Positions 1 to 64,000 of a DNA stretch of 64,000 nucleotides are shown in pieces. A program made the position numbers and the translations under genes. The DNA comes from an uncultured Desulfobacterales bacterium. Lineage in GTDB: Bacteria > Desulfobacterota > Desulfobacteria > Desulfobacterales > SpSt-501. The notes beneath the pieces are model-generated. The model searched no databases and was not told the DNA's origin. It worked only from the letters and a program-made list of their open reading frames with translations. The stretch lies in the NCBI GenBank assembly GCA_938048455.1, contig CALIUY010000019.1:1-64000 (forward strand), written 5' to 3'. Each line of letters opens with the position of its first letter. Within the stretch, counting starts at the first letter, position 1.

Positions 1-33
1 GCCAGATGATCCTTCTTGTCGTTTTCAGCATGC

Positions 34-966
34 TCAAGGTTTCGGGTGTGCGGCGAAGAAGTCCCAGAGGATCCGTGTCGCCGAGATGGTCCTCGTCGGT
101 TGATCTCCGCCGCGCCAGGCGGGACCACTGCCTCCAGGCCAGGCATGTCCACCCCCGACGACAGTATAAAGTTCCACGGCGCTTCCCTGAGCACATCCTC
201 GATACGCGAGATGGCGGATGTCTGCGAATTCCCGAATTGTGGAGGTGGATGGGCAGCGGTTAACATCCAGCCAGAATTGGACGGAGTCCTTCACCGAGGA
301 ATAATTGACACCGGTTTTGGATTGACTCCCCACCCCACCGTCATAGGGCAGATGATGGTCCGCCGTGCCGTGAAAATGGATGACCGAGACGGGCTGTTTC
401 GGTTCGCAGCGGGAAAGATTCTGTGTGCCCGCCACCGGGCCGATGGCGGCAATCAGATCGGAGGCCTCACAGGCGAGCCGGTAAGAGAGGATCCCGCCGT
501 TGGATATGCCCGTGGCGTAGATACGCTGGGTGTCGACGGCGGCGATCCTTTGCAAATCGGCGATGACGGCGCGCACGAAGCCGACATCGTCCACGTTTTC
601 TTTCTGGGCGTAGCCACAGCACCTTCCCCCGTTCCAGGTGAGAAGCTTGTCGCGCCATCGCCCCGTTCCGTTGGGATAGGCGACCAAAAATCCGGCCTGG
701 TCGGCCTGGATGTTGAAGCCGGTTTGGCGGGCGACCTGTTCCGCGTTTCCACCGCCGCCGTGAAAGACCAGCACGACCGCGGTGGGCCGAGTCGGATCGT
801 GGCCGGGAGGTTTATGGAGGATGTAACTGCGCTCGAAGCCCTTGTGATGCAATTTTCGGATGGAATTTCCCGCAGGCGGAGCAGACGGCACCGGGTTGCT
901 CACGGCATCGCGCGCGCAAGCCGTCAGCCCCAGAGCGATGAGACAAATTACAAGATGTCTTTTCAT
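34..966 (-). CDS. Secreted esterase lipoprotein of the PHB depolymerase / LpqC family
   Basis: A 310-residue alpha/beta hydrolase that should cleave ester bonds (short polyhydroxyalkanoates, feruloyl or acetyl esters) outside the cytoplasm. The chosen ATG at 966 gives a typical lipoprotein signal peptide with lipobox LTAC (Cys17); the reading frame stays open to 1164, but that extension is low-complexity and puts no signal peptide at the N terminus. Visible catalytic elements are the oxyanion HGGGG stretch near residue 69, the nucleophile elbow GISNG (Ser155), an Asp after HGTA (Asp203) and the His in GGGHAWPGG (His274). The order and spacing fit the esterase_phb/COG3509 family, whose members are about 300 residues. 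The exact substrate cannot be read from sequence. It stands alone, with a 253-bp gap upstream to the next gene. Confidence 0.85.
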   Translation of the reverse strand: MKRHLVICLIALGLTACARDAVSNPVPSAPPAGNSIRKLHHKGFERSYILHKPPGHDPTRPTAVVLVFHGGGGNAEQVARQTGFNIQADQAGFLVAYPNGTGRWRDKLLTWNGGRCCGYAQKENVDDVGFVRAVIADLQRIAAVDTQRIYATGISNGGILSYRLACEASDLIAAIGPVAGTQNLSRCEPKQPVSVIHFHGTADHHLPYDGGVGSQSKTGVNYSSVKDSVQFWLDVNRCPSTSTIREFADIRHLAYRGCAQGSAVELYTVVGGGHAWPGGSGPAWRGGDQPTRTISATRILWDFFAAHPKP

Positions 967-1219
967 CACTTCCGATTTCCTATTGTGTAGGAGAAATCCC
1001 AGAATGAGGACCGCAAACGCACGTGCCGCGCACCCACGGCAAGGCCGAGCGGGTGAATCGAACGCCGAGGGATCTCGGCCGGGAGAAGGCCCGTCGCGAT
1101 TCGCCGTTCCATCGGATGAAGAGGCTGCACCGTGGTCGACTTCTCCGACTCGGTGCAGCCTCATGGCGAAGTCGGTGGCGGAACACCGGTAAGGGTTGCA
1201 CTTCGCTTCGGCGGCGGTT

Positions 1220-1972
1220 TCAGTCGCCGGCGGGGGCGCGCGGGTTGACCGTCACGCTTTCGTTCCAGGTGCGGGTGCCGCCTTGCGGGTCGGTGAGCGT
1301 GACCTCACGGGTGACGGTTCCGCCCTCGCGGAGGCGCTGGATGCTGCGCTGCCGGGATTGCCCGTCCGGGTTCGTGGCCGACTGCTCCTTGATCACCCCG
1401 TTGTCCGTGCGGGTCACGTTGGATTCGAAGGCACCGCTTTTGCCGCCGCTTGTGGAATAAACGCCGGTCACGCCGCGGCCCTGTTCGGTCTTGCGAACGG
1501 TGCTGTCGACGGTCCGGGTTCCCCCTTCGGGGCCGGTGGTGATGGATTGTACCGCGCGGGAACCGTCCGGATTGCGGGTGATCGTCTTTTCGACCTCGCT
1601 CGTTTTTCCGTTTGTGCCGGTGCGGGTGCCCTCGACCGTGTAGGTGCCCGGTCCGGTTCGGGTGACGGTGCCCTGGCGCGAGCCGGTCTTTCCGTCGGCC
1701 CGGGTCGTGGTCGCGGAATAGCTGCCGGTACCGCTCTGCCGGTCCCAGTTTTTCTCGGCGAGGCGGCTGCCCTGGCCGCGCTCGTTTTGCCAGTGGGTCG
1801 TTCGCTCGGCCTGTCCCGGGCTGCGATTTATCTGCTGCTGCCAAGTGCCGCTCGTCCTGTGCCCCTGGTAGCCGCCGGAGCGGGACTTCTGGCCGGCGAG
1901 CGCATCGAGGCTGACAAGAAACGAAATCAGGAATGCGGCGGTCGTGAAGGCGATGATGCGACGGCTGAACAT
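1220..1972 (-). CDS. Secreted Thr/Gly-rich repetitive protein of unknown function
   Basis: A 250-residue protein with a clear signal peptide (hydrophobic residues 5-25, cleavage near LDALAGQ). The ATG at 1972 has a strong ribosome site AAGGAGG six bases upstream. The mature part is highly polar and repetitive: short units of the type TRTxxGxxTxxxT recur with Gly, Thr, Ser and Arg, and there are no cysteines or catalytic motifs. It resembles the many exported 'tolA-like' low-complexity proteins whose role is unknown. The regular T-x-T alternation suggests beta-strand or extended structure. I do not recognise a named domain. No partner gene is obvious; the neighbour downstream is the esterase 253 bp away on the same strand. 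Confidence 0.75.
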   Translation of the reverse strand: MFSRRIIAFTTAAFLISFLVSLDALAGQKSRSGGYQGHRTSGTWQQQINRSPGQAERTTHWQNERGQGSRLAEKNWDRQSGTGSYSATTTRADGKTGSRQGTVTRTGPGTYTVEGTRTGTNGKTSEVEKTITRNPDGSRAVQSITTGPEGGTRTVDSTVRKTEQGRGVTGVYSTSGGKSGAFESNVTRTDNGVIKEQSATNPDGQSRQRSIQRLREGGTVTREVTLTDPQGGTRTWNESVTVNPRAPAGD

Positions 1973-2196
1973 ACAAAACCTCCTTGGGCGTGCGAGCCTC
2001 TCGCTGGGTTTCCGCCCGCGCTTTGGTTTCGCGGGTCTCGACGGGTTAAACCCGCCGGGGTCAAAAAAGTTTCGCGCCTATTTTTTCAGCGGGGTTGAAG
2101 CGGGGGGGATCGGCTGCCTCAGCGTCCGGAGGTTCGACCAAAATCCCCTTAGGCCTGCAGCGGCCCAAGAGAGTTTCGAGGGAGGGCGATCCTCGT

Positions 2197-2781
2197 TTAC
2201 CGGGCCCGGCGATCGCGGTCCTCGAAAAACCTCTCCCGCAGCTCTTCGCGACGCTCGGGGGGCAGGCTCTGCCAGCGCTGGAGGCGCTCACGAAGCTGCT
2301 GTTTCTGCTCGGGGCTCATCTGCCGGTAGCGCTGGAAGCGCTCGCGGAGGCGCTCCTTCTCTTCGTCGCTGAGATTCTGCCAGCGGCGGAACCGCTCGCG
2401 TAAGGCACTCTTCTCCTCGGCACTGAGCGACTGGTAGCGCTGCCAGTTGGAGAGGATCCGCTCGCGCTCATCGGGCGGGAGCCGCTTGAAGCGCTCGTAG
2501 CGCTGCCGCAGTTCCTTCTGCGTTTCGGGGTCGAGCTGCTGCCAGCGCTCCAGGCGCTCCTGGAACCGGGTTTTCTCCTCGGGGGAGAGTTGCTGCCGGC
2601 GCTCGGCGGCGCTCGGGGCGGGCGATCCCTGCGCCAGGAGAAGAAAGTCAGGCTCCGGTGGCCGAAGATCGGCCGCCGGCAACGGAGCGGCGGCCAGCAC
2701 GAACGCCGCCGCGGCCGCCCATCGGATCAACGCTGCGGGGCGGCCTGCGCGGTGGTTGCGGGAGCGTGGATCAGTCGTCAT
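2197..2781 (-). CDS. Exported DUF3106-like protein made of seven 18-residue repeats
   Basis: A 194-residue protein with a signal peptide (residues 20-36, cleavage near PLPAADL). After a short linker the rest is seven consecutive 18-residue units with the pattern L-S/P-P-E-E-K-x-x-L-R-E-R-F-x-R-W/Y-Q-x, with no insertions between units. The units are strongly basic and amphipathic, so a helical repeat rod is likely. This matches DUF3106, a family of exported proteins of unknown function that often follow ECF sigma / anti-sigma pairs. The ATG at 2781 overlaps the end of the upstream small gene by 11 bases, implying translational coupling, and makes it the last gene of the sigma-factor operon. 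Function is unknown; a periplasmic binding or sensing role linked to the anti-sigma factor is inferred. Confidence 0.8.
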   Translation of the reverse strand: MTTDPRSRNHRAGRPAALIRWAAAAAFVLAAAPLPAADLRPPEPDFLLLAQGSPAPSAAERRQQLSPEEKTRFQERLERWQQLDPETQKELRQRYERFKRLPPDERERILSNWQRYQSLSAEEKSALRERFRRWQNLSDEEKERLRERFQRYRQMSPEQKQQLRERLQRWQSLPPERREELRERFFEDRDRRAR

Positions 2782-2968
2782 GCTTCTTCTCCTCGGGAAC
2801 CCAGAGGGGGATCCTATCGAGACCCTCTTCCAGGAGCTCCAGCGCCTCAAGCATCTCCCCCAGCTCGACAATCTCCATCTCCTCGGGCGGAACCTCCGTC
2901 GTCTGGGCTCCGATGCCGGCGGAAAGCCACGCCAGCAGAAGCCCGGCTCTCCAAAGCGCCGGGAACAT
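2771..2968 (-). CDS. Small acidic exported protein in the ECF sigma operon
   Basis: A 65-residue protein with an N-terminal hydrophobic segment (residues 6-20, probable cleavage after SAGIGA) and a very acidic mature part rich in Glu, Leu and Met (motif VELGEMLEALELLEEGL). It starts 13 bases after the anti-sigma gene and its end overlaps the next gene by 11 bases, so it sits inside a tight operon. The acidic leucine-rich stretch resembles the C-terminal tail of the anti-sigma protein just upstream (ESLELAENLELIHVLEFL), which may reflect duplication or a shared partner. No known family is recognised. It is short, but the signal peptide and gene spacing argue that it is real. Confidence 0.65.
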   Translation of the reverse strand: MFPALWRAGLLLAWLSAGIGAQTTEVPPEEMEIVELGEMLEALELLEEGLDRIPLWVPEEKKHDD

Positions 2969-2981
2969 GCCGCCTGCTCCG

Positions 2982-3491
2982 TTACGAGGTCTCCATTCCG
3001 TCGAGCGCCTGGATGACCTCCAGGTCGGGCAGGAATTCCAGCACGTGGATCAGCTCCAGATTCTCCGCCAGCTCGAGCGATTCGATCAGCTCCAGGTCCA
3101 ACCCGTTCCAGGAGACCGCGGTGTGGCGCCCCTGATCGGCGATTTTCAGCTGCACCTGCACCACGCCGATTCCGATGACGACGACAAGACACGCGGCGGC
3201 CAGGGCGGGCAGAAGGTACCGGCGGAAGGAAAAGCCTCGGAAGGCCTCAACCCAGGGTGCGTCCCCGGGCCTGCGCTCCGCCAGGCGGGCGTAGAAGCGG
3301 CTGAGGTAAGAGGGGCTTGGCTCGATTTCGTCGAGCTCCCCCAGCATCGCCCATGTTTTCGAGAGGATCTCGGCTTCGCGCCGGCAATCGGCGCAGTCGC
3401 CGAGGTGCGCGGCGACCCGCTCCCGTCCGATCTCGTCCAGGGCATCGTCGATATACAGGCTCAACAGTGTGCGGATGTCCTTGCACTTCAT
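2982..3491 (-). CDS. Zinc-finger anti-sigma factor, one transmembrane segment
   Basis: A 169-residue membrane protein that should hold the neighbouring ECF sigma factor inactive. The N-terminal cytoplasmic part carries the ZAS signature: Cys3, His29, Cys33 and Cys36 (C-x25-H-x3-C-x2-C). A single transmembrane helix lies at about residues 92-112, leaving a periplasmic tail of about 57 residues. That tail is acidic and Leu-rich in a regular pattern (LDLELIESLELAENLELI). A ribosome site AGGGGAG precedes the ATG at 3491. It follows the sigma gene by about 60 bases, the usual order sigma then anti-sigma. The signal that releases the sigma factor is unknown; the two small exported proteins downstream are candidates for modulating it. 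Confidence 0.88.
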   Translation of the reverse strand: MKCKDIRTLLSLYIDDALDEIGRERVAAHLGDCADCRREAEILSKTWAMLGELDEIEPSPSYLSRFYARLAERRPGDAPWVEAFRGFSFRRYLLPALAAACLVVVIGIGVVQVQLKIADQGRHTAVSWNGLDLELIESLELAENLELIHVLEFLPDLEVIQALDGMETS

Positions 3492-3552
3492 GGCTCCCCT
3501 CTGCCGGTTTCAACACGCCAGGCCCGGAAAAGTTCCGGACCCGGAGATCTTT

Positions 3553-4158
3553 TCATTTTTCCACCCAGGGCGTAAGTTCCCTGCGCAGGTGCTCCTTGGC
3601 CCGATGAAGAAGTGACTTGACCGCTTTCTCGGAGGTTCCCAAGATGGCGGCGATTTCCCCATAGGAGAGCTCTTCGTAGCGCCGCAGGATCACGGCCAGT
3701 CGCTGGTTTTCGGGCAACGCGTCGATGGCCGCGCGCACGGCCGCGATCCGCTCGCGCCGGATCAGCTGCTCCTCGGCCGGCGGGGAGGGGTCGGATGGAG
3801 CCGCCGGGGCGCGCCCGGCCGGCGTCGACTCCATCGCCTCCAAGGAAGACCCGTCGTGTGCTCGGCGCCGCAATTCGTTCAGGGCGAGGTGCTTGGCGAT
3901 CGTCAAGAGCCAGGTGCGGAAGGCCGCGCGCGGCTCGTAGCCGGCCGCGCTGCGGTAGACCTTGAGGAAGATCTCGTGGGTGAGCTCCTCGGCGATGTCG
4001 CGTCGGCCTACGAAGCGGTAGACGAAGTTCAGAACCCGGCGGAAATGACGTCGCAGGAGTTCTTCGAAGGCGGCCTTCTCGCCGCGCTTGAAGGCGAGCA
4101 TCAGCCGCACATCCGGGTCGAAGGCGGCATTCCTGCGGAGTGGAGTCTGCATCGTCAT
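3553..4158 (-). CDS. ECF-family RNA polymerase sigma factor
   Basis: An extracytoplasmic-function sigma factor of about 201 residues. Region 2 is visible (FEELLRRHFRRVLNFVYRFV, then AEELTHEIFLKVYRS and the tail FRTWLLTIAKHLALNELRRR), followed by a Pro/Ala-rich linker of about 35 residues and region 4 with its helix-turn-helix (ALPENQRLAVILRRYEELSY, then IAAILGTSEKAVKSLLHRAK). The start is uncertain: ATG codons occur at 4158 and 4152 and a GTG at 4212, none with a convincing ribosome site; 4158 is chosen because homology begins shortly after. It heads an operon with the zinc anti-sigma factor and two small exported proteins. Such factors often activate their own promoter, which should lie in the 317-bp region shared with the divergent ABC transporter. 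Confidence 0.9.
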   Translation of the reverse strand: MTMQTPLRRNAAFDPDVRLMLAFKRGEKAAFEELLRRHFRRVLNFVYRFVGRRDIAEELTHEIFLKVYRSAAGYEPRAAFRTWLLTIAKHLALNELRRRAHDGSSLEAMESTPAGRAPAAPSDPSPPAEEQLIRRERIAAVRAAIDALPENQRLAVILRRYEELSYGEIAAILGTSEKAVKSLLHRAKEHLRRELTPWVEK

Positions 4159-4475
4159 GGGCGTCGAACCGAGGCGCTGCGGCGGGACCGGGGGGATCCC
4201 GCCCGAACCCACGCCCGCAGCCGGCCTCTTTCCTCGCCATCGGCCGCGGGGCCATTGGCCTCAAGTCTCTGACGCCCTCGCGGGATTTGCGGTTTACATG
4301 AAGATTCGGGTAGTAAGGTTGATCATTGGATGAGACCCTAACCAAACCATTCTCTTCTACCCCCATCGGGGCATTCGGGAGGAGCGAGAACCTTCCGGTT
4401 GGGTTGCGGAGATGGAGGGGGCAAACCCCCAATCCGCTCGGGCAGCCGACCGTCTAAGCCGCGGAAGAAGACCCG
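4159..4475. other. Divergent intergenic region between sigma operon and ABC exporter
   Basis: A 317-bp stretch with no convincing gene. It must hold the promoters of the leftward sigma-factor operon and the rightward ABC transporter. It includes a short GGGGG-CAAA-CCCCC inverted repeat at 4417-4430. I could not identify a clear sigma-70 or ECF-type promoter in it by eye. Confidence 0.5.
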
Positions 4476-5450
4476 ATGAACGATGCCATTGTCGTCGAGG
4501 GCTTGAGCAAGCGTTTTGGAAAAGTCCAAGCGGTCTCCGAGCTGACGTTTTCCGTTCGGCAGGGGGAGCTGTTCGGTTTTCTCGGGCCCAACGGCGCCGG
4601 CAAAACCACGACCATCAACATGCTGACGGGACTGGCGCGGCCGGATGCGGGGGCCATCCGTCTGGGGGGCATCGACTGCACGAACCGACCGCGGGCGGCT
4701 CTGCATCGGATCGGGGTCGTCCCGGACGAGAGCAATCTGTATCCGGAACTCACGGGCTTTGAAAATCTCTGTTTCTGCGCGGCGCTCTACGGGCTGGGCA
4801 AAGCCGAACGTCGGGCTCGGGCCCGTGAGCTTTTGGATCAATTCGGCCTCGCCCCGGCCGCGGACCGCAAGTTCGGCGGATACTCCAAGGGGATGAAGCG
4901 GAAGCTGACCATCGCCGCGGGCATCATTCACCGGCCGGAGATCCTGTTCCTCGATGAGCCCACGAGCGGGATCGATGTGGCGAGCGCGCGGCAACTGCGT
5001 CAGCGGATCGCCGACCTCCATCGGGCCGGGACGACGATCTTTTTGACCACCCACTACATCGAGGAGGCGGAACGCCTCTGCGGCCGCATCGCTTTTCTCG
5101 TGTCCGGCCGCATCGTCCGGACCGACACGGTCGCGCATCTGATTCATCCGGTTCACGACAAGCATGTAGTGCAAATCAGCTGCTCCACCATGCCGAACAA
5201 CATCGGAAGCAGACTGCTCGAGTCTTTCTCCGGAATGGAATTCACGATACGGGGGCACGGCGTCATCCGGGTGGAAGCCGGCGAACCGATTCGCGTCGGA
5301 CCGTTGGTTCGTTTTTTGGAAGAGCAGGGCGCCGAGGTCGCCGAGGCGCGCAGGATGCGGCCTTCTCTGGAGGACATCTTCGTACAAATCACCGGCATCG
5401 AAGCCAACGCCTTGAGCAAAGAGAAGGAAAAAGGTGGAGGCGGACGATGA
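4476..5450 (+). CDS. ABC transporter ATP-binding protein (drug/antibiotic exporter type)
   Basis: A 324-residue ABC ATPase of the ABC-2 (CcmA/NodI/DrrA-like) class that would power export by the membrane protein encoded immediately downstream. It has Walker A GPNGAGKTT (residues 38-46), the signature YSKGMKRKL (about 136-144, a common variant of LSGGQ), Walker B ILFLDEPTSG (about 156-165) and the switch His in LTTHYIEEAE. The C-terminal 90 residues are an extension typical of this class (motif ARRMRPSLEDIFVQITG). The stop overlaps the start of the permease gene (ATGA), so the two are translationally coupled. The substrate cannot be predicted. Confidence 0.9.
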   Translation: MNDAIVVEGLSKRFGKVQAVSELTFSVRQGELFGFLGPNGAGKTTTINMLTGLARPDAGAIRLGGIDCTNRPRAALHRIGVVPDESNLYPELTGFENLCFCAALYGLGKAERRARARELLDQFGLAPAADRKFGGYSKGMKRKLTIAAGIIHRPEILFLDEPTSGIDVASARQLRQRIADLHRAGTTIFLTTHYIEEAERLCGRIAFLVSGRIVRTDTVAHLIHPVHDKHVVQISCSTMPNNIGSRLLESFSGMEFTIRGHGVIRVEAGEPIRVGPLVRFLEEQGAEVAEARRMRPSLEDIFVQITGIEANALSKEKEKGGGGR

Positions 5451-6184
5451 AACGCGGGATCGCCTTCTGGAACATCTTGGTCAAGGATATGCGCACCTAT
5501 TACCTCAAGCCGCCGAACATCAGCTGGGGCCTCATTTTCCCGCTGGCCTGGGCGGGGATGTTTTTCATCAAGTCCGGAGAGAGCCTCGAAAGCATCCGGA
5601 CGCTGCTTCCCGGGGTGACGGCCGTCGCCGTTTTGTTCGGCACCACCTCGATGCTGGCGGTGACGGTGACCTTCGAAAAAAAGAACCGCTCCTTCGAACG
5701 GCTCCTGACGGCGCCCCTTCCTTTGGAACTGCTCATGCTCGCCAAGACCGCCGGAGCCATTCTCTTCGGGGCGGCAAACGCCTTTCTGCCGGTTCTGATG
5801 GCATCCTTTCTCGTCGACCTGTCGGCGGTGCTGTGGCATGTGTTCGTTCCGGCCGTGATTCTGATCGCCGCGGCCTCGACGTTTCTCGGCTTGTTCATCG
5901 CCGTGGCGGTCAGCGAGGTGTTCGAGGCCCAGACGTTTTCCAATTTCTTCCGTTTTCCGATGCTCTTTTTGTGCGGGCTTTTCTTCCCCGTCGAGAAGCT
6001 GCCGGGGGTTCTCCAGCCGCTCGCCTACGTGCTGCCGCTGACCTACGGGGCGGATCTGCTTCACGGAGCCGTACACGGCGAACATGCCCTGCCTTATTCC
6101 CTCGACCTGTTCCTCCTCAGCGCCTTCGGTGCCGGCTTGTTCGCGGCCAGTCTTTGGCACATCAAGCGCAAATGGATCCTCTAA
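5447..6184 (+). CDS. ABC-2 type permease subunit
   Basis: A 245-residue integral membrane protein with about six hydrophobic segments, starting with the region near residues 27-42 and ending with a helix at 222-240. Its size, the pattern of helices and the TYGADLLHGAVHG-like motif before the last helix fit the ABC-2/NodJ permease family. The start codon overlaps the ATPase stop by four bases. The two proteins would form a homodimeric-permease exporter in the inner membrane. The substrate is unknown. No accessory membrane-fusion protein or outer membrane channel is nearby. Confidence 0.88.
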   Translation: MKRGIAFWNILVKDMRTYYLKPPNISWGLIFPLAWAGMFFIKSGESLESIRTLLPGVTAVAVLFGTTSMLAVTVTFEKKNRSFERLLTAPLPLELLMLAKTAGAILFGAANAFLPVLMASFLVDLSAVLWHVFVPAVILIAAASTFLGLFIAVAVSEVFEAQTFSNFFRFPMLFLCGLFFPVEKLPGVLQPLAYVLPLTYGADLLHGAVHGEHALPYSLDLFLLSAFGAGLFAASLWHIKRKWIL

Positions 6185-6367
6185 TCGCGAATCCCCTCCG
6201 CCGGCGTCGATTCCGGCATCTTGCGTCGCCTGTCGGAAGACCCCGGGGATCGCTTCCCATGTCAAGGTTGGAAACCCATAGGGAGCTTGACTGCAGAAGG
6301 TTTTGGGGTTGTGATGATGGGACTCGGCAGTCGGACGTCGGGTAACCGTGGGAAGACCTCTGGACCA

Positions 6368-6373
6368 AGGAGG
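6368..6373 (+). promoter_or_regulatory. Strong ribosome binding site for an out-of-frame start
   Basis: AGGAGG lies seven bases before an ATG at 6381 (ATG AGC CGC). That ATG is not in the same frame as the secreted protein that follows at 6427, although the two frames joined give a normal signal peptide. It is therefore evidence for a frameshift in or near 6415-6430. Confidence 0.6.
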
Positions 6374-6426
6374 AATGCTCATGAGCCGCTCGATGGAAGG
6401 CGCCAATTCCGGCACAAGGGTTCTGT

Positions 6427-7380
6427 GTGGTTCTTCTTCTTTTCGCTCTTTTTCACTTTCCGGTCGGCGCGGCGGATCAGGCCCCCGCCCTGGCCTGGGA
6501 CTCCCAGAACAACCGCCACCTCCTCGTCTACGTGCAACAGGATATCGGGCTTTCCCCACGCGTTTATGGGAAGTGGCTCGGATGCGACGGCTCGGCTCAG
6601 GGGGCCGCGTTTCTCATCTCGGATGCGGATTCGATGGAGAAGCGCGCACCCTTCGTGGTCTTCGACAGCGTCAACCGGAGGTTCCTGATCGTCTGGGAGG
6701 ACAACCACAGCGGTCTCTCGTTCGATGTTTACGCCCGGCTGCTCGATTCCTCGGGGACGCTGGGCGACGAGATCGTTGTCTCCAGCGCGGATCGGTCCCA
6801 GCGAAAGCCGAAGGTCGCTTTTGACACCGCAAACGAAGCGTATCTCGTCGTCTGGCAGGATGACCGCAGTGCAAACGACGTGGACCTCTACGGCCAGCGG
6901 ATCGCCGCCGACGGAACGATTCGCGGATTGAATTTCCCGGTCGCCGAAGCCGGCGGCAACCAGGCAAACCCCGCGGTCGTCTTTGATGCCGCCAACCGGC
7001 GGTTCCTGGTGGTCTGGGAGGACAGCCGCAGCGGCGAAAGCGACCTCTACGCCCGCCACCTCAACGCCGACGGCACGCCGGACGGCTCCGATTTCGTTGT
7101 CTCCAGCGCCGGAGACGATCAAATCGCCCCCTGCGCCGCTTACCACCCCCGACAGGCCAATGTCTTGGTCGCCTTCCAAACCAGAAGGCTCGAGGCAGAC
7201 GTCGAACTTTCGGTCATTCAGACGGCGCTTGTCGGTCCGCCCTGTCAAGAGGGGGGTAACGGGGATGGCGCCAGCGATCCGGGAGGCCAGGGATCAAGCG
7301 GCGGCGGCGGAGGCGGGGGATGCTTCATCACCGCCGCCGGCTCGGAAAACGTTGCGCCCCGGCGCCGGGGAATGCCCTGA
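6427..7380 (+). CDS. Secreted repeat protein with Gly-rich CFI-type tail; probable frameshift at 5' end
   Basis: A 317-residue open frame whose only in-frame start is a GTG at 6427 without a good ribosome site. The N terminus is a hydrophobic stretch (VVLLLFALFHFPVGAADQA) lacking the basic region of a signal peptide. The perfect ribosome site and ATG at 6381 encode a suitable N-region (MSRSMEGANSGTRVL) in another frame, so a one-base shift near 6420 is likely. The body contains about four repeats of roughly 47 residues, with the pattern VFDxxNRRFLVVWEDxRSGxxDLYARxLxxDGT, probably blades of a beta-propeller. The C terminus has a poly-Gly run followed by CFITAAGS; related exported proteins carry a longer CFI-containing sorting or anchoring tail, but here it stops without the expected hydrophobic helix. 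Function unknown. Confidence 0.65.
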   Translation: MVLLLFALFHFPVGAADQAPALAWDSQNNRHLLVYVQQDIGLSPRVYGKWLGCDGSAQGAAFLISDADSMEKRAPFVVFDSVNRRFLIVWEDNHSGLSFDVYARLLDSSGTLGDEIVVSSADRSQRKPKVAFDTANEAYLVVWQDDRSANDVDLYGQRIAADGTIRGLNFPVAEAGGNQANPAVVFDAANRRFLVVWEDSRSGESDLYARHLNADGTPDGSDFVVSSAGDDQIAPCAAYHPRQANVLVAFQTRRLEADVELSVIQTALVGPPCQEGGNGDGASDPGGQGSSGGGGGGGCFITAAGSENVAPRRRGMP

Positions 7381-7474
7381 GCCGCGGCGAAAGCGCACCC
7401 GAGGGGGCGGAAAGAAAGAGGATCGCCCCCTTCCTCCGTGCCGCACGGAACCTCGAACCCTTGGAGGCAGGCGT

Positions 7475-8335
7475 GTGAGGAAAGGGCGGGAAGGGAAATC
7501 CATCGGCGCCCATGTCAGCGCGGCCGGCGGGGTGAACCAGGCGCCCTTGAACGCGAGCCGGATCGGGGCGACCGCTTTCGCCCTTTTCACCAAGAACCAG
7601 CGGCGGTGGCAAGCAAGGGCGCTTGGCGAAGCGGAGATCCAGAAGTTCAGAGAAAACTGCCGGCAGGCGGGCTTTGCTCCGCGGCAGATCCTCGCTCATG
7701 CCGGCTACCTCATCAACCTCGGGCATCCCGAGCGGGAGGGGCTCGAGAAATCGCGCGCGGCCCTCCTCGACGAGATGCGCCGCTGCCGGCAACTGGGGAT
7801 TTGCGCCCTGAACATCCACCCCGGAAGCCACCTCGGCCGGATCGCGGAAGCCAAGTGCCTCGCCCGGATCGCCGCCTCGATCAATCGCGCCTTGGAAGAA
7901 GTCCCCGAAGTGAGGGTCGTGATCGAGAACACGGCGGGCGAGGGCGGCCATCTCGGCCATCGTTTGGAACACCTGGCCGAGATCCTCGAGCGCGTCTCCG
8001 ACCGCTCGCGGGTCGGCGTTTGCCTCGATACCTGCCACGGGTTTGCCGCGGGCTACGATCTCGCGAGCGAGGAGGGCTACGCGGCGTTTTTTTCACGCTT
8101 CGCTTCCGTGGTGGGCTTTGCGTATCTTGCGGGGCTGCACCTGAACGACAGCAAGAAACCCCTGGGGAGCCGCATCGACCGCCACGCCGGAATCGGCGAG
8201 GGGGCGCTCGGGCTCGAGGCTTTCCGGCGCCTCATGAAAGACCCGCGTCTGGACGGCATCCCCCTGATTCTCGAGACCCCGGACCCGGCCCGCTGGGCCG
8301 AGGAAATCCGTCTTTTGCGCGAAATGGCGCAGTAG
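7475..8335 (+). CDS. nfo: Endonuclease IV (apurinic/apyrimidinic endonuclease)
   Basis: A 286-residue AP endonuclease that incises abasic sites and 3'-blocked ends in base excision repair. The frame is open far upstream, but the GTG at 7475 has GGAGG seven bases before it and begins exactly where the family begins (SIGAHVSAAGG). Zinc-site motifs are all present: NIHPGSH, VIENTAGEGG, CLDTCHGFAAGYD, LHLNDSKKPLGSRIDRHAG and LETP near the end. The length equals the usual 280-290 residues. It follows the repetitive secreted protein by about 95 bases and ends a rightward run, so it may share transcription with that gene, though no functional link is apparent. Confidence 0.93.
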   Translation: MRKGREGKSIGAHVSAAGGVNQAPLNASRIGATAFALFTKNQRRWQARALGEAEIQKFRENCRQAGFAPRQILAHAGYLINLGHPEREGLEKSRAALLDEMRRCRQLGICALNIHPGSHLGRIAEAKCLARIAASINRALEEVPEVRVVIENTAGEGGHLGHRLEHLAEILERVSDRSRVGVCLDTCHGFAAGYDLASEEGYAAFFSRFASVVGFAYLAGLHLNDSKKPLGSRIDRHAGIGEGALGLEAFRRLMKDPRLDGIPLILETPDPARWAEEIRLLREMAQ

Positions 8336-8627
8336 GGGACGCCGCGAGGGCCGATTTCGGCTACGGCTCGAACTCCAGTGTGCGACTGCACTCGGCTTTT
8401 ATGGCCTTGTCGATCGGAAGGGATACCGCCGTCATGAGGCTTTAACTTCCGTCGGCGGGGATCTCTTCCCAGAGCCTCTCGATTGCCGTATGCTTGTTTT
8501 CGATGGGTCATTTCCGTTTCTGCCGGTTTGGGGTTGCGGAGAACCGGTTACGGACTTGTCCTCCATGGAAAAGGGCGGATTGTATGGCGCGCACTTCGGT
8601 GTGGAACAGAATCTTGAGTGAGGGCCG

Positions 8628-10643
8628 ATGATGCGTATTTCGTTTCTGCCGTTGTTTTTCGGGTTGTGGATTTTTCTTTCCTGTTCATCAAATTCCGGTT
8701 CCACGGACTCCTCGAATGCCGGCGAGCCGATGGAACCCGTGGCGGGGGAATGGATTCAGCACGCTCATGACGCCCAGCGCACCGGCTACACCCCCCATGC
8801 GGTGCCGCCGCCGTGGCGCCTGAAGTGGATCTATTTCAATGAGCGCGTGCCGGAAGGAGACCCCGGACTGCCGCGCAATGTCCAGCCTGTGACGGGGGAT
8901 GGCCGGGTATACTTGGCGCTGGGGCGTTGGGGCGTGATCGCCCTGAAGGAGGAGGACGGCTCCACGGCATGGGAAAACGGCACCCTGGAAGGCTCTGCCG
9001 CGGGCACGCCGGCCTTCGATGCCGCTACCGGGTCGCTTTTCGTAACCACGACGGCCGGCCGACTCTATCGACTGCACGCCCGCACCGGGGAAATCCTGCA
9101 GAGCTTTGCATTTCCCGCACCGGATCAACGGATCGCCCACATCGACGGAGTCTCCGATGCCTTGACCGGGGCTTTGGAGCGTGCCGGATTCTCGTTTGCA
9201 CCCCTGCTCTTCGAAAACCGGATCGTCGTTTCGGCCCGGGAAGAAGTGATCGCTCTTTCCACCCGGGATTTTTCCGTTCAATGGACCTATGCGGCCGGAT
9301 CGGAAGTCCAGACCCCCGCCGCCTTATCGCCATCCGCCGGAGTGGTCGTCGTGGCCACCCGCGATCTGCATGTGCATGCCATCGATGCCGTCAACGGCAC
9401 CCGCCGCTGGCGCGTGAAACCATACGCGGTGGAGCGTCCCTCCGCGGATACGGATTACCTGTTTTCCTGGCCGGTCATCGCCGAACAGCATGGACTGGTG
9501 CTCATGCGCATCCGCCATGCCTGGCAGCTGAGCAACCGGCAATGGCCGGTTTCGCTCGCCGAAATGCGCTCCCTGCTCACGGAGCGCCCCGAACTCGAGG
9601 CTTTGGCCGCATTGCGTCTGGCTGACGGCTCGAAAGCCTTTCTGGCTCTGGTGGGCAACGGCGGGTACGGCAACGGTGATTACATGCCCATGGGATCCCC
9701 TCCCGTAGTCAAGCGCGACGGGGTGCATGAGGTGGCCTACAGCGTCATCCGCGGCCGGGACATCTACGATTGGCGATGGGATTCGAGTTTCGGGGAAATG
9801 GTTCTCGACGATCAGACCGTCCCCGGCCTCCGTGCGGGCGATGTGCGCTTCATTTACTTCGACCCTGCCGGCGGAAACACGCCCTGGCCGGAGCCTTTTC
9901 TTCTCACCGACGAGCAGCCGTTCGTCACCATGGCCGGCAATTATCTCTTCGGCGCCCACTGGGCGGCCGGCCATAGCCTGGAGATCATCGATCGCTCTGC
10001 GGCGTTGGGCAGTTATCCGAATCCGATCCGAACGCGGCCGCTGCCCCAGATCATCGAGTCGACGACCACGTGCCGAAACGATGCTCATTTCTGCGATGGC
10101 CCCCTGGAAACCGATCCCCCGGGCCGCATTTACGGCCCGAACGGCTTTTACATCCGATACGGAGCCGGTGCCTTTTACGACCGGCACTGGAGCGAGTACG
10201 CCACGTGGATCGTCTCCAACGACACGATCTATTTTCGGAGTTGTTCCGGCACGCTCGTGGCTCTCCAACACGACGACGGCACAACGAAAAAAACCGGTCG
10301 TATGTCTCAAATGCCGGCCGTTTCCTCGCTGCCGGAGGATCCCGAACGGCAAATCGGTTGGGCGGACGCCCGTCCGCATGTAGGCCGGATGGTGATCACG
10401 AGCGGACGTGTGGCCAAAGTCATTCGCAACGGGAAGCGTGTGTACTGGGCTTTCCGGACGCCTCACCGGGGTTCCCTCATGGCCGTCCTGTCCCCGCAGA
10501 TGGATGCCGCCTTGAACGTGCATCCCGGAACGCTCGTGCATCTGCGTGGTCCCCTGTCTTGGTACCAGAACGACCCCGTGATGGATTTGCAGGATCCGAG
10601 AGCTTCTTTTCGTGTCGAGGGAGGTGCGGATCATGCGAAATGA
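8628..10643 (+). CDS. Lipoprotein with PQQ-like beta-propeller
   Basis: A 671-residue protein with lipobox LSCS near residue 19, so it is probably anchored in an envelope membrane. The first 270 residues show propeller-blade signatures of PQQ-like repeats (GRVYLALGRWGVIALKEEDG, then GSLFVTTTAGRLYRLHARTG, then HVHAIDAVNGTRRW). The remainder continues with less regular repeats and cysteines near residues 482 and 488 (TTCRNDAHFCDG). No enzymatic residues of quinoprotein dehydrogenases are recognisable, so it is more likely a binding or assembly scaffold than an alcohol dehydrogenase. The start follows a GAGGG ribosome site. Its end overlaps the next lipoprotein gene by 11 bases, indicating a two-gene unit. 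Function unknown. Confidence 0.75.
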   Translation: MMRISFLPLFFGLWIFLSCSSNSGSTDSSNAGEPMEPVAGEWIQHAHDAQRTGYTPHAVPPPWRLKWIYFNERVPEGDPGLPRNVQPVTGDGRVYLALGRWGVIALKEEDGSTAWENGTLEGSAAGTPAFDAATGSLFVTTTAGRLYRLHARTGEILQSFAFPAPDQRIAHIDGVSDALTGALERAGFSFAPLLFENRIVVSAREEVIALSTRDFSVQWTYAAGSEVQTPAALSPSAGVVVVATRDLHVHAIDAVNGTRRWRVKPYAVERPSADTDYLFSWPVIAEQHGLVLMRIRHAWQLSNRQWPVSLAEMRSLLTERPELEALAALRLADGSKAFLALVGNGGYGNGDYMPMGSPPVVKRDGVHEVAYSVIRGRDIYDWRWDSSFGEMVLDDQTVPGLRAGDVRFIYFDPAGGNTPWPEPFLLTDEQPFVTMAGNYLFGAHWAAGHSLEIIDRSAALGSYPNPIRTRPLPQIIESTTTCRNDAHFCDGPLETDPPGRIYGPNGFYIRYGAGAFYDRHWSEYATWIVSNDTIYFRSCSGTLVALQHDDGTTKKTGRMSQMPAVSSLPEDPERQIGWADARPHVGRMVITSGRVAKVIRNGKRVYWAFRTPHRGSLMAVLSPQMDAALNVHPGTLVHLRGPLSWYQNDPVMDLQDPRASFRVEGGADHAK

Positions 10644-12186
10644 ACGCCCGGTTGCCCTTTGCTTCGTTCTGGTGGCCTCGATCATGCTGATCTTTTCTTG
10701 CGCCGGCGGAAGTCAAGACCAGACCGCAGAAAACAAAGACACCAACACCCATACCTATCTTCCTGCCGGCAGCATTCCCCGGCTGTACGTGCCCCGCCAT
10801 GAGTTTTCCTCCGATCCCCGCTGGCAGCGCACCACTCCCTTCTGGTTCGGCACGCTGGGCTCATCCGGTGTTTCGGTGGAATGCCGCGCCGCCTGGACTT
10901 CCGTGGGACTTGTGCTGCGGGTGGTATCCCTGGATCGCCACATTTACGACGAGGCCGGTGCGGACGACGATTGGTCCCGATGGGATGCCGTGACGCTGCT
11001 CGTGGACACTCAGACGGATTCCACCGCTCCCGACAGGACCTCGCGCCGTCTCGTGGTCCAGGCACGTCGCCACGGCACGGAACGCAATCGATGGTACGTA
11101 GGGCAAGGCGGGGCCTGGGTTCCGGCCGAGATCCCCTTTTCGCCGCTGTCCACCGTGCAGGCTGCCTCCGTGGGTCTGGAGAAAGGTTACCGGGGGGAAG
11201 GTCGCGACGACAGTCGCGGTTGGCATGTGGTCATGTCTCTGGGATGGGAGGCGCTCGGGATCGCCCCGCCGGCTTCCTCGCCTGTCACCTTGCGCGTGGG
11301 TCTCATCGTGCATGACCGCGACGATCTGGAGGGTCTCCGGGTCCAGGAGGCGCGCTGGCCAACAGAAGCCCTGTCGGAAGACGACCCCCAGAGTTGGGGC
11401 CTTTTGGAGCTGATCCCTCTGAGCTTTGCCGATTGGGACGCCAGCGGCGCTTCCTCATCGAAATCGGGCGCGGCCTATGCGATCGGCCAGGAACCCGAAC
11501 CCTTCATCCCGGGAACGGAGCGAACCTTGACCCTCCGTACGGGCGTCGGGGACCTCAGCGTCCAAAATGCATCCGTCGGCGCCTCGGGCATCCTGTGCTC
11601 GGGGGATGATGACTACAACTTCGGCGATGGTCCGGACTCCTTCGGCGGGGAGACCCGCCGAGAATATTTTCATGTCCAGAACCAGGCCGATTACGCCGAC
11701 TGGCCCTGCTTTGCCCGCGCCTACGTCCGCTTTCCGCTGAACCTTCCGCCCGAGGCTGCCGTGGTCTCCGCGCGGCTGGTGCTGCACCACAAGCAGCCCA
11801 CCGGCGGTGGCGACGAGGGGGATCGGTCCTTGATTCATGCCTTTTGGACATCCCCCCTGCTGCGGGGCGGGGCTACGCTCTGGACCACCGGGAACCTTAC
11901 CTGGAACAGTGCCCCGCTGCCGCTGGAAAACCTGTCGGGGGCTTGGGGAAACCGCACCGGCGTCATGGAAACCGGTTGGGACAATCTTCCGGAGTGGTCC
12001 TGGGAGGTGACCCGTGCCGTCCGTTTCGCCCGGAGGGAGGGGACCATTTCTTTTGCCCTGTTCTCCTCCGACGACGAGTACCATACCGGCAAGGAGTTTG
12101 TGCGCTCCGAGGACTTCCCGGATTGGGGGAACCCGTCTTTCCGGCCGACCCTGGAAATCGTGCTGGCCGACCCGGCGGCCCGGTAG
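10633..12186 (+). CDS. Lipoprotein with CBM9-like and DNRLRE-like domains
   Basis: A 517-residue lipoprotein (lipobox IFSCA, Cys near residue 23). The ATG at 10633 has GGAGGT eight bases upstream, inside the end of the previous gene. Residues about 50-270 resemble a family 9 carbohydrate-binding/DOMON-type sandwich (SRWDAVTLLVDTQTD, SLGWEALGIAP). The C-terminal 190 residues resemble the DNRLRE domain of cell-surface proteins (FARAYVRFPLNLPPEAAVVS, SARLVLHHKQ, then TWNSAPLPLENLSGAWGN and WEVTRAVRFA). Both domain types bind or decorate surface polymers. Co-translation with the propeller lipoprotein suggests that the two proteins act together at the cell surface. Ligand unknown. Confidence 0.72.
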   Translation: MRNERPVALCFVLVASIMLIFSCAGGSQDQTAENKDTNTHTYLPAGSIPRLYVPRHEFSSDPRWQRTTPFWFGTLGSSGVSVECRAAWTSVGLVLRVVSLDRHIYDEAGADDDWSRWDAVTLLVDTQTDSTAPDRTSRRLVVQARRHGTERNRWYVGQGGAWVPAEIPFSPLSTVQAASVGLEKGYRGEGRDDSRGWHVVMSLGWEALGIAPPASSPVTLRVGLIVHDRDDLEGLRVQEARWPTEALSEDDPQSWGLLELIPLSFADWDASGASSSKSGAAYAIGQEPEPFIPGTERTLTLRTGVGDLSVQNASVGASGILCSGDDDYNFGDGPDSFGGETRREYFHVQNQADYADWPCFARAYVRFPLNLPPEAAVVSARLVLHHKQPTGGGDEGDRSLIHAFWTSPLLRGGATLWTTGNLTWNSAPLPLENLSGAWGNRTGVMETGWDNLPEWSWEVTRAVRFARREGTISFALFSSDDEYHTGKEFVRSEDFPDWGNPSFRPTLEIVLADPAAR

Positions 12187-12445
12187 AACGGTCTTGCCGG
12201 AGATTTCCAACGTTCGGTCGCAGCGTGCAAAATCGCCAGGGCACTTGATGAGAACTCGTTCGGCTGCATTTTCCCCTGTGTCGCAGCCCCGACGTGGCGC
12301 TGGTCCTGATCGCCGCTTTTCCGCCACGGGTCTCAGCGATTCCGAGCCGGATGATGCAGTAAAGGAATTCCGTGGGAATCGGGCAAAGGCGTTGCGAGGT
12401 TTTTGGAGAGAGAACCGCGGATCCGTGCGAGTGTTGGAGGACAGC

Positions 12446-14053
12446 ATGCGGAACACCCTGCCGTTTGTTGTTCTCATCGCCGCGGGGCTGCTTGCGGCCG
12501 AAGCGGCGGCCGAGGAGTGCTGGACGGCGACCCTTCAGGTAGCCGTCGAGGAGAGCGCGCAGCGCGAGGGGAGAAAGAAAAACGAGGTTTCCCGCGAAAG
12601 CTTTCGGGTGCAGGGGGAGGGCGAGGTTCGTTTTCTTGCCGGAGGGGGAAAAACCGGGATTGTCCACCAGAGCCTTCAGGGCAGCTGGGAGGGGACGATG
12701 TTTCGGGAAACCTCCTGCGGGGTCCACGAGGGGAAAATCAGCGGGCTGTTGACCGAGGGGGTGATGCGCAACGAGCAGATCCACACCGCCTTTTGGCCCG
12801 TGCTCATGGAGAGTCACGCCACGGTGAAGGCCGTGAAGGGCTGCCGCCAGGAGGCCATCCCCGCCGTTTCGGAAACGGAAGAGCGCGCCGACCCGCGGTT
12901 CCACGATATCGTCCACCCAAACCTGGGCAAACTGGTTTCCCTTTGCAAGAAAGCCCGCGCGTATCCGATGCTCGGGGAATGCCGTACGACGGCCGATGAG
13001 ATTTCCGGGCATTTGACGCTCACGGAGACCTCGCCGGCGACGGGTGAGCCGGCGACGCTGAATTGGGGGATTCCGGATTATCGCTACCGGACACGCTACA
13101 GCTGGTCGGCGCGGCGGGTCCCGTGCGCCTGTACGGCCACCGTGGTTCACCTGGTCGGGGAAGCGCAATTGAACGGCCGCCCGCTCGGTAAGGGGATCGA
13201 GTTCAACCTGAGCGGGGCGACGATCGAGACGGTCGGCAGGAGCCAGGTCGTGATCGAAACCGCCGATCATGTTCAGATCCGCGTCAAACCCCGGACGATG
13301 ATTGATCTCACCCACCTCTGTCGGGAGATCGAAACGGAGCGGGATCGAAGTCCCCGCCTGATCCGGAATCTCTCCGGCGCTTTGTATTTGATCCTAAAAA
13401 AAATCGACGCTGAGGACGCCCCCGAGAGGTTGGGGATCAGGACCGGCGGCGGTGTTCGGGGGAGACTGCGCCGGGAAAGAACGCTGCTCGCCGCGGCCGG
13501 ATTCCCGCCGGGAACGGTTTCGATGCCCGTTTTCCCGGCCGAGGCGGGAGCATCCGAAGAGCGGTCGGAAATCGACGAAACTGCGGCGCGTCAGGCTCCG
13601 GCGGCCGTTTTCTGCCGCTACCGGCCGGAGGAAGGCGATCTCTTGGTCGAGGCATTGCGGGGAACCCTTACGGTACGCGACTCCGCCGGCGGTACGTTTC
13701 TCCTGCGGGAAGGCGAGGTCTTTCGCCGGCGCTGGTCTCCAGAAATCGACCCGGCAAAAATGCCGACGATCGAAGCCTGGCTCCAGCCCCATAGGGGACG
13801 TCCATTCATATATTATTATTTTACTTCCTGCCCGTTGCCAACCTTGAGGAGATGCGGCGACAGCCGAGAGGAGTCCCATGGAGATTTCTTCTCTGGAAGT
13901 TGTTTCGGTCGTCGGGATCCTATCCGTTTTGTTTGCCGTCGTCGTGCTGCTCGTCATCACGGCGCGCCGGAAAACCCTGGAACCCGAGGCCTTCGAAAAA
14001 AGACTGCGCGATCTCGAGCAGTTTCACGAGCGCACCGAGCGCACCCTGCGTGA
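12446..14053 (+). CDS. Exported protein of unknown function whose 3' end is altered by a repeat
   Basis: A 535-residue open frame starting at an ATG preceded by GGAGG five bases away. It begins with a signal peptide (cleavage near AAEAAAEEC). The first 440 residues look like a genuine protein with scattered cysteines and a segment around residues 395-430 (GDLLVEALRGTLTVRD, FLLREGEVFRR) like the beta-repeats of FecR-type domains. From codon 449 on, the frame runs through a half copy of the GGGGACGTCCATT element and then out of frame into rmuC, which starts at 13878; the last 85 residues are basic and low quality. The original stop was probably at or just after the repeat insertion. The true protein is likely about 450 residues plus an acquired tail. 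I recognise no full-length family. Confidence 0.65.
   Translation: MRNTLPFVVLIAAGLLAAEAAAEECWTATLQVAVEESAQREGRKKNEVSRESFRVQGEGEVRFLAGGGKTGIVHQSLQGSWEGTMFRETSCGVHEGKISGLLTEGVMRNEQIHTAFWPVLMESHATVKAVKGCRQEAIPAVSETEERADPRFHDIVHPNLGKLVSLCKKARAYPMLGECRTTADEISGHLTLTETSPATGEPATLNWGIPDYRYRTRYSWSARRVPCACTATVVHLVGEAQLNGRPLGKGIEFNLSGATIETVGRSQVVIETADHVQIRVKPRTMIDLTHLCREIETERDRSPRLIRNLSGALYLILKKIDAEDAPERLGIRTGGGVRGRLRRERTLLAAAGFPPGTVSMPVFPAEAGASEERSEIDETAARQAPAAVFCRYRPEEGDLLVEALRGTLTVRDSAGGTFLLREGEVFRRRWSPEIDPAKMPTIEAWLQPHRGRPFIYYYFTSCPLPTLRRCGDSREESHGDFFSGSCFGRRDPIRFVCRRRAARHHGAPENPGTRGLRKKTARSRAVSRAHRAHPA
13793..13822 (+). repeat. Half copy of the GGGGACGTCCATT palindromic element (copy A)
   Basis: AGGGGACGTCCATT followed by an AT-rich stretch (CATATATTATTATTTTA) matches the left arm of the two full palindromes at 15446 and 17377. 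The right arm is missing. It lies within the open frame of the upstream exported protein and about 60 bases before rmuC. Elements of this design look like REP sequences mobilised by RAYT transposases; none is encoded in the window. Confidence 0.7.
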
Positions 14054-15437
14054 GGAGCTGGGACGAAACCGGGAAGAATCCGCGGCCGTCCAGCAGCGGC
14101 TCAGGCAGGAAATCGCTTTCGTGATCCGCAAGTTCGGGGAGGGGCTCCAGCAGCAGCTCGAGCGTTTGACCCGCGGTCTGGGCGAGCGCCAGGATCTGCT
14201 TCGCGGCGCCGTCGAAGAGCGGCTTGCGCGAATGCTCAGGGAGGCAGCCGAGGGGCTCGATCGGCTGCAGGGAGCGTTTACGGGCGCAAGCGGCCGGATG
14301 CGCGAGGAGACAGCGCGGGCGCTCAAGTCCTTCAACGATTCGGTCCTGCAGGCGGTGACGGCGATGAGTGAGCTTCAGAAAACGGAGTTTGCGGCTTTCA
14401 CGGCCCAGCTGGGGCGGCTTTCCGAAGCGAATGCCCAACGCATGGAGTCCTTGAGGCAGGCGGTCGAAGAAAAGCTCGGCCGGATCCAAGAAGAAAACCG
14501 CATGCGATTGGAAGAGATGCGCCGCACCGTGGAAGAGAAACTCGAGGGGACGCTCGAGAAGCGGCTCGGGGAGTCCTTTCGACAGGTGAGCGAGCGTCTG
14601 GAACAGGTGCACCGCGGGCTGGGCGAGATGCAGATGCTTGCGGCCGGGGTGGGCGATTTGAAACGCATGCTCGCCAACGTGAAGACGCGCGGGACCTGGG
14701 GCGAGGTCCAGCTGGGGGCTCTGCTTTCCGAAGTGCTCACGGCGGAGCAGTTCGCCGCAAACGTGACGACAAAGGAGGGCGGCGAACGGGTGGAGTTTGC
14801 GATCCGCCTCCCGGGGCGCGGGGAGGAGGAGACGGTTCTCTTGCCGATCGATGCGAAGTTCCCGCTCGAGGATTATCTTCGCTTGACCGAGGCTCAGGAG
14901 CGTGCGGATGCCCCCGCTGCGGAGGAGGCATCGCGCGGCCTGGAGATACGTATCCGGCAGTGTGCGGCGGATATCGCCCGCAAATACCTGAACCCGCCGC
15001 GGACGACCGATTTTGCGATCTTGTTTCTGCCGACCGAGGGCTTGTTCGCCGAGGTGATGCGCCGCCCCGGTCTTGCCGAGGCGGTCCAGCGAGAGAGCCG
15101 GGTCGTGATCGCCGGGCCCACGACGCTGTGGTCGATTCTGACGAGTTTGCAGATGGGTTTCCGCACGCTTGCGATCCAGAAGCGCTCCAGCGAGGTCTGG
15201 AATCTGCTTGCCGCGGTGAAGACCGAGTGGGGTCGCTACGGGGAGATCCTGCAACGGGTGCAAAAGAAGCTGCAGGAAGCCTCGAGTACCATCGAAAAGG
15301 CCGAAAGACGAAGCCGGGTGATAGGGCGTAAGCTGCGGGAGGTCGAGGAGCTCCCGGCAGATGAAGCGCGCGGCCTGCTGAGGCTTGAGGCCGCCGAAGT
15401 CAAGGACTCCTCCGATTCTAACCTTTTCCGATTTTAG
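13878..15437 (+). CDS. rmuC: DNA recombination protein RmuC
   Basis: A 519-residue protein of the RmuC family, implicated in limiting inversions at short inverted repeats. It has an N-terminal transmembrane helix (residues 8-27), a long coiled coil (about 35-260, rich in Glu/Arg/Leu heptads such as RLEEMRRTVEEKLEG) and the conserved nuclease-like domain (GTWGEVQLGALLSEVLT, then ERVEFAIRLPG, LLPIDAKFPLEDYLRL and TDFAILFLPTEGLFAEVMRR). The ATG at 13878 has AGAGGAG just upstream. Notably, this inversion-suppressing gene is bracketed by copies of an inverted-repeat element: a half copy before it and a full palindrome nine bases after its stop. It is probably transcribed on its own or with the upstream gene. 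Confidence 0.92.
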   Translation: MEISSLEVVSVVGILSVLFAVVVLLVITARRKTLEPEAFEKRLRDLEQFHERTERTLREELGRNREESAAVQQRLRQEIAFVIRKFGEGLQQQLERLTRGLGERQDLLRGAVEERLARMLREAAEGLDRLQGAFTGASGRMREETARALKSFNDSVLQAVTAMSELQKTEFAAFTAQLGRLSEANAQRMESLRQAVEEKLGRIQEENRMRLEEMRRTVEEKLEGTLEKRLGESFRQVSERLEQVHRGLGEMQMLAAGVGDLKRMLANVKTRGTWGEVQLGALLSEVLTAEQFAANVTTKEGGERVEFAIRLPGRGEEETVLLPIDAKFPLEDYLRLTEAQERADAPAAEEASRGLEIRIRQCAADIARKYLNPPRTTDFAILFLPTEGLFAEVMRRPGLAEAVQRESRVVIAGPTTLWSILTSLQMGFRTLAIQKRSSEVWNLLAAVKTEWGRYGEILQRVQKKLQEASSTIEKAERRSRVIGRKLREVEELPADEARGLLRLEAAEVKDSSDSNLFRF

Positions 15438-15445
15438 TCGCTTTT

Positions 15446-15508
15446 AGGGGACGTCCATTTTTATATCATTATAAATTTTCTTAAGTGATATATAAATGGA
15501 CGTCCCCT
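15446..15508. repeat. Full palindromic GGGGACGTCCATT element (copy B)
   Basis: A 63-bp inverted repeat. The left arm AGGGGACGTCCATTT at 15446 pairs with AAATGGACGTCCCCT ending at 15508; pairing continues through TATATCA/TGATATA, so the arms are about 25 bp with one or two mismatches around an AT-rich centre. It sits between the rmuC stop and the start of the sugar phosphorylase gene and could fold as a strong hairpin in RNA or single-stranded DNA. The sequence and shape match REP-type, RAYT-mobilised elements (inference). Confidence 0.8.
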
Positions 15509-15531
15509 CTTTACTCTTTATAAAATATAAA

Positions 15532-17364
15532 ATGGACCGTGAACGCACTTTTTATGACGAGCGGCCCGACTATAGCCGGCCGCGCCTTGCCATCCCGGAG
15601 TTCTTCCGACTCCGGGCGGCGGAGAAGCTCGCCTTCCTCTACGGGAAGCGAGGGGCGGCGATTTGGCTGCCCGAGCTCGAGCGGGTCATCCAGGTGCACC
15701 ACGCCTGCAAGCCGCCCGCGATGCTCGCCAAGGAGCTGGCCTACGACCCGCGCCGGCGCTTTCACCAAGAGCACATCCTGCTCATCACCTACGGCGACAT
15801 GGTGCGGGGAAGGGGGCCCACACCGCTTGCGGTCCTCCGACGTTTCGTCGAGCGCTATGCCGGGGATGCAATCAAAACGATCCATCTTCTCCCATTTTTC
15901 CCCTACTCCTCGGACCGCGGCTTTGCCGTGATCGACGACCGACGGGTGGATGAGCATCTGGGCTCTTGGGAGGACATTTATGCCGCCAAGCGGGGCTACG
16001 ACCTTATGTTCGATGCGGTCCTGAATCACGGCTCCGCGCGAAGCGAGCTCTTTCAGGAGTTTCTGAATGGAAATCAGCATGTTAAGGAGTTTTTCATCGC
16101 CTTCCGCTCGCCTGACGAGCTTACCCTCGAGCAGCGGCGAAAGATCTTCCGCCCGAGGACCAACGACATCCTCACGCGGTTTGAGACCATCGAAGGTCCC
16201 CGCTGGGTGTGGACCACCTTTTCGCCCGACCAGGTGGACTTCAATTTCCGCAACCCCGCCGTTCTCCTGCGGATCATTGAGAGCCTCCTTTTCTATATCC
16301 GCAAAGGCGCCGATCTCCTGCGGCTCGATGCGGTCCCTTACATTTGGGCTGAACCCGGGACGGAAAGTGTACACCTGCCGCAGACCCATGAAATCGTGAA
16401 ACTGTTGCGCGACGTGGTCGATCTGGCGGCTTCGGGCGTTGCGCTCGTGACTGAAACCAACGTGCCCCATGCCCAAAACGTCGCCTACTTCGGCAACGGC
16501 TGCGACGAGGCCCACCTCGTCTACAACTTCGCCCTGCCGCCGCTTGTGCTGCAGGCCTTTTTCACCAGGGATGCCGGCGCCCTGTCGCGCTGGGCGATGA
16601 CGATGGATCCGCCCTCGGAGGAGGCGGCGTTTCTGAACATCCTCGACACCCATGATGGGATCGGGTTGCAGGGGGTACGCGGGATCCTCCCGGCGGGGGA
16701 GATCGACTTCATCGCCGAGGAGGCCCGGAAGCGCGGGGCGCTCATTTCGTACAAGTCCACGGAGGAGGGGGGCCGCGAGCCCTACGAAATCAACAGCACC
16801 TGGTGGAGCGCGCTCAACCCGGGCACAGAGGAGGAGGGAGTCGGGATGCAGATCGAGCGCTATCTCGCCTCCCGTGCAGTGGCCTTGGTGTTGCGCGGTG
16901 TGCCCGGAATCTACATCCACGGGGCCCTCGGCACCGCCAATGACTACGGGGCCGCCAAGGCCTCGGGCGTGAACCGCGACCTGAACCGCGGCATCATCGA
17001 AGAGGAGCTTGTCGCAGTCGAGCTCCGGGACCGGGGTTCGAAGCTCTCGCTTCTCTTCCGCGGCTGGCGTGATCTCCTGCTCGTGCGTCGCCGGGAACGT
17101 GCTTTCCATCCCCGCGGGCCGCAGCGGGTACTCATGATCTCGCCGAAGGTTTTCGCCCTGCTGCGGACCTCGCCGGAAGGAGATGAATCGGTGCTGACGC
17201 TGACGGGGGTGAGCCCGGTGGAGACCCGACTTCGCATTTCGCTCGCAGAGGCAGGCTTACGGGGTGGCGAGTTCCGCGATCTTCTGAGCGGGCAGATCGT
17301 TCCGGCCGCGGACGACACGCTCTCGCTCACCCTTTCCCCCTATGGACGCCTTTGGCTAAAATAA
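15532..17364 (+). CDS. GH13_18 sugar phosphorylase (sucrose or glucosylglycerate phosphorylase type)
   Basis: A 610-residue alpha-amylase-fold enzyme that should split a glucoside with phosphate to give glucose 1-phosphate. Family landmarks are present: HLLPFFPYSSDRGF (about 118-131), FDAVLNHGS, DQVDFNFRNP, the nucleophile in LLRLDAVPYIW (Asp266), the acid/base in LVTETNVPH (Glu308) and the stabiliser in LDTHDGIG (Asp375). The Asp-Tyr-Gly stretch in GTANDYGAAK and the overall order fit the sucrose phosphorylase subfamily; many environmental members act on glucosylglycerate, a compatible solute, so the substrate is open. An in-frame start at 15496 lies inside repeat B; ATG 15532 is preferred, though no ribosome site is visible. 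Palindromic elements lie directly on both sides of the gene. Confidence 0.88.
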   Translation: MDRERTFYDERPDYSRPRLAIPEFFRLRAAEKLAFLYGKRGAAIWLPELERVIQVHHACKPPAMLAKELAYDPRRRFHQEHILLITYGDMVRGRGPTPLAVLRRFVERYAGDAIKTIHLLPFFPYSSDRGFAVIDDRRVDEHLGSWEDIYAAKRGYDLMFDAVLNHGSARSELFQEFLNGNQHVKEFFIAFRSPDELTLEQRRKIFRPRTNDILTRFETIEGPRWVWTTFSPDQVDFNFRNPAVLLRIIESLLFYIRKGADLLRLDAVPYIWAEPGTESVHLPQTHEIVKLLRDVVDLAASGVALVTETNVPHAQNVAYFGNGCDEAHLVYNFALPPLVLQAFFTRDAGALSRWAMTMDPPSEEAAFLNILDTHDGIGLQGVRGILPAGEIDFIAEEARKRGALISYKSTEEGGREPYEINSTWWSALNPGTEEEGVGMQIERYLASRAVALVLRGVPGIYIHGALGTANDYGAAKASGVNRDLNRGIIEEELVAVELRDRGSKLSLLFRGWRDLLLVRRRERAFHPRGPQRVLMISPKVFALLRTSPEGDESVLTLTGVSPVETRLRISLAEAGLRGGEFRDLLSGQIVPAADDTLSLTLSPYGRLWLK

Positions 17365-17376
17365 CCGATAACTGAT

Positions 17377-17437
17377 AGGGGACGTCCATTTATATATCAT
17401 CAAGATGAATAAAGTGATATAAGAATGGACGTCCCCT
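17377..17437. repeat. Full palindromic GGGGACGTCCATT element (copy C)
   Basis: A 61-bp inverted repeat with arms AGGGGACGTCCATT at 17377 and AATGGACGTCCCCT ending at 17437, extended by ATATATCA/TGATATAA-like inner pairing. It lies 12 bases after the phosphorylase stop and overlaps the 3' end of the convergent CYTH gene, contributing that gene's last codons and stop. It may act as a bidirectional terminator between the two convergent genes. Confidence 0.8.
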
Positions 17438-17870
17438 GTAGGGTGGAGTTGAAGTAGCGAGGGTCGCCGGTGACTTCGCGGCCGAGCCACGGGGGACGGG
17501 GGAAGGCCTCGTCGGGGTGGGAAAGCTCGATCTCGGCCAGGACGAGTCCCGCGTGGCGGCCATGGAACTCGTCGATCTCCCAGCGGAAGCCTCCGAAGGG
17601 GACCACGTGGCGGGTCTTCTCCAACACCGCCCCTTCGCAAAGGTTAAGGAGCGCCTCGGCTTCCCGTGGGGGGATCTCGTATTCGAATTCGGAGCGGACC
17701 GCCCCCCGGGTGAGCCCCTTGATCGCCAGAAAAGCCCGCCCGCCGGCGATGCGCACGCGCACGGTGCGCTCCGGGTCGCGGTTGAGATAACCTTGGCGTA
17801 GCCGGATCCCCCCCTCGCCGCGCCAGCCGTCCCCCACCACCAAGAACTTGCGCTCGATTTCGATTCCCAT
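17400..17870 (-). CDS. CYTH-domain protein (class IV adenylate cyclase / triphosphate tunnel metalloenzyme)
   Basis: A 156-residue protein of the CYTH superfamily, which hydrolyses triphosphates or acts on inorganic polyphosphate in an eight-stranded tunnel. The N-terminal EIERKF signature is at residues 3-8. Further tunnel residues appear in IRLRQGYLN, RTVRVRIAGG, AFLAIKG and the WEIDEFHG and LAEIELSHPDE strands. The ATG at 17870 is chosen over upstream in-frame starts because the signature begins there. The normal ending GDPRYFNSTL is followed by about 12 residues (GTSILISLYSS) encoded by palindrome C, which also provides the stop. Specific activity (thiamine triphosphatase, tripolyphosphatase or cyclase) cannot be assigned. 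Confidence 0.88.
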   Translation of the reverse strand: MGIEIERKFLVVGDGWRGEGGIRLRQGYLNRDPERTVRVRIAGGRAFLAIKGLTRGAVRSEFEYEIPPREAEALLNLCEGAVLEKTRHVVPFGGFRWEIDEFHGRHAGLVLAEIELSHPDEAFPRPPWLGREVTGDPRYFNSTLQGTSILISLYSS

Positions 17871-17980
17871 TCTGGAAACGGCCCTTTGCCTGCCGCAAAC
17901 CCCAGCCCGGAGGAACCGTCGGTGTTTTCGTGTCGACCCCAGCGCGAGGCTTTTCCTCTGAAATTCGGCCGTGGGGCTTT

Positions 17981-18442
17981 TCAAGCCGTCGCTTGCGGTT
18001 GCCGTTTTTTCTTGCCGAGAAGCATGTAGGTCACCTGAGCTACGGCGACGAGGATTCCCTCCTCGTCGAAGAGCTCGACCGCCACCGGACAAAGGGTGCG
18101 GCCGAACTTGATCACATGCGCCCGGGCCGTGACGTCGGTCAAACAGGGGGCGAGAAAGCGGATGTTCATGTCCGTCGTCGTAAGCCGGGTGTCGGCGCCG
18201 GTGCGCGTGAGAATCGCAAAACAGGCGATGCTGTCGGCCACGGTCATGAGCAGCCCCCCATGAAAGGATTCATAGATCCCATCCCAGGCCCGTTTCCGCG
18301 GCACGCGGGCTTCGCAACAGCCGTCGGCGAAATGAAGGATCTCCATTTGGAGGGTATCCACGATGGGAATGCGACGGATCCTCTCCAAAAGCTCCCCCGC
18401 GGGAACCTTCGCCGAGGGTGCCTGGCGGCATTTCGCTTCCAT
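17981..18442 (-). CDS. PaaI-family hotdog-fold thioesterase
   Basis: A 153-residue single hotdog domain expected to hydrolyse acyl-CoA thioesters in the cytoplasm. The key helix is visible as FHGGLLMTVADSIACFAILT (residues about 60-79), where the His-Gly-Gly and the Asp lie at the active-site positions of the PaaI class. It is followed by strands TTDMNIRFLAPC and VELFDEEGILVAVAQVTYM. Length is typical. It is transcribed leftward toward the CYTH gene 110 bp away. A metabolic role cannot be deduced from the neighbours. Confidence 0.85.
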   Translation of the reverse strand: MEAKCRQAPSAKVPAGELLERIRRIPIVDTLQMEILHFADGCCEARVPRKRAWDGIYESFHGGLLMTVADSIACFAILTRTGADTRLTTTDMNIRFLAPCLTDVTARAHVIKFGRTLCPVAVELFDEEGILVAVAQVTYMLLGKKKRQPQATA

Positions 18443-18897
18443 AAAACGTTCTGTCTTTCCCTCTGATTTCGGTGGACCTGCGTGGGCGGTCCCATGGCCG
18501 GAATTGACCGGTGAGGTAAAGGCCCCTCATGGAAGATGTCAAGCTTTTTTCTGAAACCCCAGTTTCAATCCTGTATCGAGCACCCGCTTTCGATCTTTTT
18601 CGTTCCACTCGTAAGCGATCTTAATATCACAATCCTACTCTCGTTCCGGGCGGTACGTATATTGCATAATCCTCGTGCGCTTTGTCCTTGACAGGCCGGT
18701 TCTTGCAGGGTAGGAAGCGCGACGGCCTGCCGCGATCTCGATACCTTGCACGGCGGGGTGCGGCGCGCGCAGCGCGAGAAGAAACACCAACCCGCGGAGG
18801 GACGATCCGGCTCTTTCTGCGGACGAAGCATTTCTACCAAGGAGGGCGGGGCGCAGGAGGCAAGCGCCCGGTCGGTTCGAGACGAGAGGTTCGACCC
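18443..18897. other. Intergenic region upstream of the NlpC/P60 gene
   Basis: A 455-bp region without a supported gene. The frame of the NlpC/P60 protein is open through part of it (from 18682), but that extension is very basic and would place 100 residues before the signal peptide. The region contains a moderately convincing promoter at 18688 and must also contain the leftward promoter of the thioesterase gene. Confidence 0.5.
18688..18716 (+). promoter_or_regulatory. Possible sigma-70 promoter for the NlpC/P60 gene
   Basis: A perfect TTGACA (18688-18693) is followed by a 17-base spacer and TAGGAA (18711-18716). The -10 box is poor, so this is a tentative call. It would give a leader of about 170 bases before the GTG start at 18898. 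Confidence 0.3.
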
Positions 18898-20307
18898 GTG
18901 GTTTCACGACGAAACGCATCGCCTGACGAACACGCTTCAATCCACCCAAATCGACGGACCGGCGGCCGCGCCATCCTGGTGGCGGTGGCCGCCCTTTTTC
19001 TGTTGGGCCCTTTCTGCCCTGTCGCCCATTCCCACCCCGTATCTCCGGGGAAAACCCCTGCAGAGGGAAAATCCTCCACCACCGTTCAGCAGGCGAAATC
19101 CGCCGGCGGAGCGAAGACGGTCAAGGCCGTTCCGGCCCCCCGCACGCCGGCGGCCGGAAAGAACGAAACCGGCAATTCGACGGCGGCGAAAAAGAAAAAG
19201 CCGCAACCCGCACCCGTCGTTTCTTCCAAAACCAAGGCCAAGGCCGAAGCGATCGCTTCAGAGCTTTCCCCCGCATTGCCCACGAGCCTCGAGCAGGAAA
19301 TCGGAAAGTTCTTCGGGCTGCGCTACCGGCTGGGCGGCGAGGGGCGCGAGGGGTTCGATTGCTCGGGGCTGGTCAAGCGGATCTACGAAGACGCCTTCGG
19401 CATCCGCATCCCGCGAAGCTCAATCGAGCTGAGCCGTTTCGATCAGCTGCAGCCGGTCGCCACCGAGGAGCTCAAGCCCGGGGACCTCGTTTTCTTCGGG
19501 CCGAACCGCAAGCGCGTGAATCATGTCGGCGTCTACCTCGCAGGCGGTCGTTTCCTGCATGCCGCCCGCTCGGAAGGGGTGACCATCTCCAGCCTGGACG
19601 ACCAGTACTGGAAGTCCCGTTTCATGTTCTCGCGCCGGATGAGCGGACTGAAGCTCGAGGAAGAGCGGGAAGATTTCGAAGCGCTGGGCTTCGAGCGCGA
19701 ATTGAGAAAAGACGCCTTTCTCGCCGGTGTAGGCCGGGACGAGTTCGATGTGAGATTTCTCGACGCCGGAATCGAGATCAACGACATGCTCGAGCTTCTC
19801 GTGAGCGGATTCTTCCTGCGCGCGCTCGACCCCGGCGCCGGCATCCTGTCCGAAATGGACGCCGCTTCCGCCCCGGAGAGCGGAGGGGATCTGCAGTCGG
19901 GGGATGCCGGTTTCCGCGTGGGGGCCGCCTTCTCTCCCTTCGAGTGGATCAAGCTCATCCCCTCCATCTTTCAGTCGGAAAGCGACCGGGGCGAGCGGGG
20001 CGAGAGACAGCAGCGGGTGGGGCTCGAGACCTGGATGATCCTGCCCGAATCGCGCGTGGCGGTCTTTCTTGCCGCCCACGCCCGCAACCAGGAGGATCTG
20101 CTGCAGCGGCCGCTCGACATCAACCCCGACCTGCAGACCGCGGACGTCTCCCTCGGGCTGCACTACCAGTTCTCGGATGCGCTGCGATTCTCCCTCTGGG
20201 GATCGCACGCCTACCGGCCCGAGCCGGAGGACGCGGCCGCCGACGCCGGGCGCCGTGCCTCCACGAGCCTCGACCAGTTCTCTTTCCAGTTCCGGCTGCA
20301 GTTCTGA
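18898..20307 (+). CDS. NlpC/P60 peptidoglycan hydrolase fused to a beta-barrel-like C-terminal domain
   Basis: A 469-residue exported protein. The GTG at 18898 (AGAGGT eight bases upstream) gives a long basic N region followed by a hydrophobic signal segment (ILVAVAALFLLGPF). A Lys/Ala/Pro-rich linker leads to an NlpC/P60 cysteine peptidase domain: catalytic Cys155 in FDCSGLVKRIYEDA, Asp/Gly in LKPGDLVFFG, His in NHVGVYLAGG and a following FLHAARSEGV. These enzymes cut peptide stems of peptidoglycan. The last 170 residues are unlike known accessory domains: alternating strands (FRVGAAFSPFEWIKLIPSIF, ETWMILPESRVAVFLAAH, ADVSLGLHYQFSDALRFSLW) ending in FRLQF with a terminal Phe, as in outer membrane proteins. 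Whether this part inserts in the outer membrane is an inference. Confidence 0.8.
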   Translation: MVSRRNASPDEHASIHPNRRTGGRAILVAVAALFLLGPFCPVAHSHPVSPGKTPAEGKSSTTVQQAKSAGGAKTVKAVPAPRTPAAGKNETGNSTAAKKKKPQPAPVVSSKTKAKAEAIASELSPALPTSLEQEIGKFFGLRYRLGGEGREGFDCSGLVKRIYEDAFGIRIPRSSIELSRFDQLQPVATEELKPGDLVFFGPNRKRVNHVGVYLAGGRFLHAARSEGVTISSLDDQYWKSRFMFSRRMSGLKLEEEREDFEALGFERELRKDAFLAGVGRDEFDVRFLDAGIEINDMLELLVSGFFLRALDPGAGILSEMDAASAPESGGDLQSGDAGFRVGAAFSPFEWIKLIPSIFQSESDRGERGERQQRVGLETWMILPESRVAVFLAAHARNQEDLLQRPLDINPDLQTADVSLGLHYQFSDALRFSLWGSHAYRPEPEDAAADAGRRASTSLDQFSFQFRLQF

Positions 20308-20462
20308 GCCCGACCGGCTGCAGCTTGCCGCTTCCGGGCCCCGGGACCAAGCCGGGCCGCCTCCCCGGCGTGCTCCTTATCCGGGGAAAGATCCCTTCGG
20401 TTTCCCCCACCCGCGAGCTCGACCGCGGCAAGGGTCCGCGCTTTCGGGTCCCCCGTGGCCCC

Positions 20463-20807
20463 TCAGAGCCGGGAGCGGGTGTCGCCGACGATGAAAGGGG
20501 TCGAGCGCACGCCGATGCTTCCCTTGCGCACCCACAGACGGAACATGGGCAGGGTCGCCCCTTCCATGTCCACGAGGCTCGGCAGCTCTTCCACGTAGGC
20601 GATGTCTTTTTTCTCGAACTCGTAGTAGACCGTGTTTGCGCTGTAGGGATCGACCAAGACCATGATCCGCTCGGCGTCGAAAGGATGCTTGCGCGGCGTG
20701 CCGGAGAAGGCCACGCAATCGAGTCTGAGGCGCTGAGGGTCCCGCGGCCGATGCCAGGTCTGAAGAGGAAAGAAATCAGCGGATGCGGAAGAAGGTTTCT
20801 CGGACAT
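20463..20807 (-). CDS. Small conserved protein of unknown function
   Basis: A 114-residue soluble protein. The ATG at 20807 is preferred over an upstream TTG because GGAGGAG lies six bases before it. The conserved-looking core is KHPFDAERIMVLVDPYSANT, then YYEFEKKDIAYVEELPSLV, then a tail ending in GVRSTPFIVGD. I remember similar short proteins in Desulfobacterota genomes, sometimes labelled 'inorganic pyrophosphatase Ppa', but the catalytic Asp cluster of true pyrophosphatases is not recognisable, so I do not transfer that function. It is divergent from yhbY, with about 107 bases between the two starts. Confidence 0.7.
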   Translation of the reverse strand: MSEKPSSASADFFPLQTWHRPRDPQRLRLDCVAFSGTPRKHPFDAERIMVLVDPYSANTVYYEFEKKDIAYVEELPSLVDMEGATLPMFRLWVRKGSIGVRSTPFIVGDTRSRL

Positions 20808-20914
20808 CGTCGGCTCCTCCAAAGCCCCGGCGCCGAAAGACCGGGATGAAGTTGATCCGCAACGGGAAAAACGAAACGGTCTCTGATCGGGTCCTGGATC
20901 CGGCGGAGAAACCC

Positions 20915-21259
20915 ATGCCTGCGCTCTCTGCCGCGCAGGCGAAACATCTGCGGGGCTTAGCCCACCATCTGCGACCGGTCGTCCGCATCGGCGGCCGAGG
21001 GTTGACCGCGACCGTGCTGGCGGAGATGGAAGAGGCTTTGCTTGCCCACGAGCTGGTCAAGGTGCGCCTCCGGGATCTGCCCGACCGTCGGGAGCGCCGG
21101 CGGCTGCTCGTCGAGCTCGCCGCGAGAACCGCAAGCCATCTCGCCGGTGCGGTCGGTCTCACGGCCGTCTTCTTCCGCCCCCACCCCGACCCCGAGCGCC
21201 GCCGCATCGACCCTACGGCCGGGCGGCGCCCTCCCCGGGACGCGAAACGAGGATCTTGA
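20915..21259 (+). CDS. yhbY: YhbY-family CRM-domain RNA-binding protein
   Basis: A 114-residue protein whose core is a CRM (YhbY) domain: LSAAQAKHLRGLAHHLRPVV, the GxxG loop IGGRGLT, then ALLAHELVKVRL. Family members associate with pre-50S ribosomal subunits. The ATG at 20915 is chosen because the domain starts immediately after it and GGAG lies seven bases upstream; the frame is open further upstream without homology. The C terminus has an Arg/Pro-rich extension of about 18 residues encoded by DNA that overlaps the 3' end of mltD on the other strand by 47 bases. Confidence 0.9.
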   Translation: MPALSAAQAKHLRGLAHHLRPVVRIGGRGLTATVLAEMEEALLAHELVKVRLRDLPDRRERRRLLVELAARTASHLAGAVGLTAVFFRPHPDPERRRIDPTAGRRPPRDAKRGS

Positions 21260-22346
21260 GTCGCATTCCCGGGAGGATGGGCTTTTTGGGGTCGAGCCGG
21301 TTCCAGGAGGCGATCTCGGCGATCGAAACTCCGTGGCGCTCCGCGATCGCCGTCAACGTGTCCCCTTCCTGGACCGTATAGAACACCTCGCGCGGTTCGG
21401 GCAGCTGCGCCACCGCCTCGGCGAGGCGCCGCGCGAAACCGGCGGCCCCTTCCGGCGGAACCCGCAGCCGCTGCGGGCCTGCCGGCAGCTCGAAGCCGCG
21501 GATCTCCGGGTTCAAATCTTTTAAGGCTTTCACGTCCGTGCGGGCCGCCCGGGCGACGGCCAGCAGCGGAACGGGGCGGCGCAGTTCGAATTCGACCGCC
21601 GCCGCGCGCTCGGGGGGATAGAGATCTTCGGCTTCCAAACGGAAGCCGAAACGCACGGGGTTCTCGAGAATGAGTTTCGCCGCGAGGATCCGGAAGACAT
21701 ACCGCTGCGTCTCGAGCGGCAGGTAGAGCCGGTAAAAGTCCTGGGTTTCCTGGCGCGTGATCTCGGTCTGCAGTCCGTTTTCGCCCATGTTGTAGGCGGC
21801 GGCCGCGAGCGTCCAAGAGCCGAAGAGCTCCTTCAACTGCTGCAGGTAAGCGAGCGCCGCTTCGGTCGAACGGGCGAGGTTGCGGCGCTCGTCCCGCTGG
21901 CGATCGACCTGCAGCCCGTAGCGCTTGCCGGTCGGCTCGATGAATTGCCAGAACCCCATGGCCCCTTTCGGCGAGCTGGCATGAGGGCGCAGCGCGCTTT
22001 CCACGATCGGGATGTATTTCAGATCCGCCGGCAGCCCGAAGGCGGCGATCGTCTCCTCGATCGGGGCGAGGTGGCGGGGTCCGCGCTTGATCCAGAGGAT
22101 CACCTGGTGGGGCTCGGCGAGCATGGAAAGGAGCTCGCGCTCGAGGCGTTCGCGCGCCTCGGGGTCGTGGAGCGGTGCGGGCTCGCCGCAGAAGTCGACC
22201 GGACCGCGGAACCGGGCGGCCCGAACCAATCCCGCGAAGTCGAGCCCCAGGGGCTCGTCAGCCGCTTGGGGGGAGGCCGCCGCGGGCAGTGCCGTCCACA
22301 ACGCGGCCGCGGCGGCCAGGAACAGAGGGCGGAGACGGTGTTTCAT
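21213..22346 (-). CDS. mltD: Membrane-bound lytic transglycosylase with LysM domain (MltD-like)
   Basis: A 377-residue exported murein-degrading enzyme. It has a signal peptide (cleavage near AAASPQA), a lytic transglycosylase domain with catalytic Glu in KYIPIVESALRP, then SPKGAMGFWQFIEPTGKRYG and AAAAYNMGENGLQ, and one C-terminal LysM peptidoglycan-binding domain (FYTVQEGDTLTAIAERHGVS). No lipobox Cys is present, so it is probably soluble in the periplasm, unlike E. coli MltD. It is the last gene of a five-gene leftward run that starts at 24198. Its 3' end overlaps yhbY by 47 bases in convergent orientation. Confidence 0.9.
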   Translation of the reverse strand: MKHRLRPLFLAAAAALWTALPAAASPQAADEPLGLDFAGLVRAARFRGPVDFCGEPAPLHDPEARERLERELLSMLAEPHQVILWIKRGPRHLAPIEETIAAFGLPADLKYIPIVESALRPHASSPKGAMGFWQFIEPTGKRYGLQVDRQRDERRNLARSTEAALAYLQQLKELFGSWTLAAAAYNMGENGLQTEITRQETQDFYRLYLPLETQRYVFRILAAKLILENPVRFGFRLEAEDLYPPERAAAVEFELRRPVPLLAVARAARTDVKALKDLNPEIRGFELPAGPQRLRVPPEGAAGFARRLAEAVAQLPEPREVFYTVQEGDTLTAIAERHGVSIAEIASWNRLDPKKPILPGMRLKILVSRPGEGAARP

Positions 22347-22362
22347 ACGGCCCCGGCCATCC

Positions 22363-22644
22363 TCAGGCGCGCAGTGCGGCGAACAGGGTCCAGCCGCCCA
22401 CGGCGATGAAAAAGACGCCGGCGGCGAGCTTGATCACCGCGGGCGAGACGAATCGGCTCACCCCGGCGCCGAGCAAAACGGCGATGAGCGAGCTCAGGAC
22501 CAGCGCGCCCGCCGCGCCGAGAAAGACCGAGAGCCGGGTGTTTTCGCAGTCGGCCGAAAAGCAGAAGGTGGCGAGCTGGGTCTTGTCGCCGAGCTCGGCG
22601 AGAAAGACGAAGCCGAAGGTGGTGAGCAGAATCTTGATGTCCAT
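22363..22644 (-). CDS. Single-domain TMEM165/GDT1 (UPF0016) family membrane protein
   Basis: A 93-residue membrane protein with three hydrophobic helices (about 6-24, 38-56, 66-90). It carries the family signature FLAELGDKTQLATF in the first helix. Most family members have two copies of the domain and about 190 residues and export Mn2+ or Ca2+; here there is only one copy, as in some bacterial forms that probably dimerise. The ATG at 22644 has GAGG six bases upstream; an upstream in-frame start adds no homology. It lies 16 bases before mltD and 43 bases after the radical SAM gene. Cation-export activity is inferred from family. Confidence 0.83.
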   Translation of the reverse strand: MDIKILLTTFGFVFLAELGDKTQLATFCFSADCENTRLSVFLGAAGALVLSSLIAVLLGAGVSRFVSPAVIKLAAGVFFIAVGGWTLFAALRA

Positions 22645-22687
22645 CGCGGTCCTCGATTCGCGGTTGTCACGGGTCGCCCCCCCGCCG

Positions 22688-23557
22688 TCACAGGGCGCGC
22701 AGAAACTCGGGCTTGAGGGGGACCTCCCCTTCAAGCGCTCGGTCGATCAGGGCGAGCACCGCCTCGCGGTCCCGGGGCAGCCGGGCCCGGATCGGAAGAT
22801 AGTTCGAGGCGTGGTTGGCGTGGAAGAGCCCCTGGGTGAGGTGGGTCGCGGCGATCATTTCCCGCAATTCGCGCAACATCTCCGCGGGCTCGATCAGAAC
22901 GAATTTGCCCTGGATCCAGTCGTCGTAGAGCGGGGTGCCGGGAATGAGCATCAGGCTGAGCGCCCCCACGTACTCGGGATCGATGGCCGAGAGGACCCGG
23001 CCGGTCTGCCGGGCGTGGAGGAGCGAGCGCTCGCGCCCCGCGATCCCCAGGATCACGGTGATCGAGAGCTTGATGCCGGCTTGCCGCGCTTTCGTCGCCG
23101 CGGCGATCATCCGGGCGGCATCGGCCCCTTTGCGGATGGCCGCAAGGGTGACATCGTCTCCGCTTTCCAGGCCGAAGTAGAGGATGCCGAGTCCCAGTTC
23201 GCGAAGCTCCCGGAGCTGATCCGGGGTTTTCCAGGACAGGCTCTTGGCGTTCGCGTAGGCGCCGACCCGGGTCACCCAGGGGAGCCGCTCGCGGATCGCC
23301 CGCAGGATGCGCAAGAGCCGCTCCTGGGGCATCACGAGCGCGTCCCCGTCGCAGAGGAACACCCGGCGCTGCCGCCGGAAGCGGGCCGCCGCGTAATCGA
23401 TGTCGGCGAAGACGATCTCCTCGGGCTTGATGCGGAAGCGCTCCCCGGCGTAGGTGCCGCAAAAGGTGCAGCGGTTGCGGGAGCAGCCGACGGTCACCTG
23501 CAGCAGAATGCTGCCCGCTTCGCTCGGGGGCCGGATGATGGTGCCTTCGTAGTGCAT
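22688..23557 (-). CDS. Radical SAM protein of unknown substrate
   Basis: A 289-residue radical SAM enzyme. The cluster motif C-x3... is CSRNRCTFC (C-x4-C-x2-C as written, Cys near 29, 34 and 37), followed by typical barrel motifs (RVFLCDGDALVMPQERLL, LYFGLESGDDVTLAAIRKG, KLSITVILGIAG, LMLIPGTPLYDDW). The order resembles the Elp3/HemN-like group of COG1032-type proteins found in anaerobes. There is no B12-binding or TRAM domain. The spacing in the cluster motif differs from the classical C-x3-C-x2-C by one residue. It is preceded closely by a small zinc-ribbon gene (13 bases), which may encode a partner. Substrate unknown. Confidence 0.82.
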   Translation of the reverse strand: MHYEGTIIRPPSEAGSILLQVTVGCSRNRCTFCGTYAGERFRIKPEEIVFADIDYAAARFRRQRRVFLCDGDALVMPQERLLRILRAIRERLPWVTRVGAYANAKSLSWKTPDQLRELRELGLGILYFGLESGDDVTLAAIRKGADAARMIAAATKARQAGIKLSITVILGIAGRERSLLHARQTGRVLSAIDPEYVGALSLMLIPGTPLYDDWIQGKFVLIEPAEMLRELREMIAATHLTQGLFHANHASNYLPIRARLPRDREAVLALIDRALEGEVPLKPEFLRAL

Positions 23558-23570
23558 GGCCGCAGGCGGG

Positions 23571-23795
23571 TCACTGGTTTCCCAGCCCGTTCGGTCTTCC
23601 ACAGTCGGGGCAGACCCAGGTGATCCCGTTGCAGGAAAGGGTCCAGAAATTCTCGTGCATGCAGTCCTGGCAGAGACGAAACCCGCAGCGGCACACCCAG
23701 CAGAAGGGCACGCGCCGACGGCACAGCGGACATTCGGGGTCCCGCGGGCGTTGATGCCGGCGGCGGTAGGGACGGTCAACCGAGGAGCCGGGCAT
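23571..23795 (-). CDS. Small zinc-ribbon protein
   Basis: A 74-residue protein with four CxxC-like pairs: CPLC, CWVCRCG, CQDC and CPDC, plus the conserved aromatic stretch ENFWTLSCNGITWVC. It should bind two zinc ions (or possibly iron) and mediate protein or nucleic-acid contacts. I recall similar short proteins in sulfate-reducing bacteria, none with known function. Its start overlaps the end of the CoA-binding protein gene by 20 bases and its stop is 13 bases from the radical SAM gene, so it is tightly embedded in an operon. Confidence 0.75.
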   Translation of the reverse strand: MPGSSVDRPYRRRHQRPRDPECPLCRRRVPFCWVCRCGFRLCQDCMHENFWTLSCNGITWVCPDCGRPNGLGNQ

Positions 23796-24198
23796 GTTCC
23801 CGCATCAGGCAGCGGTTCATCACCACGTCGATCCCGGCGCGGGTCAGGCGCTCGGCGGACTCCGCGTGCTCGATTCCCTCCTGCATCCAGAAGATCCGCG
23901 GTCTGCGGCGCAGGGCCTCTTCGGCGTGCACCGGCACCTGATCCGGGCGGCGGAAGACATCCACGATATCGACTGTGCCGGGGACGTCGTCGAGCGAGGG
24001 ATAAGCCTTTTCCCCCAGGATTTCGGCCTGCGCGGGCCGCACGGGGATAATCCGATAGCCCTGGCGCTGCAGGTAAGCCGCAACCCGGTACGAATCGCGG
24101 TCCGGTTTCGGGCTGATCCCGATCACGGCGATCGTCTTGGCCGAAGAGAGCCGTTCGCGGATCTCCTCGTCGCCGGTCAAAATGCGTCCCTCGCTCAT
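23776..24198 (-). CDS. CoA-binding domain protein (YccU family)
   Basis: A 140-residue Rossmann-fold protein with the CoA-binding pattern KTIAVIGISPKPDRDSYRVA, then GYRIIPVRP, VDIVDVFRRPDQVP and FWMQEGIEHAESAERLTRAG and the late MNRCLMREH motif. The family is widespread and structurally related to the N domain of succinyl-CoA synthetase alpha, but its role is not established. It is the first gene of a leftward run of five (CoA-binding, zinc ribbon, radical SAM, UPF0016, MltD) and is divergent from polA with 136 bases between starts. Confidence 0.88.
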   Translation of the reverse strand: MSEGRILTGDEEIRERLSSAKTIAVIGISPKPDRDSYRVAAYLQRQGYRIIPVRPAQAEILGEKAYPSLDDVPGTVDIVDVFRRPDQVPVHAEEALRRRPRIFWMQEGIEHAESAERLTRAGIDVVMNRCLMREHARLLG

Positions 24199-24334
24199 CG
24201 CCCATCCCCCTGCTTGCCGCCGCCGGCGTGCGGGTGTTATAGCGCTGCTGACGAGCAGAGCCTAATTCAGCGGCCGCACGGTGTCAACCGGCGCCGTGCG
24301 CCATGCGGAAGGAGCCCCGGCGGGTCAGCGGGCC

Positions 24335-27004
24335 ATGGAGGCGATCTATCTCATCGACGGGACGGCCTACATTCACCGCGCCTTTCATGCCATTCAGGGG
24401 CTCTCCAACTCCCGCGGCCTTCCCACGAACGCCGTGTTCGGCTTCACCCGGATGCTGCTCAAACTGATCGAGGAGCACCGCCCGCGGCAGGCGGCCGTCT
24501 TCTTCGACGCCCGCGGACCGACGTTCCGCCACGAAATCTATCCCGCCTACAAGGCGAACCGGCCGCCCATGGCCGAGGAGATGGCGGTTCAGATTCCCTG
24601 GATCCGCCGCATCGTGGAGGCCTACCGCATCCCGGTCTTCGAGATGTCCGGCTTCGAGGCCGACGACCTCATCGGCACGGTCGGCCGGCGGCTCTCCGCG
24701 GCGGGCCGACCGGTCGTGGTGGTGACGGGGGACAAGGATTTCGTGCAGCTCGTCGACGAGCGGCTGCGGCTGTGGGACCCCATGAAGGACCGCGGGACCG
24801 ACCTCGAGACCGTGCGGCGGGAGCTCGGCATCGAGCCCGCGCAGCTGATCGAGGTCATGGGCCTCTCCGGCGATGCCACCGACAACATCCCCGGTGTGCC
24901 GGGGGTCGGCCCGAAGACGGCGCTCGAGCTCGTGCGGAGCTTCGGGACGCTCGAGGGGCTCTACGCCGGGATCGAGCGGGTCGTGCGGCCCAAGCTGCGG
25001 GAGGCCCTGCTCGCCCATCGCGAACAGGCTTTCTTGAGCCGCAAACTTGCCACGATCCGCACCGATGCGCCCTTCGACCCGCCGCGGGAGGCCTTCGATC
25101 TCCGCGACCCCGACGTGCCGGCGCTTGCCGCGCTCTTCCGCGATCTCGAATTCCGCCAGCTCCAGCACCGCCTGCCTGCGGTCCAGGCCCGCCCGGTCAA
25201 GGACTACCGCGTTGTTCTGACCGAAGAGGAGCTCGCGGCGCTGATCACGCGGCTTACGAACGCCGGCCGTTTTGCGCTCGACACCGAGACCACTTCGCGG
25301 GATCCCATGCGGGCCGAGTTGGTCGGGCTCTCGTTCGCCGTGCAGCCCGACGAGGCCTTCTACATCCCTTGCGGTCACCGCTACCTCGGGGCGCCGGCGC
25401 AGCTTCCCCGGGAGGGCGTCCTCACCCGGCTTCGTCCGTTGCTCGAAAACCCGGCCTTCGGCAAGCTGGGACAGCATGTGAAGTACGACGCGATCGTGCT
25501 GGCGCGGCACGGCCTGCGCCTCGCCGGGGTGGTCTTCGACACCATGCTCGCCTCCTATCTCCTCGACCCCTCCAAGCGCGCGCACAGCCTGGATCAGATC
25601 GCACTCGATTTTCTGGACCACCGGCCGATCGCCTTCGAAGAATTGGTCGGCCGCCGTCGCGGGGTGGAGACCTTCGCCGAGGTGCCCCTCGAGCAGGCCG
25701 TCCCGTATGCCTGCGAGGACGCCGATCTGACCCTGCAGGCGGGCCGCCTGCTCGAGCGGCGACTCGAGGAAGCGGGCTTGAAGCCGCTCCTCGAAACGGT
25801 CGAGCTTCCCCTGGTCCCCGTTCTTGTGCGCATGGAAATGCGCGGGGTCGCCGTGGACCGCGCGCGGCTCGAGGAGCTGTCGCAATCCTTCGCGCGGCAG
25901 CTCGAGGAGATCGAGGAAGAGATCTACCGGCTGGCCGGCGAGCGCTTCAACCTCCACTCCAGCCAGCAGCTCGGGGCCGTGCTGTTCGAGAAGCTCAAGC
26001 TGCCCGTGCAGAAAAAAACCCGCAAGAAAACCGCCTACTCGACCGACGTCGACGTGCTCTCGGCGCTCGCCCGGGAGCATCCGCTGCCCGCCCTGGTGCT
26101 GCGCCAGCGCACACTCGCCAAGCTCAAGTCCACCTACGCCGACGCGCTGATCGGGCTCATCCATCCGGAGACCGGGCGTATCCACACCTCCTATCACCAG
26201 GCCGCCACCGCGACCGGGAGGCTGTCCAGTTCGGATCCGAACTTGCAGAACATCCCCATCCGCACCGAGGAAGGCCGCCAGATCCGCCGCGCGTTTGTCC
26301 CGCAGCCGGGCTGGCGGATGTTTTCGGCCGACTATTCGCAAATCGAGCTGCGCATCCTTGCCCATTGCTCGGAGGACGACACCCTGCTCGGCGCCTTCCG
26401 CCGGGGCGAGGACATCCACACCCGCACCGCTTGCGAGGTCTTTGAAGTCGCCCCCGGGGAGGTGACCGCGGAGCTCAGGCGGCAGGCCAAGGCGATCAAT
26501 TTCGGCATCCTCTACGGCATGAGCCCCTTCGGACTGGCCCGCCAGCTCGAAATCAGCCCGAAGACGGCCAAGACCTACATCGACCACTATTTCGCGCGCC
26601 ACCCGGGGGTACGCCGCTTCATCGAGCGGACCATCGAGGAGGCCCGACAGAAGCGGCAGACGAGCACGCTCCTCGGTCGGATCCGCCGGCTGCCCGACAT
26701 CGCCAGTTCCCAACCCGTCGTGCGCCAGGCGGCCGAGCGCGTGGCGATCAACACCCCCATCCAGGGATCGGCCGCCGACCTGATCAAGCTCGCCATGATC
26801 CGCATCGACGCCGAGCTGTCCGCCGCCGGCATGCAGGCGGCCATGCTCCTCACAGTGCACGACGAGCTCGTCTTCGAGGCCCCGCCCGAGGAGATCGAGG
26901 AACTCGCGCGTCGGGTGAAAACCGTGATGGAGGGGATCTGGGAATTGCGGGTGCCGTTGGTCGTCAACACGGCCGCGGGGGACACTTGGGCGGATGCCCA
27001 CTGA
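24335..27004 (+). CDS. polA: DNA polymerase I
   Basis: An 889-residue DNA polymerase I for Okazaki fragment processing and repair. All three domains are intact. The 5'-3' nuclease begins at the start (IYLIDGTAYIHRAFHA, FEADDLIG, VVVTGDKDFVQLV, GDATDNIPGVPGVGPKTA). The 3'-5' exonuclease retains its acidic residues (FALDTETTSRDP, GQHVKYD, YACEDADLT), so proofreading is probably active. The polymerase has motif A FSADYSQIELRIL, motif B RRQAKAINFGILYG and motif C LLTVHDELVFEAP. The ATG at 24335 is chosen because homology begins there; an upstream in-frame GTG (24281) would add 18 residues, and no clear ribosome site favours either. It is followed closely by a small gene on the opposite strand. 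Confidence 0.95.
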   Translation: MEAIYLIDGTAYIHRAFHAIQGLSNSRGLPTNAVFGFTRMLLKLIEEHRPRQAAVFFDARGPTFRHEIYPAYKANRPPMAEEMAVQIPWIRRIVEAYRIPVFEMSGFEADDLIGTVGRRLSAAGRPVVVVTGDKDFVQLVDERLRLWDPMKDRGTDLETVRRELGIEPAQLIEVMGLSGDATDNIPGVPGVGPKTALELVRSFGTLEGLYAGIERVVRPKLREALLAHREQAFLSRKLATIRTDAPFDPPREAFDLRDPDVPALAALFRDLEFRQLQHRLPAVQARPVKDYRVVLTEEELAALITRLTNAGRFALDTETTSRDPMRAELVGLSFAVQPDEAFYIPCGHRYLGAPAQLPREGVLTRLRPLLENPAFGKLGQHVKYDAIVLARHGLRLAGVVFDTMLASYLLDPSKRAHSLDQIALDFLDHRPIAFEELVGRRRGVETFAEVPLEQAVPYACEDADLTLQAGRLLERRLEEAGLKPLLETVELPLVPVLVRMEMRGVAVDRARLEELSQSFARQLEEIEEEIYRLAGERFNLHSSQQLGAVLFEKLKLPVQKKTRKKTAYSTDVDVLSALAREHPLPALVLRQRTLAKLKSTYADALIGLIHPETGRIHTSYHQAATATGRLSSSDPNLQNIPIRTEEGRQIRRAFVPQPGWRMFSADYSQIELRILAHCSEDDTLLGAFRRGEDIHTRTACEVFEVAPGEVTAELRRQAKAINFGILYGMSPFGLARQLEISPKTAKTYIDHYFARHPGVRRFIERTIEEARQKRQTSTLLGRIRRLPDIASSQPVVRQAAERVAINTPIQGSAADLIKLAMIRIDAELSAAGMQAAMLLTVHDELVFEAPPEEIEELARRVKTVMEGIWELRVPLVVNTAAGDTWADAH

Positions 27005-27018
27005 GCGGAGGGACACGC

Positions 27019-27237
27019 TTAAGCGTTGCGCGCGCGTCCGCGGGGGGCGGGTTCCTTCGGCGGCTCCGACGGCGGAAGGGGGGCGGCGGGGCGCACGGAC
27101 TTTACGGTCTCCTCGACCGTGCGATAGATGTTCTGGAAGGCTTCGGCGAACCCGCTCGGCGAAAGCCGGCCGCACTCGATGAACTTGATCACGACTTCCT
27201 TGGCGGTTTTGAGGATCTGCTCGTCGATCGAGGCCAT
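27019..27237 (-). CDS. Small conserved protein of unknown function
   Basis: A 72-residue soluble protein: a helical N-terminal part (IDEQILKTAKEVVIKFIECG, then SGFAEAFQNIYRTVEETVKS) and a Pro-rich C-terminal tail of about 20 residues. I have seen very similar short proteins in Desulfobacterota genomes, sometimes mislabelled as conjugal transfer TraB; no conjugation context exists here. It lies between polA (convergent, 14 bases) and the lipoprotein gene (divergent, 167 bases). Confidence 0.65.
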   Translation of the reverse strand: MASIDEQILKTAKEVVIKFIECGRLSPSGFAEAFQNIYRTVEETVKSVRPAAPLPPSEPPKEPAPRGRARNA

Positions 27238-27404
27238 CCGGCAAGGCCGCCTTTCCGGCGGGCAACTCCCGCCGCGTTTCGGCTTGCGCTACCAGAAAGC
27301 AGTCTGGCTGTCAATTTCGCGGCGCGGCGCGGTTTGACAGCCCCCAGGCCCTCCGGTATTTTCCATTGCCTGCCGGGACGGGCGAAGTCGAGAGGATTTC
27401 CGCG

Positions 27405-28382
27405 ATGGGAGAACAGATGGGCCAGGGGGAAGGCTTCCGGGGGGCCGGGATCGCGGCGGCGGTCCTTGCGGTTCTCATGGTGGCATCCGGCTGCTCCAGC
27501 CTGCGTGACGCCGCGCGGAGCACCGGGCGCGTGCTGGGGGAAGCCGGGAGCAGCGTGAGGGAGACGTTCTCCGGCAACCGCCCCGGAGGCTTGAGGCTCC
27601 CCGTGGCGGTTTTCGCGGGCGGCGAGCCCGCCCCCGCCGCCTTGGCCGATGCCGCCGGCCGGCTGCAGCGCCATCTGGAAGCCCACCTGGAAACCCGCTG
27701 CGGCGGGCTGTGGCTCGACCCCGAATTTTCGCGGCTGCTCGGCTCCCCGCCGCGTCTTTCCTCCGGCGCCGTCGACGGTCATGCGCTCGCCCTTCTCGCA
27801 CGGCCCCGCGGAGTGAACGAGGTCGTGGTCGCCACCCCGCTCGAGCCGCAGGTCGAGGAAGAAAAGACGGGCTTCTGGCTCTGGAAGGGGGTTCGCATGC
27901 GGGTGGGCCTGGGGCTGCGGCTGGAGATCTTCGACGCCGAAACCGGCGGCAAAAGCCTGGACGAGCGTTTCGGGGAGGAAGCCGCGGTCGATCTCGAGCC
28001 GGAAATCCCCGGCGAGCCGGTCCCCTGGGAGAGGATCCCGCGGCCGCTGATCGAAACCCTGCAGGAACGGCTCTTCGCCGCGGCCGCCCGCAGCGCTTGC
28101 CGCGCCCTCGCGGTCCGGCCGTGGCGCGGTTTCGTCGTCGCCGCGGAAGGCCGCGAGCTGACGATTTCGGCCGGCCGCGGCACGGGGCTGCGCGAGGGCC
28201 AGCGGCTCGAGGTGTACTCCCCCGGCCGCAGCCTGGTCAACCGCGAAGGGCAGCGTTTTTTTCTGCCCGGGGAGAAGATCGGCGAGGCCCGGATCCGGGA
28301 AGTCGGCGAGATCCGCTCGGTCGCCCGGCTCGAGGAAGCCCCGGCCGCCGAGATCGGAGCGGTGGTGCGGCTGAAGCCCTGA
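27405..28382 (+). CDS. Lipoprotein with a FlgT-like C-terminal region
   Basis: A 325-residue lipoprotein. The ATG at 27405 has AGAGGA eight bases upstream and gives a signal peptide with lipobox VASGC (Cys near residue 30). The middle (residues about 70-230) resembles the nucleotide-binding-like fold of CsgG/TolB-type envelope lipoproteins (RLPVAVFAGG, RGVNEVVVATPLEP, GLGLRLEIFDAETGGKSLDE). The last 80 residues (ISAGRGTGLREGQRLEVYSP, then GEARIREVGEIRSVARLEE) look like the small beta-barrel domain at the C terminus of FlgT. No flagellar genes are nearby, so a flagellar role is not claimed. It starts a rightward group with the small gene 28401 and the helicase. Confidence 0.72.
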   Translation: MGEQMGQGEGFRGAGIAAAVLAVLMVASGCSSLRDAARSTGRVLGEAGSSVRETFSGNRPGGLRLPVAVFAGGEPAPAALADAAGRLQRHLEAHLETRCGGLWLDPEFSRLLGSPPRLSSGAVDGHALALLARPRGVNEVVVATPLEPQVEEEKTGFWLWKGVRMRVGLGLRLEIFDAETGGKSLDERFGEEAAVDLEPEIPGEPVPWERIPRPLIETLQERLFAAAARSACRALAVRPWRGFVVAAEGRELTISAGRGTGLREGQRLEVYSPGRSLVNREGQRFFLPGEKIGEARIREVGEIRSVARLEEAPAAEIGAVVRLKP

Positions 28383-28400
28383 GGGAGACGTCTTGCGGAG

Positions 28401-28655
28401 ATGAAAGACGAACGGGGGCTCTACTACTACCCTTCGCCGGGCAACCCGCGCGTGCGCATGTACGTGAAGGAAGAAGACGGGGTCGTCTGGTTCCGTCTCT
28501 GGAACGCGGACGACCCCGAGCTCTGGCGGCTGCACGACTGGGTCCCCTACGGTGCCATTCTCCGCGCGGCCGACCTGTACACCGGCAAGGCCTTCGATCC
28601 CCGGCGCGCCTACGACCTCGAGATCGCCCGCGCCCTTCTCGAGCAGGGTGAATGA
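28401..28655 (+). CDS. Small conserved protein upstream of the helicase
   Basis: An 84-residue soluble protein, aromatic-rich (ERGLYYYPSPGNPRVRMYVK, VVWFRLWNADDPELWRLHDW). I recall closely similar short proteins in Desulfobacterota, all of unknown function. It begins 18 bases after the lipoprotein stop and ends seven bases before the helicase ATG, so the three genes probably form one transcript. Its invariant-looking aromatic residues and lack of cysteines suggest a compact binding protein. No function is assigned. Confidence 0.7.
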   Translation: MKDERGLYYYPSPGNPRVRMYVKEEDGVVWFRLWNADDPELWRLHDWVPYGAILRAADLYTGKAFDPRRAYDLEIARALLEQGE

Positions 28656-28662
28656 AGCGGGG

Positions 28663-30048
28663 ATGGGCGAGCTCCTCATCCGCCTCGAAAACCGGCTGCT
28701 GCTCCAGGGGGTTCCCGAGGTCTTGCGCGAATGGATCACGCAGACGCTCGAATTCCCCAACCCGCGTTTTCTGGAAAACGAGCGGCTCGGCCGCTGGAAC
28801 CGGGGGGTCCCGCGCCGGCTGCGGTTCTACCGCCGGGCGGGGTCCGACGGGTTGATCCTTCCCCGCGGATTCCTGCGCCAGATCCTTCTTGCCTGTCGCC
28901 GCCTGGAGCTCCCTTGTCGCCTCGAGGACCGGCGCCGCAGCCTGCCCCCGGTCGATTTCCGCTTCGGGGCCGAGCTGCGGCCCTTTCAGCGCACCGCGGT
29001 CGCGCGGATGCTCGAGCGCGATTTCGGCACCCTCAGCGCTCCGGCCGGGTCGGGAAAGACCGTGATGGCCCTCGCGATGGTCGCCGCGCGGCGCCAGCCC
29101 ACACTCGTCGTCGTCCACACGCGGGAGCTCGCCGAGCAGTGGACGGAGCGGATCGCCTCCTTCCTGGGGATCGCGCCGGCGGCCTGCGGACGGATCGCCG
29201 GGGGACGGGTCCGCATGGGGGAGGCGATCAGCGTCGCCCTGGTTCAATCGCTTTACCCCCGCGCCGCGGAGGTCGCCCGGGAGATCGGTTTTCTCATCGT
29301 CGACGAATGTCATCGCTGTCCCAGCCGCACCTTCACCGAGGCGGTCACGGCCTTCGATTCCCGCTACATGCTCGGCCTCTCGGCGACGCCCTTCCGCCGT
29401 GACGGTCTGTCGCGGCTCATTTTCTGGCACTTGGGGGACCGGCACCACGAGATCGAGGAAAAGGACCTGCAGGCGAGCGGCGCCCGAGTGCCGGTCGAGG
29501 TGGTGCTTCGCGAGACGACCTTTCATTCTTTCCACGATCCGGTGACCGAGTACAGCCGCATGCTCTCCGAGCTCACCGCGGACCCGGAGAGAAATCGTCT
29601 GATCGCGGCCGACGTGGCCGGGGAGGCACAGGCGCCGCACGGCGGCGTCTGCCTGGTCCTCTCCGATCGGCGGGCCCATTGCGAAACCCTGCGCACCCTC
29701 CTTCGCTACCGGCATCGCTGCGCAAGCGAACTGCTGACCGGCGAAATGAACCCCGAGGAACGCGAGTCGGTCGTCGCGCGCATCAACGCCGGAGGCGTGC
29801 GGGTCGTGATCGCCACCGGCCAGCTGATCGGGGAGGGGTTTGACTGCCCGGCCCTCTCCACCCTTTTTTTCGCCACTCCCGTGCGCTTCAGCGGCCGGGT
29901 CATTCAGTACCTGGGAAGGATTCTCCGGCCGGCGCCGGGCAAGGAAAGGGCGCGGGTTTTCGACTACGTCGATGTTCGGGTTGAGGCGCTTCTGAAGGCC
30001 GCTCTCGCGCGGCAAAGGCTGTACCGCCGTCTCTGGCCGCAACCTTAA
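28663..30048 (+). CDS. SSL2/XPB-like superfamily 2 DNA helicase
   Basis: A 461-residue helicase of the COG1061 (Rad25/XPB-like) type. Motifs in order: Q-like LRPFQRTAVARML, Walker A SAPAGSGKTVMA, Ia VVVHTRELAEQW, DEAH-box variant LIVDECHRCPS, motif III LSATPFRRDG, and the C-terminal motifs VVIATGQLIGEGFDCPALST and QYLGRILRPAPGKERARVFD. A unique N-terminal segment of about 100 residues precedes them. The ATG at 28663 is favoured; a GTG at 28648 overlaps the end of the preceding small gene. The role is probably DNA repair or restriction-like processing, but there is no nuclease gene adjacent. Confidence 0.87.
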   Translation: MGELLIRLENRLLLQGVPEVLREWITQTLEFPNPRFLENERLGRWNRGVPRRLRFYRRAGSDGLILPRGFLRQILLACRRLELPCRLEDRRRSLPPVDFRFGAELRPFQRTAVARMLERDFGTLSAPAGSGKTVMALAMVAARRQPTLVVVHTRELAEQWTERIASFLGIAPAACGRIAGGRVRMGEAISVALVQSLYPRAAEVAREIGFLIVDECHRCPSRTFTEAVTAFDSRYMLGLSATPFRRDGLSRLIFWHLGDRHHEIEEKDLQASGARVPVEVVLRETTFHSFHDPVTEYSRMLSELTADPERNRLIAADVAGEAQAPHGGVCLVLSDRRAHCETLRTLLRYRHRCASELLTGEMNPEERESVVARINAGGVRVVIATGQLIGEGFDCPALSTLFFATPVRFSGRVIQYLGRILRPAPGKERARVFDYVDVRVEALLKAALARQRLYRRLWPQP

Positions 30049-30131
30049 CATCTCAAAGCTTGCATTGCCGCCTACAAACCCGCTCTGCCGCATCCGGGAG
30101 CGTCATGTCTTCCTTATCCCGCGCTTTCTTT

Positions 30132-30153
30132 GAATTGTAGTTTCGAATACAAT
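30132..30153. repeat. Short palindrome GAATTGTA...TACAAT (copy 1)
   Basis: The sequence GAATTGTAGTTTCGAATACA plus AT is an imperfect palindrome located 50 bases before the gene at 30203. A near copy lies at 60051. It could be an operator, a promoter-associated element or a small dispersed repeat. Confidence 0.5.
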
Positions 30154-30202
30154 GAAAAGCCCTGGGGTTGGGTCGGCTGAAAACGGGAAGGGGGGCGTCG
30201 CC

Positions 30203-30970
30203 ATGAACGAGAAGAAACCGCGATCGGAAATTCCCCCCCCGGGTGGAAGCGAGGGGAGCGGCCGTCTGCTGGGCTCCCTGCTCGAGGCCCCCGGTCCGAA
30301 ACGGCTCTCCGAGGCTCAGGTGCGGATCATCCTGGATGCCCTTGCCGGCTCGTCGGACCCGGTGCTCGTCGCGCGTTTTCCTGCGGTGCTCGCCCTGTGT
30401 GCGCGACGCGGCCTTCGGGTCGACTTTCAGAAATTGCTGGCCCGGCACTGGGCCAAAAGCCCCCGTCGCCGCAACTTGGAGGATCTACTGCGCGTGAGCG
30501 CGGCGCTTCTCCGCCGGCTGGGGATGCCGCAGCCGCAGGGCCTGGTACAGACCGTCGCTGCGCTGCCGGAGCGGGCCGGTTGTTCGGATGCCGGCGCCGA
30601 GCTTCACCTGGCGGGGGGGATCCAGGTGGGGCTTCGGGAACTCGAGGACCTCGTGCGCAAGACCGCGCCTGCCTCCCCCGCCGCCCAAACCGCCGCCACG
30701 GTCGTCGCTCCGCCGCCCCCGGCGTTTGCTTCTCTGGAGGAACTCTCCGGGCGGCTCAGGCTGCTTTTTCCGGAAAAGCAGCTCGCGTTGATCCTCAAAC
30801 GACTGCGCGGCGACCCGTTGACCAAGACCGAGCGGGAATACTTTTCGCGGGTCGTGCGCAAGAAACTTGCTGCGATCGCCGACCCCGGGGTCCAGGAGGC
30901 GGCCCGCAGGCTTGCCCGCGCTCGGCAGGGGGCGTCCGCCCTGCGGTTTGAACCCTCCCGCCGCTCGTGA
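30203..30970 (+). CDS. Conserved protein of unknown function, two helical domains
   Basis: A 255-residue cytoplasmic protein without signal peptide. AAGGGGGG precedes the ATG at 30203 by seven bases. Residues 25-125 are helical (KRLSEAQVRIILDALAGSSD, VARFPAVLALCARR, NLEDLLRVSAALLRRLGM), followed by an Ala/Pro linker (about 155-175) and a second helical domain (LFPEKQLALILKRLRGDPLT, TEREYFSRVVRKKLAAIAD). No catalytic motif is visible. The KTEREYFSRVVRKKL pattern recurs in unannotated Desulfobacterota proteins that I remember only vaguely. It is followed 20 bases later by a membrane protein gene. Confidence 0.65.
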   Translation: MNEKKPRSEIPPPGGSEGSGRLLGSLLEAPGPKRLSEAQVRIILDALAGSSDPVLVARFPAVLALCARRGLRVDFQKLLARHWAKSPRRRNLEDLLRVSAALLRRLGMPQPQGLVQTVAALPERAGCSDAGAELHLAGGIQVGLRELEDLVRKTAPASPAAQTAATVVAPPPPAFASLEELSGRLRLLFPEKQLALILKRLRGDPLTKTEREYFSRVVRKKLAAIADPGVQEAARRLARARQGASALRFEPSRRS

Positions 30971-30990
30971 TACGATAGCGAATCACGATC

Positions 30991-31602
30991 ATGAACCTCC
31001 TCTGTGAAATCGGCCTTCAGGCCGTCGAGGTGATGACGCTCGTCTTCGGCATCCTGGGGATGACGCTGGCGCTGCTGCTCCTGTTTGCGCCCCAGGCCGC
31101 GCGCAGCCTGAGCGAGACCTTGAACCGCTCCGTCGATCTCGACCGCAGGCTCGAGGTGCTCGACCGCGCGATCGAGACCGAACGTACGATCTACGGCCAT
31201 CCGCGTCTCTTCGGAGCGGTTCTTGCCGCCGGCTCGGTGTTCGCCCTCTTTTTCTTTCTTTTTCGTTTCGACGCCGCGGTCTTTTCCCGGATCTTCTTCG
31301 GCTCCCACCATCACGACCTCTCCGGCGAGATCGTCTTCGCCGCGCTCGCCTGGATCGGACGTGTCGGCTGTGTGGCGGGGGTCCTGATCGGCGTTGGGCT
31401 CATGCTGGCGCCGCGGCGTGTGCAGGCGATCGACGAGAAGATGAAGTCCCCGATCGAGACGCGTTCCTGGTTTCGGAAGCTCGAACGCCCCCGGACCGGA
31501 ATCGACCAGTGGGTGTTCCGCCATCCCGTTCCCTCGGGGCTCGCGGTCGGCTCGGTATCGGGGGTCCTGATCGTGTTGTCGGTGATCAACCTGCTGCGCT
31601 GA
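30991..31602 (+). CDS. Membrane protein of unknown function, four helices
   Basis: A 203-residue inner membrane protein with helices at about 12-32, 73-93, 112-139 and 181-202. The loop between helices one and two is charged and amphipathic (SLSETLNRSVDLDRRLEVLD). Helix two is unusually Phe-rich (FALFFFLFRF) and is followed by a His cluster (SHHHD). No transporter or enzyme signature is recognised. It is directly followed by a second small membrane protein 16 bases away. Confidence 0.7.
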   Translation: MNLLCEIGLQAVEVMTLVFGILGMTLALLLLFAPQAARSLSETLNRSVDLDRRLEVLDRAIETERTIYGHPRLFGAVLAAGSVFALFFFLFRFDAAVFSRIFFGSHHHDLSGEIVFAALAWIGRVGCVAGVLIGVGLMLAPRRVQAIDEKMKSPIETRSWFRKLERPRTGIDQWVFRHPVPSGLAVGSVSGVLIVLSVINLLR

Positions 31603-31618
31603 ACCTCCGGAGGGCCGC

Positions 31619-32074
31619 GTGAACCGAATCCGATGTTTCGCTCCCGAACGCCTGGAGAGCGCGTTTCCGTGGCCCTTGTGGGCGGTCGGCTGGCTTGCCG
31701 TATTCCGCGCCTTCCTCTGGCTCGCCTGGGAACCTGCGGCGAGCGAGGAATTGCTGCGGCTTCTCGGCTGGAAGTATCTTCTCGGCGCGGGGCCGTATCT
31801 TGCCTGTGCGCTGGGGCTGTGGCGGAGGTGCCGCTGGGCGGCCTGGGGGATGGTTCTGCTTGCGGCGGCGGATCTTGCGCTGTTGGCGGTCGTCCCGCGA
31901 AGCGTTTATGCCTATCTCGTCGATTCGGAGATCTTTCCCTTCTCGATCGCGCTTTCGCTCATCCTGCTCGTCTGCGGCGGCCCCCTGGGCGATGTCGCCG
32001 TTCTCGCGCTCGTGCCGCGGCTGCTGCGGTCCACCGCCGCTTCCCGGGTCGGGCGGGCGGCGGAAGGCGGTTGA
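31619..32074 (+). CDS. Small membrane protein of unknown function
   Basis: A 151-residue protein with about four hydrophobic segments (residues 18-36, 55-70, 73-92, 104-130). The GTG start at 31619 has GGAGGG just upstream. Loops are short and Arg-rich, consistent with the positive-inside rule. Its stop directly abuts the 3' end of the convergent E1 beta gene (zero-base gap). No family recognised; it is probably cotranscribed with the preceding membrane protein. Confidence 0.62.
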   Translation: MNRIRCFAPERLESAFPWPLWAVGWLAVFRAFLWLAWEPAASEELLRLLGWKYLLGAGPYLACALGLWRRCRWAAWGMVLLAAADLALLAVVPRSVYAYLVDSEIFPFSIALSLILLVCGGPLGDVAVLALVPRLLRSTAASRVGRAAEGG

Positions 32075-33058
32075 TCAGCGTCCGGCGGCGGCGAGCTCCG
32101 CCGCGGCGGCGGCGATCTCCTCCACTCCGGGGATGCAAGCTTCCTCGAGATTGCGGCTGTAAGGGATGGGCGTGTTCCGCCCCGCCAAGCGGCGAACCGG
32201 GGCGGCGAGATTCCCCCAGGCCTCCTCCATGATCGTCGCCGCGAGATCCCCCCCGACCCCACCGCGCCTGACCGCCTCGTGCACGATGAGCACCCGGCCC
32301 GTCTTGCGGGCCGAGCCGAGCAGGGCCTGGCGGTCGAGGGGGACGAGGCTTCGCAGGTCGAGAACCTCGGCTTCGATCCCGCGGCGCGCGAGCTGCTCGG
32401 CCGCCGCCAGGCACCGATGGACCATGAAGGACCAGGACACCAGGGTCACGTCCTCCCCACGGCGCTTGCAATCGGCGCTTCCGAGGGGCAACAGCGTCTC
32501 CTCCGCGGGCACCGGCCCGGGGACGCCATAGAGACGCTTGTGTTCGATGAAGACGACGGGGTGATCGTCGCGAATGGCCGACTTGAGCAGGCCGTAGGCG
32601 TCCGCCGGGGTCGCGGGCATCACGACCTTCAAGCCGGGGATGTGGTAGAAGAGCGCCTCCAGGCTCTGGGAATGCTGGGCGGCAAGCCCTTCGCCCACCC
32701 CTCCCTGGGTGCGGATCACGAGCGGCAACCGCCGGCGGCCGCCGGAGATGAACTCGATCTTGGCCGCCTGGTTGACGATCTGATCCATGGCGAGCAGCGC
32801 GAAATCGATGAACAACAGCTCGACCACCGGCCGCAGACCGATCAGGGCGGCCCCGACCGCCATGCCCGTGAAGGAAGCCTCGGCGATCGGAGTGTCGATC
32901 ACGCGTTGCGGGCCGTAGCGGGCGAGCAGCCCTTCGGTCACCTTGAAGGAGCCGCCCCGCTCGGCGATCGTCTCGCCCAGCAGGAAAACGTTCGGGTCGC
33001 GCGCCATTTCCTCGTCCAGAGCGCGTCGCAGGGCTTCACGGTAAAGCAGTTCGGGCAT
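32075..33058 (-). CDS. 2-oxoacid dehydrogenase E1 component, beta subunit
   Basis: A 327-residue beta subunit of a thiamine-diphosphate 2-oxoacid or acetoin dehydrogenase. Recognisable stretches are REALRRALDEEMARDPNVFL, LLGETIAERGGSFKVTEGL, RVIDTPIAEASFTGMAVGAA, the TQGGVGEGLAAQHSQSLEAL loop and the C-terminal VHEAVRRGGVGGDLAATI. The Glu in PIAEASF is where the family's ThDP-activating Glu lies. GGAGG precedes the ATG by six bases. It lies 17 bases after the alpha subunit gene. E2 and E3 are not in the window, so the complex must recruit them from elsewhere; pyruvate, branched-chain acid or acetoin as substrate cannot be distinguished. Confidence 0.9.
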   Translation of the reverse strand: MPELLYREALRRALDEEMARDPNVFLLGETIAERGGSFKVTEGLLARYGPQRVIDTPIAEASFTGMAVGAALIGLRPVVELLFIDFALLAMDQIVNQAAKIEFISGGRRRLPLVIRTQGGVGEGLAAQHSQSLEALFYHIPGLKVVMPATPADAYGLLKSAIRDDHPVVFIEHKRLYGVPGPVPAEETLLPLGSADCKRRGEDVTLVSWSFMVHRCLAAAEQLARRGIEAEVLDLRSLVPLDRQALLGSARKTGRVLIVHEAVRRGGVGGDLAATIMEEAWGNLAAPVRRLAGRNTPIPYSRNLEEACIPGVEEIAAAAAELAAAGR

Positions 33059-33075
33059 GGGAGACCTCCGCCGTT

Positions 33076-34062
33076 TCAGGGCTCGATGGCGGCGAGAAAG
33101 GACGGGAGATCGGGCTCGGGGCTGTCGAGGGCGAAATCGATCGCCGCGGCGAGCTCGGCTTCGACCCTCGACTCGACGTCGGCCACGGCCTGCGGATCGT
33201 CGATTTGCCGGCGCAGCAGCGCCAGCGGGTCGCGCTTCTTCCAGCCGGCGAGTCGTTCAGGGTCGATGTATTGTCCCGGATCGTTCGCGTGATGCCCCCC
33301 CCAGCGGAAGGTGCGGGCCTCGATCAAGGAGGGACCCTCGCCGCGGCGCGCGCGCGCGACGGCGCGTCGGGTCTCGCGCCAGACGGCGATCGCGTCGTTG
33401 CCGTCCACGCAGACTCCCGGAACGCCGTAGGCCGGCCCACGGCCGGCCAGTTCGCAGCAGCCGGTCGCGCACTCGATCGGGGTGGAGACGGCAAAGAAAT
33501 TGTTCTCGAGCAGGTAGATCACCGGCAGCCGGAAAACGCCCGCGAGATTGAGCGATTCGGCGAAGACTCCGTTGTTGGAGGCCCCGTCGCTGAAGAAGGA
33601 GATCACGACCTGGTCGCCGCCTCGAACGCGGATGCCGAGGGCCGCCCCGGTCGCCAGCGGAATCCCGCCGCCGACGATGCCGTTGGCCCCCAGGTGGTGC
33701 AAGTCCGCGCTGGCGATGTGCATGGAGCCTCCTCGGCCGCGGCAGTAGCCGGTCTCGCGGCCCAGAATCTCGGCCATCATGAAACGCAGATCGGCCCCCT
33801 TGGCGATGCAGTGGCCGTGACCGCGGTGGGTGCTGGCGATGTAGTCGTCGGGCCGCAGCGCGGCACAGGCCCCCGCCGCCACGGCCTCCTCGCCGATGTA
33901 AGAATGGAGGTAGCCGCGGATCAGCCCCCGGCGGTAGAAGTCGAGACAGACTTCCTCGAAGCGCCGGGTGGCGAACATGTGGCGGTACATCGCGAGCAAA
34001 AGCGCGCGGGGCGGAAGGCCGTTTTCTTTGTCCGAGGGGGCGGCGTCCATCGTGGGTGGCAT
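33076..34062 (-). CDS. 2-oxoacid dehydrogenase E1 component, alpha subunit
   Basis: A 328-residue thiamine-diphosphate-binding alpha subunit. Typical segments are MYRHMFATRRFEEVCLDFYR, YLHSYIGEEAVAAGACAAL, STHRGHGHCIAKGADLRFMM, GRGGSMHIA and GANGIVGGGIPLATGAALG. The ThDP motif reads FFSDGASNNGVFAESLNLAG...LLENN: the usual first Gly of the GDG triplet is Ser here, while Asp and the closing Asn pair are kept. Candidate starts are ATG 34062 and ATG 34050, neither with a strong ribosome site. It is the first gene of a two-gene unit with the beta subunit. Confidence 0.88.
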   Translation of the reverse strand: MPPTMDAAPSDKENGLPPRALLLAMYRHMFATRRFEEVCLDFYRRGLIRGYLHSYIGEEAVAAGACAALRPDDYIASTHRGHGHCIAKGADLRFMMAEILGRETGYCRGRGGSMHIASADLHHLGANGIVGGGIPLATGAALGIRVRGGDQVVISFFSDGASNNGVFAESLNLAGVFRLPVIYLLENNFFAVSTPIECATGCCELAGRGPAYGVPGVCVDGNDAIAVWRETRRAVARARRGEGPSLIEARTFRWGGHHANDPGQYIDPERLAGWKKRDPLALLRRQIDDPQAVADVESRVEAELAAAIDFALDSPEPDLPSFLAAIEP

Positions 34063-34160
34063 CCTGTCGGGAAATGAACGGCCGGCCCCTCCCGGGCGAC
34101 GGCCGTGAGAGTCCCTTGTGGATGAAGCCGTTTTTGAAGTCAACCGAAAAGCGCAGCGGT

Positions 34161-35534
34161 TCAGGGTCGTCGTCCGCAGAAGGGCTTCTCGAAGCGCACC
34201 GGCGGCGGGGAGCCGAACAGGCGATGGTTGAGGGCGATCTCGTGGCGCAGGCGGCAGACCCGCTCGGCGAGCGAGACGCGCAAGGCCGCCTCCCCAAGGC
34301 CTTTGCGGCCGCAGCCGAGAATGCCCACCCCTTCGAGGATCAGGCAGCCGCCGCCGGCCTCCAGCAGCCGCGGCAAGTCGGATGGTTCCGGGTCGGGAAG
34401 AAACGCGGCGGCCGGGACGATTTTCAGGCGAATCCCCGTATGCCGGGCTTCGTCGTCAACGGGGAGGATTTCCGGGTCGGGGGTGGCGGCGGCGGCCGCG
34501 ATCGCATACGGTGCCGCGGCAAGGATGCAGGCGCGGTAGGGGGTCCGCGTGTGCACCAGCCGGTGCAGGGCGCCTTCGAGACCGAAGGGTTCTTCATCCA
34601 ACGGGCGGCGGATTTGCGGGATTTCCCAGCCGCGCGGCGCCGCGGCGGCGGGCACCCAGGCGATCTCGCGGGAAGAGAGCCGCACGCTCATCGAGCCGGT
34701 GCCGCAGGCGCTCAGGCCGAGAGTGAACAGGGCCTCGGACCAGGCCGCACGACGGCCGCCCGCCTGCCGAACGGCGGGCCGGGGGATGCGCTCGCCGGCC
34801 TCGAGGAACACCTGGGACGACGTCAAGGACGGCAGGGACTTCGAGCCGGCACCGGTCCGGGCGAGAAGCGCGGCGATCCGCGCGCTTTGCTCGAAGACGC
34901 AAAGCCGCTGGAGGCATTCGGCCAGACTGCGCCCCCGGCAGAAGGGTCCGTGCCGGGCGACGAGGACGAGCGGGCTTCCGGAAAGGGCGGTCGCGATGCC
35001 CTGGACCATCTCCTCGGGGGAGCCGAAGGCCTGCCGGAAGGAAACGATCGGCACCGGCCCCAGAAGCAGCCTTCCCCAGAGGTCCGGCGGGGTGAACCAT
35101 CGGCCGGGAGCAACTTCGGTGCCCTTGCGGCGCGGTGCCGACAGCCGGGGTTTCCCGGCGGATTCGTAACCGAGCAGTCCCCCGTAGAGGGCATGCGCAT
35201 GGGCGCAGGCAGCGGCACCCGGCAGGCGCAGCACGGCGCGGTGGGTGGCGACTTCCGAAGACGGGCGGCCTCCGCCCTCCACGGCGAAGTCGGAGAGGCA
35301 CACCCGCACGAGCTCCGAGGGGCCGAGGTTCCCGAGGGGGGCTCCCGAGGCGGTGATCCAGAAGCGGGAGGGATCGGCGGGGTCGAGGGCGGAGAGATTG
35401 CCGCTGTGGGTGTGATTCAGCCCGAGGAGCTGCAGGGCGAGGCCGACCCGCCGGAAAGCAAGGCGGGTTTCCGCCGGGGGGACGATGGCGGTGTCGGACC
35501 GGCGCAGAGGCTTGGCTCCTTGGGCGGTGGGCAT
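34161..35534 (-). CDS. Tandem class II aldolase/adducin-like protein, second domain without metal ligands
   Basis: A 457-residue protein with two class II aldolase (FucA/AraD) domains in a row. The first has the phosphate/substrate loop HSGNLSALDP, the Glu of RPSSEVATHR and zinc ligands His112 and His114 (AHAHALYGG) and His195 (VARHGPF). The second, from about residue 265, keeps the fold marks (GLSACGTGSMSVRLSSREI, LILEGVGILGCGRKGLGE) but the HxH pair is replaced by Ala (CILAAAPYAIA) and the third His is Gly. It therefore has one possible active site and one structural or regulatory copy. Reaction (aldol cleavage, epimerisation or decarboxylation) unknown. It lies about 100 bases before the E1 genes on the same strand and may share their transcript. 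Confidence 0.8.
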   Translation of the reverse strand: MPTAQGAKPLRRSDTAIVPPAETRLAFRRVGLALQLLGLNHTHSGNLSALDPADPSRFWITASGAPLGNLGPSELVRVCLSDFAVEGGGRPSSEVATHRAVLRLPGAAACAHAHALYGGLLGYESAGKPRLSAPRRKGTEVAPGRWFTPPDLWGRLLLGPVPIVSFRQAFGSPEEMVQGIATALSGSPLVLVARHGPFCRGRSLAECLQRLCVFEQSARIAALLARTGAGSKSLPSLTSSQVFLEAGERIPRPAVRQAGGRRAAWSEALFTLGLSACGTGSMSVRLSSREIAWVPAAAAPRGWEIPQIRRPLDEEPFGLEGALHRLVHTRTPYRACILAAAPYAIAAAAATPDPEILPVDDEARHTGIRLKIVPAAAFLPDPEPSDLPRLLEAGGGCLILEGVGILGCGRKGLGEAALRVSLAERVCRLRHEIALNHRLFGSPPPVRFEKPFCGRRP

Positions 35535-35573
35535 CCCCCCGACCCGCCGAGGTGGCCCCCCAGCGGGTCGCGG

Positions 35574-35650
35574 TGGTCGGGGCGGGGAGATTTGAACTCC
35601 CGACTCCCTGCTCCCAAAGCAGGTGCGCTACCAGGCTGCGCTACGCCCCG
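35574..35650 (-). tRNA. tRNA-Pro (anticodon TGG), CCA encoded
   Basis: Cloverleaf read on the minus strand: acceptor CGGGGCG with CGCCCCG, D stem GCGC, anticodon arm CCTGC-TTTGGGA-GCAGG (anticodon TGG) and T arm GGGAG-TTCAAAT-CTCCC. Discriminator A is followed by an encoded CCA. It lies 39 bases upstream of the start of the tandem aldolase gene. Confidence 0.93.
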
Positions 35651-35725
35651 CGCCTCTTCTTTTCTCCATACCACGGCCCGATGCAGACGGACAAGGGACC
35701 GGTCGCTGTACGTGCGGGCCGGCGG

Positions 35726-35754
35726 TTGACAGAGATCGTCTTTGCCTCTATACT
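35726..35754 (+). promoter_or_regulatory. Strong sigma-70 promoter for tRNA-Leu and tig
   Basis: TTGACA (35726-35731), a 17-base spacer and TATACT (35749-35754). It is the best promoter match in the window and points at tRNA-Leu about 110 bases downstream and then at trigger factor. No second promoter is apparent between the tRNA and tig. Confidence 0.75.
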
Positions 35755-35869
35755 TCTGAAAAGAAATGAAATTTTCATCGTTCTGTCAATGTTATCGACG
35801 CGTTAGGGCTTTTCGCCGGCGCGGCAGCGATCTTTGCGTCTGAGACCGAACCCGCTGGGAATCCCGGTT

Positions 35870-35953
35870 GCGAGAGTGGCGGAACTGGTAGACGCACTGG
35901 ACTTAGGATCCAGCTCTGGCAACAGAATGGGAGTTCAAATCTCCCCTCTCGCA
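35870..35953 (+). tRNA. tRNA-Leu (anticodon TAG)
   Basis: Class II tRNA with a long variable arm: acceptor GCGAGAG with CTCTCGC, anticodon arm CTGGA-CTTAGGA-TCCAG (anticodon TAG), variable stem TCTG-GCAA-CAGA and T arm GGGAG-TTCAAAT-CTCCC. Discriminator A at 35953; the next bases are CCC, so CCA is not encoded. It precedes the tig start by about 76 bases. Confidence 0.94.
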
Positions 35954-36029
35954 CCCGAACGAGGACCCAAACGGGGTAGCGGTGCCGTGCGGTGACGCCC
36001 GGCGTCGATTTCCTTTACGGATGGAGGAC

Positions 36030-37361
36030 ATGCAGGTCACCGTTGAAGACATCAGCAGTGTCAAGAAGACGCTTCGGGTGGAGATCCCGCGCGAGGAGGT
36101 CTCCCGGGAGATCGACCGCGCCTACGACGAGGTGCGGCGCACGGCGCGCGTCAAGGGCTTTCGACCGGGAAAAACGCCTCGTTCGGTGCTGGAAAGGATG
36201 TTTCAAAAGGAGATTTTAGAGGACGTAACCGCCCGGCTCTTGGAGCGCTCTTTCCTCGATGCCGTGCGCGAACGCGAACTGCGGGTCGTCGGCCGGCCGC
36301 GCTTCGACGCCCCCTCCCTCAAGCCCGAAGAGCCCCTGGTGTATGCAGCGACCGTCGAGGTGGCCCCTCGAATCGGCGAAGTCCCTTTCCGGGGCTTGAA
36401 GATCAAACGCCCCCGCTACCGGGTGAGCCAGGCGGAGGTGGAGGTTCAGCTCGGCCGCATGCAGAAACATCTGGCACGGCTCGAGCCTTTGGCCGAGCCG
36501 CGGCCGGCCGCCGCCGGCGATGTGCTGCGCATCGACTTCGAAGGCTTTCAGGACGGCAAGCCCTGCGCCGAGACCCCGCGGACCGAGAATTTCACCCTCA
36601 AGCTGGGCGGCGGGCGGGTGTTGCCCGCCTTCGAAGCGGGGCTGATCGGAATGCAGGTCGGCGAGACGCGCGACCTGCCGGTGAGCTTTCCCGCGGACTA
36701 CGAGAATCCGGACTTGGCGGGGCGGGAGATCACCTTTCGCGTGACGCTCCACGAAATCCGCCTTGAGGTGCTTCCGCCCATCGACGACGAGCTCGCCCGG
36801 CGGATCGGCCCCTACCAGAGCCTCGAAGAGCTGCGCCACAAGATCGTCTCCCAGCTGGAAGAGGGTTACCGCAAGCGGATCGAACAGGAGATGAACGAGC
36901 AGGCTTTCCGCCAGCTTCTCGATCGGGTTTCCTTCGAGGTCCCGGAAGCGCTCGTGGAGGCCGAGCTCGAGGGGATCCTGGAGGAGGCCGAACGCGCCTT
37001 CGAGGCGCGGAACCGCTCCCTCGAGGATGCGGGCTTGAGCCGGGAGTCGATCGCGGCGACGTACCGCGAGACGGCCGTAAACCAGGTCAAGCGGCATTTG
37101 TTGCTGGCGCGGATCGTCGAGCAGGAGAAGCTCGAGCTGCCGCCGGAGGAACTCGATCGGGCGATGGCCGAGATCGCCGGGCGCCTGCAGCAGCCGCTGG
37201 CGTCCGTCCAGAAGTACTACCGCGAGATGCCCGAGAAGCTCGAAGCCTTGCGCCATGCGCTTCTCGAAAAGAAGGCGGCGGCGTTGATCCTGGAGGCGGG
37301 TGAAATCGAGGAGGTGGATCCCCCCGCCGAGGGTGCGCCGCCGACCGGGACCGCGGCCTGA
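36030..37361 (+). CDS. tig: Trigger factor, ribosome-associated chaperone and prolyl isomerase
   Basis: A 443-residue trigger factor that binds the ribosome exit tunnel and helps nascent chains fold. The N-terminal ribosome-binding domain shows the signature loop [17 protein letters not shown] (motif GFRxGKxP). The FKBP-like PPIase domain follows ([52 protein letters not shown]), then the long helical C-terminal chaperone domain. ATG 36030 is chosen because the family starts at MQVTVED; ATG 36021 nine bases upstream is an alternative, and the GGAGG between them is unusually close to 36030. It is first in the tig-clpP-clpX-lon series and probably cotranscribed with tRNA-Leu. Confidence 0.95.
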
Positions 37362-37398
37362 GGCCGCAGGATCGCTACCCGAAAGGAGAGCAAGCACC

Positions 37399-38016
37399 GT
37401 GCCCTTGATTCCGATCGTGATCGAGCAGAGCAGCCGCGGCGAGCGGGCCTACGACATCTATTCCCGGCTGCTCAAGGACCGGATCATCTTTCTCGGCTCG
37501 GCGATGAACGACGAGATCGCCAATCTTTTGATCGCCCAGCTCTTGTTTCTCGAGTCCGAGGACCCCGACAAGGACATCAACTTCTACATCAACTCCCCGG
37601 GGGGGCTGGTGACCGCGGGCCTGGCCGTCTACGATACGATGCAGTACATCAAGCCCGACATCGCCACCGTCTGCATCGGCCAGGCGGCGAGCATGGGGGC
37701 GCTGCTTTTGACGGCCGGAACCAAGGGCAAGCGCTACTCGCTGCCCAACGCGCGTATTCTCATCCACCAGCCGATGGGCGGTTTTCAGGGTCAGGCCTCG
37801 GACATCGAGATCCAGGCGCGGGAGATCCTGCGCATGAAGGACACGCTGAACCAGATTCTGGTCCGCCACACGGGAAAGAACCTGGAGCAGATCCAGCGGG
37901 ACACCGACCGCGACTATTTCATGAGCGCCCAGGAGGCCCGCGATTACGGCATCATCGACCATGTCATCGCCAACCGCGAGGATCTCGAGCGGCTGGATTC
38001 CACGGAGAAGAAATAG
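37399..38016 (+). CDS. clpP: ATP-dependent Clp protease proteolytic subunit
   Basis: A 205-residue serine protease that forms the tetradecameric ClpP barrel. The GTG at 37399 is preceded by AAGGAGAG at good spacing and starts at the family N terminus ([20 protein letters not shown]). Catalytic Ser is in [11 protein letters not shown], His in [11 protein letters not shown] and Asp in [10 protein letters not shown]. It is 37 bases after tig and one base before clpX, the classical arrangement for the partner unfoldase. Confidence 0.96.
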
Positions 38017-38017
38017 G

Positions 38018-39262
38018 ATGGCCAAGAAAAAAGACGACAACGACAACCTCTTCTGCTCGTTCTGCGGGAAGAACCAGTCCGAGGTCCGCAAGCTGATCGC
38101 GGGCCCGGCGGTCTACATCTGCGACGAGTGCATCCAGCTGTGCAGCGAGATCATCGAGGAGGAGACCGAGAAGGACCAGAAGGACTCGGCGCACATCCTC
38201 ACCCCCAAGGAGATCAAGGAGCGGCTGGACGGCTACGTGATCGAGCAGGAGCCGGCGAAGAAAATCCTCTCGGTGGCGGTCTACAACCACTACAAGCGCC
38301 TCGAAAGCGCCTTCAATGCCGGCGACGTCGAGGTTCAGAAGAGCAACATCCTGCTCATCGGGCCGACCGGTTGCGGCAAGACGCTGCTCGCCCAGACGCT
38401 CGCGCGCTTTTTGAACGTCCCCTTCACGATCGCCGACGCAACCAGTCTCACCGAGGCCGGCTACGTGGGCGAGGACGTCGAGAACATCATCCTGTCGCTG
38501 TTGCAGAACGCCGACTACGACGTCGAGCGCGCCAAGCGGGGGATCGTTTACATCGACGAGATCGACAAGATCGCCAGCAAGGCCGACAACCCCTCGATCA
38601 CCCGTGATGTCTCCGGCGAGGGCGTGCAACAGGCGCTGCTCAAGATTCTGGAGGGAACGCTGGCCAGCGTCCCGCCCAAGGGCGGCCGCAAGCATCCCCA
38701 GCAGGACTTCATCAAGGTGGACACGACGAACATCCTCTTCATCTGCGGGGGGACCTTCACGGGGCTGGAGAAGATCATTCAGCGCCGCCTCGGCCCCAAG
38801 GTGATGGGCTTCGGTGCGAAGATCCTCCAGGAAAAGGACCGCTCGGTCAGCGAGACCCTGAAAATGGTCCAACCGGAGGACCTGATCAAGTACGGCATGA
38901 TTCCCGAGTTTCTCGGGCGGCTGCCGGTGATCGCGACCTTGCATGAGCTAAACGAGGAGAGTTTGATCCGCATTCTGCGCGAGCCGAAAAACGCGCTGGT
39001 CCGCCAGTATCAGAAGCTCTTCGAGATGGAAGGGGTGAATCTGCGTTTTACCGACAGCGCGCTTTCGGCGATCGCCCGCGAGGCGATCAAGCGCAAGTCG
39101 GGCGCCCGCGGGCTGCGGGCCATTCTGGAGTCCTGCATGCTCGACATCATGTACGAGCTGCCCTCGCTGCAGAACGTGAAGGAGTGCGTGATCAGCGAGG
39201 ACGTCGTGCTCAACCGCGAGGACCCGATTCTGCTCTTCGAGCAAACCAAGAAACAGGCTTGA
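38018..39262 (+). CDS. clpX: ClpX, ATPase subunit of ClpXP
   Basis: A 414-residue AAA+ unfoldase. It has the N-terminal zinc finger ([18 protein letters not shown], then CDECIQLC), Walker [16 protein letters not shown], the pore-loop region [13 protein letters not shown], Walker [13 protein letters not shown] and the C-terminal IGF-type ClpP-docking region near [10 protein letters not shown]. The ATG begins one base after the clpP stop with its ribosome site in the clpP end. It selects substrates such as SsrA-tagged proteins for ClpP. Confidence 0.97.
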
Positions 39263-39281
39263 GCCTGGTTTCCCCCCGTTG

Positions 39282-39309
39282 CCGCCCGCGGGCTTCCGCC
39301 CGCGGGCGG
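39282..39309 (+). terminator. GC-rich hairpin between clpX and lon (possible attenuator)
   Basis: A perfect 12-bp stem CCGCCCGCGGGC (39282-39293), TTCC loop, GCCCGCGGGCGG (39298-39309). No U-run follows, so intrinsic termination would be weak; it may reduce read-through into lon or stabilise the clpX 3' end. Confidence 0.5.
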
Positions 39310-39330
39310 GAACATTTCCGGAGTGACCCC

Positions 39331-41772
<2,442 letters not shown>

Positions 41773-41807
41773 CCGCGCCGGCAGGAGTTCAAGGGGCACC
41801 TTCTGTC

Positions 41808-41836
41808 TTGACAGGATCCATGGATTCGGATAGTTT
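41808..41836 (+). promoter_or_regulatory. Promoter of the tRNA-Val/tRNA-Asp unit
   Basis: TTGACA (41808-41813), a 17-base spacer and TAGTTT (41831-41836), ending 21 bases before tRNA-Val. The position fits a stable-RNA promoter. Confidence 0.65.
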
Positions 41837-41857
41837 CCAGCTTTACGGCTGGGGTTC

Positions 41858-41930
41858 GGGCGGATAGCTCAGCCGGGAGAGCGTCGGCCTTACAAGCCGA
41901 AGGTCACAGGTTCGATCCCTGTTCCGCCTA
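41858..41930 (+). tRNA. tRNA-Val (anticodon TAC)
   Basis: Acceptor GGGCGGA with TCCGCCT, D arm GCTC...GAGC, anticodon arm TCGGC-CTTACAA-GCCGA (anticodon TAC) and T arm ACAGG-TTCGATC-CCTGT. Discriminator A; CCA is not encoded. First of a two-tRNA unit. Confidence 0.94.
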
Positions 41931-41987
41931 CCCTGCCGGATCGAGGGGGCAGGCGGAAGCTAACGAATCTCCAAATCACGTCGTTGC

Positions 41988-42065
41988 GGGGGCGTAGCTC
42001 AGTTTGGTTAGAGCGCCGGCCTGTCACGTCGGAGGTCGCGAGTTCGAGCCTCGTCGTCCCCGCCA
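41988..42065 (+). tRNA. tRNA-Asp (anticodon GTC), CCA encoded
   Basis: Acceptor GGGGGCG with CGTCCCC, D arm GCTC...GAGC, anticodon arm CCGGC-CTGTCAC-GTCGG (anticodon GTC) and T arm GCGAG-TTCGAGC-CTCGT. Discriminator G is followed by encoded CCA. It is 57 bases after tRNA-Val and just before a terminator. Confidence 0.93.
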
Positions 42066-42072
42066 CTTCATT

Positions 42073-42109
42073 CAAGGGCCGGAGAGCAATCGAAGGCCCT
42101 TGCTTTTTT
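42073..42109 (+). terminator. Rho-independent terminator after tRNA-Asp
   Basis: Stem CAAGGGCC (42073-42080) with GGCCCTTG (42095-42102), a 14-base loop, then CTTTTTT. It closes the tRNA-Val/Asp transcript. Confidence 0.85.
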
Positions 42110-42173
42110 CGGGGGAACCTATGGGCCTGCGGGGCAGGCCGTTTCCTTTCCCCGGGAGGCGAAAGTTCGAGGC

Positions 42174-42767
42174 GTGAGGCTGTCGAGAATCGCCGCTCTG
42201 CTGATCCTGCTCGCCTTTTCCGCCCCCCTCCCGCTGCGGGCCGGAGGAGGAGAGGGGGTCGAGCGTGACGCCGTCCGGCCGGGAGTCGTGGTGGCCGAGG
42301 TGCTTGAGGTGAAAGGCCGGGTCGAAGCCCTCGACACGGCCCGCCGCTGGATCACCCTGCAGGGGGCCCGCCAACGACCCATGCGGCTCAAGGTCGCCCC
42401 GGCGGTCAAGCGCTTCGAGCAGATCCGCAAAGGGGAGACGGTGGCCGTCGGCTTCCTCGAATCGGTCGCGGTCGCCATCGTGACGGAGCCCTCGCGCGCC
42501 AACGCCTCTCCGGTGGGGCGTCTGCTCTCGGTCGCCCCCAAGGGGGGGACGGGGGTTTACATCGCCGAGACTTTCCGCTTGGATGCTTTCGTGGAAGCGG
42601 TCGACCCCAAAGGGCGCCTGCTGACCGTCCGGGGGACCGACGGCGTGGTGCGCGTCGTTCCCGTTTTTTCCGGGATCCACCGGAAGTTGGAGACCCTGCG
42701 CAAGGGACAACCGCTTGCGCTCTGGATCACGGAGCCGATCGCGATCCGCATTGACCGGGCAAAGTGA
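42174..42767 (+). CDS. Periplasmic protein of unknown function, coupled to mlaA
   Basis: A 197-residue exported protein with a signal peptide (RIAALLILLAFSAPLPLRAG). The mature part alternates short beta strands (VLEVKGRVEALDTARRWITL, VAVGFLESVAVAIVTEPSR, FVEAVDPKGRLLTVRGTDGV) suggesting two small beta-barrel units of about 70 residues each. The start is a GTG at 42174. Its stop overlaps the mlaA start (GTGA), indicating translational coupling and a possible link to outer membrane lipid maintenance or envelope stability. No named family is recognised. Confidence 0.7.
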   Translation: MRLSRIAALLILLAFSAPLPLRAGGGEGVERDAVRPGVVVAEVLEVKGRVEALDTARRWITLQGARQRPMRLKVAPAVKRFEQIRKGETVAVGFLESVAVAIVTEPSRANASPVGRLLSVAPKGGTGVYIAETFRLDAFVEAVDPKGRLLTVRGTDGVVRVVPVFSGIHRKLETLRKGQPLALWITEPIAIRIDRAK

Positions 42768-43588
42768 ACCTCATGCCGCGTCCGAAAGCAGCCTCTGAGC
42801 CGGAGTCCGGGATGCCGGGAAAGGAAAGGGGACGAAGCCGGCGGTCGGGCCCGTGGCGGCTGTTTCTTCCGGCCATCATCCTCGGGTTGATCTTTGCGCT
42901 CGGCTGCCCGAGCTCGCCCCTTTTCGCGGCGGAGGCTGCCGTCGAGGAGGAAGACGAGGAAGACGATACCGGGCGCGTCACCGTTTCCGACCCCCTGGAG
43001 CACCCGTTCAACCGGGACATGTACGTGCTGAACGATTTTCTTGTGCTCTACGTCCTCGAGCCCGCCGCCCGGCTGGAAAAGATTCTCATTCCCAGCGAGC
43101 TGCGCACCTCGTTTCGCCATGTGCTCCGGAACCTTCGTTTCCCGGTGCGCTTCGTGAACAGCCTGCTTCAGGCGAAATGGGACAAGGCGGGCGATGAGTT
43201 TGCGGCTTTCTTTCTCAACACCACCGTCGGCTTTCTGGGGATGGCCGACGTGGCGAGCGCGGCCTTCCCCGGCTTGCGGCGCAGCCCCGAGGACATGGGG
43301 CAGACTTTCGCCGTCTGGGGTTGGGAGGAGAGCGCTTACCTGACGCTTCCCTTCTTCGGCCCTTCGACCCTGCGCGACACGCTGGGCAAGATCCCCGACG
43401 CGCTGCTCGACCCCCTCTTTTTCGTCAGGAACCTGAGCTTCTCCTTCGGCCTCCGGGCCGTCGAGGCGGTCAACGACACGAGCTTCCGCATCGGAGACTA
43501 CGCGGCGATCCAGCGCGCCGCGCTCGACCCCTATATCGCCATCCGCAACGGCTACATCCAGAACCGCAACAAGCTCATCTCCGAGTGA
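42764..43588 (+). CDS. mlaA: MlaA (VacJ) outer membrane phospholipid-removal lipoprotein
   Basis: A 274-residue lipoprotein of the VacJ/MlaA family, which removes misplaced phospholipids from the outer leaflet of the outer membrane. Lipobox ALGCPS gives Cys near residue 48, after an unusually long basic N-terminal segment. The family core follows: [71 protein letters not shown] and the closing [15 protein letters not shown]. The start is a GTG overlapping the previous stop. The other Mla components (MlaBCDEF) are not in the window. Confidence 0.92.
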
Positions 43589-43626
43589 AGGCGGGGCGGA
43601 GGGTCTTCCGAAGGGGGCCGCCGACC

Positions 43627-45225
43627 ATGAACCGCGATCAGCAGCAGCTCGCCGAGGGGATCCTGTTCACCGACGAGTACCAGCTCACCATGGCCCAGAT
43701 GTATTTCCGCCAGGGCCTGCACGAGACCCCCGCCCAGTTCGACTACTTTTTCCGCGACTACCCGGACTACGGAGCCCACAAGGCCGGGTTCTGCGTTTTC
43801 GCCGGACTGGACTGGCTGCTCGATTGGATGGCGGAGGCCCGCTTCGGGCCGGCCGAAATCGATTGCCTCCGCTCCCAGACCGGACGGGCGGGAAGACCGC
43901 TCTTCGCCGCCGATTTCCTCGCCTGGCTCGAGCGCAACGGTTCCTTCGATGCCCTTTCTCTGCGTGCCGTCGCCGAAGGACGCGTGGTCCACCCCAACGT
44001 GCCGCTCGTCGTGGTGACCGGCCCGCTCGCGACGGCCCAGGTGCTGGAAACGGCGCTCTTGAACCAGCTGAACTATCAGACCCTGATCGCGACCAAAGCG
44101 GCCCGCATCCGCGAAAGCGGTCGCGGGCAGCTCGTCATCGAGTTCGGAGCCCGCCGCGGCCACGGCAAGGGCGTGATCGCCGGGGCGCGGGCCGCCCTGA
44201 TCGGGGGGGCCGACTACACCTCGAACGTGGGGATCTCCCATGTTCTGGGCCTTCCCCCCAAAGGCACCCACGCCCACAGCATGGTGCAGGCCTTTCTCGC
44301 CTTGGGGATGAGCGAGCTTGACGCCTTCCGCGCTTTCGCCGAGACTTACCCCGACGATTGCGTGCTGCTCGTGGACACCATCGACACCCTGGGCTCGGGA
44401 ATTCCCAACGCCATCCGGGTCTTCGAAGAGCTCCGACGCCGGGGGCACCGGCCGGTGGGGATCCGCCTGGACTCGGGGGATCTGGCGCACCTGAGCCTGC
44501 AGGCGGCCCGGATGCTCGATGCGGCCGGGTTCTCCGACACGACGATCTTTCTTTCGAACGAACTCGACGAGCTGAACATCTGGCAGATCCTCACCCAGAT
44601 CGCCGAGGAGGCCAGCCGCAACGGGGTGGACGCCGACCGCATCCTCGGCCGTCTCGCCTACGGCGTGGGGACCCGCCTGGTGACTTCCGCGGGAGACGCG
44701 GCACTGAGCGGCGTCTACAAGCTGGTGGCGCTGCGGCGCGAGGGGAAGTGGGTTCCGGCGATGAAACTCTCCGAGTCCCCCTCGAAAATCCCCATCCCCG
44801 GGGACAAGCGCGTCTGGCGCCTTTACGACCGGCGGGGCAAGGCGACGGCCGATCTTGTGGCGACCCGCGAGGAGGACCCCACCGTGCAGGAGGAGCTCGT
44901 CCTGCGGCACCCCAACGAGGCGAGTCTCCAGCGCCGAATGCGCCGCGGCGAGATCCAGGCGGCGGAACCGCTGCTCGAGGAGGTGCTCCAAGAGGGACGA
45001 CGGCCGTCGGCCCGGCCTTCGCTCGAGGAGCTGCGCTCCCGGCGCCGGGCGGATGTGGAGCGGCTCGACCCGGGGGTCAAGCGGCTCATGAACCCGCACA
45101 TCTACCACGTTTCGCTCTCGGAGAGGATGTGGCAGCGCAAGCAGCGGTTGATCGCCTCGATGCGCGCCGGCTTGCCGCGGCGTGAGGACCCCTCCTCCGG
45201 CTCCTCCCCGTCTACTTCCGTTTGA
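43627..45225 (+). CDS. pncB: Nicotinate phosphoribosyltransferase
   Basis: A 532-residue enzyme that makes nicotinate mononucleotide from nicotinate and PRPP in the NAD salvage (Preiss-Handler) pathway. Motifs include [75 protein letters not shown] and LLVDTIDT with [12 protein letters not shown] at the phosphoribosyl site. Length fits the long bacterial form. AAGGGGG lies eight bases before the ATG at 43627. Its 3' end overlaps the convergent DUF2179 gene by 14 bases. Confidence 0.94.
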
Positions 45226-45775
45226 AGACCGAGCGCCAGCCGCCGCGCGCCGCCGCATCCGCCCGCGGGAAGCGGCAGATGTCGCGCGGCATGTCCGTGA
45301 CCCAGAACGCTTCGGGGTCTTCCCGCGAGACCGTCTCGAGCCAGCGCGGCAGATCGCGCCGGCGGCAGGCGATGTAGAGTTCGTCGATCGGGCCCTGCAG
45401 GCCCTCGCCGTGGAAGAGGGTCACCGGCTGCCCCTCGGCGCGCAACCGCCGGGCGATCTCCGCTCCGGCCCGGCGGGTGAAGACCCGAAGCACGATGTGG
45501 CCGAGAGCGATCCGGCGCTCGAGAGCGATTCCCAGGAAATTCCCGGTGGCGAAGCCGAAGGCGTAGAAGAGGGCGAGCAGCGGCTGGGTGCGCACCTGCT
45601 GGACGACCGTGCTCACCACCCAGATCCAGATCAGGATTTCGAAGATCGCCAGGAAAAAGGCGGCGGCGCTGCGGCCCTGGACGGTGATGATCGTGCGCAC
45701 CGTGCCGAGGGAGACATCGCCGATGCGGGCGAAAAAGATGATCAGGCCGGTAAGCAGGGTCTCGGAGTCGAACAT
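45212..45775 (-). CDS. DUF2179/UPF0316 membrane protein
   Basis: A 187-residue protein. Two or three transmembrane helices lie in the first 85 residues ([57 protein letters not shown]). They are followed by a cytoplasmic DUF2179-like domain ([48 protein letters not shown]). This architecture is UPF0316; no biochemical function is established for it. It is transcribed convergently with pncB and divergently from the DadA-like oxidase. Confidence 0.85.
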
Positions 45776-45898
45776 GAGGTGCCTGAGGGGTGCAGAGGCA
45801 ACGCCGCGGGTCCGTCAAGAGAGCCGCGCGAGTTCTTGCAGAAACGACAACCGAAGTCAACCGCGGCGGCCGGTGCGGTTGAGGGGGAAGATCGGGCG

Positions 45899-47143
45899 AT
45901 GAAAGCCGAGCGGGTGCTCGTCGTCGGAGGGGGCGTCATCGGTCTCGCCTGCGCCTCTTTCCTGCGCCGTGCCGGATGCCGGGTCGAGCTCCTGGAACGG
46001 GAAACCGTCGGCGCCGGGGCTTCCCGCGGCAACTGCGGCCTCCTTTTCGGAAGCGACCTTGTGCCTCTCTGCCATCCGGGCGCGATCGGACGGGAACTGA
46101 AACTTCTTTTGCGCCGGCGCTCGCCGCTCGCCGTGCGGCCCGCCGCCGATCCTGCGCGCCTCACCTGGTTTCTCCGCTTCTGGCGCAGTTGCCGTCCCGC
46201 ACGGCTTTTTCCTGCGATGCAGGCGCGGGCGGCGATTCTTTCGAGTTCGATCGCCCTCTACGAGGAGTTCTTCGCCCGCCGGACGATCCGGGCCGGCGAG
46301 GAACGGCGCGGGGTGCTGCTTGTGTTCGAAAGCCCCGAGGCCTTCCGCGCCTACGAAGAAACCGCCCGCTTGCTGTCGGCGTGGGGATGTGCGGCCGAAG
46401 CGGTGGCCGCCGGACGTCTGCGGGAGGTCGAACCCGCCCTGCGCGCCGACCTGGCCGGGGGCTGGTGGCAGCGCCGCGATCTTCATGTGCGGCCCGAACG
46501 GCTCCTGGCCTCTTGGAAGCAAGAGGCCCTGGAGGCCGGGGTCGCCCTCCGCGAAGGTTGCACCGTTTTGGGGTTCCGTCGTCGAGGGGAGCGGATCGAG
46601 GCGGTGCGCACGACCTGGGGCGATCACGAGGCCGATCAGGTGATTCTCGCCGCCGGGGCCTGGACGGCGCCTCTCGCGCGGCGGGCGGGATGGCGGCCGC
46701 CGATTCAGCCGGGCAAGGGCTACAGCCGCACCTTTCCCCGCAGCGGCCGGCCCCCGGCGATCCCCTGTTACCTCTACGACCGACGCGTCGTCGTGACCCC
46801 CTTCGCCGACGGGATCCGCCTCGGCGGAACGATGGAGTTCGCGGGCTTCGACCTTTCCCTGAACCCCGCGCGCCTGGATGCCTTGTCGCGGGCCGCGGCG
46901 GCGGGACTCGAAAAACCTCCGGAAGGTCCCGGCGAGTCCTGGGCCGGCCTTCGTCCCCTGAGTCCCGATGATCTGCCGCTGATCGGCCCGGTCCCCGGGC
47001 GGCGCAACCTCTGGATCGCCTCCGGCCACGGGATGCTCGGACTCACGACGGCCCCCGCCACCGGCCGACTGATCGCCGAGCTGGTGACGGGGGCCGCACC
47101 GCACATCGATCCGCAGCCCTTCAGCCCGCGGCGCTTTCGCTGA
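45899..47143 (+). CDS. DadA-like FAD-dependent amino-acid oxidoreductase
   Basis: A 414-residue flavoprotein of the DAO family (D-amino acid dehydrogenase / glycine oxidase group). The FAD-binding motif [20 protein letters not shown] is at the N terminus, followed by [15 protein letters not shown], the substrate-domain [32 protein letters not shown], and near the C terminus [17 protein letters not shown] with [18 protein letters not shown]. No signal peptide or membrane helix is present. It would oxidise an amino acid to a 2-oxoacid and ammonia, passing electrons to quinone or another acceptor. Substrate stereochemistry is not predictable. The 3' end overlaps the convergent chemoreceptor gene by 23 bases. 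Confidence 0.88.
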
Positions 47144-48953
47144 CCGGCTCCGCGGCGGAGAGCTCCCCCGGGGACTTCCGGCGGCGCGAAGGCGCTTTTT
47201 CCGCAGCGGCCGATGTCCCGCCGCCGACCAAGGCCACGAGTTCCCCGACGAGGCCGCTCAGGGTCTCGGCCTGGTGGCTCATCTCGCTTGCTGCGCCGGC
47301 CGATTCTTCGGCGCCGGCGGCGTTCTGCTGGACGCTGCGATCCATTTCGGCGACCGCGCGGTTGATCTGCTCGATTCCCTGCGCCTGCTCGTCGGAGGCG
47401 GCGGCGATTTCGCGCAGCAGCTCCCCCACCTTCCGCGTGCGGTCGGCCACCGCGGCGAACTCATCGTTGGTCTGCTTCACCTCGGCCGCTCCCTCGCGGA
47501 TGGTGGCCACGGTGCTTTCGATCAGACCGGCCGTGTTGCGCGCCGCCTCGGCCGCCCGCAGCGCAAGCGCCCGGACCTCGTCGGCGACCACGGCGAAGCC
47601 CGCCCCCGCCTGACCCGCGCGGGCCGCCTCCACCGCGGCGTTCAACGCCAGGAGGTTGGTCTGGAAGGCGATTTCGTCGATCGTCTTGATGATGCGCGAG
47701 GTCTCCTCGCTCGAACGGGTGATCTCGGCCATGGCGCGGTTGAGACGCGTCATCGAAGCGCCGGAGGTTTCAACGGCCCGGTTCGCCTCTTGCATGAGTC
47801 GGTCGGCCTCGCGGCCGTGATCGGCGTTCTGCCGGGTCATCGAGGACATCTCTTCGAGCGAAGAGGTGGTCTCCTCGAGCGAGGCCGCCTGAGCCGCGGA
47901 TTGCTGAGCGAGGCTCTGGCTCGCCGTGGACACCTGGGCCGCGGCGGCGCTCACCTCGGATGCGCCCCGGTTGAGCCGGGTCACGATGCCCTGGATGGGC
48001 CGCTCGATCTCGCGCCGCACCATCCAGGCGATCAGCCCGGCCACGGCCGCGGCGACCGCCAGCACGACCGCGGCGAGGATGTTGCGCAATTGCCGGGCCG
48101 GGGCGAGGATTTCGGACATCGGCTGCAGGACGGCGAGCGACCAGCCGGCGGAGGCGATGGTCCCGAAGCTCAGCAGGTATTCGCCCTCTTCGAGAGAGAC
48201 GGTGAGCATGCCTTCGCCTCCGGCGCCGAGGGCTTCGGCGAGCGGGGCCAGGCCGGGGACGTCCTTCAGGCCCTGTTTCATCACCCGCGTCGCCTCCGGG
48301 TGGCTGATGAACCGGCCCTTGGCGTCCACGATGCACACGTAGCCTTTCTCGCCGACCCGAATGCGGGAGGCCATTTCGTTCAACGCGCTCAGCCGCCATC
48401 CGAGAGCCGCGACCCCCATCGTGCGCTCCTGATGGGTCAGGGCGGTTGCGATCGTAAGCACGCCGCCGCCGTCGGCCGCCGCGTGAACCTCGCCGATGAC
48501 CGGCTCCCGCCCCCCCCGGGCGCGGCGGTAGACCTCCTCGGAGGCGACCGTCTTGCCCTTGAAGGCGCCCTTCACCGTGTCGCCGACCACCGTCCCTTGG
48601 TCGTCGGTCACGTAGAAGAAGGCATAGGTCTGGGAATCGTGGAACACGGTCGAGTTCATGTTCAGCTTGAAGTCGGCGAGATCGTAGATGCCGCTGTCGG
48701 CGATCGACTTGATCATGTCGACGAGGGTCGCATCCCGCAGGGCGGCGTTTTTGAGCAGATCGGTCTGCTCGCGCACGATCTGGGTGATCTGCCCGGTCAC
48801 CACCGCGCGCATGTCTTCGAGCCCTTCGCGGGCGAGACGTTCCATGGCTTTCGAGGACCACAGGACGCTGAAGGCGCCCACCCCCAGCAGGGGCAGGGCG
48901 AGCAGGACGAGGCCTCCGAAGACGAGTTTTTTCCCTAAACTGAACCGGCTCAT
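47121..48953 (-). CDS. Methyl-accepting chemotaxis protein with periplasmic Cache domain
   Basis: A 610-residue chemoreceptor. A transmembrane helix at about 12-32 is followed by a periplasmic double-Cache-like sensor (about 35-285, with [19 protein letters not shown] typical of Cache strands), a second helix at about 290-313, a HAMP-like segment and the signalling hairpin. The tip reads [20 protein letters not shown] then [20 protein letters not shown], the highly conserved CheA/CheW contact. Residues like [20 protein letters not shown] are typical of methylation helices. The C terminus has no CheR-docking pentapeptide. No other chemotaxis genes are nearby; the ligand is unknown, though small organic acids and amino acids are common for this sensor type. 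Confidence 0.93.
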
Positions 48954-49067
48954 GGCGTTCGCTCTCCTCTGTGGCGGCCGATCGGATTTCCCCTTTTCCC
49001 CGGCTCGCGCCGGAGGGCGAAAGGGTTATCCCTCTTATCGGCCGTCGGGGGGCTTGACTTGAAGGCC

Positions 49068-49091
49068 CCCCCGCCGGGGCCGCGGCGGGGG
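49068..49091 (-). terminator. GC-rich hairpin downstream of trkH
   Basis: CCCCCGCCG (49068-49076), six-base loop, CGGCGGGGG (49083-49091). It lies 18 bases beyond the trkH stop in the direction of transcription but lacks a U-run, so termination strength is uncertain. Confidence 0.45.
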
Positions 49092-49108
49092 AGATCGCGC
49101 AAGGCGGG

Positions 49109-50554
49109 CTACTTGCGGTAGAATTCCGGCACGATCAGGATGAGCAGGGTATAAATCTCCAGGCGCCCCAAGAGCATCAGAGCGATCAGCACCCCCTTGG
49201 CGGCGTCGGCGAGCGGGGCGAATGTCCGGCTGGGGCCGACCGCGCCGAAGCCGGGACCGGTGTTTCCCAGCGCGGTCGCCGCCGCACCGGCGGCGCTCAA
49301 GAGGTCGAGGCCCGAGAGCGATAGCAGGAGGGCTCCCGCGGCGAAGAGAAGCACGTAGAGGGCCGCGAAGCCGAGGATGCTGTGGGCGATCTCCTCGGTC
49401 ACCGGCCGTCCGCCGAGCTTCAGGCGGCTTACCGCATGGGGGTGGATCAAGAGGTAGAGTTCGCGGTAGCAGTGTTTGAGGGCGACGATCACCCGCAGGC
49501 ACTTCATGCCGCCGCCCGTCGAGCCGGCACAGGCGCCGATGAACATACAGCCGAAGAGAAGAAAGCGGGCGGCGTCGGGCCAGCGGTCATAGTCGGCCGT
49601 CGTGTACCCCGTGGTCGTGAGGATCGAGACGACCTGGAAGGCGCCGTAGCGCAGCGCTTCCCCCCAGCCGTCGTAAACCGTGCCGTGAATCGTCGCGGCC
49701 ACCGCCACGACCAACGCCGCGACCAGCACGAGGTAGAAGCGGCACTCGGCGTCGCGCCAGAAGGCGAGCCCTTCACCCCGCAGCAGGCGGTAGTGCAAGG
49801 AAAAATTGATGCCCGCAAGGACCATGAACCCCAAGATCACGAGATCGACATCGAGCCTGTCGTATTGCGCGATCGAGGCGTTCCAGGGGGAGAAGCCGCC
49901 CGTCGGCAGGGTGGTGAGCGCATGGTTGACGGCGTCGAAGAGTCCCATGCCGCCCGCGGCGAGCACGGCCGTCTCGGCCGCGGTGAAGAGGACGTAAACC
50001 TTCCAGAGAACCTTCGCCGTGTCGCGCATGTGGGGCCGAAGCCGGTCCGGGACGGGGGTCGGGGCTTCGGCCTTGTAGAGCTGCATGCCGCCCACCTTCA
50101 GAAAAGGCAGGATGGCGATCGAGAGCACGATGATCCCCATGCCGCCCAGCCACTGGATGAAACTGCGCCAGACGACGAGGCTGCGCGGCAGGACTTCGAT
50201 GTCGGCGAGAATCGTCGACCCCGTCGTGGTGAATCCCGAGACGGACTCGAAGAGAGCGTCGGTCCAGGAGAGGCCCAACGCGAAGCGGAAGGGGAGAGCC
50301 CCGAAGACCGCGGCCGCCATCCAAGCGCAGGAGACGATCGCCATGCCTTCGCGGGGCGTAAGCACCTCGGCCTGTTGGCGGCGGAAAAGCAGGTGCAGGC
50401 CGAGCCCGCAGCCGAGGGTCAGCGCGGCCGAGAGCGAAAACGACCTCACCGCGGTTTCCCCCCAGAGGAGGGCGAGGCCGAGCGGCAGCAAGAGGGTTGC
50501 ACCGATGACGAGCGCCAGCAGGCCCGTCACGTGGAGCACATACCCCCAGTGCAT
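49109..50554 (-). CDS. trkH: Potassium uptake channel subunit TrkH
   Basis: A 481-residue membrane protein of the Trk/Ktr/HKT superfamily importing K+ (or Na+). Four filter loops can be seen, each with its conserved Gly: VSGFTTTGST, LPTGGFSPWN, CAGSTGGGMK and ALGNTGPGFG. About ten hydrophobic helices surround them. Its ATG shares one base with the TGA of trkA (TGATG), so translation is coupled and the two products form the TrkAH system. The GSTGGG form of the third loop suggests K+ selectivity. Confidence 0.93.
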   Translation of the reverse strand: MHWGYVLHVTGLLALVIGATLLLPLGLALLWGETAVRSFSLSAALTLGCGLGLHLLFRRQQAEVLTPREGMAIVSCAWMAAAVFGALPFRFALGLSWTDALFESVSGFTTTGSTILADIEVLPRSLVVWRSFIQWLGGMGIIVLSIAILPFLKVGGMQLYKAEAPTPVPDRLRPHMRDTAKVLWKVYVLFTAAETAVLAAGGMGLFDAVNHALTTLPTGGFSPWNASIAQYDRLDVDLVILGFMVLAGINFSLHYRLLRGEGLAFWRDAECRFYLVLVAALVVAVAATIHGTVYDGWGEALRYGAFQVVSILTTTGYTTADYDRWPDAARFLLFGCMFIGACAGSTGGGMKCLRVIVALKHCYRELYLLIHPHAVSRLKLGGRPVTEEIAHSILGFAALYVLLFAAGALLLSLSGLDLLSAAGAAATALGNTGPGFGAVGPSRTFAPLADAAKGVLIALMLLGRLEIYTLLILIVPEFYRK

Positions 50555-51918
50555 CAGAAATACTCCAGTTTGACCGCGAGCAGCCGTTCGATGCGCGGTA
50601 CGGCCTCGCGCAGGGCGAAGAGAATCACGCGGTCTCCCGGCTCGACCACGCTTTCGCCTGTGGGCAGGATGATGCGACCGTCGCGGATGACGGCTGCGAC
50701 CATGGCCCCTTTGGGGAAATCGATCGATCGCAGCGGCCGCCCGACGATGTCCGAGGTTTCGAGCGCGACCGCCTCGAGCACCTCGGCTTGCTCGCCCTGG
50801 ATCGCCATGGCCGAGAGGACTTTGCCTTTGCGGATGTGCTGCAGGATGGAGTTGATCGCCGAAAGGCGGGGGCTGACGACCTGCTCGATCCCGATCGCTT
50901 TCATCAGCGGGAAATAGCTGAACTTGTCGATCTTGCAGATCGCCTTGTCGACGCCCAGGCGCGAGGCGAGCAGCGCGGTCAGGATGTTCGTCTCCTCGTC
51001 CTGGGTCACGGTGACGATCAGGTCCATGTCGCGGACGTTTTCCTCCTGGAGCAGGTCCTGGTCGGAGCCGTCGCCGCAGAGCACGACGGTGCGGCGAAGC
51101 TTTCCGGCGAGCAGCGCACAGCGGTCGGCGTTCTTCTCGATCACCTTGGTGGCGATCCCCTGGTCCTCAAGCCGGGCGGCAAGTCGAAAGCCGATGCGCC
51201 CGCCGCCCACGATCAGCACCCGCCGGATCGGCGATTCCCGTTTGCCGAAAAAAGCGAGGTTGTCGAAGAGCCGCTCTTCCTCGCTGATGAAGTAGGCGAG
51301 GTCGCCGGGGCGGAGCCGATCCTTGCCGCGGGGAACGATCAGGCGGTTGTCGCGGACGAGGGCGGCGATCAGGGGGCGCACCGGGCCGGACATTCCCGGC
51401 AGCTCCGCAAGCCGCATCCCGGCGAGCGGGGAACGGGTGTCGATGGCGATGCCCACGAGCTTGATTCTTCCGCCCTCGAAGCTGCCCACGTCCACGGCCC
51501 CGGGGACGCTCATCAGCTCGAGGATGGTGTGCACCACCTCCGTCTCCGGGTTGATGATCGTCTGGATGTGGGGCGGTTTTTCCCGCAAGGGGACGGCGAA
51601 TTCGTCGTAGGACTCGTCGCGGATGCGGGCGATCTTGGTCGTGTGGGGGGCGAGGAGATCGGCCGCCATGCAGGCGACGAGATTCGTCTCGTCGCGGTCG
51701 GTCACGGCGAGAAGGATGTCGGCGCCGCGGATCCCGGCCTCGCGCAACACGTTGGGGTTGCTGCCCGAGCCGAGAATCGTCTGGACGTCGAGATGATCCT
51801 CGACCCGCCGGAGGGCCTCCGGGCTGTCATCGACGAGGACGACGTCTTTTTCCTCGAGGGAGAGCTGGCGGGCGATATGAAAGCCGACTTCCCCCGCGCC
51901 GACGATCACGATTTTCAT
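50554..51918 (-). CDS. trkA: Trk potassium system regulatory protein TrkA
   Basis: A 454-residue cytoplasmic gating protein with two RCK units. The first nucleotide-binding domain starts IVIVGAGEVGFHIARQLSLE with the acidic end LVDDSPEALRRVEDHLDVQT. The second starts VLIVGGGRIGFRLAARLED with VIEKNADRCALLAGKL. Each is followed by a RCK-C domain (VVHTILELMSVPGAVDVGSF; VLEAVALETSDIVGRPLRSI). NAD(H) and ATP/ADP binding gate the TrkH channel in this family. The gene precedes trkH with a one-base overlap. Confidence 0.94.
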   Translation of the reverse strand: MKIVIVGAGEVGFHIARQLSLEEKDVVLVDDSPEALRRVEDHLDVQTILGSGSNPNVLREAGIRGADILLAVTDRDETNLVACMAADLLAPHTTKIARIRDESYDEFAVPLREKPPHIQTIINPETEVVHTILELMSVPGAVDVGSFEGGRIKLVGIAIDTRSPLAGMRLAELPGMSGPVRPLIAALVRDNRLIVPRGKDRLRPGDLAYFISEEERLFDNLAFFGKRESPIRRVLIVGGGRIGFRLAARLEDQGIATKVIEKNADRCALLAGKLRRTVVLCGDGSDQDLLQEENVRDMDLIVTVTQDEETNILTALLASRLGVDKAICKIDKFSYFPLMKAIGIEQVVSPRLSAINSILQHIRKGKVLSAMAIQGEQAEVLEAVALETSDIVGRPLRSIDFPKGAMVAAVIRDGRIILPTGESVVEPGDRVILFALREAVPRIERLLAVKLEYF

Positions 51919-52007
51919 GCTGTCCTGCCGCGCAAGGTCCTCCGGCGGAGCGGGAGACTATCGCCGGGGCAGAGGGCTGTCAAGGCCGCGGCGGCGGCGT
52001 GCGGAAT

Positions 52008-52679
52008 TCACTCGGCGAGTTTCGGCGATTGCAGCCGGCGCCGCCGGCTCCACTGCAGGCGCACGAATTCGACCGCCGCGGGGATGCCGGGGATGAGCAC
52101 CAAGGCCAGGATCACCAGGCTGAAGTGCTCCTGGATCAGGGGCAGGGTCCCGAATCCGTAGCCCGCGGGGACGAAGAGCAACACCCACAGGGCCGCGCCG
52201 AAGACGTTGAAGAACAGGAAGCGGGGGTAGGCCATGCTGCCGATCCCGGCGACGAAGGGAGCGAACGTGCGGATGATGGGCAGGAAACGGGCGATCACGA
52301 TCGTCTTGCCGCCGTGCCGGCGGTAGAAGGCGTGCGTGCGGTGGAGGTATTCCTTGTTCAGGAATCGGCCGTGATCCTCGTGGAAGACCCGGGGGCCGAC
52401 AAAATGGCCGATCGAGTAATTCACGCTGTCTCCCAGGATGGCGGCGGCGAGCAGGACGGCGATCGCCGCCCCCAAGTCGAGGGCGCCGATCGCGGCCATC
52501 GAGCCCACCGCGAAGAGAAGCGAGTCGCCCGGGAGAAAGGGGGTGACGACGAGGCCGGTTTCGCAGAAGACGATCACGAAGAGGATCGCATAGACCCACA
52601 GACCGTACAACGCGCAGAGATCCTGCAGGTGGCGGTCGATGTGCAGGACGAAATCGACGAGGAAGGAAACGAGTTCCAT
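52008..52679 (-). CDS. DedA family membrane protein
   Basis: A 223-residue DedA/SNARE-associated family protein. Marks of the family are FVIVFCETGLVVTPFLPGDS, LGDSVNYSIGHFVGP, KTIVIARFLPIIRTFAPFVA with the essential Arg and Glu/Asp residues, and a C-terminal helix followed by an Arg-rich tail. These proteins are thought to act as undecaprenyl-phosphate or phospholipid flippases and to support membrane potential. GGGAGGG precedes the ATG. It is 89 bases upstream of nothing coding on the same strand except trkA beyond, so it may be read with trkAH. Confidence 0.9.
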   Translation of the reverse strand: MELVSFLVDFVLHIDRHLQDLCALYGLWVYAILFVIVFCETGLVVTPFLPGDSLLFAVGSMAAIGALDLGAAIAVLLAAAILGDSVNYSIGHFVGPRVFHEDHGRFLNKEYLHRTHAFYRRHGGKTIVIARFLPIIRTFAPFVAGIGSMAYPRFLFFNVFGAALWVLLFVPAGYGFGTLPLIQEHFSLVILALVLIPGIPAAVEFVRLQWSRRRRLQSPKLAE

Positions 52680-52723
52680 GGATGCCCTCCCCGGGAGCAG
52701 CCGCCCCCGGTGGTCGAAACGCG

Positions 52724-52748
52724 ACGTGCCCGGTTTTACCGGGCACGT
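52724..52748. terminator. Perfect hairpin between the Mo enzyme gene and dedA
   Basis: ACGTGCCCGG (52724-52733), TTTTA loop, CCGGGCACGT (52739-52748): a 10-bp stem without mismatch. It could end the leftward glycyl-radical/serine dehydratase transcript, although no U-run follows on either strand. Confidence 0.5.
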
Positions 52749-52788
52749 GAATATACGCTAACACAAGCTTGCGGAAAAGCCAAGCCCT

Positions 52789-53835
52789 TCAACCGACCGT
52801 GACCGTCACTCCGTGTTCCTCGACCCCGTTGTTTCCGTATCCGAGAACGTTCCAGGAGGCGCGGTCCGGCTGCCGCCGGCCCGCACTGTCGCGGGCGCGG
52901 GCGAGAATGCGGGCCGGCCCTTTTGCCGGCGGAGTCCACAGGATCTGCCAGTGGCGCCAGGCGTAACGGACGCTCGGGCCGAGCAGTTCGGCCGCAAGCC
53001 AGGTTGCCCCCCCGTCGCAGGAGACCTCGACCGCCGCGATCTCCTCTTCGCCGGCCCAGGCCGCCCCGAGCACGGGAAAGGGAAGGCCCGCCGGAAGAAG
53101 ATCGCCGGGTTGCGGCCGGAGGATGACCGCTTTGAGGCGCATCGCCGTCACCGGCTCGCCGGAAGAGGGATCCTCGCCTTTCCGGAAGAAGCGATAGACG
53201 CGGTCCATATAAAACCCGTTCCAGGGCCGGTCGAGAACGACGATACGCTTCAACCACTTGACGCAATTCGCTCCGGTCCAGCCGAGCGCGAGGGCGCGCA
53301 AGGGAAACCCATGCTTGAGCGGGAGCGGATCGCCGTTCATTTCCCAGGCGAGGAGCGTCGAGGAAAGGGCTTTCTCGAGAGGAATGCTGCGGATGAAGGG
53401 GACCCCGGCCGCGCCGAGCGGTCGGTCCAGGCCCTCGAAGGCGACATGCGCAGCCGTGGGCTTCAAGCCGGCGGCTGTGAGCACCTCGCGCAACCGCGTT
53501 CCTCCCCAGACGGCGTTTCCCACCCCGCCCAGCGTCCAGGGGTTTCCGGAGGCGCGCTCGGTCAAAAGCGCCCGGCCGTTTCCGGAGCATTCGAGCGTGT
53601 CGGCCGCGATCGCCCGCGGCAGGCGCAGGAGGTCGTCGATTCCGAGCCGGAGCGGCCTTTCCACCTCGCCCTCCACGGAAAGCCGCCAGCGCCGCAGGTC
53701 GACCTTGCGACGGGGGATGGCGCCTTGGTTGCGCGAGAAGAAGACGCGGTTCGCGGTGATCCACGAGAGCAGATGTTCGGGAGGCGTTTCGGCGTTGAGC
53801 GGCTTTTCACTCAAGATGCGCAGGCGAGGGGACAC
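52789..53835 (-). CDS. Sulfite-oxidase-family molybdopterin enzyme, no signal peptide
   Basis: A 348-residue protein of the sulfite oxidase/YedY fold. Typical parts are VFFSRNQGAIPR near the N terminus, the Mo-ligand Cys in DTLECSGNGRALL, GGVGNAVWGGTRLREVL, FIRSIPLEKAL, LAWEMNGDPLPLKHGFPLRA and WLKRIVVLDRPW, followed by a C-terminal dimerisation domain (VEVSCDGGATWLAAELLG). The GTG at 53835 is preferred because GGAGG lies eight bases upstream; a TTG at 53889 would add 18 residues. No Tat or Sec signal is present, which is unusual because most relatives are periplasmic. Substrate unknown (sulfite, or a sulfoxide/N-oxide). It is downstream of the serine dehydratase gene with 78 bases between. 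Confidence 0.82.
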   Translation of the reverse strand: MSPRLRILSEKPLNAETPPEHLLSWITANRVFFSRNQGAIPRRKVDLRRWRLSVEGEVERPLRLGIDDLLRLPRAIAADTLECSGNGRALLTERASGNPWTLGGVGNAVWGGTRLREVLTAAGLKPTAAHVAFEGLDRPLGAAGVPFIRSIPLEKALSSTLLAWEMNGDPLPLKHGFPLRALALGWTGANCVKWLKRIVVLDRPWNGFYMDRVYRFFRKGEDPSSGEPVTAMRLKAVILRPQPGDLLPAGLPFPVLGAAWAGEEEIAAVEVSCDGGATWLAAELLGPSVRYAWRHWQILWTPPAKGPARILARARDSAGRRQPDRASWNVLGYGNNGVEEHGVTVTVG

Positions 53836-53913
53836 GACATCGACCTCCGGAGGTTGTCGCCGCACGGGGAATTGAATCTTCGGTCGCAAGCTTGACCGCA
53901 GGCCAGGGCAAAG

Positions 53914-55479
53914 TCAAGCCTTTCGCGCGGCGGCCAGGCGGCGCGCGATGGCCTGGGCGGTCGGGGTGAGCGACAGGCCCCCGGCCCCCGTGCAGCGGAG
54001 CTCGGGCGGAAGCCTTCTTCCTACATCGGCCATGGCCGCGATCGCCTCATCGAGGGGAATCACGGGATCGAAGCCCGCCAGCGCGAGGTTGGCGCAGGCG
54101 AGGGCGTTGGCGACGGCCAGCACGTTGCGCCCGAGACAGGGGACCTCCACGCGGTTGGCGACCGGGTCGCAGACGAGGCCGAGCACGTTCTGCAGCGCCA
54201 TCGAGGCCGCCGCCGTCGCCCGGGTCGCCTCACCGCGGCTCAACGTGACGAGGGCGGCCGCCGCCATGGCCGAAGCGGCGCCGCACTCGGCAAGGCAGCC
54301 GCCGAGCTCGGCGGCGAAGGTGGCGCGGGCGGCGATGAAGACGCCGACCAGGCCGGCGGCGAGCAGCCCTTCCGCGGCCGCCTCCGGGCCGAGCTCGAGC
54401 GTGTCGACCAGGCCGTGCACGGCGGCGGGGACCGCGCCGCAGGATCCGGCGGTGGGCGCGGCGACGATCGTCCCGAAGGCGCTTTTCACCTCCATGAGGG
54501 CCGCGGCGTAAAGGAGCATCCGGTTGAGGGCTCCGGTCTCGATCAATCCTCCCCGTGAGAGGGCCGCGCCAAACGCGGGGGCCTGGGCGGGAAGGATGCG
54601 GTCGGGATGTTCGGTGCCGGCAATACCTTGGCCGATCGCCCGGGCAAGGATTGCGGCCAGCCGTTGCATGCGCCGGAGGATCTCGTCCCCGGAGAGGCCG
54701 CTGCGGGCGCTTTCGTAGACTGCGGCGAGCCGGGCGAGATCGAGGTCCCGGTTGCGGTTCCAGGCGAGCATCTCCGTGCAGGAAAGAAACGGCACGCGAA
54801 TCTCCGGACGGGTAAGCACGGGGAGAACGGGCCGGAGGGGACGCACCCAGCGCACGCCGGAAAGGCGGGAGAGTTCCCGGAGGGCGGTTTCGGGGGCAGG
54901 TTCGGGCGTCCGCATTTCGATCAGGATACCGGCCTCTCCGCTGTGGGGGAGAACCTCGGCCCTCGCGGGAAGACCGGCGGGCAAATCCGCGGGGGAGAAG
55001 CCCCGGTCGGCCGCCAGCAGGGTCACGTGGCGGTCGCCGCGAAGCGAGAGGGAAATGCCGTCGATCGCCGTCACCTCGACCATGCCTCCGCCGGTTGAGA
55101 GGGCGATCATCTCGTGATGCTCCCCTTCGCCCTCCAGGGTCAGCCGGTAGGTGTTCGGGTGGGGGTCGCCGAAGGAGCCGATCCGGATCTCGGTGGCGAT
55201 TCCCCGGCGCGCGAGTTCCTCCGCGGCGTCGGCGAGACGTTCGTCGTCTGCTTCCCAGCCGAGCAAGCCGGCGAAGAGGCCGATGTCCGACCCCTGTTCC
55301 GCGTGCGTGTGGGCCAGCGAGCCGGCGGCGTCGAATTCCAGGCGCAGCCGCTTGATCCGGCCGGCCAGGAGATCGTGCGCCAGGCGCCCGATACGCACCG
55401 CGGCCGCACAGTGCGAGCTCGACGGCCCGCGCATGACCGGGCCGATCACGTCGTTGAAGATGCTGGGGGGGAGGCCCAT
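53914..55479 (-). CDS. sdaA: L-serine dehydratase, iron-sulfur type, fused beta-alpha chain
   Basis: A 521-residue enzyme converting L-serine to pyruvate and ammonia. The beta domain (residues 1-160) has FNDVIGPVMRGPSSSHCAAA and GSLAHTHAEQGSDIGLFAGL. An ACT-like segment follows (about 155-215), then the alpha domain with the cysteines that bind the [4Fe-4S] cluster: APTAGSCGAVPAA, GGCLAECGAASAM, VCDPVANRVEVPCLGRN and LRCTGAGGL. The cluster is oxygen-labile, which fits the glycyl radical neighbour. The gene starts 31 bases after the glycyl radical enzyme stop, so both are likely on one transcript. It is somewhat longer than E. coli SdaA (454) because of the ACT-like insert. Confidence 0.92.
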   Translation of the reverse strand: MGLPPSIFNDVIGPVMRGPSSSHCAAAVRIGRLAHDLLAGRIKRLRLEFDAAGSLAHTHAEQGSDIGLFAGLLGWEADDERLADAAEELARRGIATEIRIGSFGDPHPNTYRLTLEGEGEHHEMIALSTGGGMVEVTAIDGISLSLRGDRHVTLLAADRGFSPADLPAGLPARAEVLPHSGEAGILIEMRTPEPAPETALRELSRLSGVRWVRPLRPVLPVLTRPEIRVPFLSCTEMLAWNRNRDLDLARLAAVYESARSGLSGDEILRRMQRLAAILARAIGQGIAGTEHPDRILPAQAPAFGAALSRGGLIETGALNRMLLYAAALMEVKSAFGTIVAAPTAGSCGAVPAAVHGLVDTLELGPEAAAEGLLAAGLVGVFIAARATFAAELGGCLAECGAASAMAAAALVTLSRGEATRATAAASMALQNVLGLVCDPVANRVEVPCLGRNVLAVANALACANLALAGFDPVIPLDEAIAAMADVGRRLPPELRCTGAGGLSLTPTAQAIARRLAAARKA

Positions 55480-55510
55480 GTCGCTGTTTCCCTAAGTCGG
55501 CGCTTGGCCT

Positions 55511-57871
55511 TCAGCCGCCGCGATGCGCCGTGCGGCGGATGATTTCCTCCTGGATGCCGGGGTCGAGGTCCACGAAGAAGTCGCTGTAGCCCGCCACGCG
55601 CACCAGCAGATCGCGGTATTCGCGGGGGTGCTCCTGAGCCCGGCGGAGGGTGGCGTCGTCGACGATGTTGAACTGCACGTGGTGTCCGTGCAGGCGGAAG
55701 TAGGTGCGGATGAGCTGGGCGAGCTTGGCGAGATCACGCTCGCTTTTCAGAAAATCGGGCAGGAAGCGCAGGTTGAGCAGGGTCCCTCCGCTGCGCGATT
55801 GGTCGATCCGGGCGAGCGAACGCAGGACCGCGGTCGGCCCCGCGCGGTCGGCCCCCGGGGCGGGGGAGGCCCCGTCGGAGACCGGTTCGCCCGCATGCCG
55901 GCCGTCGGCGGAGGCGGCGAGCATGCGGCCGAAATAGACATGGCAGGTGGTCGAAAGCAGATTCAAGTGCCAGCGGCCCCCGCGTGTGTTCGGCCGGCCG
56001 TCGATCGCCCGGAGCAAGGATCCGTAGACGCGCTCGAGCAGCCGGTCGGCGCGCTCGTCGTCGTTGCCGTAGCGGGGGGTCCGGTTCCGCAGCGTAAGCC
56101 GCAAAGGCTCCTCCCCCGCGAAGTCGCGGGCGAGCGCTTGAACGAGGCGGGGAAGGGGCAGGGCGGCTTTTTCGAAAACGTGGGTGCGGATGGCGGAGAG
56201 GGCGTCGACCGTGGTCCCGATCCCGACGCAGGCGATGAAGGAGGTGTTGTAGCGCGGGCCGCCGTCGGTGTAGTCGCGGCCGCGGGCGATACAATCCCGG
56301 ATCAGCACGGAGAGAAACGGCGCCGGGCAGGTTCGGGCGACGATGCGCTCGATGCGATGGCTCCCCCCGACCTTGAGATCGACCGCCCAGCGGAGCTGGG
56401 CTTCGAAAGCGCCGTAGAGCCGATCGAAGCCAGGGAAGGTTTCCGCCTTTCCCGTGCGCAAACCGATGGGATTCCCGGTCCGGAGGTCGCAGCCGTCGTT
56501 CAGGGCGAACTCGAGGAGCTTCGGCACGTTCAGGTAGCCGGTCAGAATGTAGGCCTCCTTGCCGAAGGCGCCCGTTTCGATGCAGCCGCTCGTTCCCCCT
56601 TCGCGCGCGTCCTCGAGGCTTTTGCCCGCGGCGAGCAGTTCCTGGACGACGAGATCGGCGTTGAAGACGGAGGGCCAGCCGTTTCCCTCGCGGATCACGC
56701 GGCAAGCGGCGAGAAGGTAGCGCTCCGGGGTGATCCGGCTGAGATGCAGACTCGGCTGGGGCTGAAGCAGCCGGAGCTCGGAGGCCACCTCGAGGATCAG
56801 CTCGGTCAACGCGGAGGCCCCGCTTCCCCCATCGGGGGTCAGCCCGCCCAGGTTGACTTGGGTGAAGTCGTTGTAGGTGCCGCTTTCCTTCGCGGTCACG
56901 CCGACCTTGGGCGGCGCGGGATGGTTGTTCACCTTGATCCAGAAGCAGGCGAGCAGCTCCTTCGCCTGCTCGCGCGTGAGGCTGCCCTCGCGGAGCCCCT
57001 GATCATAGAACGGCTGCAGGTGTTGGTCGAGATGCCCCGGGCTCATGGCGTCCCAGCCGTTCAACTCCGTGATCACGGCGAGGTGCACGAACCAGTAGGC
57101 CTGGAGGGCTTCCCAGAAATCCCGGGGGGGATGGGCGGGCACCCGGCGGCAGACGGCGGCGATGCGCCGCAGCTCCGCTCTTCGCACGGGATCGGGCTGG
57201 CGGGCCGCCTGCTCTTCGGCCCGCGCGGCGTGGCGGCCGGCGAAGGCGATAACCGCCTCACAGGCGATGTCCATGGCGCGGAGTTGTTCGGCGCGGTCGC
57301 GGACCTCGGGGTCGGTGAGATCGTCCAAGGCCGCCAGACTCGCCGCGATCTCGGCCTGCAGATCGCGCAGGCCGCGGCGGTAGATCAAGCCGTCGAGCGC
57401 CGTGTGACCCGGCGCGCGTTGCTCCAGGAACTCGGTGAAGACCCCGGCATCGTAGGCCGCGCGCCACTCGGGGGTGAGCTCCGCGAAGATGCGCTCCCGA
57501 ACGGTGCGTCCCTCCCAGAAGGGAATCACCTCGGTTGCGTAACGGGCGATGTCCTCGGGCGCGACCCGGTAAGCGGTGCGGGGCCGGGAGTCGAGGACCC
57601 GCAGATCCTCCGGGCTGTGGCAGGTCCATTCGGGGAACGTGGGTACGGCTTTGGGCGCGGGGCCGCGTTCCCCGACGATCAGTTCGTCTTCGCCCAGAAA
57701 GATCGTTTTTTCCGCCAGAAGATCCCGGAAGATCAGCGCGCGCAAAACGGGGGTCGAGTAACGGCCCCCGTGGCGGCGGGCCGCGTCGGTGACGAGAAGC
57801 GCACGCTCGATCGACAGGCTGACGGGTGTCTCGAGACTTCGGGCGCGCAGGCGTTCGATCCGCGGGGTCAT
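55511..57871 (-). CDS. Glycyl radical enzyme of the trans-4-hydroxyproline dehydratase (HypD) type
   Basis: A 786-residue glycyl radical enzyme. The thiyl loop is GGTSGCIETGAFGKEAYILT (Cys430, Glu432) and the radical site is VRVAGYSDFF (Gly761). From family knowledge, C. difficile HypD (789 residues) uses H160, D278, S334, F340, C434, E436, Y450 and G765. The matching residues here are H156, D274, S330, F336, C430, E432, Y446 and G761, a constant offset of four. HypD dehydrates trans-4-hydroxy-L-proline to pyrroline-5-carboxylate. The match is from memory, and related dehydratases share part of the set, so the substrate is an inference. GGAGG precedes the ATG. The gene follows the activase by five bases and precedes serine dehydratase by 31. 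The usual partner proC is not in the window. Confidence 0.88.
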   Translation of the reverse strand: MTPRIERLRARSLETPVSLSIERALLVTDAARRHGGRYSTPVLRALIFRDLLAEKTIFLGEDELIVGERGPAPKAVPTFPEWTCHSPEDLRVLDSRPRTAYRVAPEDIARYATEVIPFWEGRTVRERIFAELTPEWRAAYDAGVFTEFLEQRAPGHTALDGLIYRRGLRDLQAEIAASLAALDDLTDPEVRDRAEQLRAMDIACEAVIAFAGRHAARAEEQAARQPDPVRRAELRRIAAVCRRVPAHPPRDFWEALQAYWFVHLAVITELNGWDAMSPGHLDQHLQPFYDQGLREGSLTREQAKELLACFWIKVNNHPAPPKVGVTAKESGTYNDFTQVNLGGLTPDGGSGASALTELILEVASELRLLQPQPSLHLSRITPERYLLAACRVIREGNGWPSVFNADLVVQELLAAGKSLEDAREGGTSGCIETGAFGKEAYILTGYLNVPKLLEFALNDGCDLRTGNPIGLRTGKAETFPGFDRLYGAFEAQLRWAVDLKVGGSHRIERIVARTCPAPFLSVLIRDCIARGRDYTDGGPRYNTSFIACVGIGTTVDALSAIRTHVFEKAALPLPRLVQALARDFAGEEPLRLTLRNRTPRYGNDDERADRLLERVYGSLLRAIDGRPNTRGGRWHLNLLSTTCHVYFGRMLAASADGRHAGEPVSDGASPAPGADRAGPTAVLRSLARIDQSRSGGTLLNLRFLPDFLKSERDLAKLAQLIRTYFRLHGHHVQFNIVDDATLRRAQEHPREYRDLLVRVAGYSDFFVDLDPGIQEEIIRRTAHRGG

Positions 57872-57876
57872 GATCG

Positions 57877-58854
57877 CTAACCTCCGATCCGCACTTCGAG
57901 GCCGTAGGCGGAAAGACGGCGGGCGGCCTCTTCCACGGCTTCGGGGCAGGGGGCCTCGGTGTTCGGGAGCGGGACGGGGAGTTTAAGACTCCGATACTTG
58001 CCGTCCGCCGCGCGGTGATAGGGAAGCAGGTCCACGGGCGGTCGCCGAGGAAGACGAGCGATGAAGGCTCCGGCGGCCGCAAGGTCGTCGGCACCGTCGT
58101 TCACGCCGGGGATAAGCGGGATGCGGACGATCAGATCGACTTGCTTTTCGGCAAGAGAAACGAGATTTCGCAAAATCAAGCGGTTATCGACACCGACGGC
58201 GCGGCGGTGCCGTGCGGGGTCGATCAGCTTGAGGTCGAAGAGGAAAAGCTCCGTCATCCCGGCCGCCGCGGCAAGGAGCGCAGGCTCGGTGTATCCCGAG
58301 GTGTCGACGGCGCGGTGGAAGCCCCGAGCGCCGCAGGCGTCCAGGGCTGCGAGCAGAAAAGCGGGCTGGGCGAAGGGTTCACCTCCGGAAAAGGTGACGC
58401 CGCCTCCTCCTTCTTCGAAGAAAGGCCGATCGCGCTCGAGAATCGCGAGCAGTTCCTCGATTTCGATCCTCCGGGACAGCCGCTCGAGGGCCTCGGTCGG
58501 GCAGACTTCGGCGCAGCGGCCGCAACGGCGGCAACACGACGGATCGATCCCGATTTCCCCTTCTTTCCGGCGGCAGGCGCCTGTCGGGCAGGAGGCGACA
58601 CAGGTGCCGCAGCCGATGCAGCGACCCGCATCCCAGAGGATCGCCGGAAGATCGAGACGATGCTCCGGGTTGTGGCACCAGAGGCAGGTCAGGGGGCATC
58701 CTTTAAAGAAAACCGTGGTGCGGATCCCCGGACCGTCATGGATCGCACAGCGCATGATGTTGAAGACAAGCCCCGTGGGGGAGGACTCAGCCCTTCGGAT
58801 CGTCCCGAGAGAATAAGGCGAGTCGGGAATTTGGGGGGCGGGCATCGTTTCCAT
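57877..58854 (-). CDS. Glycyl radical enzyme activating enzyme (radical SAM)
   Basis: A 325-residue activase that installs the glycyl radical on the enzyme encoded next. The radical SAM motif is CPLTCLWC (Cys53, 57, 60), preceded by the usual IHDGPGIRTTVFFKG. Two ferredoxin-like clusters follow: CIGCGTCVASC (Cys79, 82, 85, 89) and CRRCGRCAEVC (Cys108, 111, 114, 118). Later parts are GGGVTFSGGEPFAQPAFL, LFLFDLKLIDPARHR and RIPLIPGVND. This architecture is that of activases for HypD, CutC and glycerol dehydratase types rather than PflA. The start may be ATG 58854 or 58845. It is the first gene of the leftward operon, divergent from the FCD regulator. Confidence 0.93.
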   Translation of the reverse strand: METMPAPQIPDSPYSLGTIRRAESSPTGLVFNIMRCAIHDGPGIRTTVFFKGCPLTCLWCHNPEHRLDLPAILWDAGRCIGCGTCVASCPTGACRRKEGEIGIDPSCCRRCGRCAEVCPTEALERLSRRIEIEELLAILERDRPFFEEGGGGVTFSGGEPFAQPAFLLAALDACGARGFHRAVDTSGYTEPALLAAAAGMTELFLFDLKLIDPARHRRAVGVDNRLILRNLVSLAEKQVDLIVRIPLIPGVNDGADDLAAAGAFIARLPRRPPVDLLPYHRAADGKYRSLKLPVPLPNTEAPCPEAVEEAARRLSAYGLEVRIGG

Positions 58855-59260
58855 GATCCGGGATCTTGCTGCGGATTCAAAGCTTGCCCAAGATTCCTCT
58901 GCGGGGGGATGGGTTAGGGGTTGGATTCATCTTTCGTTTCAGTTGATCTCTTGGCCCGGCTCTTGATCGTGGATGAGTCGATTTTTTAGTGGTCCATATC
59001 CCGGATGTTTTTTTGGTCTCATCCTAATCCTGATGCCCAAGATGTTCGTGATGTGGTCTGAAGAGCTGATGAGTTCTAACGCCATGCAGCCACAGCTGTC
59101 AAGTCACGATTTGGATCCATTTTTCAGATTCTTTACCCCTTGACCGGACCAGGAAATTTTTTTAAGGAATTTGGTCGAATGGTCTGAACACCAGAAGTGT
59201 TTTTTCTCTCGGATATCAGAAAACACATTCGCCGAGGATCTCGGCGGAGGGAAAAGCCGG
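58855..59260. promoter_or_regulatory. Divergent control region with six TGGTC half-sites
   Basis: A 406-bp, comparatively AT-rich region with no gene, between the glycyl radical operon and its probable regulator. The half-site TGGTC occurs at 58990, 59014, 59054, 59172 and 59180 on the plus strand and at 59147-59151 on the minus strand (GACCA). The last pair forms the palindrome TGGTCTGAACACCA (59180-59193), the T-G-G-T...A-C-C-A form bound by FadR-like GntR proteins. These are likely operators for the regulator at 59261. Poly-T and TATAT-like tracts near 58980-59013 could hold the leftward promoter. Confidence 0.6.
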
Positions 59261-59962
59261 ATGCAGTTTGAGGCCATTCCGCGCCGCACAGCTCCCGACA
59301 AGGTGGTCGAACAGCTTCTTTCGCGAATCAAGTCCGGCGAGCTCGCTCCCGGGATGCAGCTTCCACCGCAGCGCGAACTGGCGCGACAATTCGGGGTCGG
59401 CCGGTCTTCCGTGCGCGAGGCCCTGAACGCCCTATCGGTTATGGGGTTTGTCGAGGTCTTTCAAGGAAAAGGGACCTTTATCGCCGGGGAAATCCCCGGA
59501 TCGGATCCCACGGCGGCCGCCGTGCGTGCGGCCTTCCAGGCGGAGAGCCTTCTCGATCTTCTCGAGCTGCGCGAGACCCTGGAGTGCCGGGCGGCGGAGC
59601 TTGCCGCCGAGCGTATCGAAGCCAGCCAGCTTGCCTCGCTGCGGCGTTGCCTTCAGGCGATCGAACGCGCGGGACAGGACTACTCCGCTTTTCTTGCCGC
59701 GGACCTCGACTACCATCGGCGGCTCTGCGAGGCCTCGGGCAATCGGGCTTTCGTCGAGATTTTGACCCCGCTTCTTTCCCGTGTGGCCGAGCAACATGGG
59801 CGGCTCAAGACCGGCCGGATCTCGGAAGACTACCGCGAACATTCGATCCGCACCCTGAAGCAGCTGACGGCTTGCCTCGAGCGCGAAGACGGCCGGGGAG
59901 CCCGCGAATGGATGCGCGACCACCTGAACGCCATCCGCGGCGAGCTGAAGGAGCTGCTCTGA
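59261..59962 (+). CDS. FadR/FCD-type GntR transcriptional regulator
   Basis: A 233-residue regulator. The winged helix-turn-helix is visible (VVEQLLSRIKSGELAPGMQL, PPQRELARQFGVGRSSVREA, LSVMGFVEVFQGKGTFI), and the C-terminal FCD domain carries the metal-binding His/Asp residues (DLDYHRRLCEASGN, YREHSIRTLKQL, WMRDHLNAI). FCD domains of this kind often sense small organic acids. ATG 59261 is chosen because GGAGGG lies nine bases upstream; earlier in-frame starts add a segment with no homology. It is divergent from the glycyl radical operon across a region with TGGTC repeats and probably represses that operon and itself until an acid intermediate appears. Confidence 0.9.
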   Translation: MQFEAIPRRTAPDKVVEQLLSRIKSGELAPGMQLPPQRELARQFGVGRSSVREALNALSVMGFVEVFQGKGTFIAGEIPGSDPTAAAVRAAFQAESLLDLLELRETLECRAAELAAERIEASQLASLRRCLQAIERAGQDYSAFLAADLDYHRRLCEASGNRAFVEILTPLLSRVAEQHGRLKTGRISEDYREHSIRTLKQLTACLEREDGRGAREWMRDHLNAIRGELKELL

Positions 59963-60323
59963 TGTGTCGGCTCTCCGGCAAGCCTCGAGCCGTCTCTTCC
60001 CCGGCGGCGAAGCCGAGCTCTCGGCCCCGGCCTTTTTCCCGCAGCCCTTCGAATTGTATTTCATAATACAACAGTCGGTCCGAAAAACCCTCCGCTTGTA
60101 TCCCCGCCTGCTCCTCCCGCGGCCTGATCTTCGCCGTGCGGTGACGGCGGCCGGACCCGAGGGCGAAGAAGGAATAAGACCCGAGCGACAGCGCCGGCGG
60201 GGCGAAGCGGAGAGCCCTCCCGCCTGGACCTCGAAAACGAGGTCAAAAGCGTTTGCCCATTCAAGGCGGCAGGCGCGGTTTCCGACCCAGGAGATCGGCC
60301 GGGAGATCAATTTCCAGCCGGGA
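59963..60323. other. Convergent intergenic region containing a short palindrome
   Basis: A 361-bp stretch between the 3' ends of the regulator and the SDR gene with no supported gene. It includes the palindrome at 60051-60071. No U-run terminator was seen. Confidence 0.5.
60051..60071. repeat. Short palindrome GAATTGTA...TACAA (copy 2)
   Basis: GAATTGTATTTCATAATACA plus A shows TTGTATT paired with AATACAA around TCAT. It is nearly the same as the element at 30132, 30 kb away. Here it lies between two convergent gene ends, which argues against a promoter role and for a dispersed repeat or transcription-ending structure. Confidence 0.5.
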
Positions 60324-61097
60324 TCAGGGGATCCCCCCCATGGCGGCGGTCAATCCGCCGTCGACGATGAGGGTCTGACCGGTGATGAAGGCCGCCGCGG
60401 GCGATGCCAGAAAGAGAACGGCCTGCGCGATGTCTTGCGGCTCGGCCCAGCGCCCAAGGGGGGTGCGTGCCTTCACGGCCGCTTCCAGGGTGGGATCGGT
60501 CCATTGAGAACGCGTGAGCTCGGTGCGCGTGAACCCCGGGGCGACGGCGTTCACGCGGATCCCGTGGGGCGCCCATTCCACGGCGAGCGCGCGGGTGAGC
60601 TGCCGCAGTCCGGCCTTGGTCATGGCGTAGGCGGCGACCCCCGGGCGGGCGATCTCCGCGAGGATGGAGGAGATGTTCACGATCGCCCCGGGTTTGCCGG
60701 AGGCGATGCGCTCCTGGGCGAATTCGCAGGAAAGCCGGTAGGTCGCCGTGAGGTGGAGATCGATCAGCCGGTGCAGTCCTTCCGCCTCGATCGTCTGGGC
60801 GGGCCCGCGCAGGATGGCCCCGGCGTTGTTGACGAGGATGTCGATGCCGCCCGCCGCCGCGGCCGCCCGGCGGAAAGTCTGCGGGACTTCCTCCGCTCGC
60901 GAAAGGTCGCAGGGCAGAGTCCATACCCGGGGGGAGCCGATCCGGGAGGCCGCTTCGTCGAGCCGCGCGCGGTCGCGTGCGACGAGAACGACCGCGGCGC
61001 CGGCGGCGGCGAAACTCTGGGCGATGCCGAGGCCGATGCCGCGGCTTGCCCCGGTGACAAGAGCGGTCCGGCCGTCGAGGCGGAAAGCATCCAGCAT
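60324..61097 (-). CDS. Short-chain dehydrogenase/reductase (gluconate 5-dehydrogenase-like)
   Basis: A 257-residue classical SDR. It has the NAD(P) motif VTGASRGIGLGIAQSFAAAG, the structural NNAG in DILVNNAGAILRG, catalytic Ser in NISSILAEIARPG with Tyr and Lys in YAMTKAGLRQL, and the C-terminal PLGRWAEPQDIAQAVLFLAS. The overall pattern is closest to gluconate 5-dehydrogenase/KduD-like oxidoreductases acting on sugar acids or hydroxyacids. GAAAGG precedes the ATG by seven bases. It is divergent from the hydroxypyruvate reductase gene (201 bases), and the two could act on related hydroxy/oxo acids. Confidence 0.87.
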   Translation of the reverse strand: MLDAFRLDGRTALVTGASRGIGLGIAQSFAAAGAAVVLVARDRARLDEAASRIGSPRVWTLPCDLSRAEEVPQTFRRAAAAAGGIDILVNNAGAILRGPAQTIEAEGLHRLIDLHLTATYRLSCEFAQERIASGKPGAIVNISSILAEIARPGVAAYAMTKAGLRQLTRALAVEWAPHGIRVNAVAPGFTRTELTRSQWTDPTLEAAVKARTPLGRWAEPQDIAQAVLFLASPAAAFITGQTLIVDGGLTAAMGGIP

Positions 61098-61298
61098 CGC
61101 GAAACCTTTCGGAGCATGGATCGTGGATTCTTTGCCGTGCCGGGAAAGGTAGCTCGGCCTCTCTTCGTTGTAAAGCGCCTTCCGGCGCGCCGGACGAAAG
61201 GGAGCGGTCTTGATTCCCCCCGCAGGATCTCCTAATTTCTCGGGCCCGGACGGGAGGCCGAGCGCTTCCTCAAGGAAAGAGGTCGGCGGAGGTGCCCG

Positions 61299-62447
61299 AT
61301 GCCGCAACGGCAATGGCGGTCCCATTTCCCGCAAGGAAGTCGGCGCGTCGTGGTGACGCAGGAGCTGCCCGGAAGGCGCTGGCTTGAAATGCTTCGTGCC
61401 GCCGGTTGCCGGGTCGATGTTTGCCGCGCCGATTCCCCCCTGAGCGCCGAGGAGATTCGCACCGCGATCGGCGACCGCTGCGACGGGGTCATCGGCCAGG
61501 TGACCGAGACGTGGGGGGAGAACGAGTTCCGGGCCTTGCGGGCGGCCGGCGGTTGCGCCTACAGCAACTATGCGGTCGGCTACAACAACGTCGATCTCGC
61601 CGCGGCCACGCGCTTGGGGATCGCCGTCGGCAACACGCCTGGGGTGCTGACGGAGACGACGGCCGAACTGGCCGCCGCGCTCGCGCTGGCTGCAGCGCGA
61701 AGGCTCGGGGAAAGCGAGCGCTTCCTGCGGGCCGGGAAATTCCGCACCTGGCTGCCGACCCTCTTTCTCGGGACCCTCTTTCGCGGCAAGACCGCGGGCG
61801 TCGTCGGCGCCGGACGCATCGGCGTCGCCGCGGCGCGCATCTTCGTCGAGGGCTTCCGCATGCATCTGATCTACCAGGATCCGCGCCCGCAACCGGCACT
61901 TGAGGAGCGGGTGCGGGCTTTTTCCGGCTTTCTCGCGGCCCAGGGAGAGCCTCCCGTTTCCTGCCGCCGGGCCGAGACGCTCGAGGAGCTTCTGGCAGCC
62001 TCCGATCTGGTGAGCCTCCACACCCCGCTCACCGCGGAGACCCGACACCTGATCGACGCCCGGCGGCTGGCGGCGATGAAGCCGGATGCGGTGCTCGTGA
62101 ACACCAGCCGCGGGCCCGTGATCGACGAGGCGGCCTTGGTCGAGCATTGCCGCCGCCATCCCGACTTCCGGGCGGGCCTGGATGTCTACGAGCGGGAGCC
62201 CGAGCTCGCCGCCGGCCTGGCCGACCTTGAAAACGTGGTCCTGCTGCCTCACATCGGCTCGGCGAGCCCCGAGGCGCGCGAGGGGATGGCGATTCTCGCC
62301 GCGGCCAACGTCGCCGCAAGACTCCTCGGACATCCTGCGTGGAACCGGCCCGAGATCGAGGCCTTCCTCGGCGAGGATCCCCCGCCGGCCTCGCCGAGCC
62401 TCCTGAACGCCGCGGAGCTGGGCATCGCCCGTTTCGGGGAGGCCTGA
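61299..62447 (+). CDS. Hydroxypyruvate/glyoxylate reductase, plant HPR1-like
   Basis: A 382-residue D-2-hydroxyacid dehydrogenase. The order of motifs fits the longer HPR1 (peroxisomal hydroxypyruvate reductase) type: CAYSNYAVGYNNVDLAAATR, NTPGVLTETTAELAAALAL, WLPTLFLGTLFRGKTAGVVG with AGRIG, FRMHLIYQDPRPQ, SLHTPLTAETRHLI and VLVNTSRGPVIDEAALVEH (Arg), GLDVYEREPELA (Glu) and LPHIGSASPEARE (His). It would reduce hydroxypyruvate to D-glycerate or glyoxylate to glycolate with NAD(P)H. Hydroxypyruvate is the transamination product of serine, which fits the neighbouring serine dehydratase. GGAGG lies six bases before the ATG. Confidence 0.9.
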   Translation: MPQRQWRSHFPQGSRRVVVTQELPGRRWLEMLRAAGCRVDVCRADSPLSAEEIRTAIGDRCDGVIGQVTETWGENEFRALRAAGGCAYSNYAVGYNNVDLAAATRLGIAVGNTPGVLTETTAELAAALALAAARRLGESERFLRAGKFRTWLPTLFLGTLFRGKTAGVVGAGRIGVAAARIFVEGFRMHLIYQDPRPQPALEERVRAFSGFLAAQGEPPVSCRRAETLEELLAASDLVSLHTPLTAETRHLIDARRLAAMKPDAVLVNTSRGPVIDEAALVEHCRRHPDFRAGLDVYEREPELAAGLADLENVVLLPHIGSASPEAREGMAILAAANVAARLLGHPAWNRPEIEAFLGEDPPPASPSLLNAAELGIARFGEA

Positions 62448-62656
62448 GGTTCCGTTCCTGTCCAATCTCTTCTCTCACCCCTCCCGGCTCCGGCTTGCAT
62501 CCGGCGGCCGATCGGGAATAGGATGCCCCCGGGGAGTCGATCATCGGCAAGGCGGAACCCGGCGGGCAAGATCCCCGAAGTGCCCGGGGAGGAGAGAGCC
62601 GCCCCCCGCGTTCCGTGTCGGCGGTGGTAAAACTCTACAGCAGAAAGGAGAGGCCG

Positions 62657-64000
62657 ATGTCCGACATCATGGAGTATGTGAGAGCCCGTGACCCTCACGA
62701 AAAGGAATTCCACCAGGCGGTCCAGGAGGTGATGGATTCCATCCAACCCGTGCTCGAGAAAAACCCGATCTATCGCCGGGCGCGCATCCCCGAGCGTCTC
62801 GTCGAGCCGGAGCGGGTCATTCTCTTCCGGGTTCCCTGGGTCGACGATCAGGGGATCATCCAGGTGAACCGCGGCTTCCGCGTCCAGATGAACAGCGCGA
62901 TCGGCCCCTACAAGGGCGGCCTGCGCTTTCACCCTTCCGTGAACCTGGGCATCCTCAAATTTTTGGCCTTCGAGCAGGTCTTCAAGAACGCGCTCACCAC
63001 CCTTCCCATGGGCGGCGGCAAGGGCGGCTCGGATTTCGATCCCAAGGGCAAATCCGACGGCGAGGTCATGCGCTTCTGCCACAGCTTCATGGGCGAGCTC
63101 TTCCGCCACATCGGCCCCGACACCGACGTTCCCGCCGGGGACATCGGGGTCGGGGCGCGGGAGATCGGCTTTCTGTTCGGCATGTACAAGAAGCTGAAAA
63201 ACGAGTTCAGCGGAGTCCTCACCGGCAAGGGTCTCCACTGGGGCGGGAGCCTCATCCGGCCGGAGGCGACGGGATACGGTGTCGTCTATTTCGCGGCCGA
63301 GATGCTTGCCACGCGCAACCAAAGCCTCGAGGGCAAGCGCTGTCTTGTTTCAGGGTCGGGCAACGTCGCCCAGTACACGGTGCAGAAGCTCCTCGAGATG
63401 GGCGCCAAGCCGCTGACCCTTTCGGATTCGAACGGCTATATCTACGACGAGGAGGGGATCACGGCCGATAAGCTCGCCTGGGTGATGGAATTGAAAAACG
63501 TCCGCCGGGGCCGCATCCGCGAATACGCCGAAAAATTCCCCCGGGCGGTCTATACGGCCGCCGACCCGGCGCTCGATTACAACCCCCTCTGGAACCATCG
63601 CGCCGACTGCGCTTTCCCCTGCGCGACGCAGAACGAGATCAACGGCAAGGACGCCCGGAACCTGGTGCACAACGGTGTTTTCCTCGTTGCCGAGGGCGCC
63701 AACATGCCGACCACCCCCGAAGGAGTGGACATCTTTCTCGAGCACAAGCTGCTCTACGCTCCGGGCAAAGCGGCCAACGCGGGCGGGGTTTCCGTCTCCG
63801 GCCTCGAGATGACCCAGAACAGCATGCGCCTTTCCTGGACGCGCGAAGAGGTGGACCAGCGGCTGCAGATGATCATGAAGAGCATCCACCGCTCCTGCAT
63901 CGAGGCGGCGGAACGTTACGGGATGAAGGGAAACTATGTGGCCGGGGCGAACATCGCCGGTTTCCTCAAAGTCGTCGACGCCATGATGGACCAGGGGGTC
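62657..64000 (+). CDS. gdhA: Glutamate dehydrogenase, hexameric type (runs off the right edge)
   Basis: 448 codons are visible and no stop is reached before the window ends; family members have about 447-452 residues, so only a few are missing. It interconverts glutamate with 2-oxoglutarate and ammonia. Motifs are QVNRGFRVQMNSAIGPYKGG, LKFLAFEQVFKNALTTLPMG with the catalytic-site GGGKGGSDFDPKGK, PAGDIGVGAREIGF, RPEATGYGVVYFAAEML and the dinucleotide motif VSGSGNVAQYTVQKL, as in small NADP-type enzymes. AAAGGAG precedes the ATG. It follows the hydroxypyruvate reductase by 209 bases in the same direction. It could assimilate the ammonia released by serine dehydratase or drain glutamate in catabolism. 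Confidence 0.95.
   Translation, partial: MSDIMEYVRARDPHEKEFHQAVQEVMDSIQPVLEKNPIYRRARIPERLVEPERVILFRVPWVDDQGIIQVNRGFRVQMNSAIGPYKGGLRFHPSVNLGILKFLAFEQVFKNALTTLPMGGGKGGSDFDPKGKSDGEVMRFCHSFMGELFRHIGPDTDVPAGDIGVGAREIGFLFGMYKKLKNEFSGVLTGKGLHWGGSLIRPEATGYGVVYFAAEMLATRNQSLEGKRCLVSGSGNVAQYTVQKLLEMGAKPLTLSDSNGYIYDEEGITADKLAWVMELKNVRRGRIREYAEKFPRAVYTAADPALDYNPLWNHRADCAFPCATQNEINGKDARNLVHNGVFLVAEGANMPTTPEGVDIFLEHKLLYAPGKAANAGGVSVSGLEMTQNSMRLSWTREEVDQRLQMIMKSIHRSCIEAAERYGMKGNYVAGANIAGFLKVVDAMMDQGV

Follow-up and report, generated by a model that had tools for sequence, protein, structure and literature searches.

Dispersed inverted ends in a Desulfobacterales genome as probable non-autonomous copies of a TIRYT-type transposon

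The palindromes found in the window, which is the whole 64,000-nucleotide stretch of DNA analysed here, are very probably non-autonomous copies, solo or in MITE-like facing pairs, of the ends of a TIRYT whose transposase gene lies at C48 of the same genome. What we observe directly is a family of ends, a matching transposase, a rule by which ends face each other, conserved positions, tip duplications and, in related elements, a shared flank. We assign them to the TIRYT/TIRtron group (Di Nocera 2013; Quentin 2018, subclass 2.1); they are neither REP/BIME elements nor terminators.

Results

Elements of the window

The core GGGGACGTCCATT has five exact matches within the window (13794+, 15447+, 15495-, 17378+ and 17424-), and the sole further match with at most two mismatches is at 48255. 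This bears out the original prediction of two palindromes and one half copy, with exact cores nowhere else in the window. The half copy is a single end on the plus strand (13793..13819), made of AGGGGACGTCCATT plus CATATATTATTA with the tip 5'-outward; its orthologue in the sister species G003 is the end at C23:6406. The first facing end pair is a 63-nt hairpin (15446..15508) between rmuC, its left neighbour (13878..15437, plus strand; Pfam RmuC, E 2.7e-75), and an alpha-amylase-family gene (15496..17364, plus strand; Pfam Alpha-amylase, E 2.8e-18) that stands between both hairpins. The ORF of the latter opens at 15496, inside the hairpin, and a start near 15532 is more likely. In G003 the orthologue of this hairpin, C23:8203-8261, carries a tip duplication (CAATTAGGGGACG, twice). 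The second pair is a 61-nt hairpin (17377..17437) between the alpha-amylase-family gene and a convergent CYTH-domain gene (17400..17870, minus strand) whose ORF extends into it, and an orthologous pair is present in G003 at C23:9871/9976. A possible decayed tip, TAGGGGACG, lies at a stop codon (8335..8341, plus strand; placed by alignment to G003, with the coordinate taken via the gene end), where G003 holds a fuller end, GGGGACGTTGATT, at C23:1355.

Both hairpins have arms of 23 nt, with complementarities of 96% and 91% and spacers of 17 and 15 nt. Folded as single-stranded DNA they reach -21.0 and -19.7 kcal/mol (z of -11.0 and -7.9; 0 of 200 shuffles equal), and the half copy at 13793 gives no such fold (z -0.3).

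A dispersed family with conserved positions

The genome of the window (G000; 3.38 Mb, 64 contigs) contains 37 exact copies of the core, compared with 0 for a reversed control pattern in the same 3.38 Mb, so the element is a dispersed family and is not unique to this locus. One of the 37 cores (C7:114262), which lies in coding sequence and has no AT-rich tail, was taken as a chance match. With one- and two-mismatch cores that have an AT-rich tail included in the stretches examined, we counted 41 ends in G000 and 55 in G003; one G000 end with a poor core (L175:1707) was left out. The consensus of the ends is A-GGGGACGTCCATT-NNN-(A)TAT-YR, with the tip pointing outward.

Eighteen of the 41 G000 ends form nine facing pairs. 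When close neighbours of opposite orientation are considered in both genomes, 21 of 21 face each other and none stand back-to-back, and the outer lengths are 59-337 bp. A hairpin forms only from two inverted ends that point towards each other, which places the elements in the TIR/TIRYT type. About 10.5 kb of G003:C1 (L131:18018 to L132:8679) holds three facing pairs separated by genes; the G000 counterpart of this stretch has a single facing pair with an outer length of 335 bp.

Positions of the ends are largely common to the two species. Within 400 bp of G003-aligned sequence lie 38 of the 41 G000 ends, and 35 of these 38 mappable ends have a G003 end of the same orientation at most 350 bp away, compared with 127 of 4594 random positions. 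Solo ends, which are unable to make hairpins, are likewise conserved. With 35/38 mappable ends common to both, no movement between G000 and G003 was seen. The comparison of empty sites that the original prediction called for gave no clean empty site, and the ends present only in G003 have unalignable flanks in G000. Thirty one-to-one pairs of orthologous ends were hand-picked from the position mapping. Substitutions occur in them at 5 of 390 core sites, 50 of 90 NNN sites and 0 of 90 TAT sites, and each flank column from -20 to -3 differs in 13-24 of the 30 pairs. The core is kept either by selection or by constant renewal through the transposase; host-level selection, for instance on a protein-binding site, may be at work.

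The transposase and its homologues

Pfam Y1_Tnp matches two genes of G000, one at C48 (E 2.4e-10, over the cut-off) and one at C20 (E 4.3e-9). The expectation that a transposase acts from elsewhere is answered by C48:210-1217, a Y1_Tnp/RAYT-type gene for 335 aa flanked by ends of the same family at 100+, 153+ and 1229-. It is present in single copy and is the sole close transposase for the element in G000. NCBIfam REP_Tyr_transpos matches the protein with an E of 4.8e-19, which is under the cut-off of that model. N59-H60-x-H62 and Y119 are invariant in 21 of 21 homologues, and Y119 is the presumed catalytic tyrosine. The C-terminus resembles DnaA domain IV (profile match to 2z4r, E 1.2e-6; Bac_DnaA_C, E 5e-4, under cut-off), and Bac_DnaA_C is matched at E of at most 0.01 in 16 of 21 homologues. 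A fold search with the AlphaFold2 model (pLDDT 84.6) gave as top match 4er8, a RAYT-REP hairpin complex (E 4.2e-6), followed by ISDra2 and IS608; the DnaA DNA-binding domain 3pvp was also among the matches. Sequence and model point to a putative Y1/HUH nuclease acting on single strands, a member of the TnpA-REP superfamily whose C-terminus would bind DNA in the manner of DnaA domain IV.

Homologues of the C48 type are found in 42 of the 58 genomes searched, G000 included, and those with names come nearly all from MAGs or isolates of the Desulfobacterota type ("Deltaproteobacteria", Desulfobacterales and kin), so the host itself probably belongs there as well. The G003 orthologue is 86% identical and has the same 3' neighbour, so we consider the locus to be inherited vertically. 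At 36 of the 42 transposase loci the gene lies between paired inverted ends, for the most part GGG(G)ACG ones, and such ends occur at 57 of 74 loci of named relatives. The approximately 15 nt that follow GGG(G)ACG vary among copies and match between the two ends of one copy. Left-right identity is 0.905 within a copy, inflated by the choice of pairs by similarity, versus 0.464 between copies, and a copy's own right end is the best match in 32 of 36 cases; L050, L104, L105, L110, L122 and L130 are left out of this test as they have no convincing pair.

Tip duplications

Some ends carry an exact tandem repeat of the flank together with the start of the tip. Such repeats were found at 14 of 86 ends in 40 loci of the order (controls 55/24632), at 10 of 96 ends in G000 and G003 (control positions 51/26233) and at 19 of 112 ends in 74 named loci (control positions 16/8661). 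Six named loci identical to ones already used were left out (L205, L207, L210, L238, L263 and L275). The background rate of tandem micro-duplication at control positions is about 0.2%. Among non-end GGGAC sites of the first set, 3 of 92 matched, each of them the inner copy of a duplication at a genuine end (L098, L120). The usual duplicated unit in G003 is 6-9 nt of flank with GGGGAC(G). Since the duplication at the G003 orthologue of hairpin 15446 is missing from the window, it is probably recent. Assembly error is an unlikely cause, because tip duplications are also present in the complete genome of Desulfosarcina alkanivorans. The micro-duplications suggest scars of ongoing cutting. We found no report of tip duplications or of a carried flank for such elements in the open PMC papers searched. 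At L295 (G058:C1:6922077-6922173), the right end of a TIRYT element has its final 97 bp repeated in tandem, an enlarged tip duplication.

The moving unit and its flank

Recent copies of related elements in two other genomes indicate what moves together. D. alkanivorans has four copies of one element within 40 kb, in the same orientation and about 100% identical over 1109 bp; outside the tip they have GAAAGTTA (left) and GAACCTTA (right) in common and differ further out. G054 has eight copies of at least 1 kb in 3.849-3.885 Mb, again in one orientation, and three more elsewhere. The sequence outside the G054 tips is largely constant (AGTATA left, n=14; CAGGTAT right, n=12), and past it come a G-run and then, from about -12, random sequence. 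In both genomes, 6-8 nt outside the tip are common to copies with 98-100% identity, and past about -12 these copies diverge. The simplest reading of these alignments is that the element would take about 7 nt of its former flank along and insert beside a G-run; the mobile unit seems to be larger than the repeat. In G000 and G003 a G-run beyond the flank was not seen. When motifs near the tip (CC, CT, CA) were counted there, C stood at -6 in 47 of 96 ends and CA at -6/-5 in 24 of 96, which is no more than suggestive of a cut-site motif. The 7 nt outside the tip agree at 6 or more of 7 positions in 26 of 820 and 59 of 1485 pairs of G000 and G003 loci, with 3-16 pairs for adjacent windows, and this sharing may partly be AT bias. 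L283, L284, L285 and L291 (G054:C1:3849425-3894552) are TIRYT copies and fragments, mostly 98-100% identical and in one orientation over 45 kb. The one-orientation arrays of G054 and D. alkanivorans (four copies in 40 kb) suggest local, strand-biased hopping.

A possible mechanism can be proposed. The C48 protein would recognise A-GGGGACGTCCATT-NNN-(A)TAT in single strands and mobilise end copies in trans. It would cut a few bases beyond the GGGG tip, and a short donor flank would thereby go along with the unit. Tandem copies of the flank with GGGG(ACG) might be left when cutting and re-joining at the tip fail or recur. Insertions would persist close to the 3' ends of genes; there the tip (TA|G) can give a stop codon. 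We infer the trans-mobilisation by the C48 protein, its chemistry, the position of the cut and the reason for core conservation from these patterns.

Gene 3' ends and a possible host function

According to gene calls made with our own hexamer script, 56 of the 96 tips of G000 and G003 point towards the 3' end of an outside gene. Of these 56 tips, 40 are within 20 nt of the gene end, and 21 complete a TAG stop codon, whose G is the first base of the element. Those 21 tips, at offset -1, had suggested targeting of natural stop codons, an idea set aside after comparison with outgroup C-termini: one gene ends near its natural stop, one about five residues short, and one, a dus-like gene, reads through. 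The insertions examined against outgroup proteins are at natural ends or a few codons earlier. We prefer insertion tolerated near 3' ends, with TA|G providing the stop, over stop-codon homing. In the dus-like gene (L171:9828-10820) and its G003 counterpart (L133), read-through of the element end gives the C-terminal tail LGDVHSYIAWDPD in both species.

The closeness of tips to gene 3' ends, together with a core that changes at 5/390 positions against about half or more of those in the flanks, would also suit repeated host-functional sites such as terminators, mRNA 3' stabilisers or protein-binding sites, with the transposase ends alike by descent. We consider this explanation unlikely. The original prediction had named a normal terminator kept in distant relatives as the contrary case; the position is indeed kept in the sister species, but of the seven intrinsic terminator sites predicted (a GC-rich stem, then a T-run) none is at a window hairpin, and an Rfam search gave 0 matches. 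The conservation of solo ends does not fit a host hairpin, the ends of related transposases differ among copies and agree within a copy as transposon ends would, and the tip duplications suggest cutting.

Gene turnover at the elements

Comparison of gene order between G000 and G003 shows adjacency lost at 14 of 23 junctions that have an element versus 17 of 122 others (Fisher p 6e-6), and with intergenic gaps of at least 100 bp at 11 of 14 versus 14 of 52 (p 0.001); junctions lacking usable G003 sequence (4 element, 82 other) were left out. The gene between the window hairpins is of the alpha-amylase family in G000; its place in G003 is taken by an unrelated 503-aa gene, and neither gene is present in the other genome. 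These data speak for ends at gene 3' ends as boundaries of gene cassettes, attC-like points where the transposase exchanges whole genes. Such a reading is quite unlikely, as the breaks may come from ordinary repeat recombination or from elements and foreign genes landing in permissive gaps, neither an excised circle nor a moved cassette was seen, and a 639-aa gene whose location differs between the species has no bracketing ends in G003. The link between elements and breakpoints is an association, which repeat recombination, permissive sites or the transposase may cause. The fullest form of the cassette idea is very doubtful: cassettes lying between facing or direct ends would be exchanged at the HUH-transposase ends beside gene 3' ends while the ends themselves stay, and the duplications and the carried flank would be traces of cutting a few bases beyond the recognised motif. 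If true, it would be an attC-like exchange system driven by a different enzyme class. Between two same-orientation ends at G000:C27:14391-28946 (L178:14391 to L179:12946) lie about 14.5 kb whose flanking genes are adjacent in G003.

Discussion

The non-autonomous copies of a TIRYT can be compared with known systems as excerpts of the cited papers describe them. In a TIRYT/TIRtron the Y1 transposase lies between terminal inverted repeats that bear no relation to GTAG, and TIR copies are dispersed as singles, dimers and groups; GGGGWSAS is common to some TIRs only and does not define the group (Di Nocera 2013, PMC3733652). Here, too, the Y1 gene is flanked by non-GTAG inverted repeats and copies are dispersed singly and paired. 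Unlike GGGGWSAS, the tag is GGGGACGT/C, which fits it at 6 of 8 positions, and tip duplications and a carried flank do not appear in the excerpted text of that paper. The available sections of Quentin 2018 (PMC6006769) describe TnpA-REP subclass 2.1 (RAYT group 1) as having no REP-like sequences near the genes and leave the link to TIRYT for confirmation. The long protein with its C-terminal Bac_DnaA_C/HTH domain is shared with this subclass, as is the probable identity with TIRYT; unlike the subclass as described there, ends and dispersed copies are found together.

With REPIN-RAYT systems, going by excerpts of PMC3116915 and PMC8049555, the family shares a single-copy transposase, short paired non-autonomous copies and long persistence, but it has no GTAG palindrome, and its unit is an inverted end and not a hairpin of its own. 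Although the elements are short, dispersed, extragenic and in inverted pairs, with a Y1 transposase flanked by copies, the REP/BIME label of the original prediction, that is, classical elements of a GTAG-type RAYT, is scarcely tenable, as the foot has GGGGACGTCC in place of GTAG/GT[AG]G, a single end such as the half copy lacks a hairpin, and the transposase, of the long type, has a DnaA-like C-terminus and falls in subclass 2.1, for which no REP-like sequences are reported in those sections of Quentin 2018. REPs with an unpaired CGTC tag ending an 8-9 bp stem were also considered and rejected; there is no such tag at the foot, and CGTC sits within the paired stem of the hairpins.

The fold search with the model relates the protein to the Y1/HUH fold of IS200/IS605 (IS608, ISDra2). 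IS200/IS605 and TnpA-REP cut outside the recognised structure (PMC8266576, in part), which the carried flank of about 7 nt recalls. IS200/IS605 elements have no terminal inverted repeats according to the portion of PMC2817692 available, whereas the ends here are inverted.

New here are tips at gene 3' ends, kept positions, tip duplications, the carried flank and breaks at elements. Going by the available sections of Quentin 2018, the published record leaves even the association of DnaA-tailed transposases with end repeats unconfirmed. The family supplies dozens of ends that can be aligned, orthologous copies from both species, and autonomous copies that duplicated recently. The predictions are that the cut falls a few bases beyond GGGG, that flank travels with the unit, and that a tip duplication is the footprint of cutting, which would make the duplication a simple genomic reporter of nicking. 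The connection between such ends and gene turnover is testable.

The second Y1 gene of the genome (L050, G000:C20:15607-16560), for which no paired ends were found, has a sister-species counterpart in a similar context (L130, G003:C15:138514). Common to both species, it is possibly a domesticated copy.
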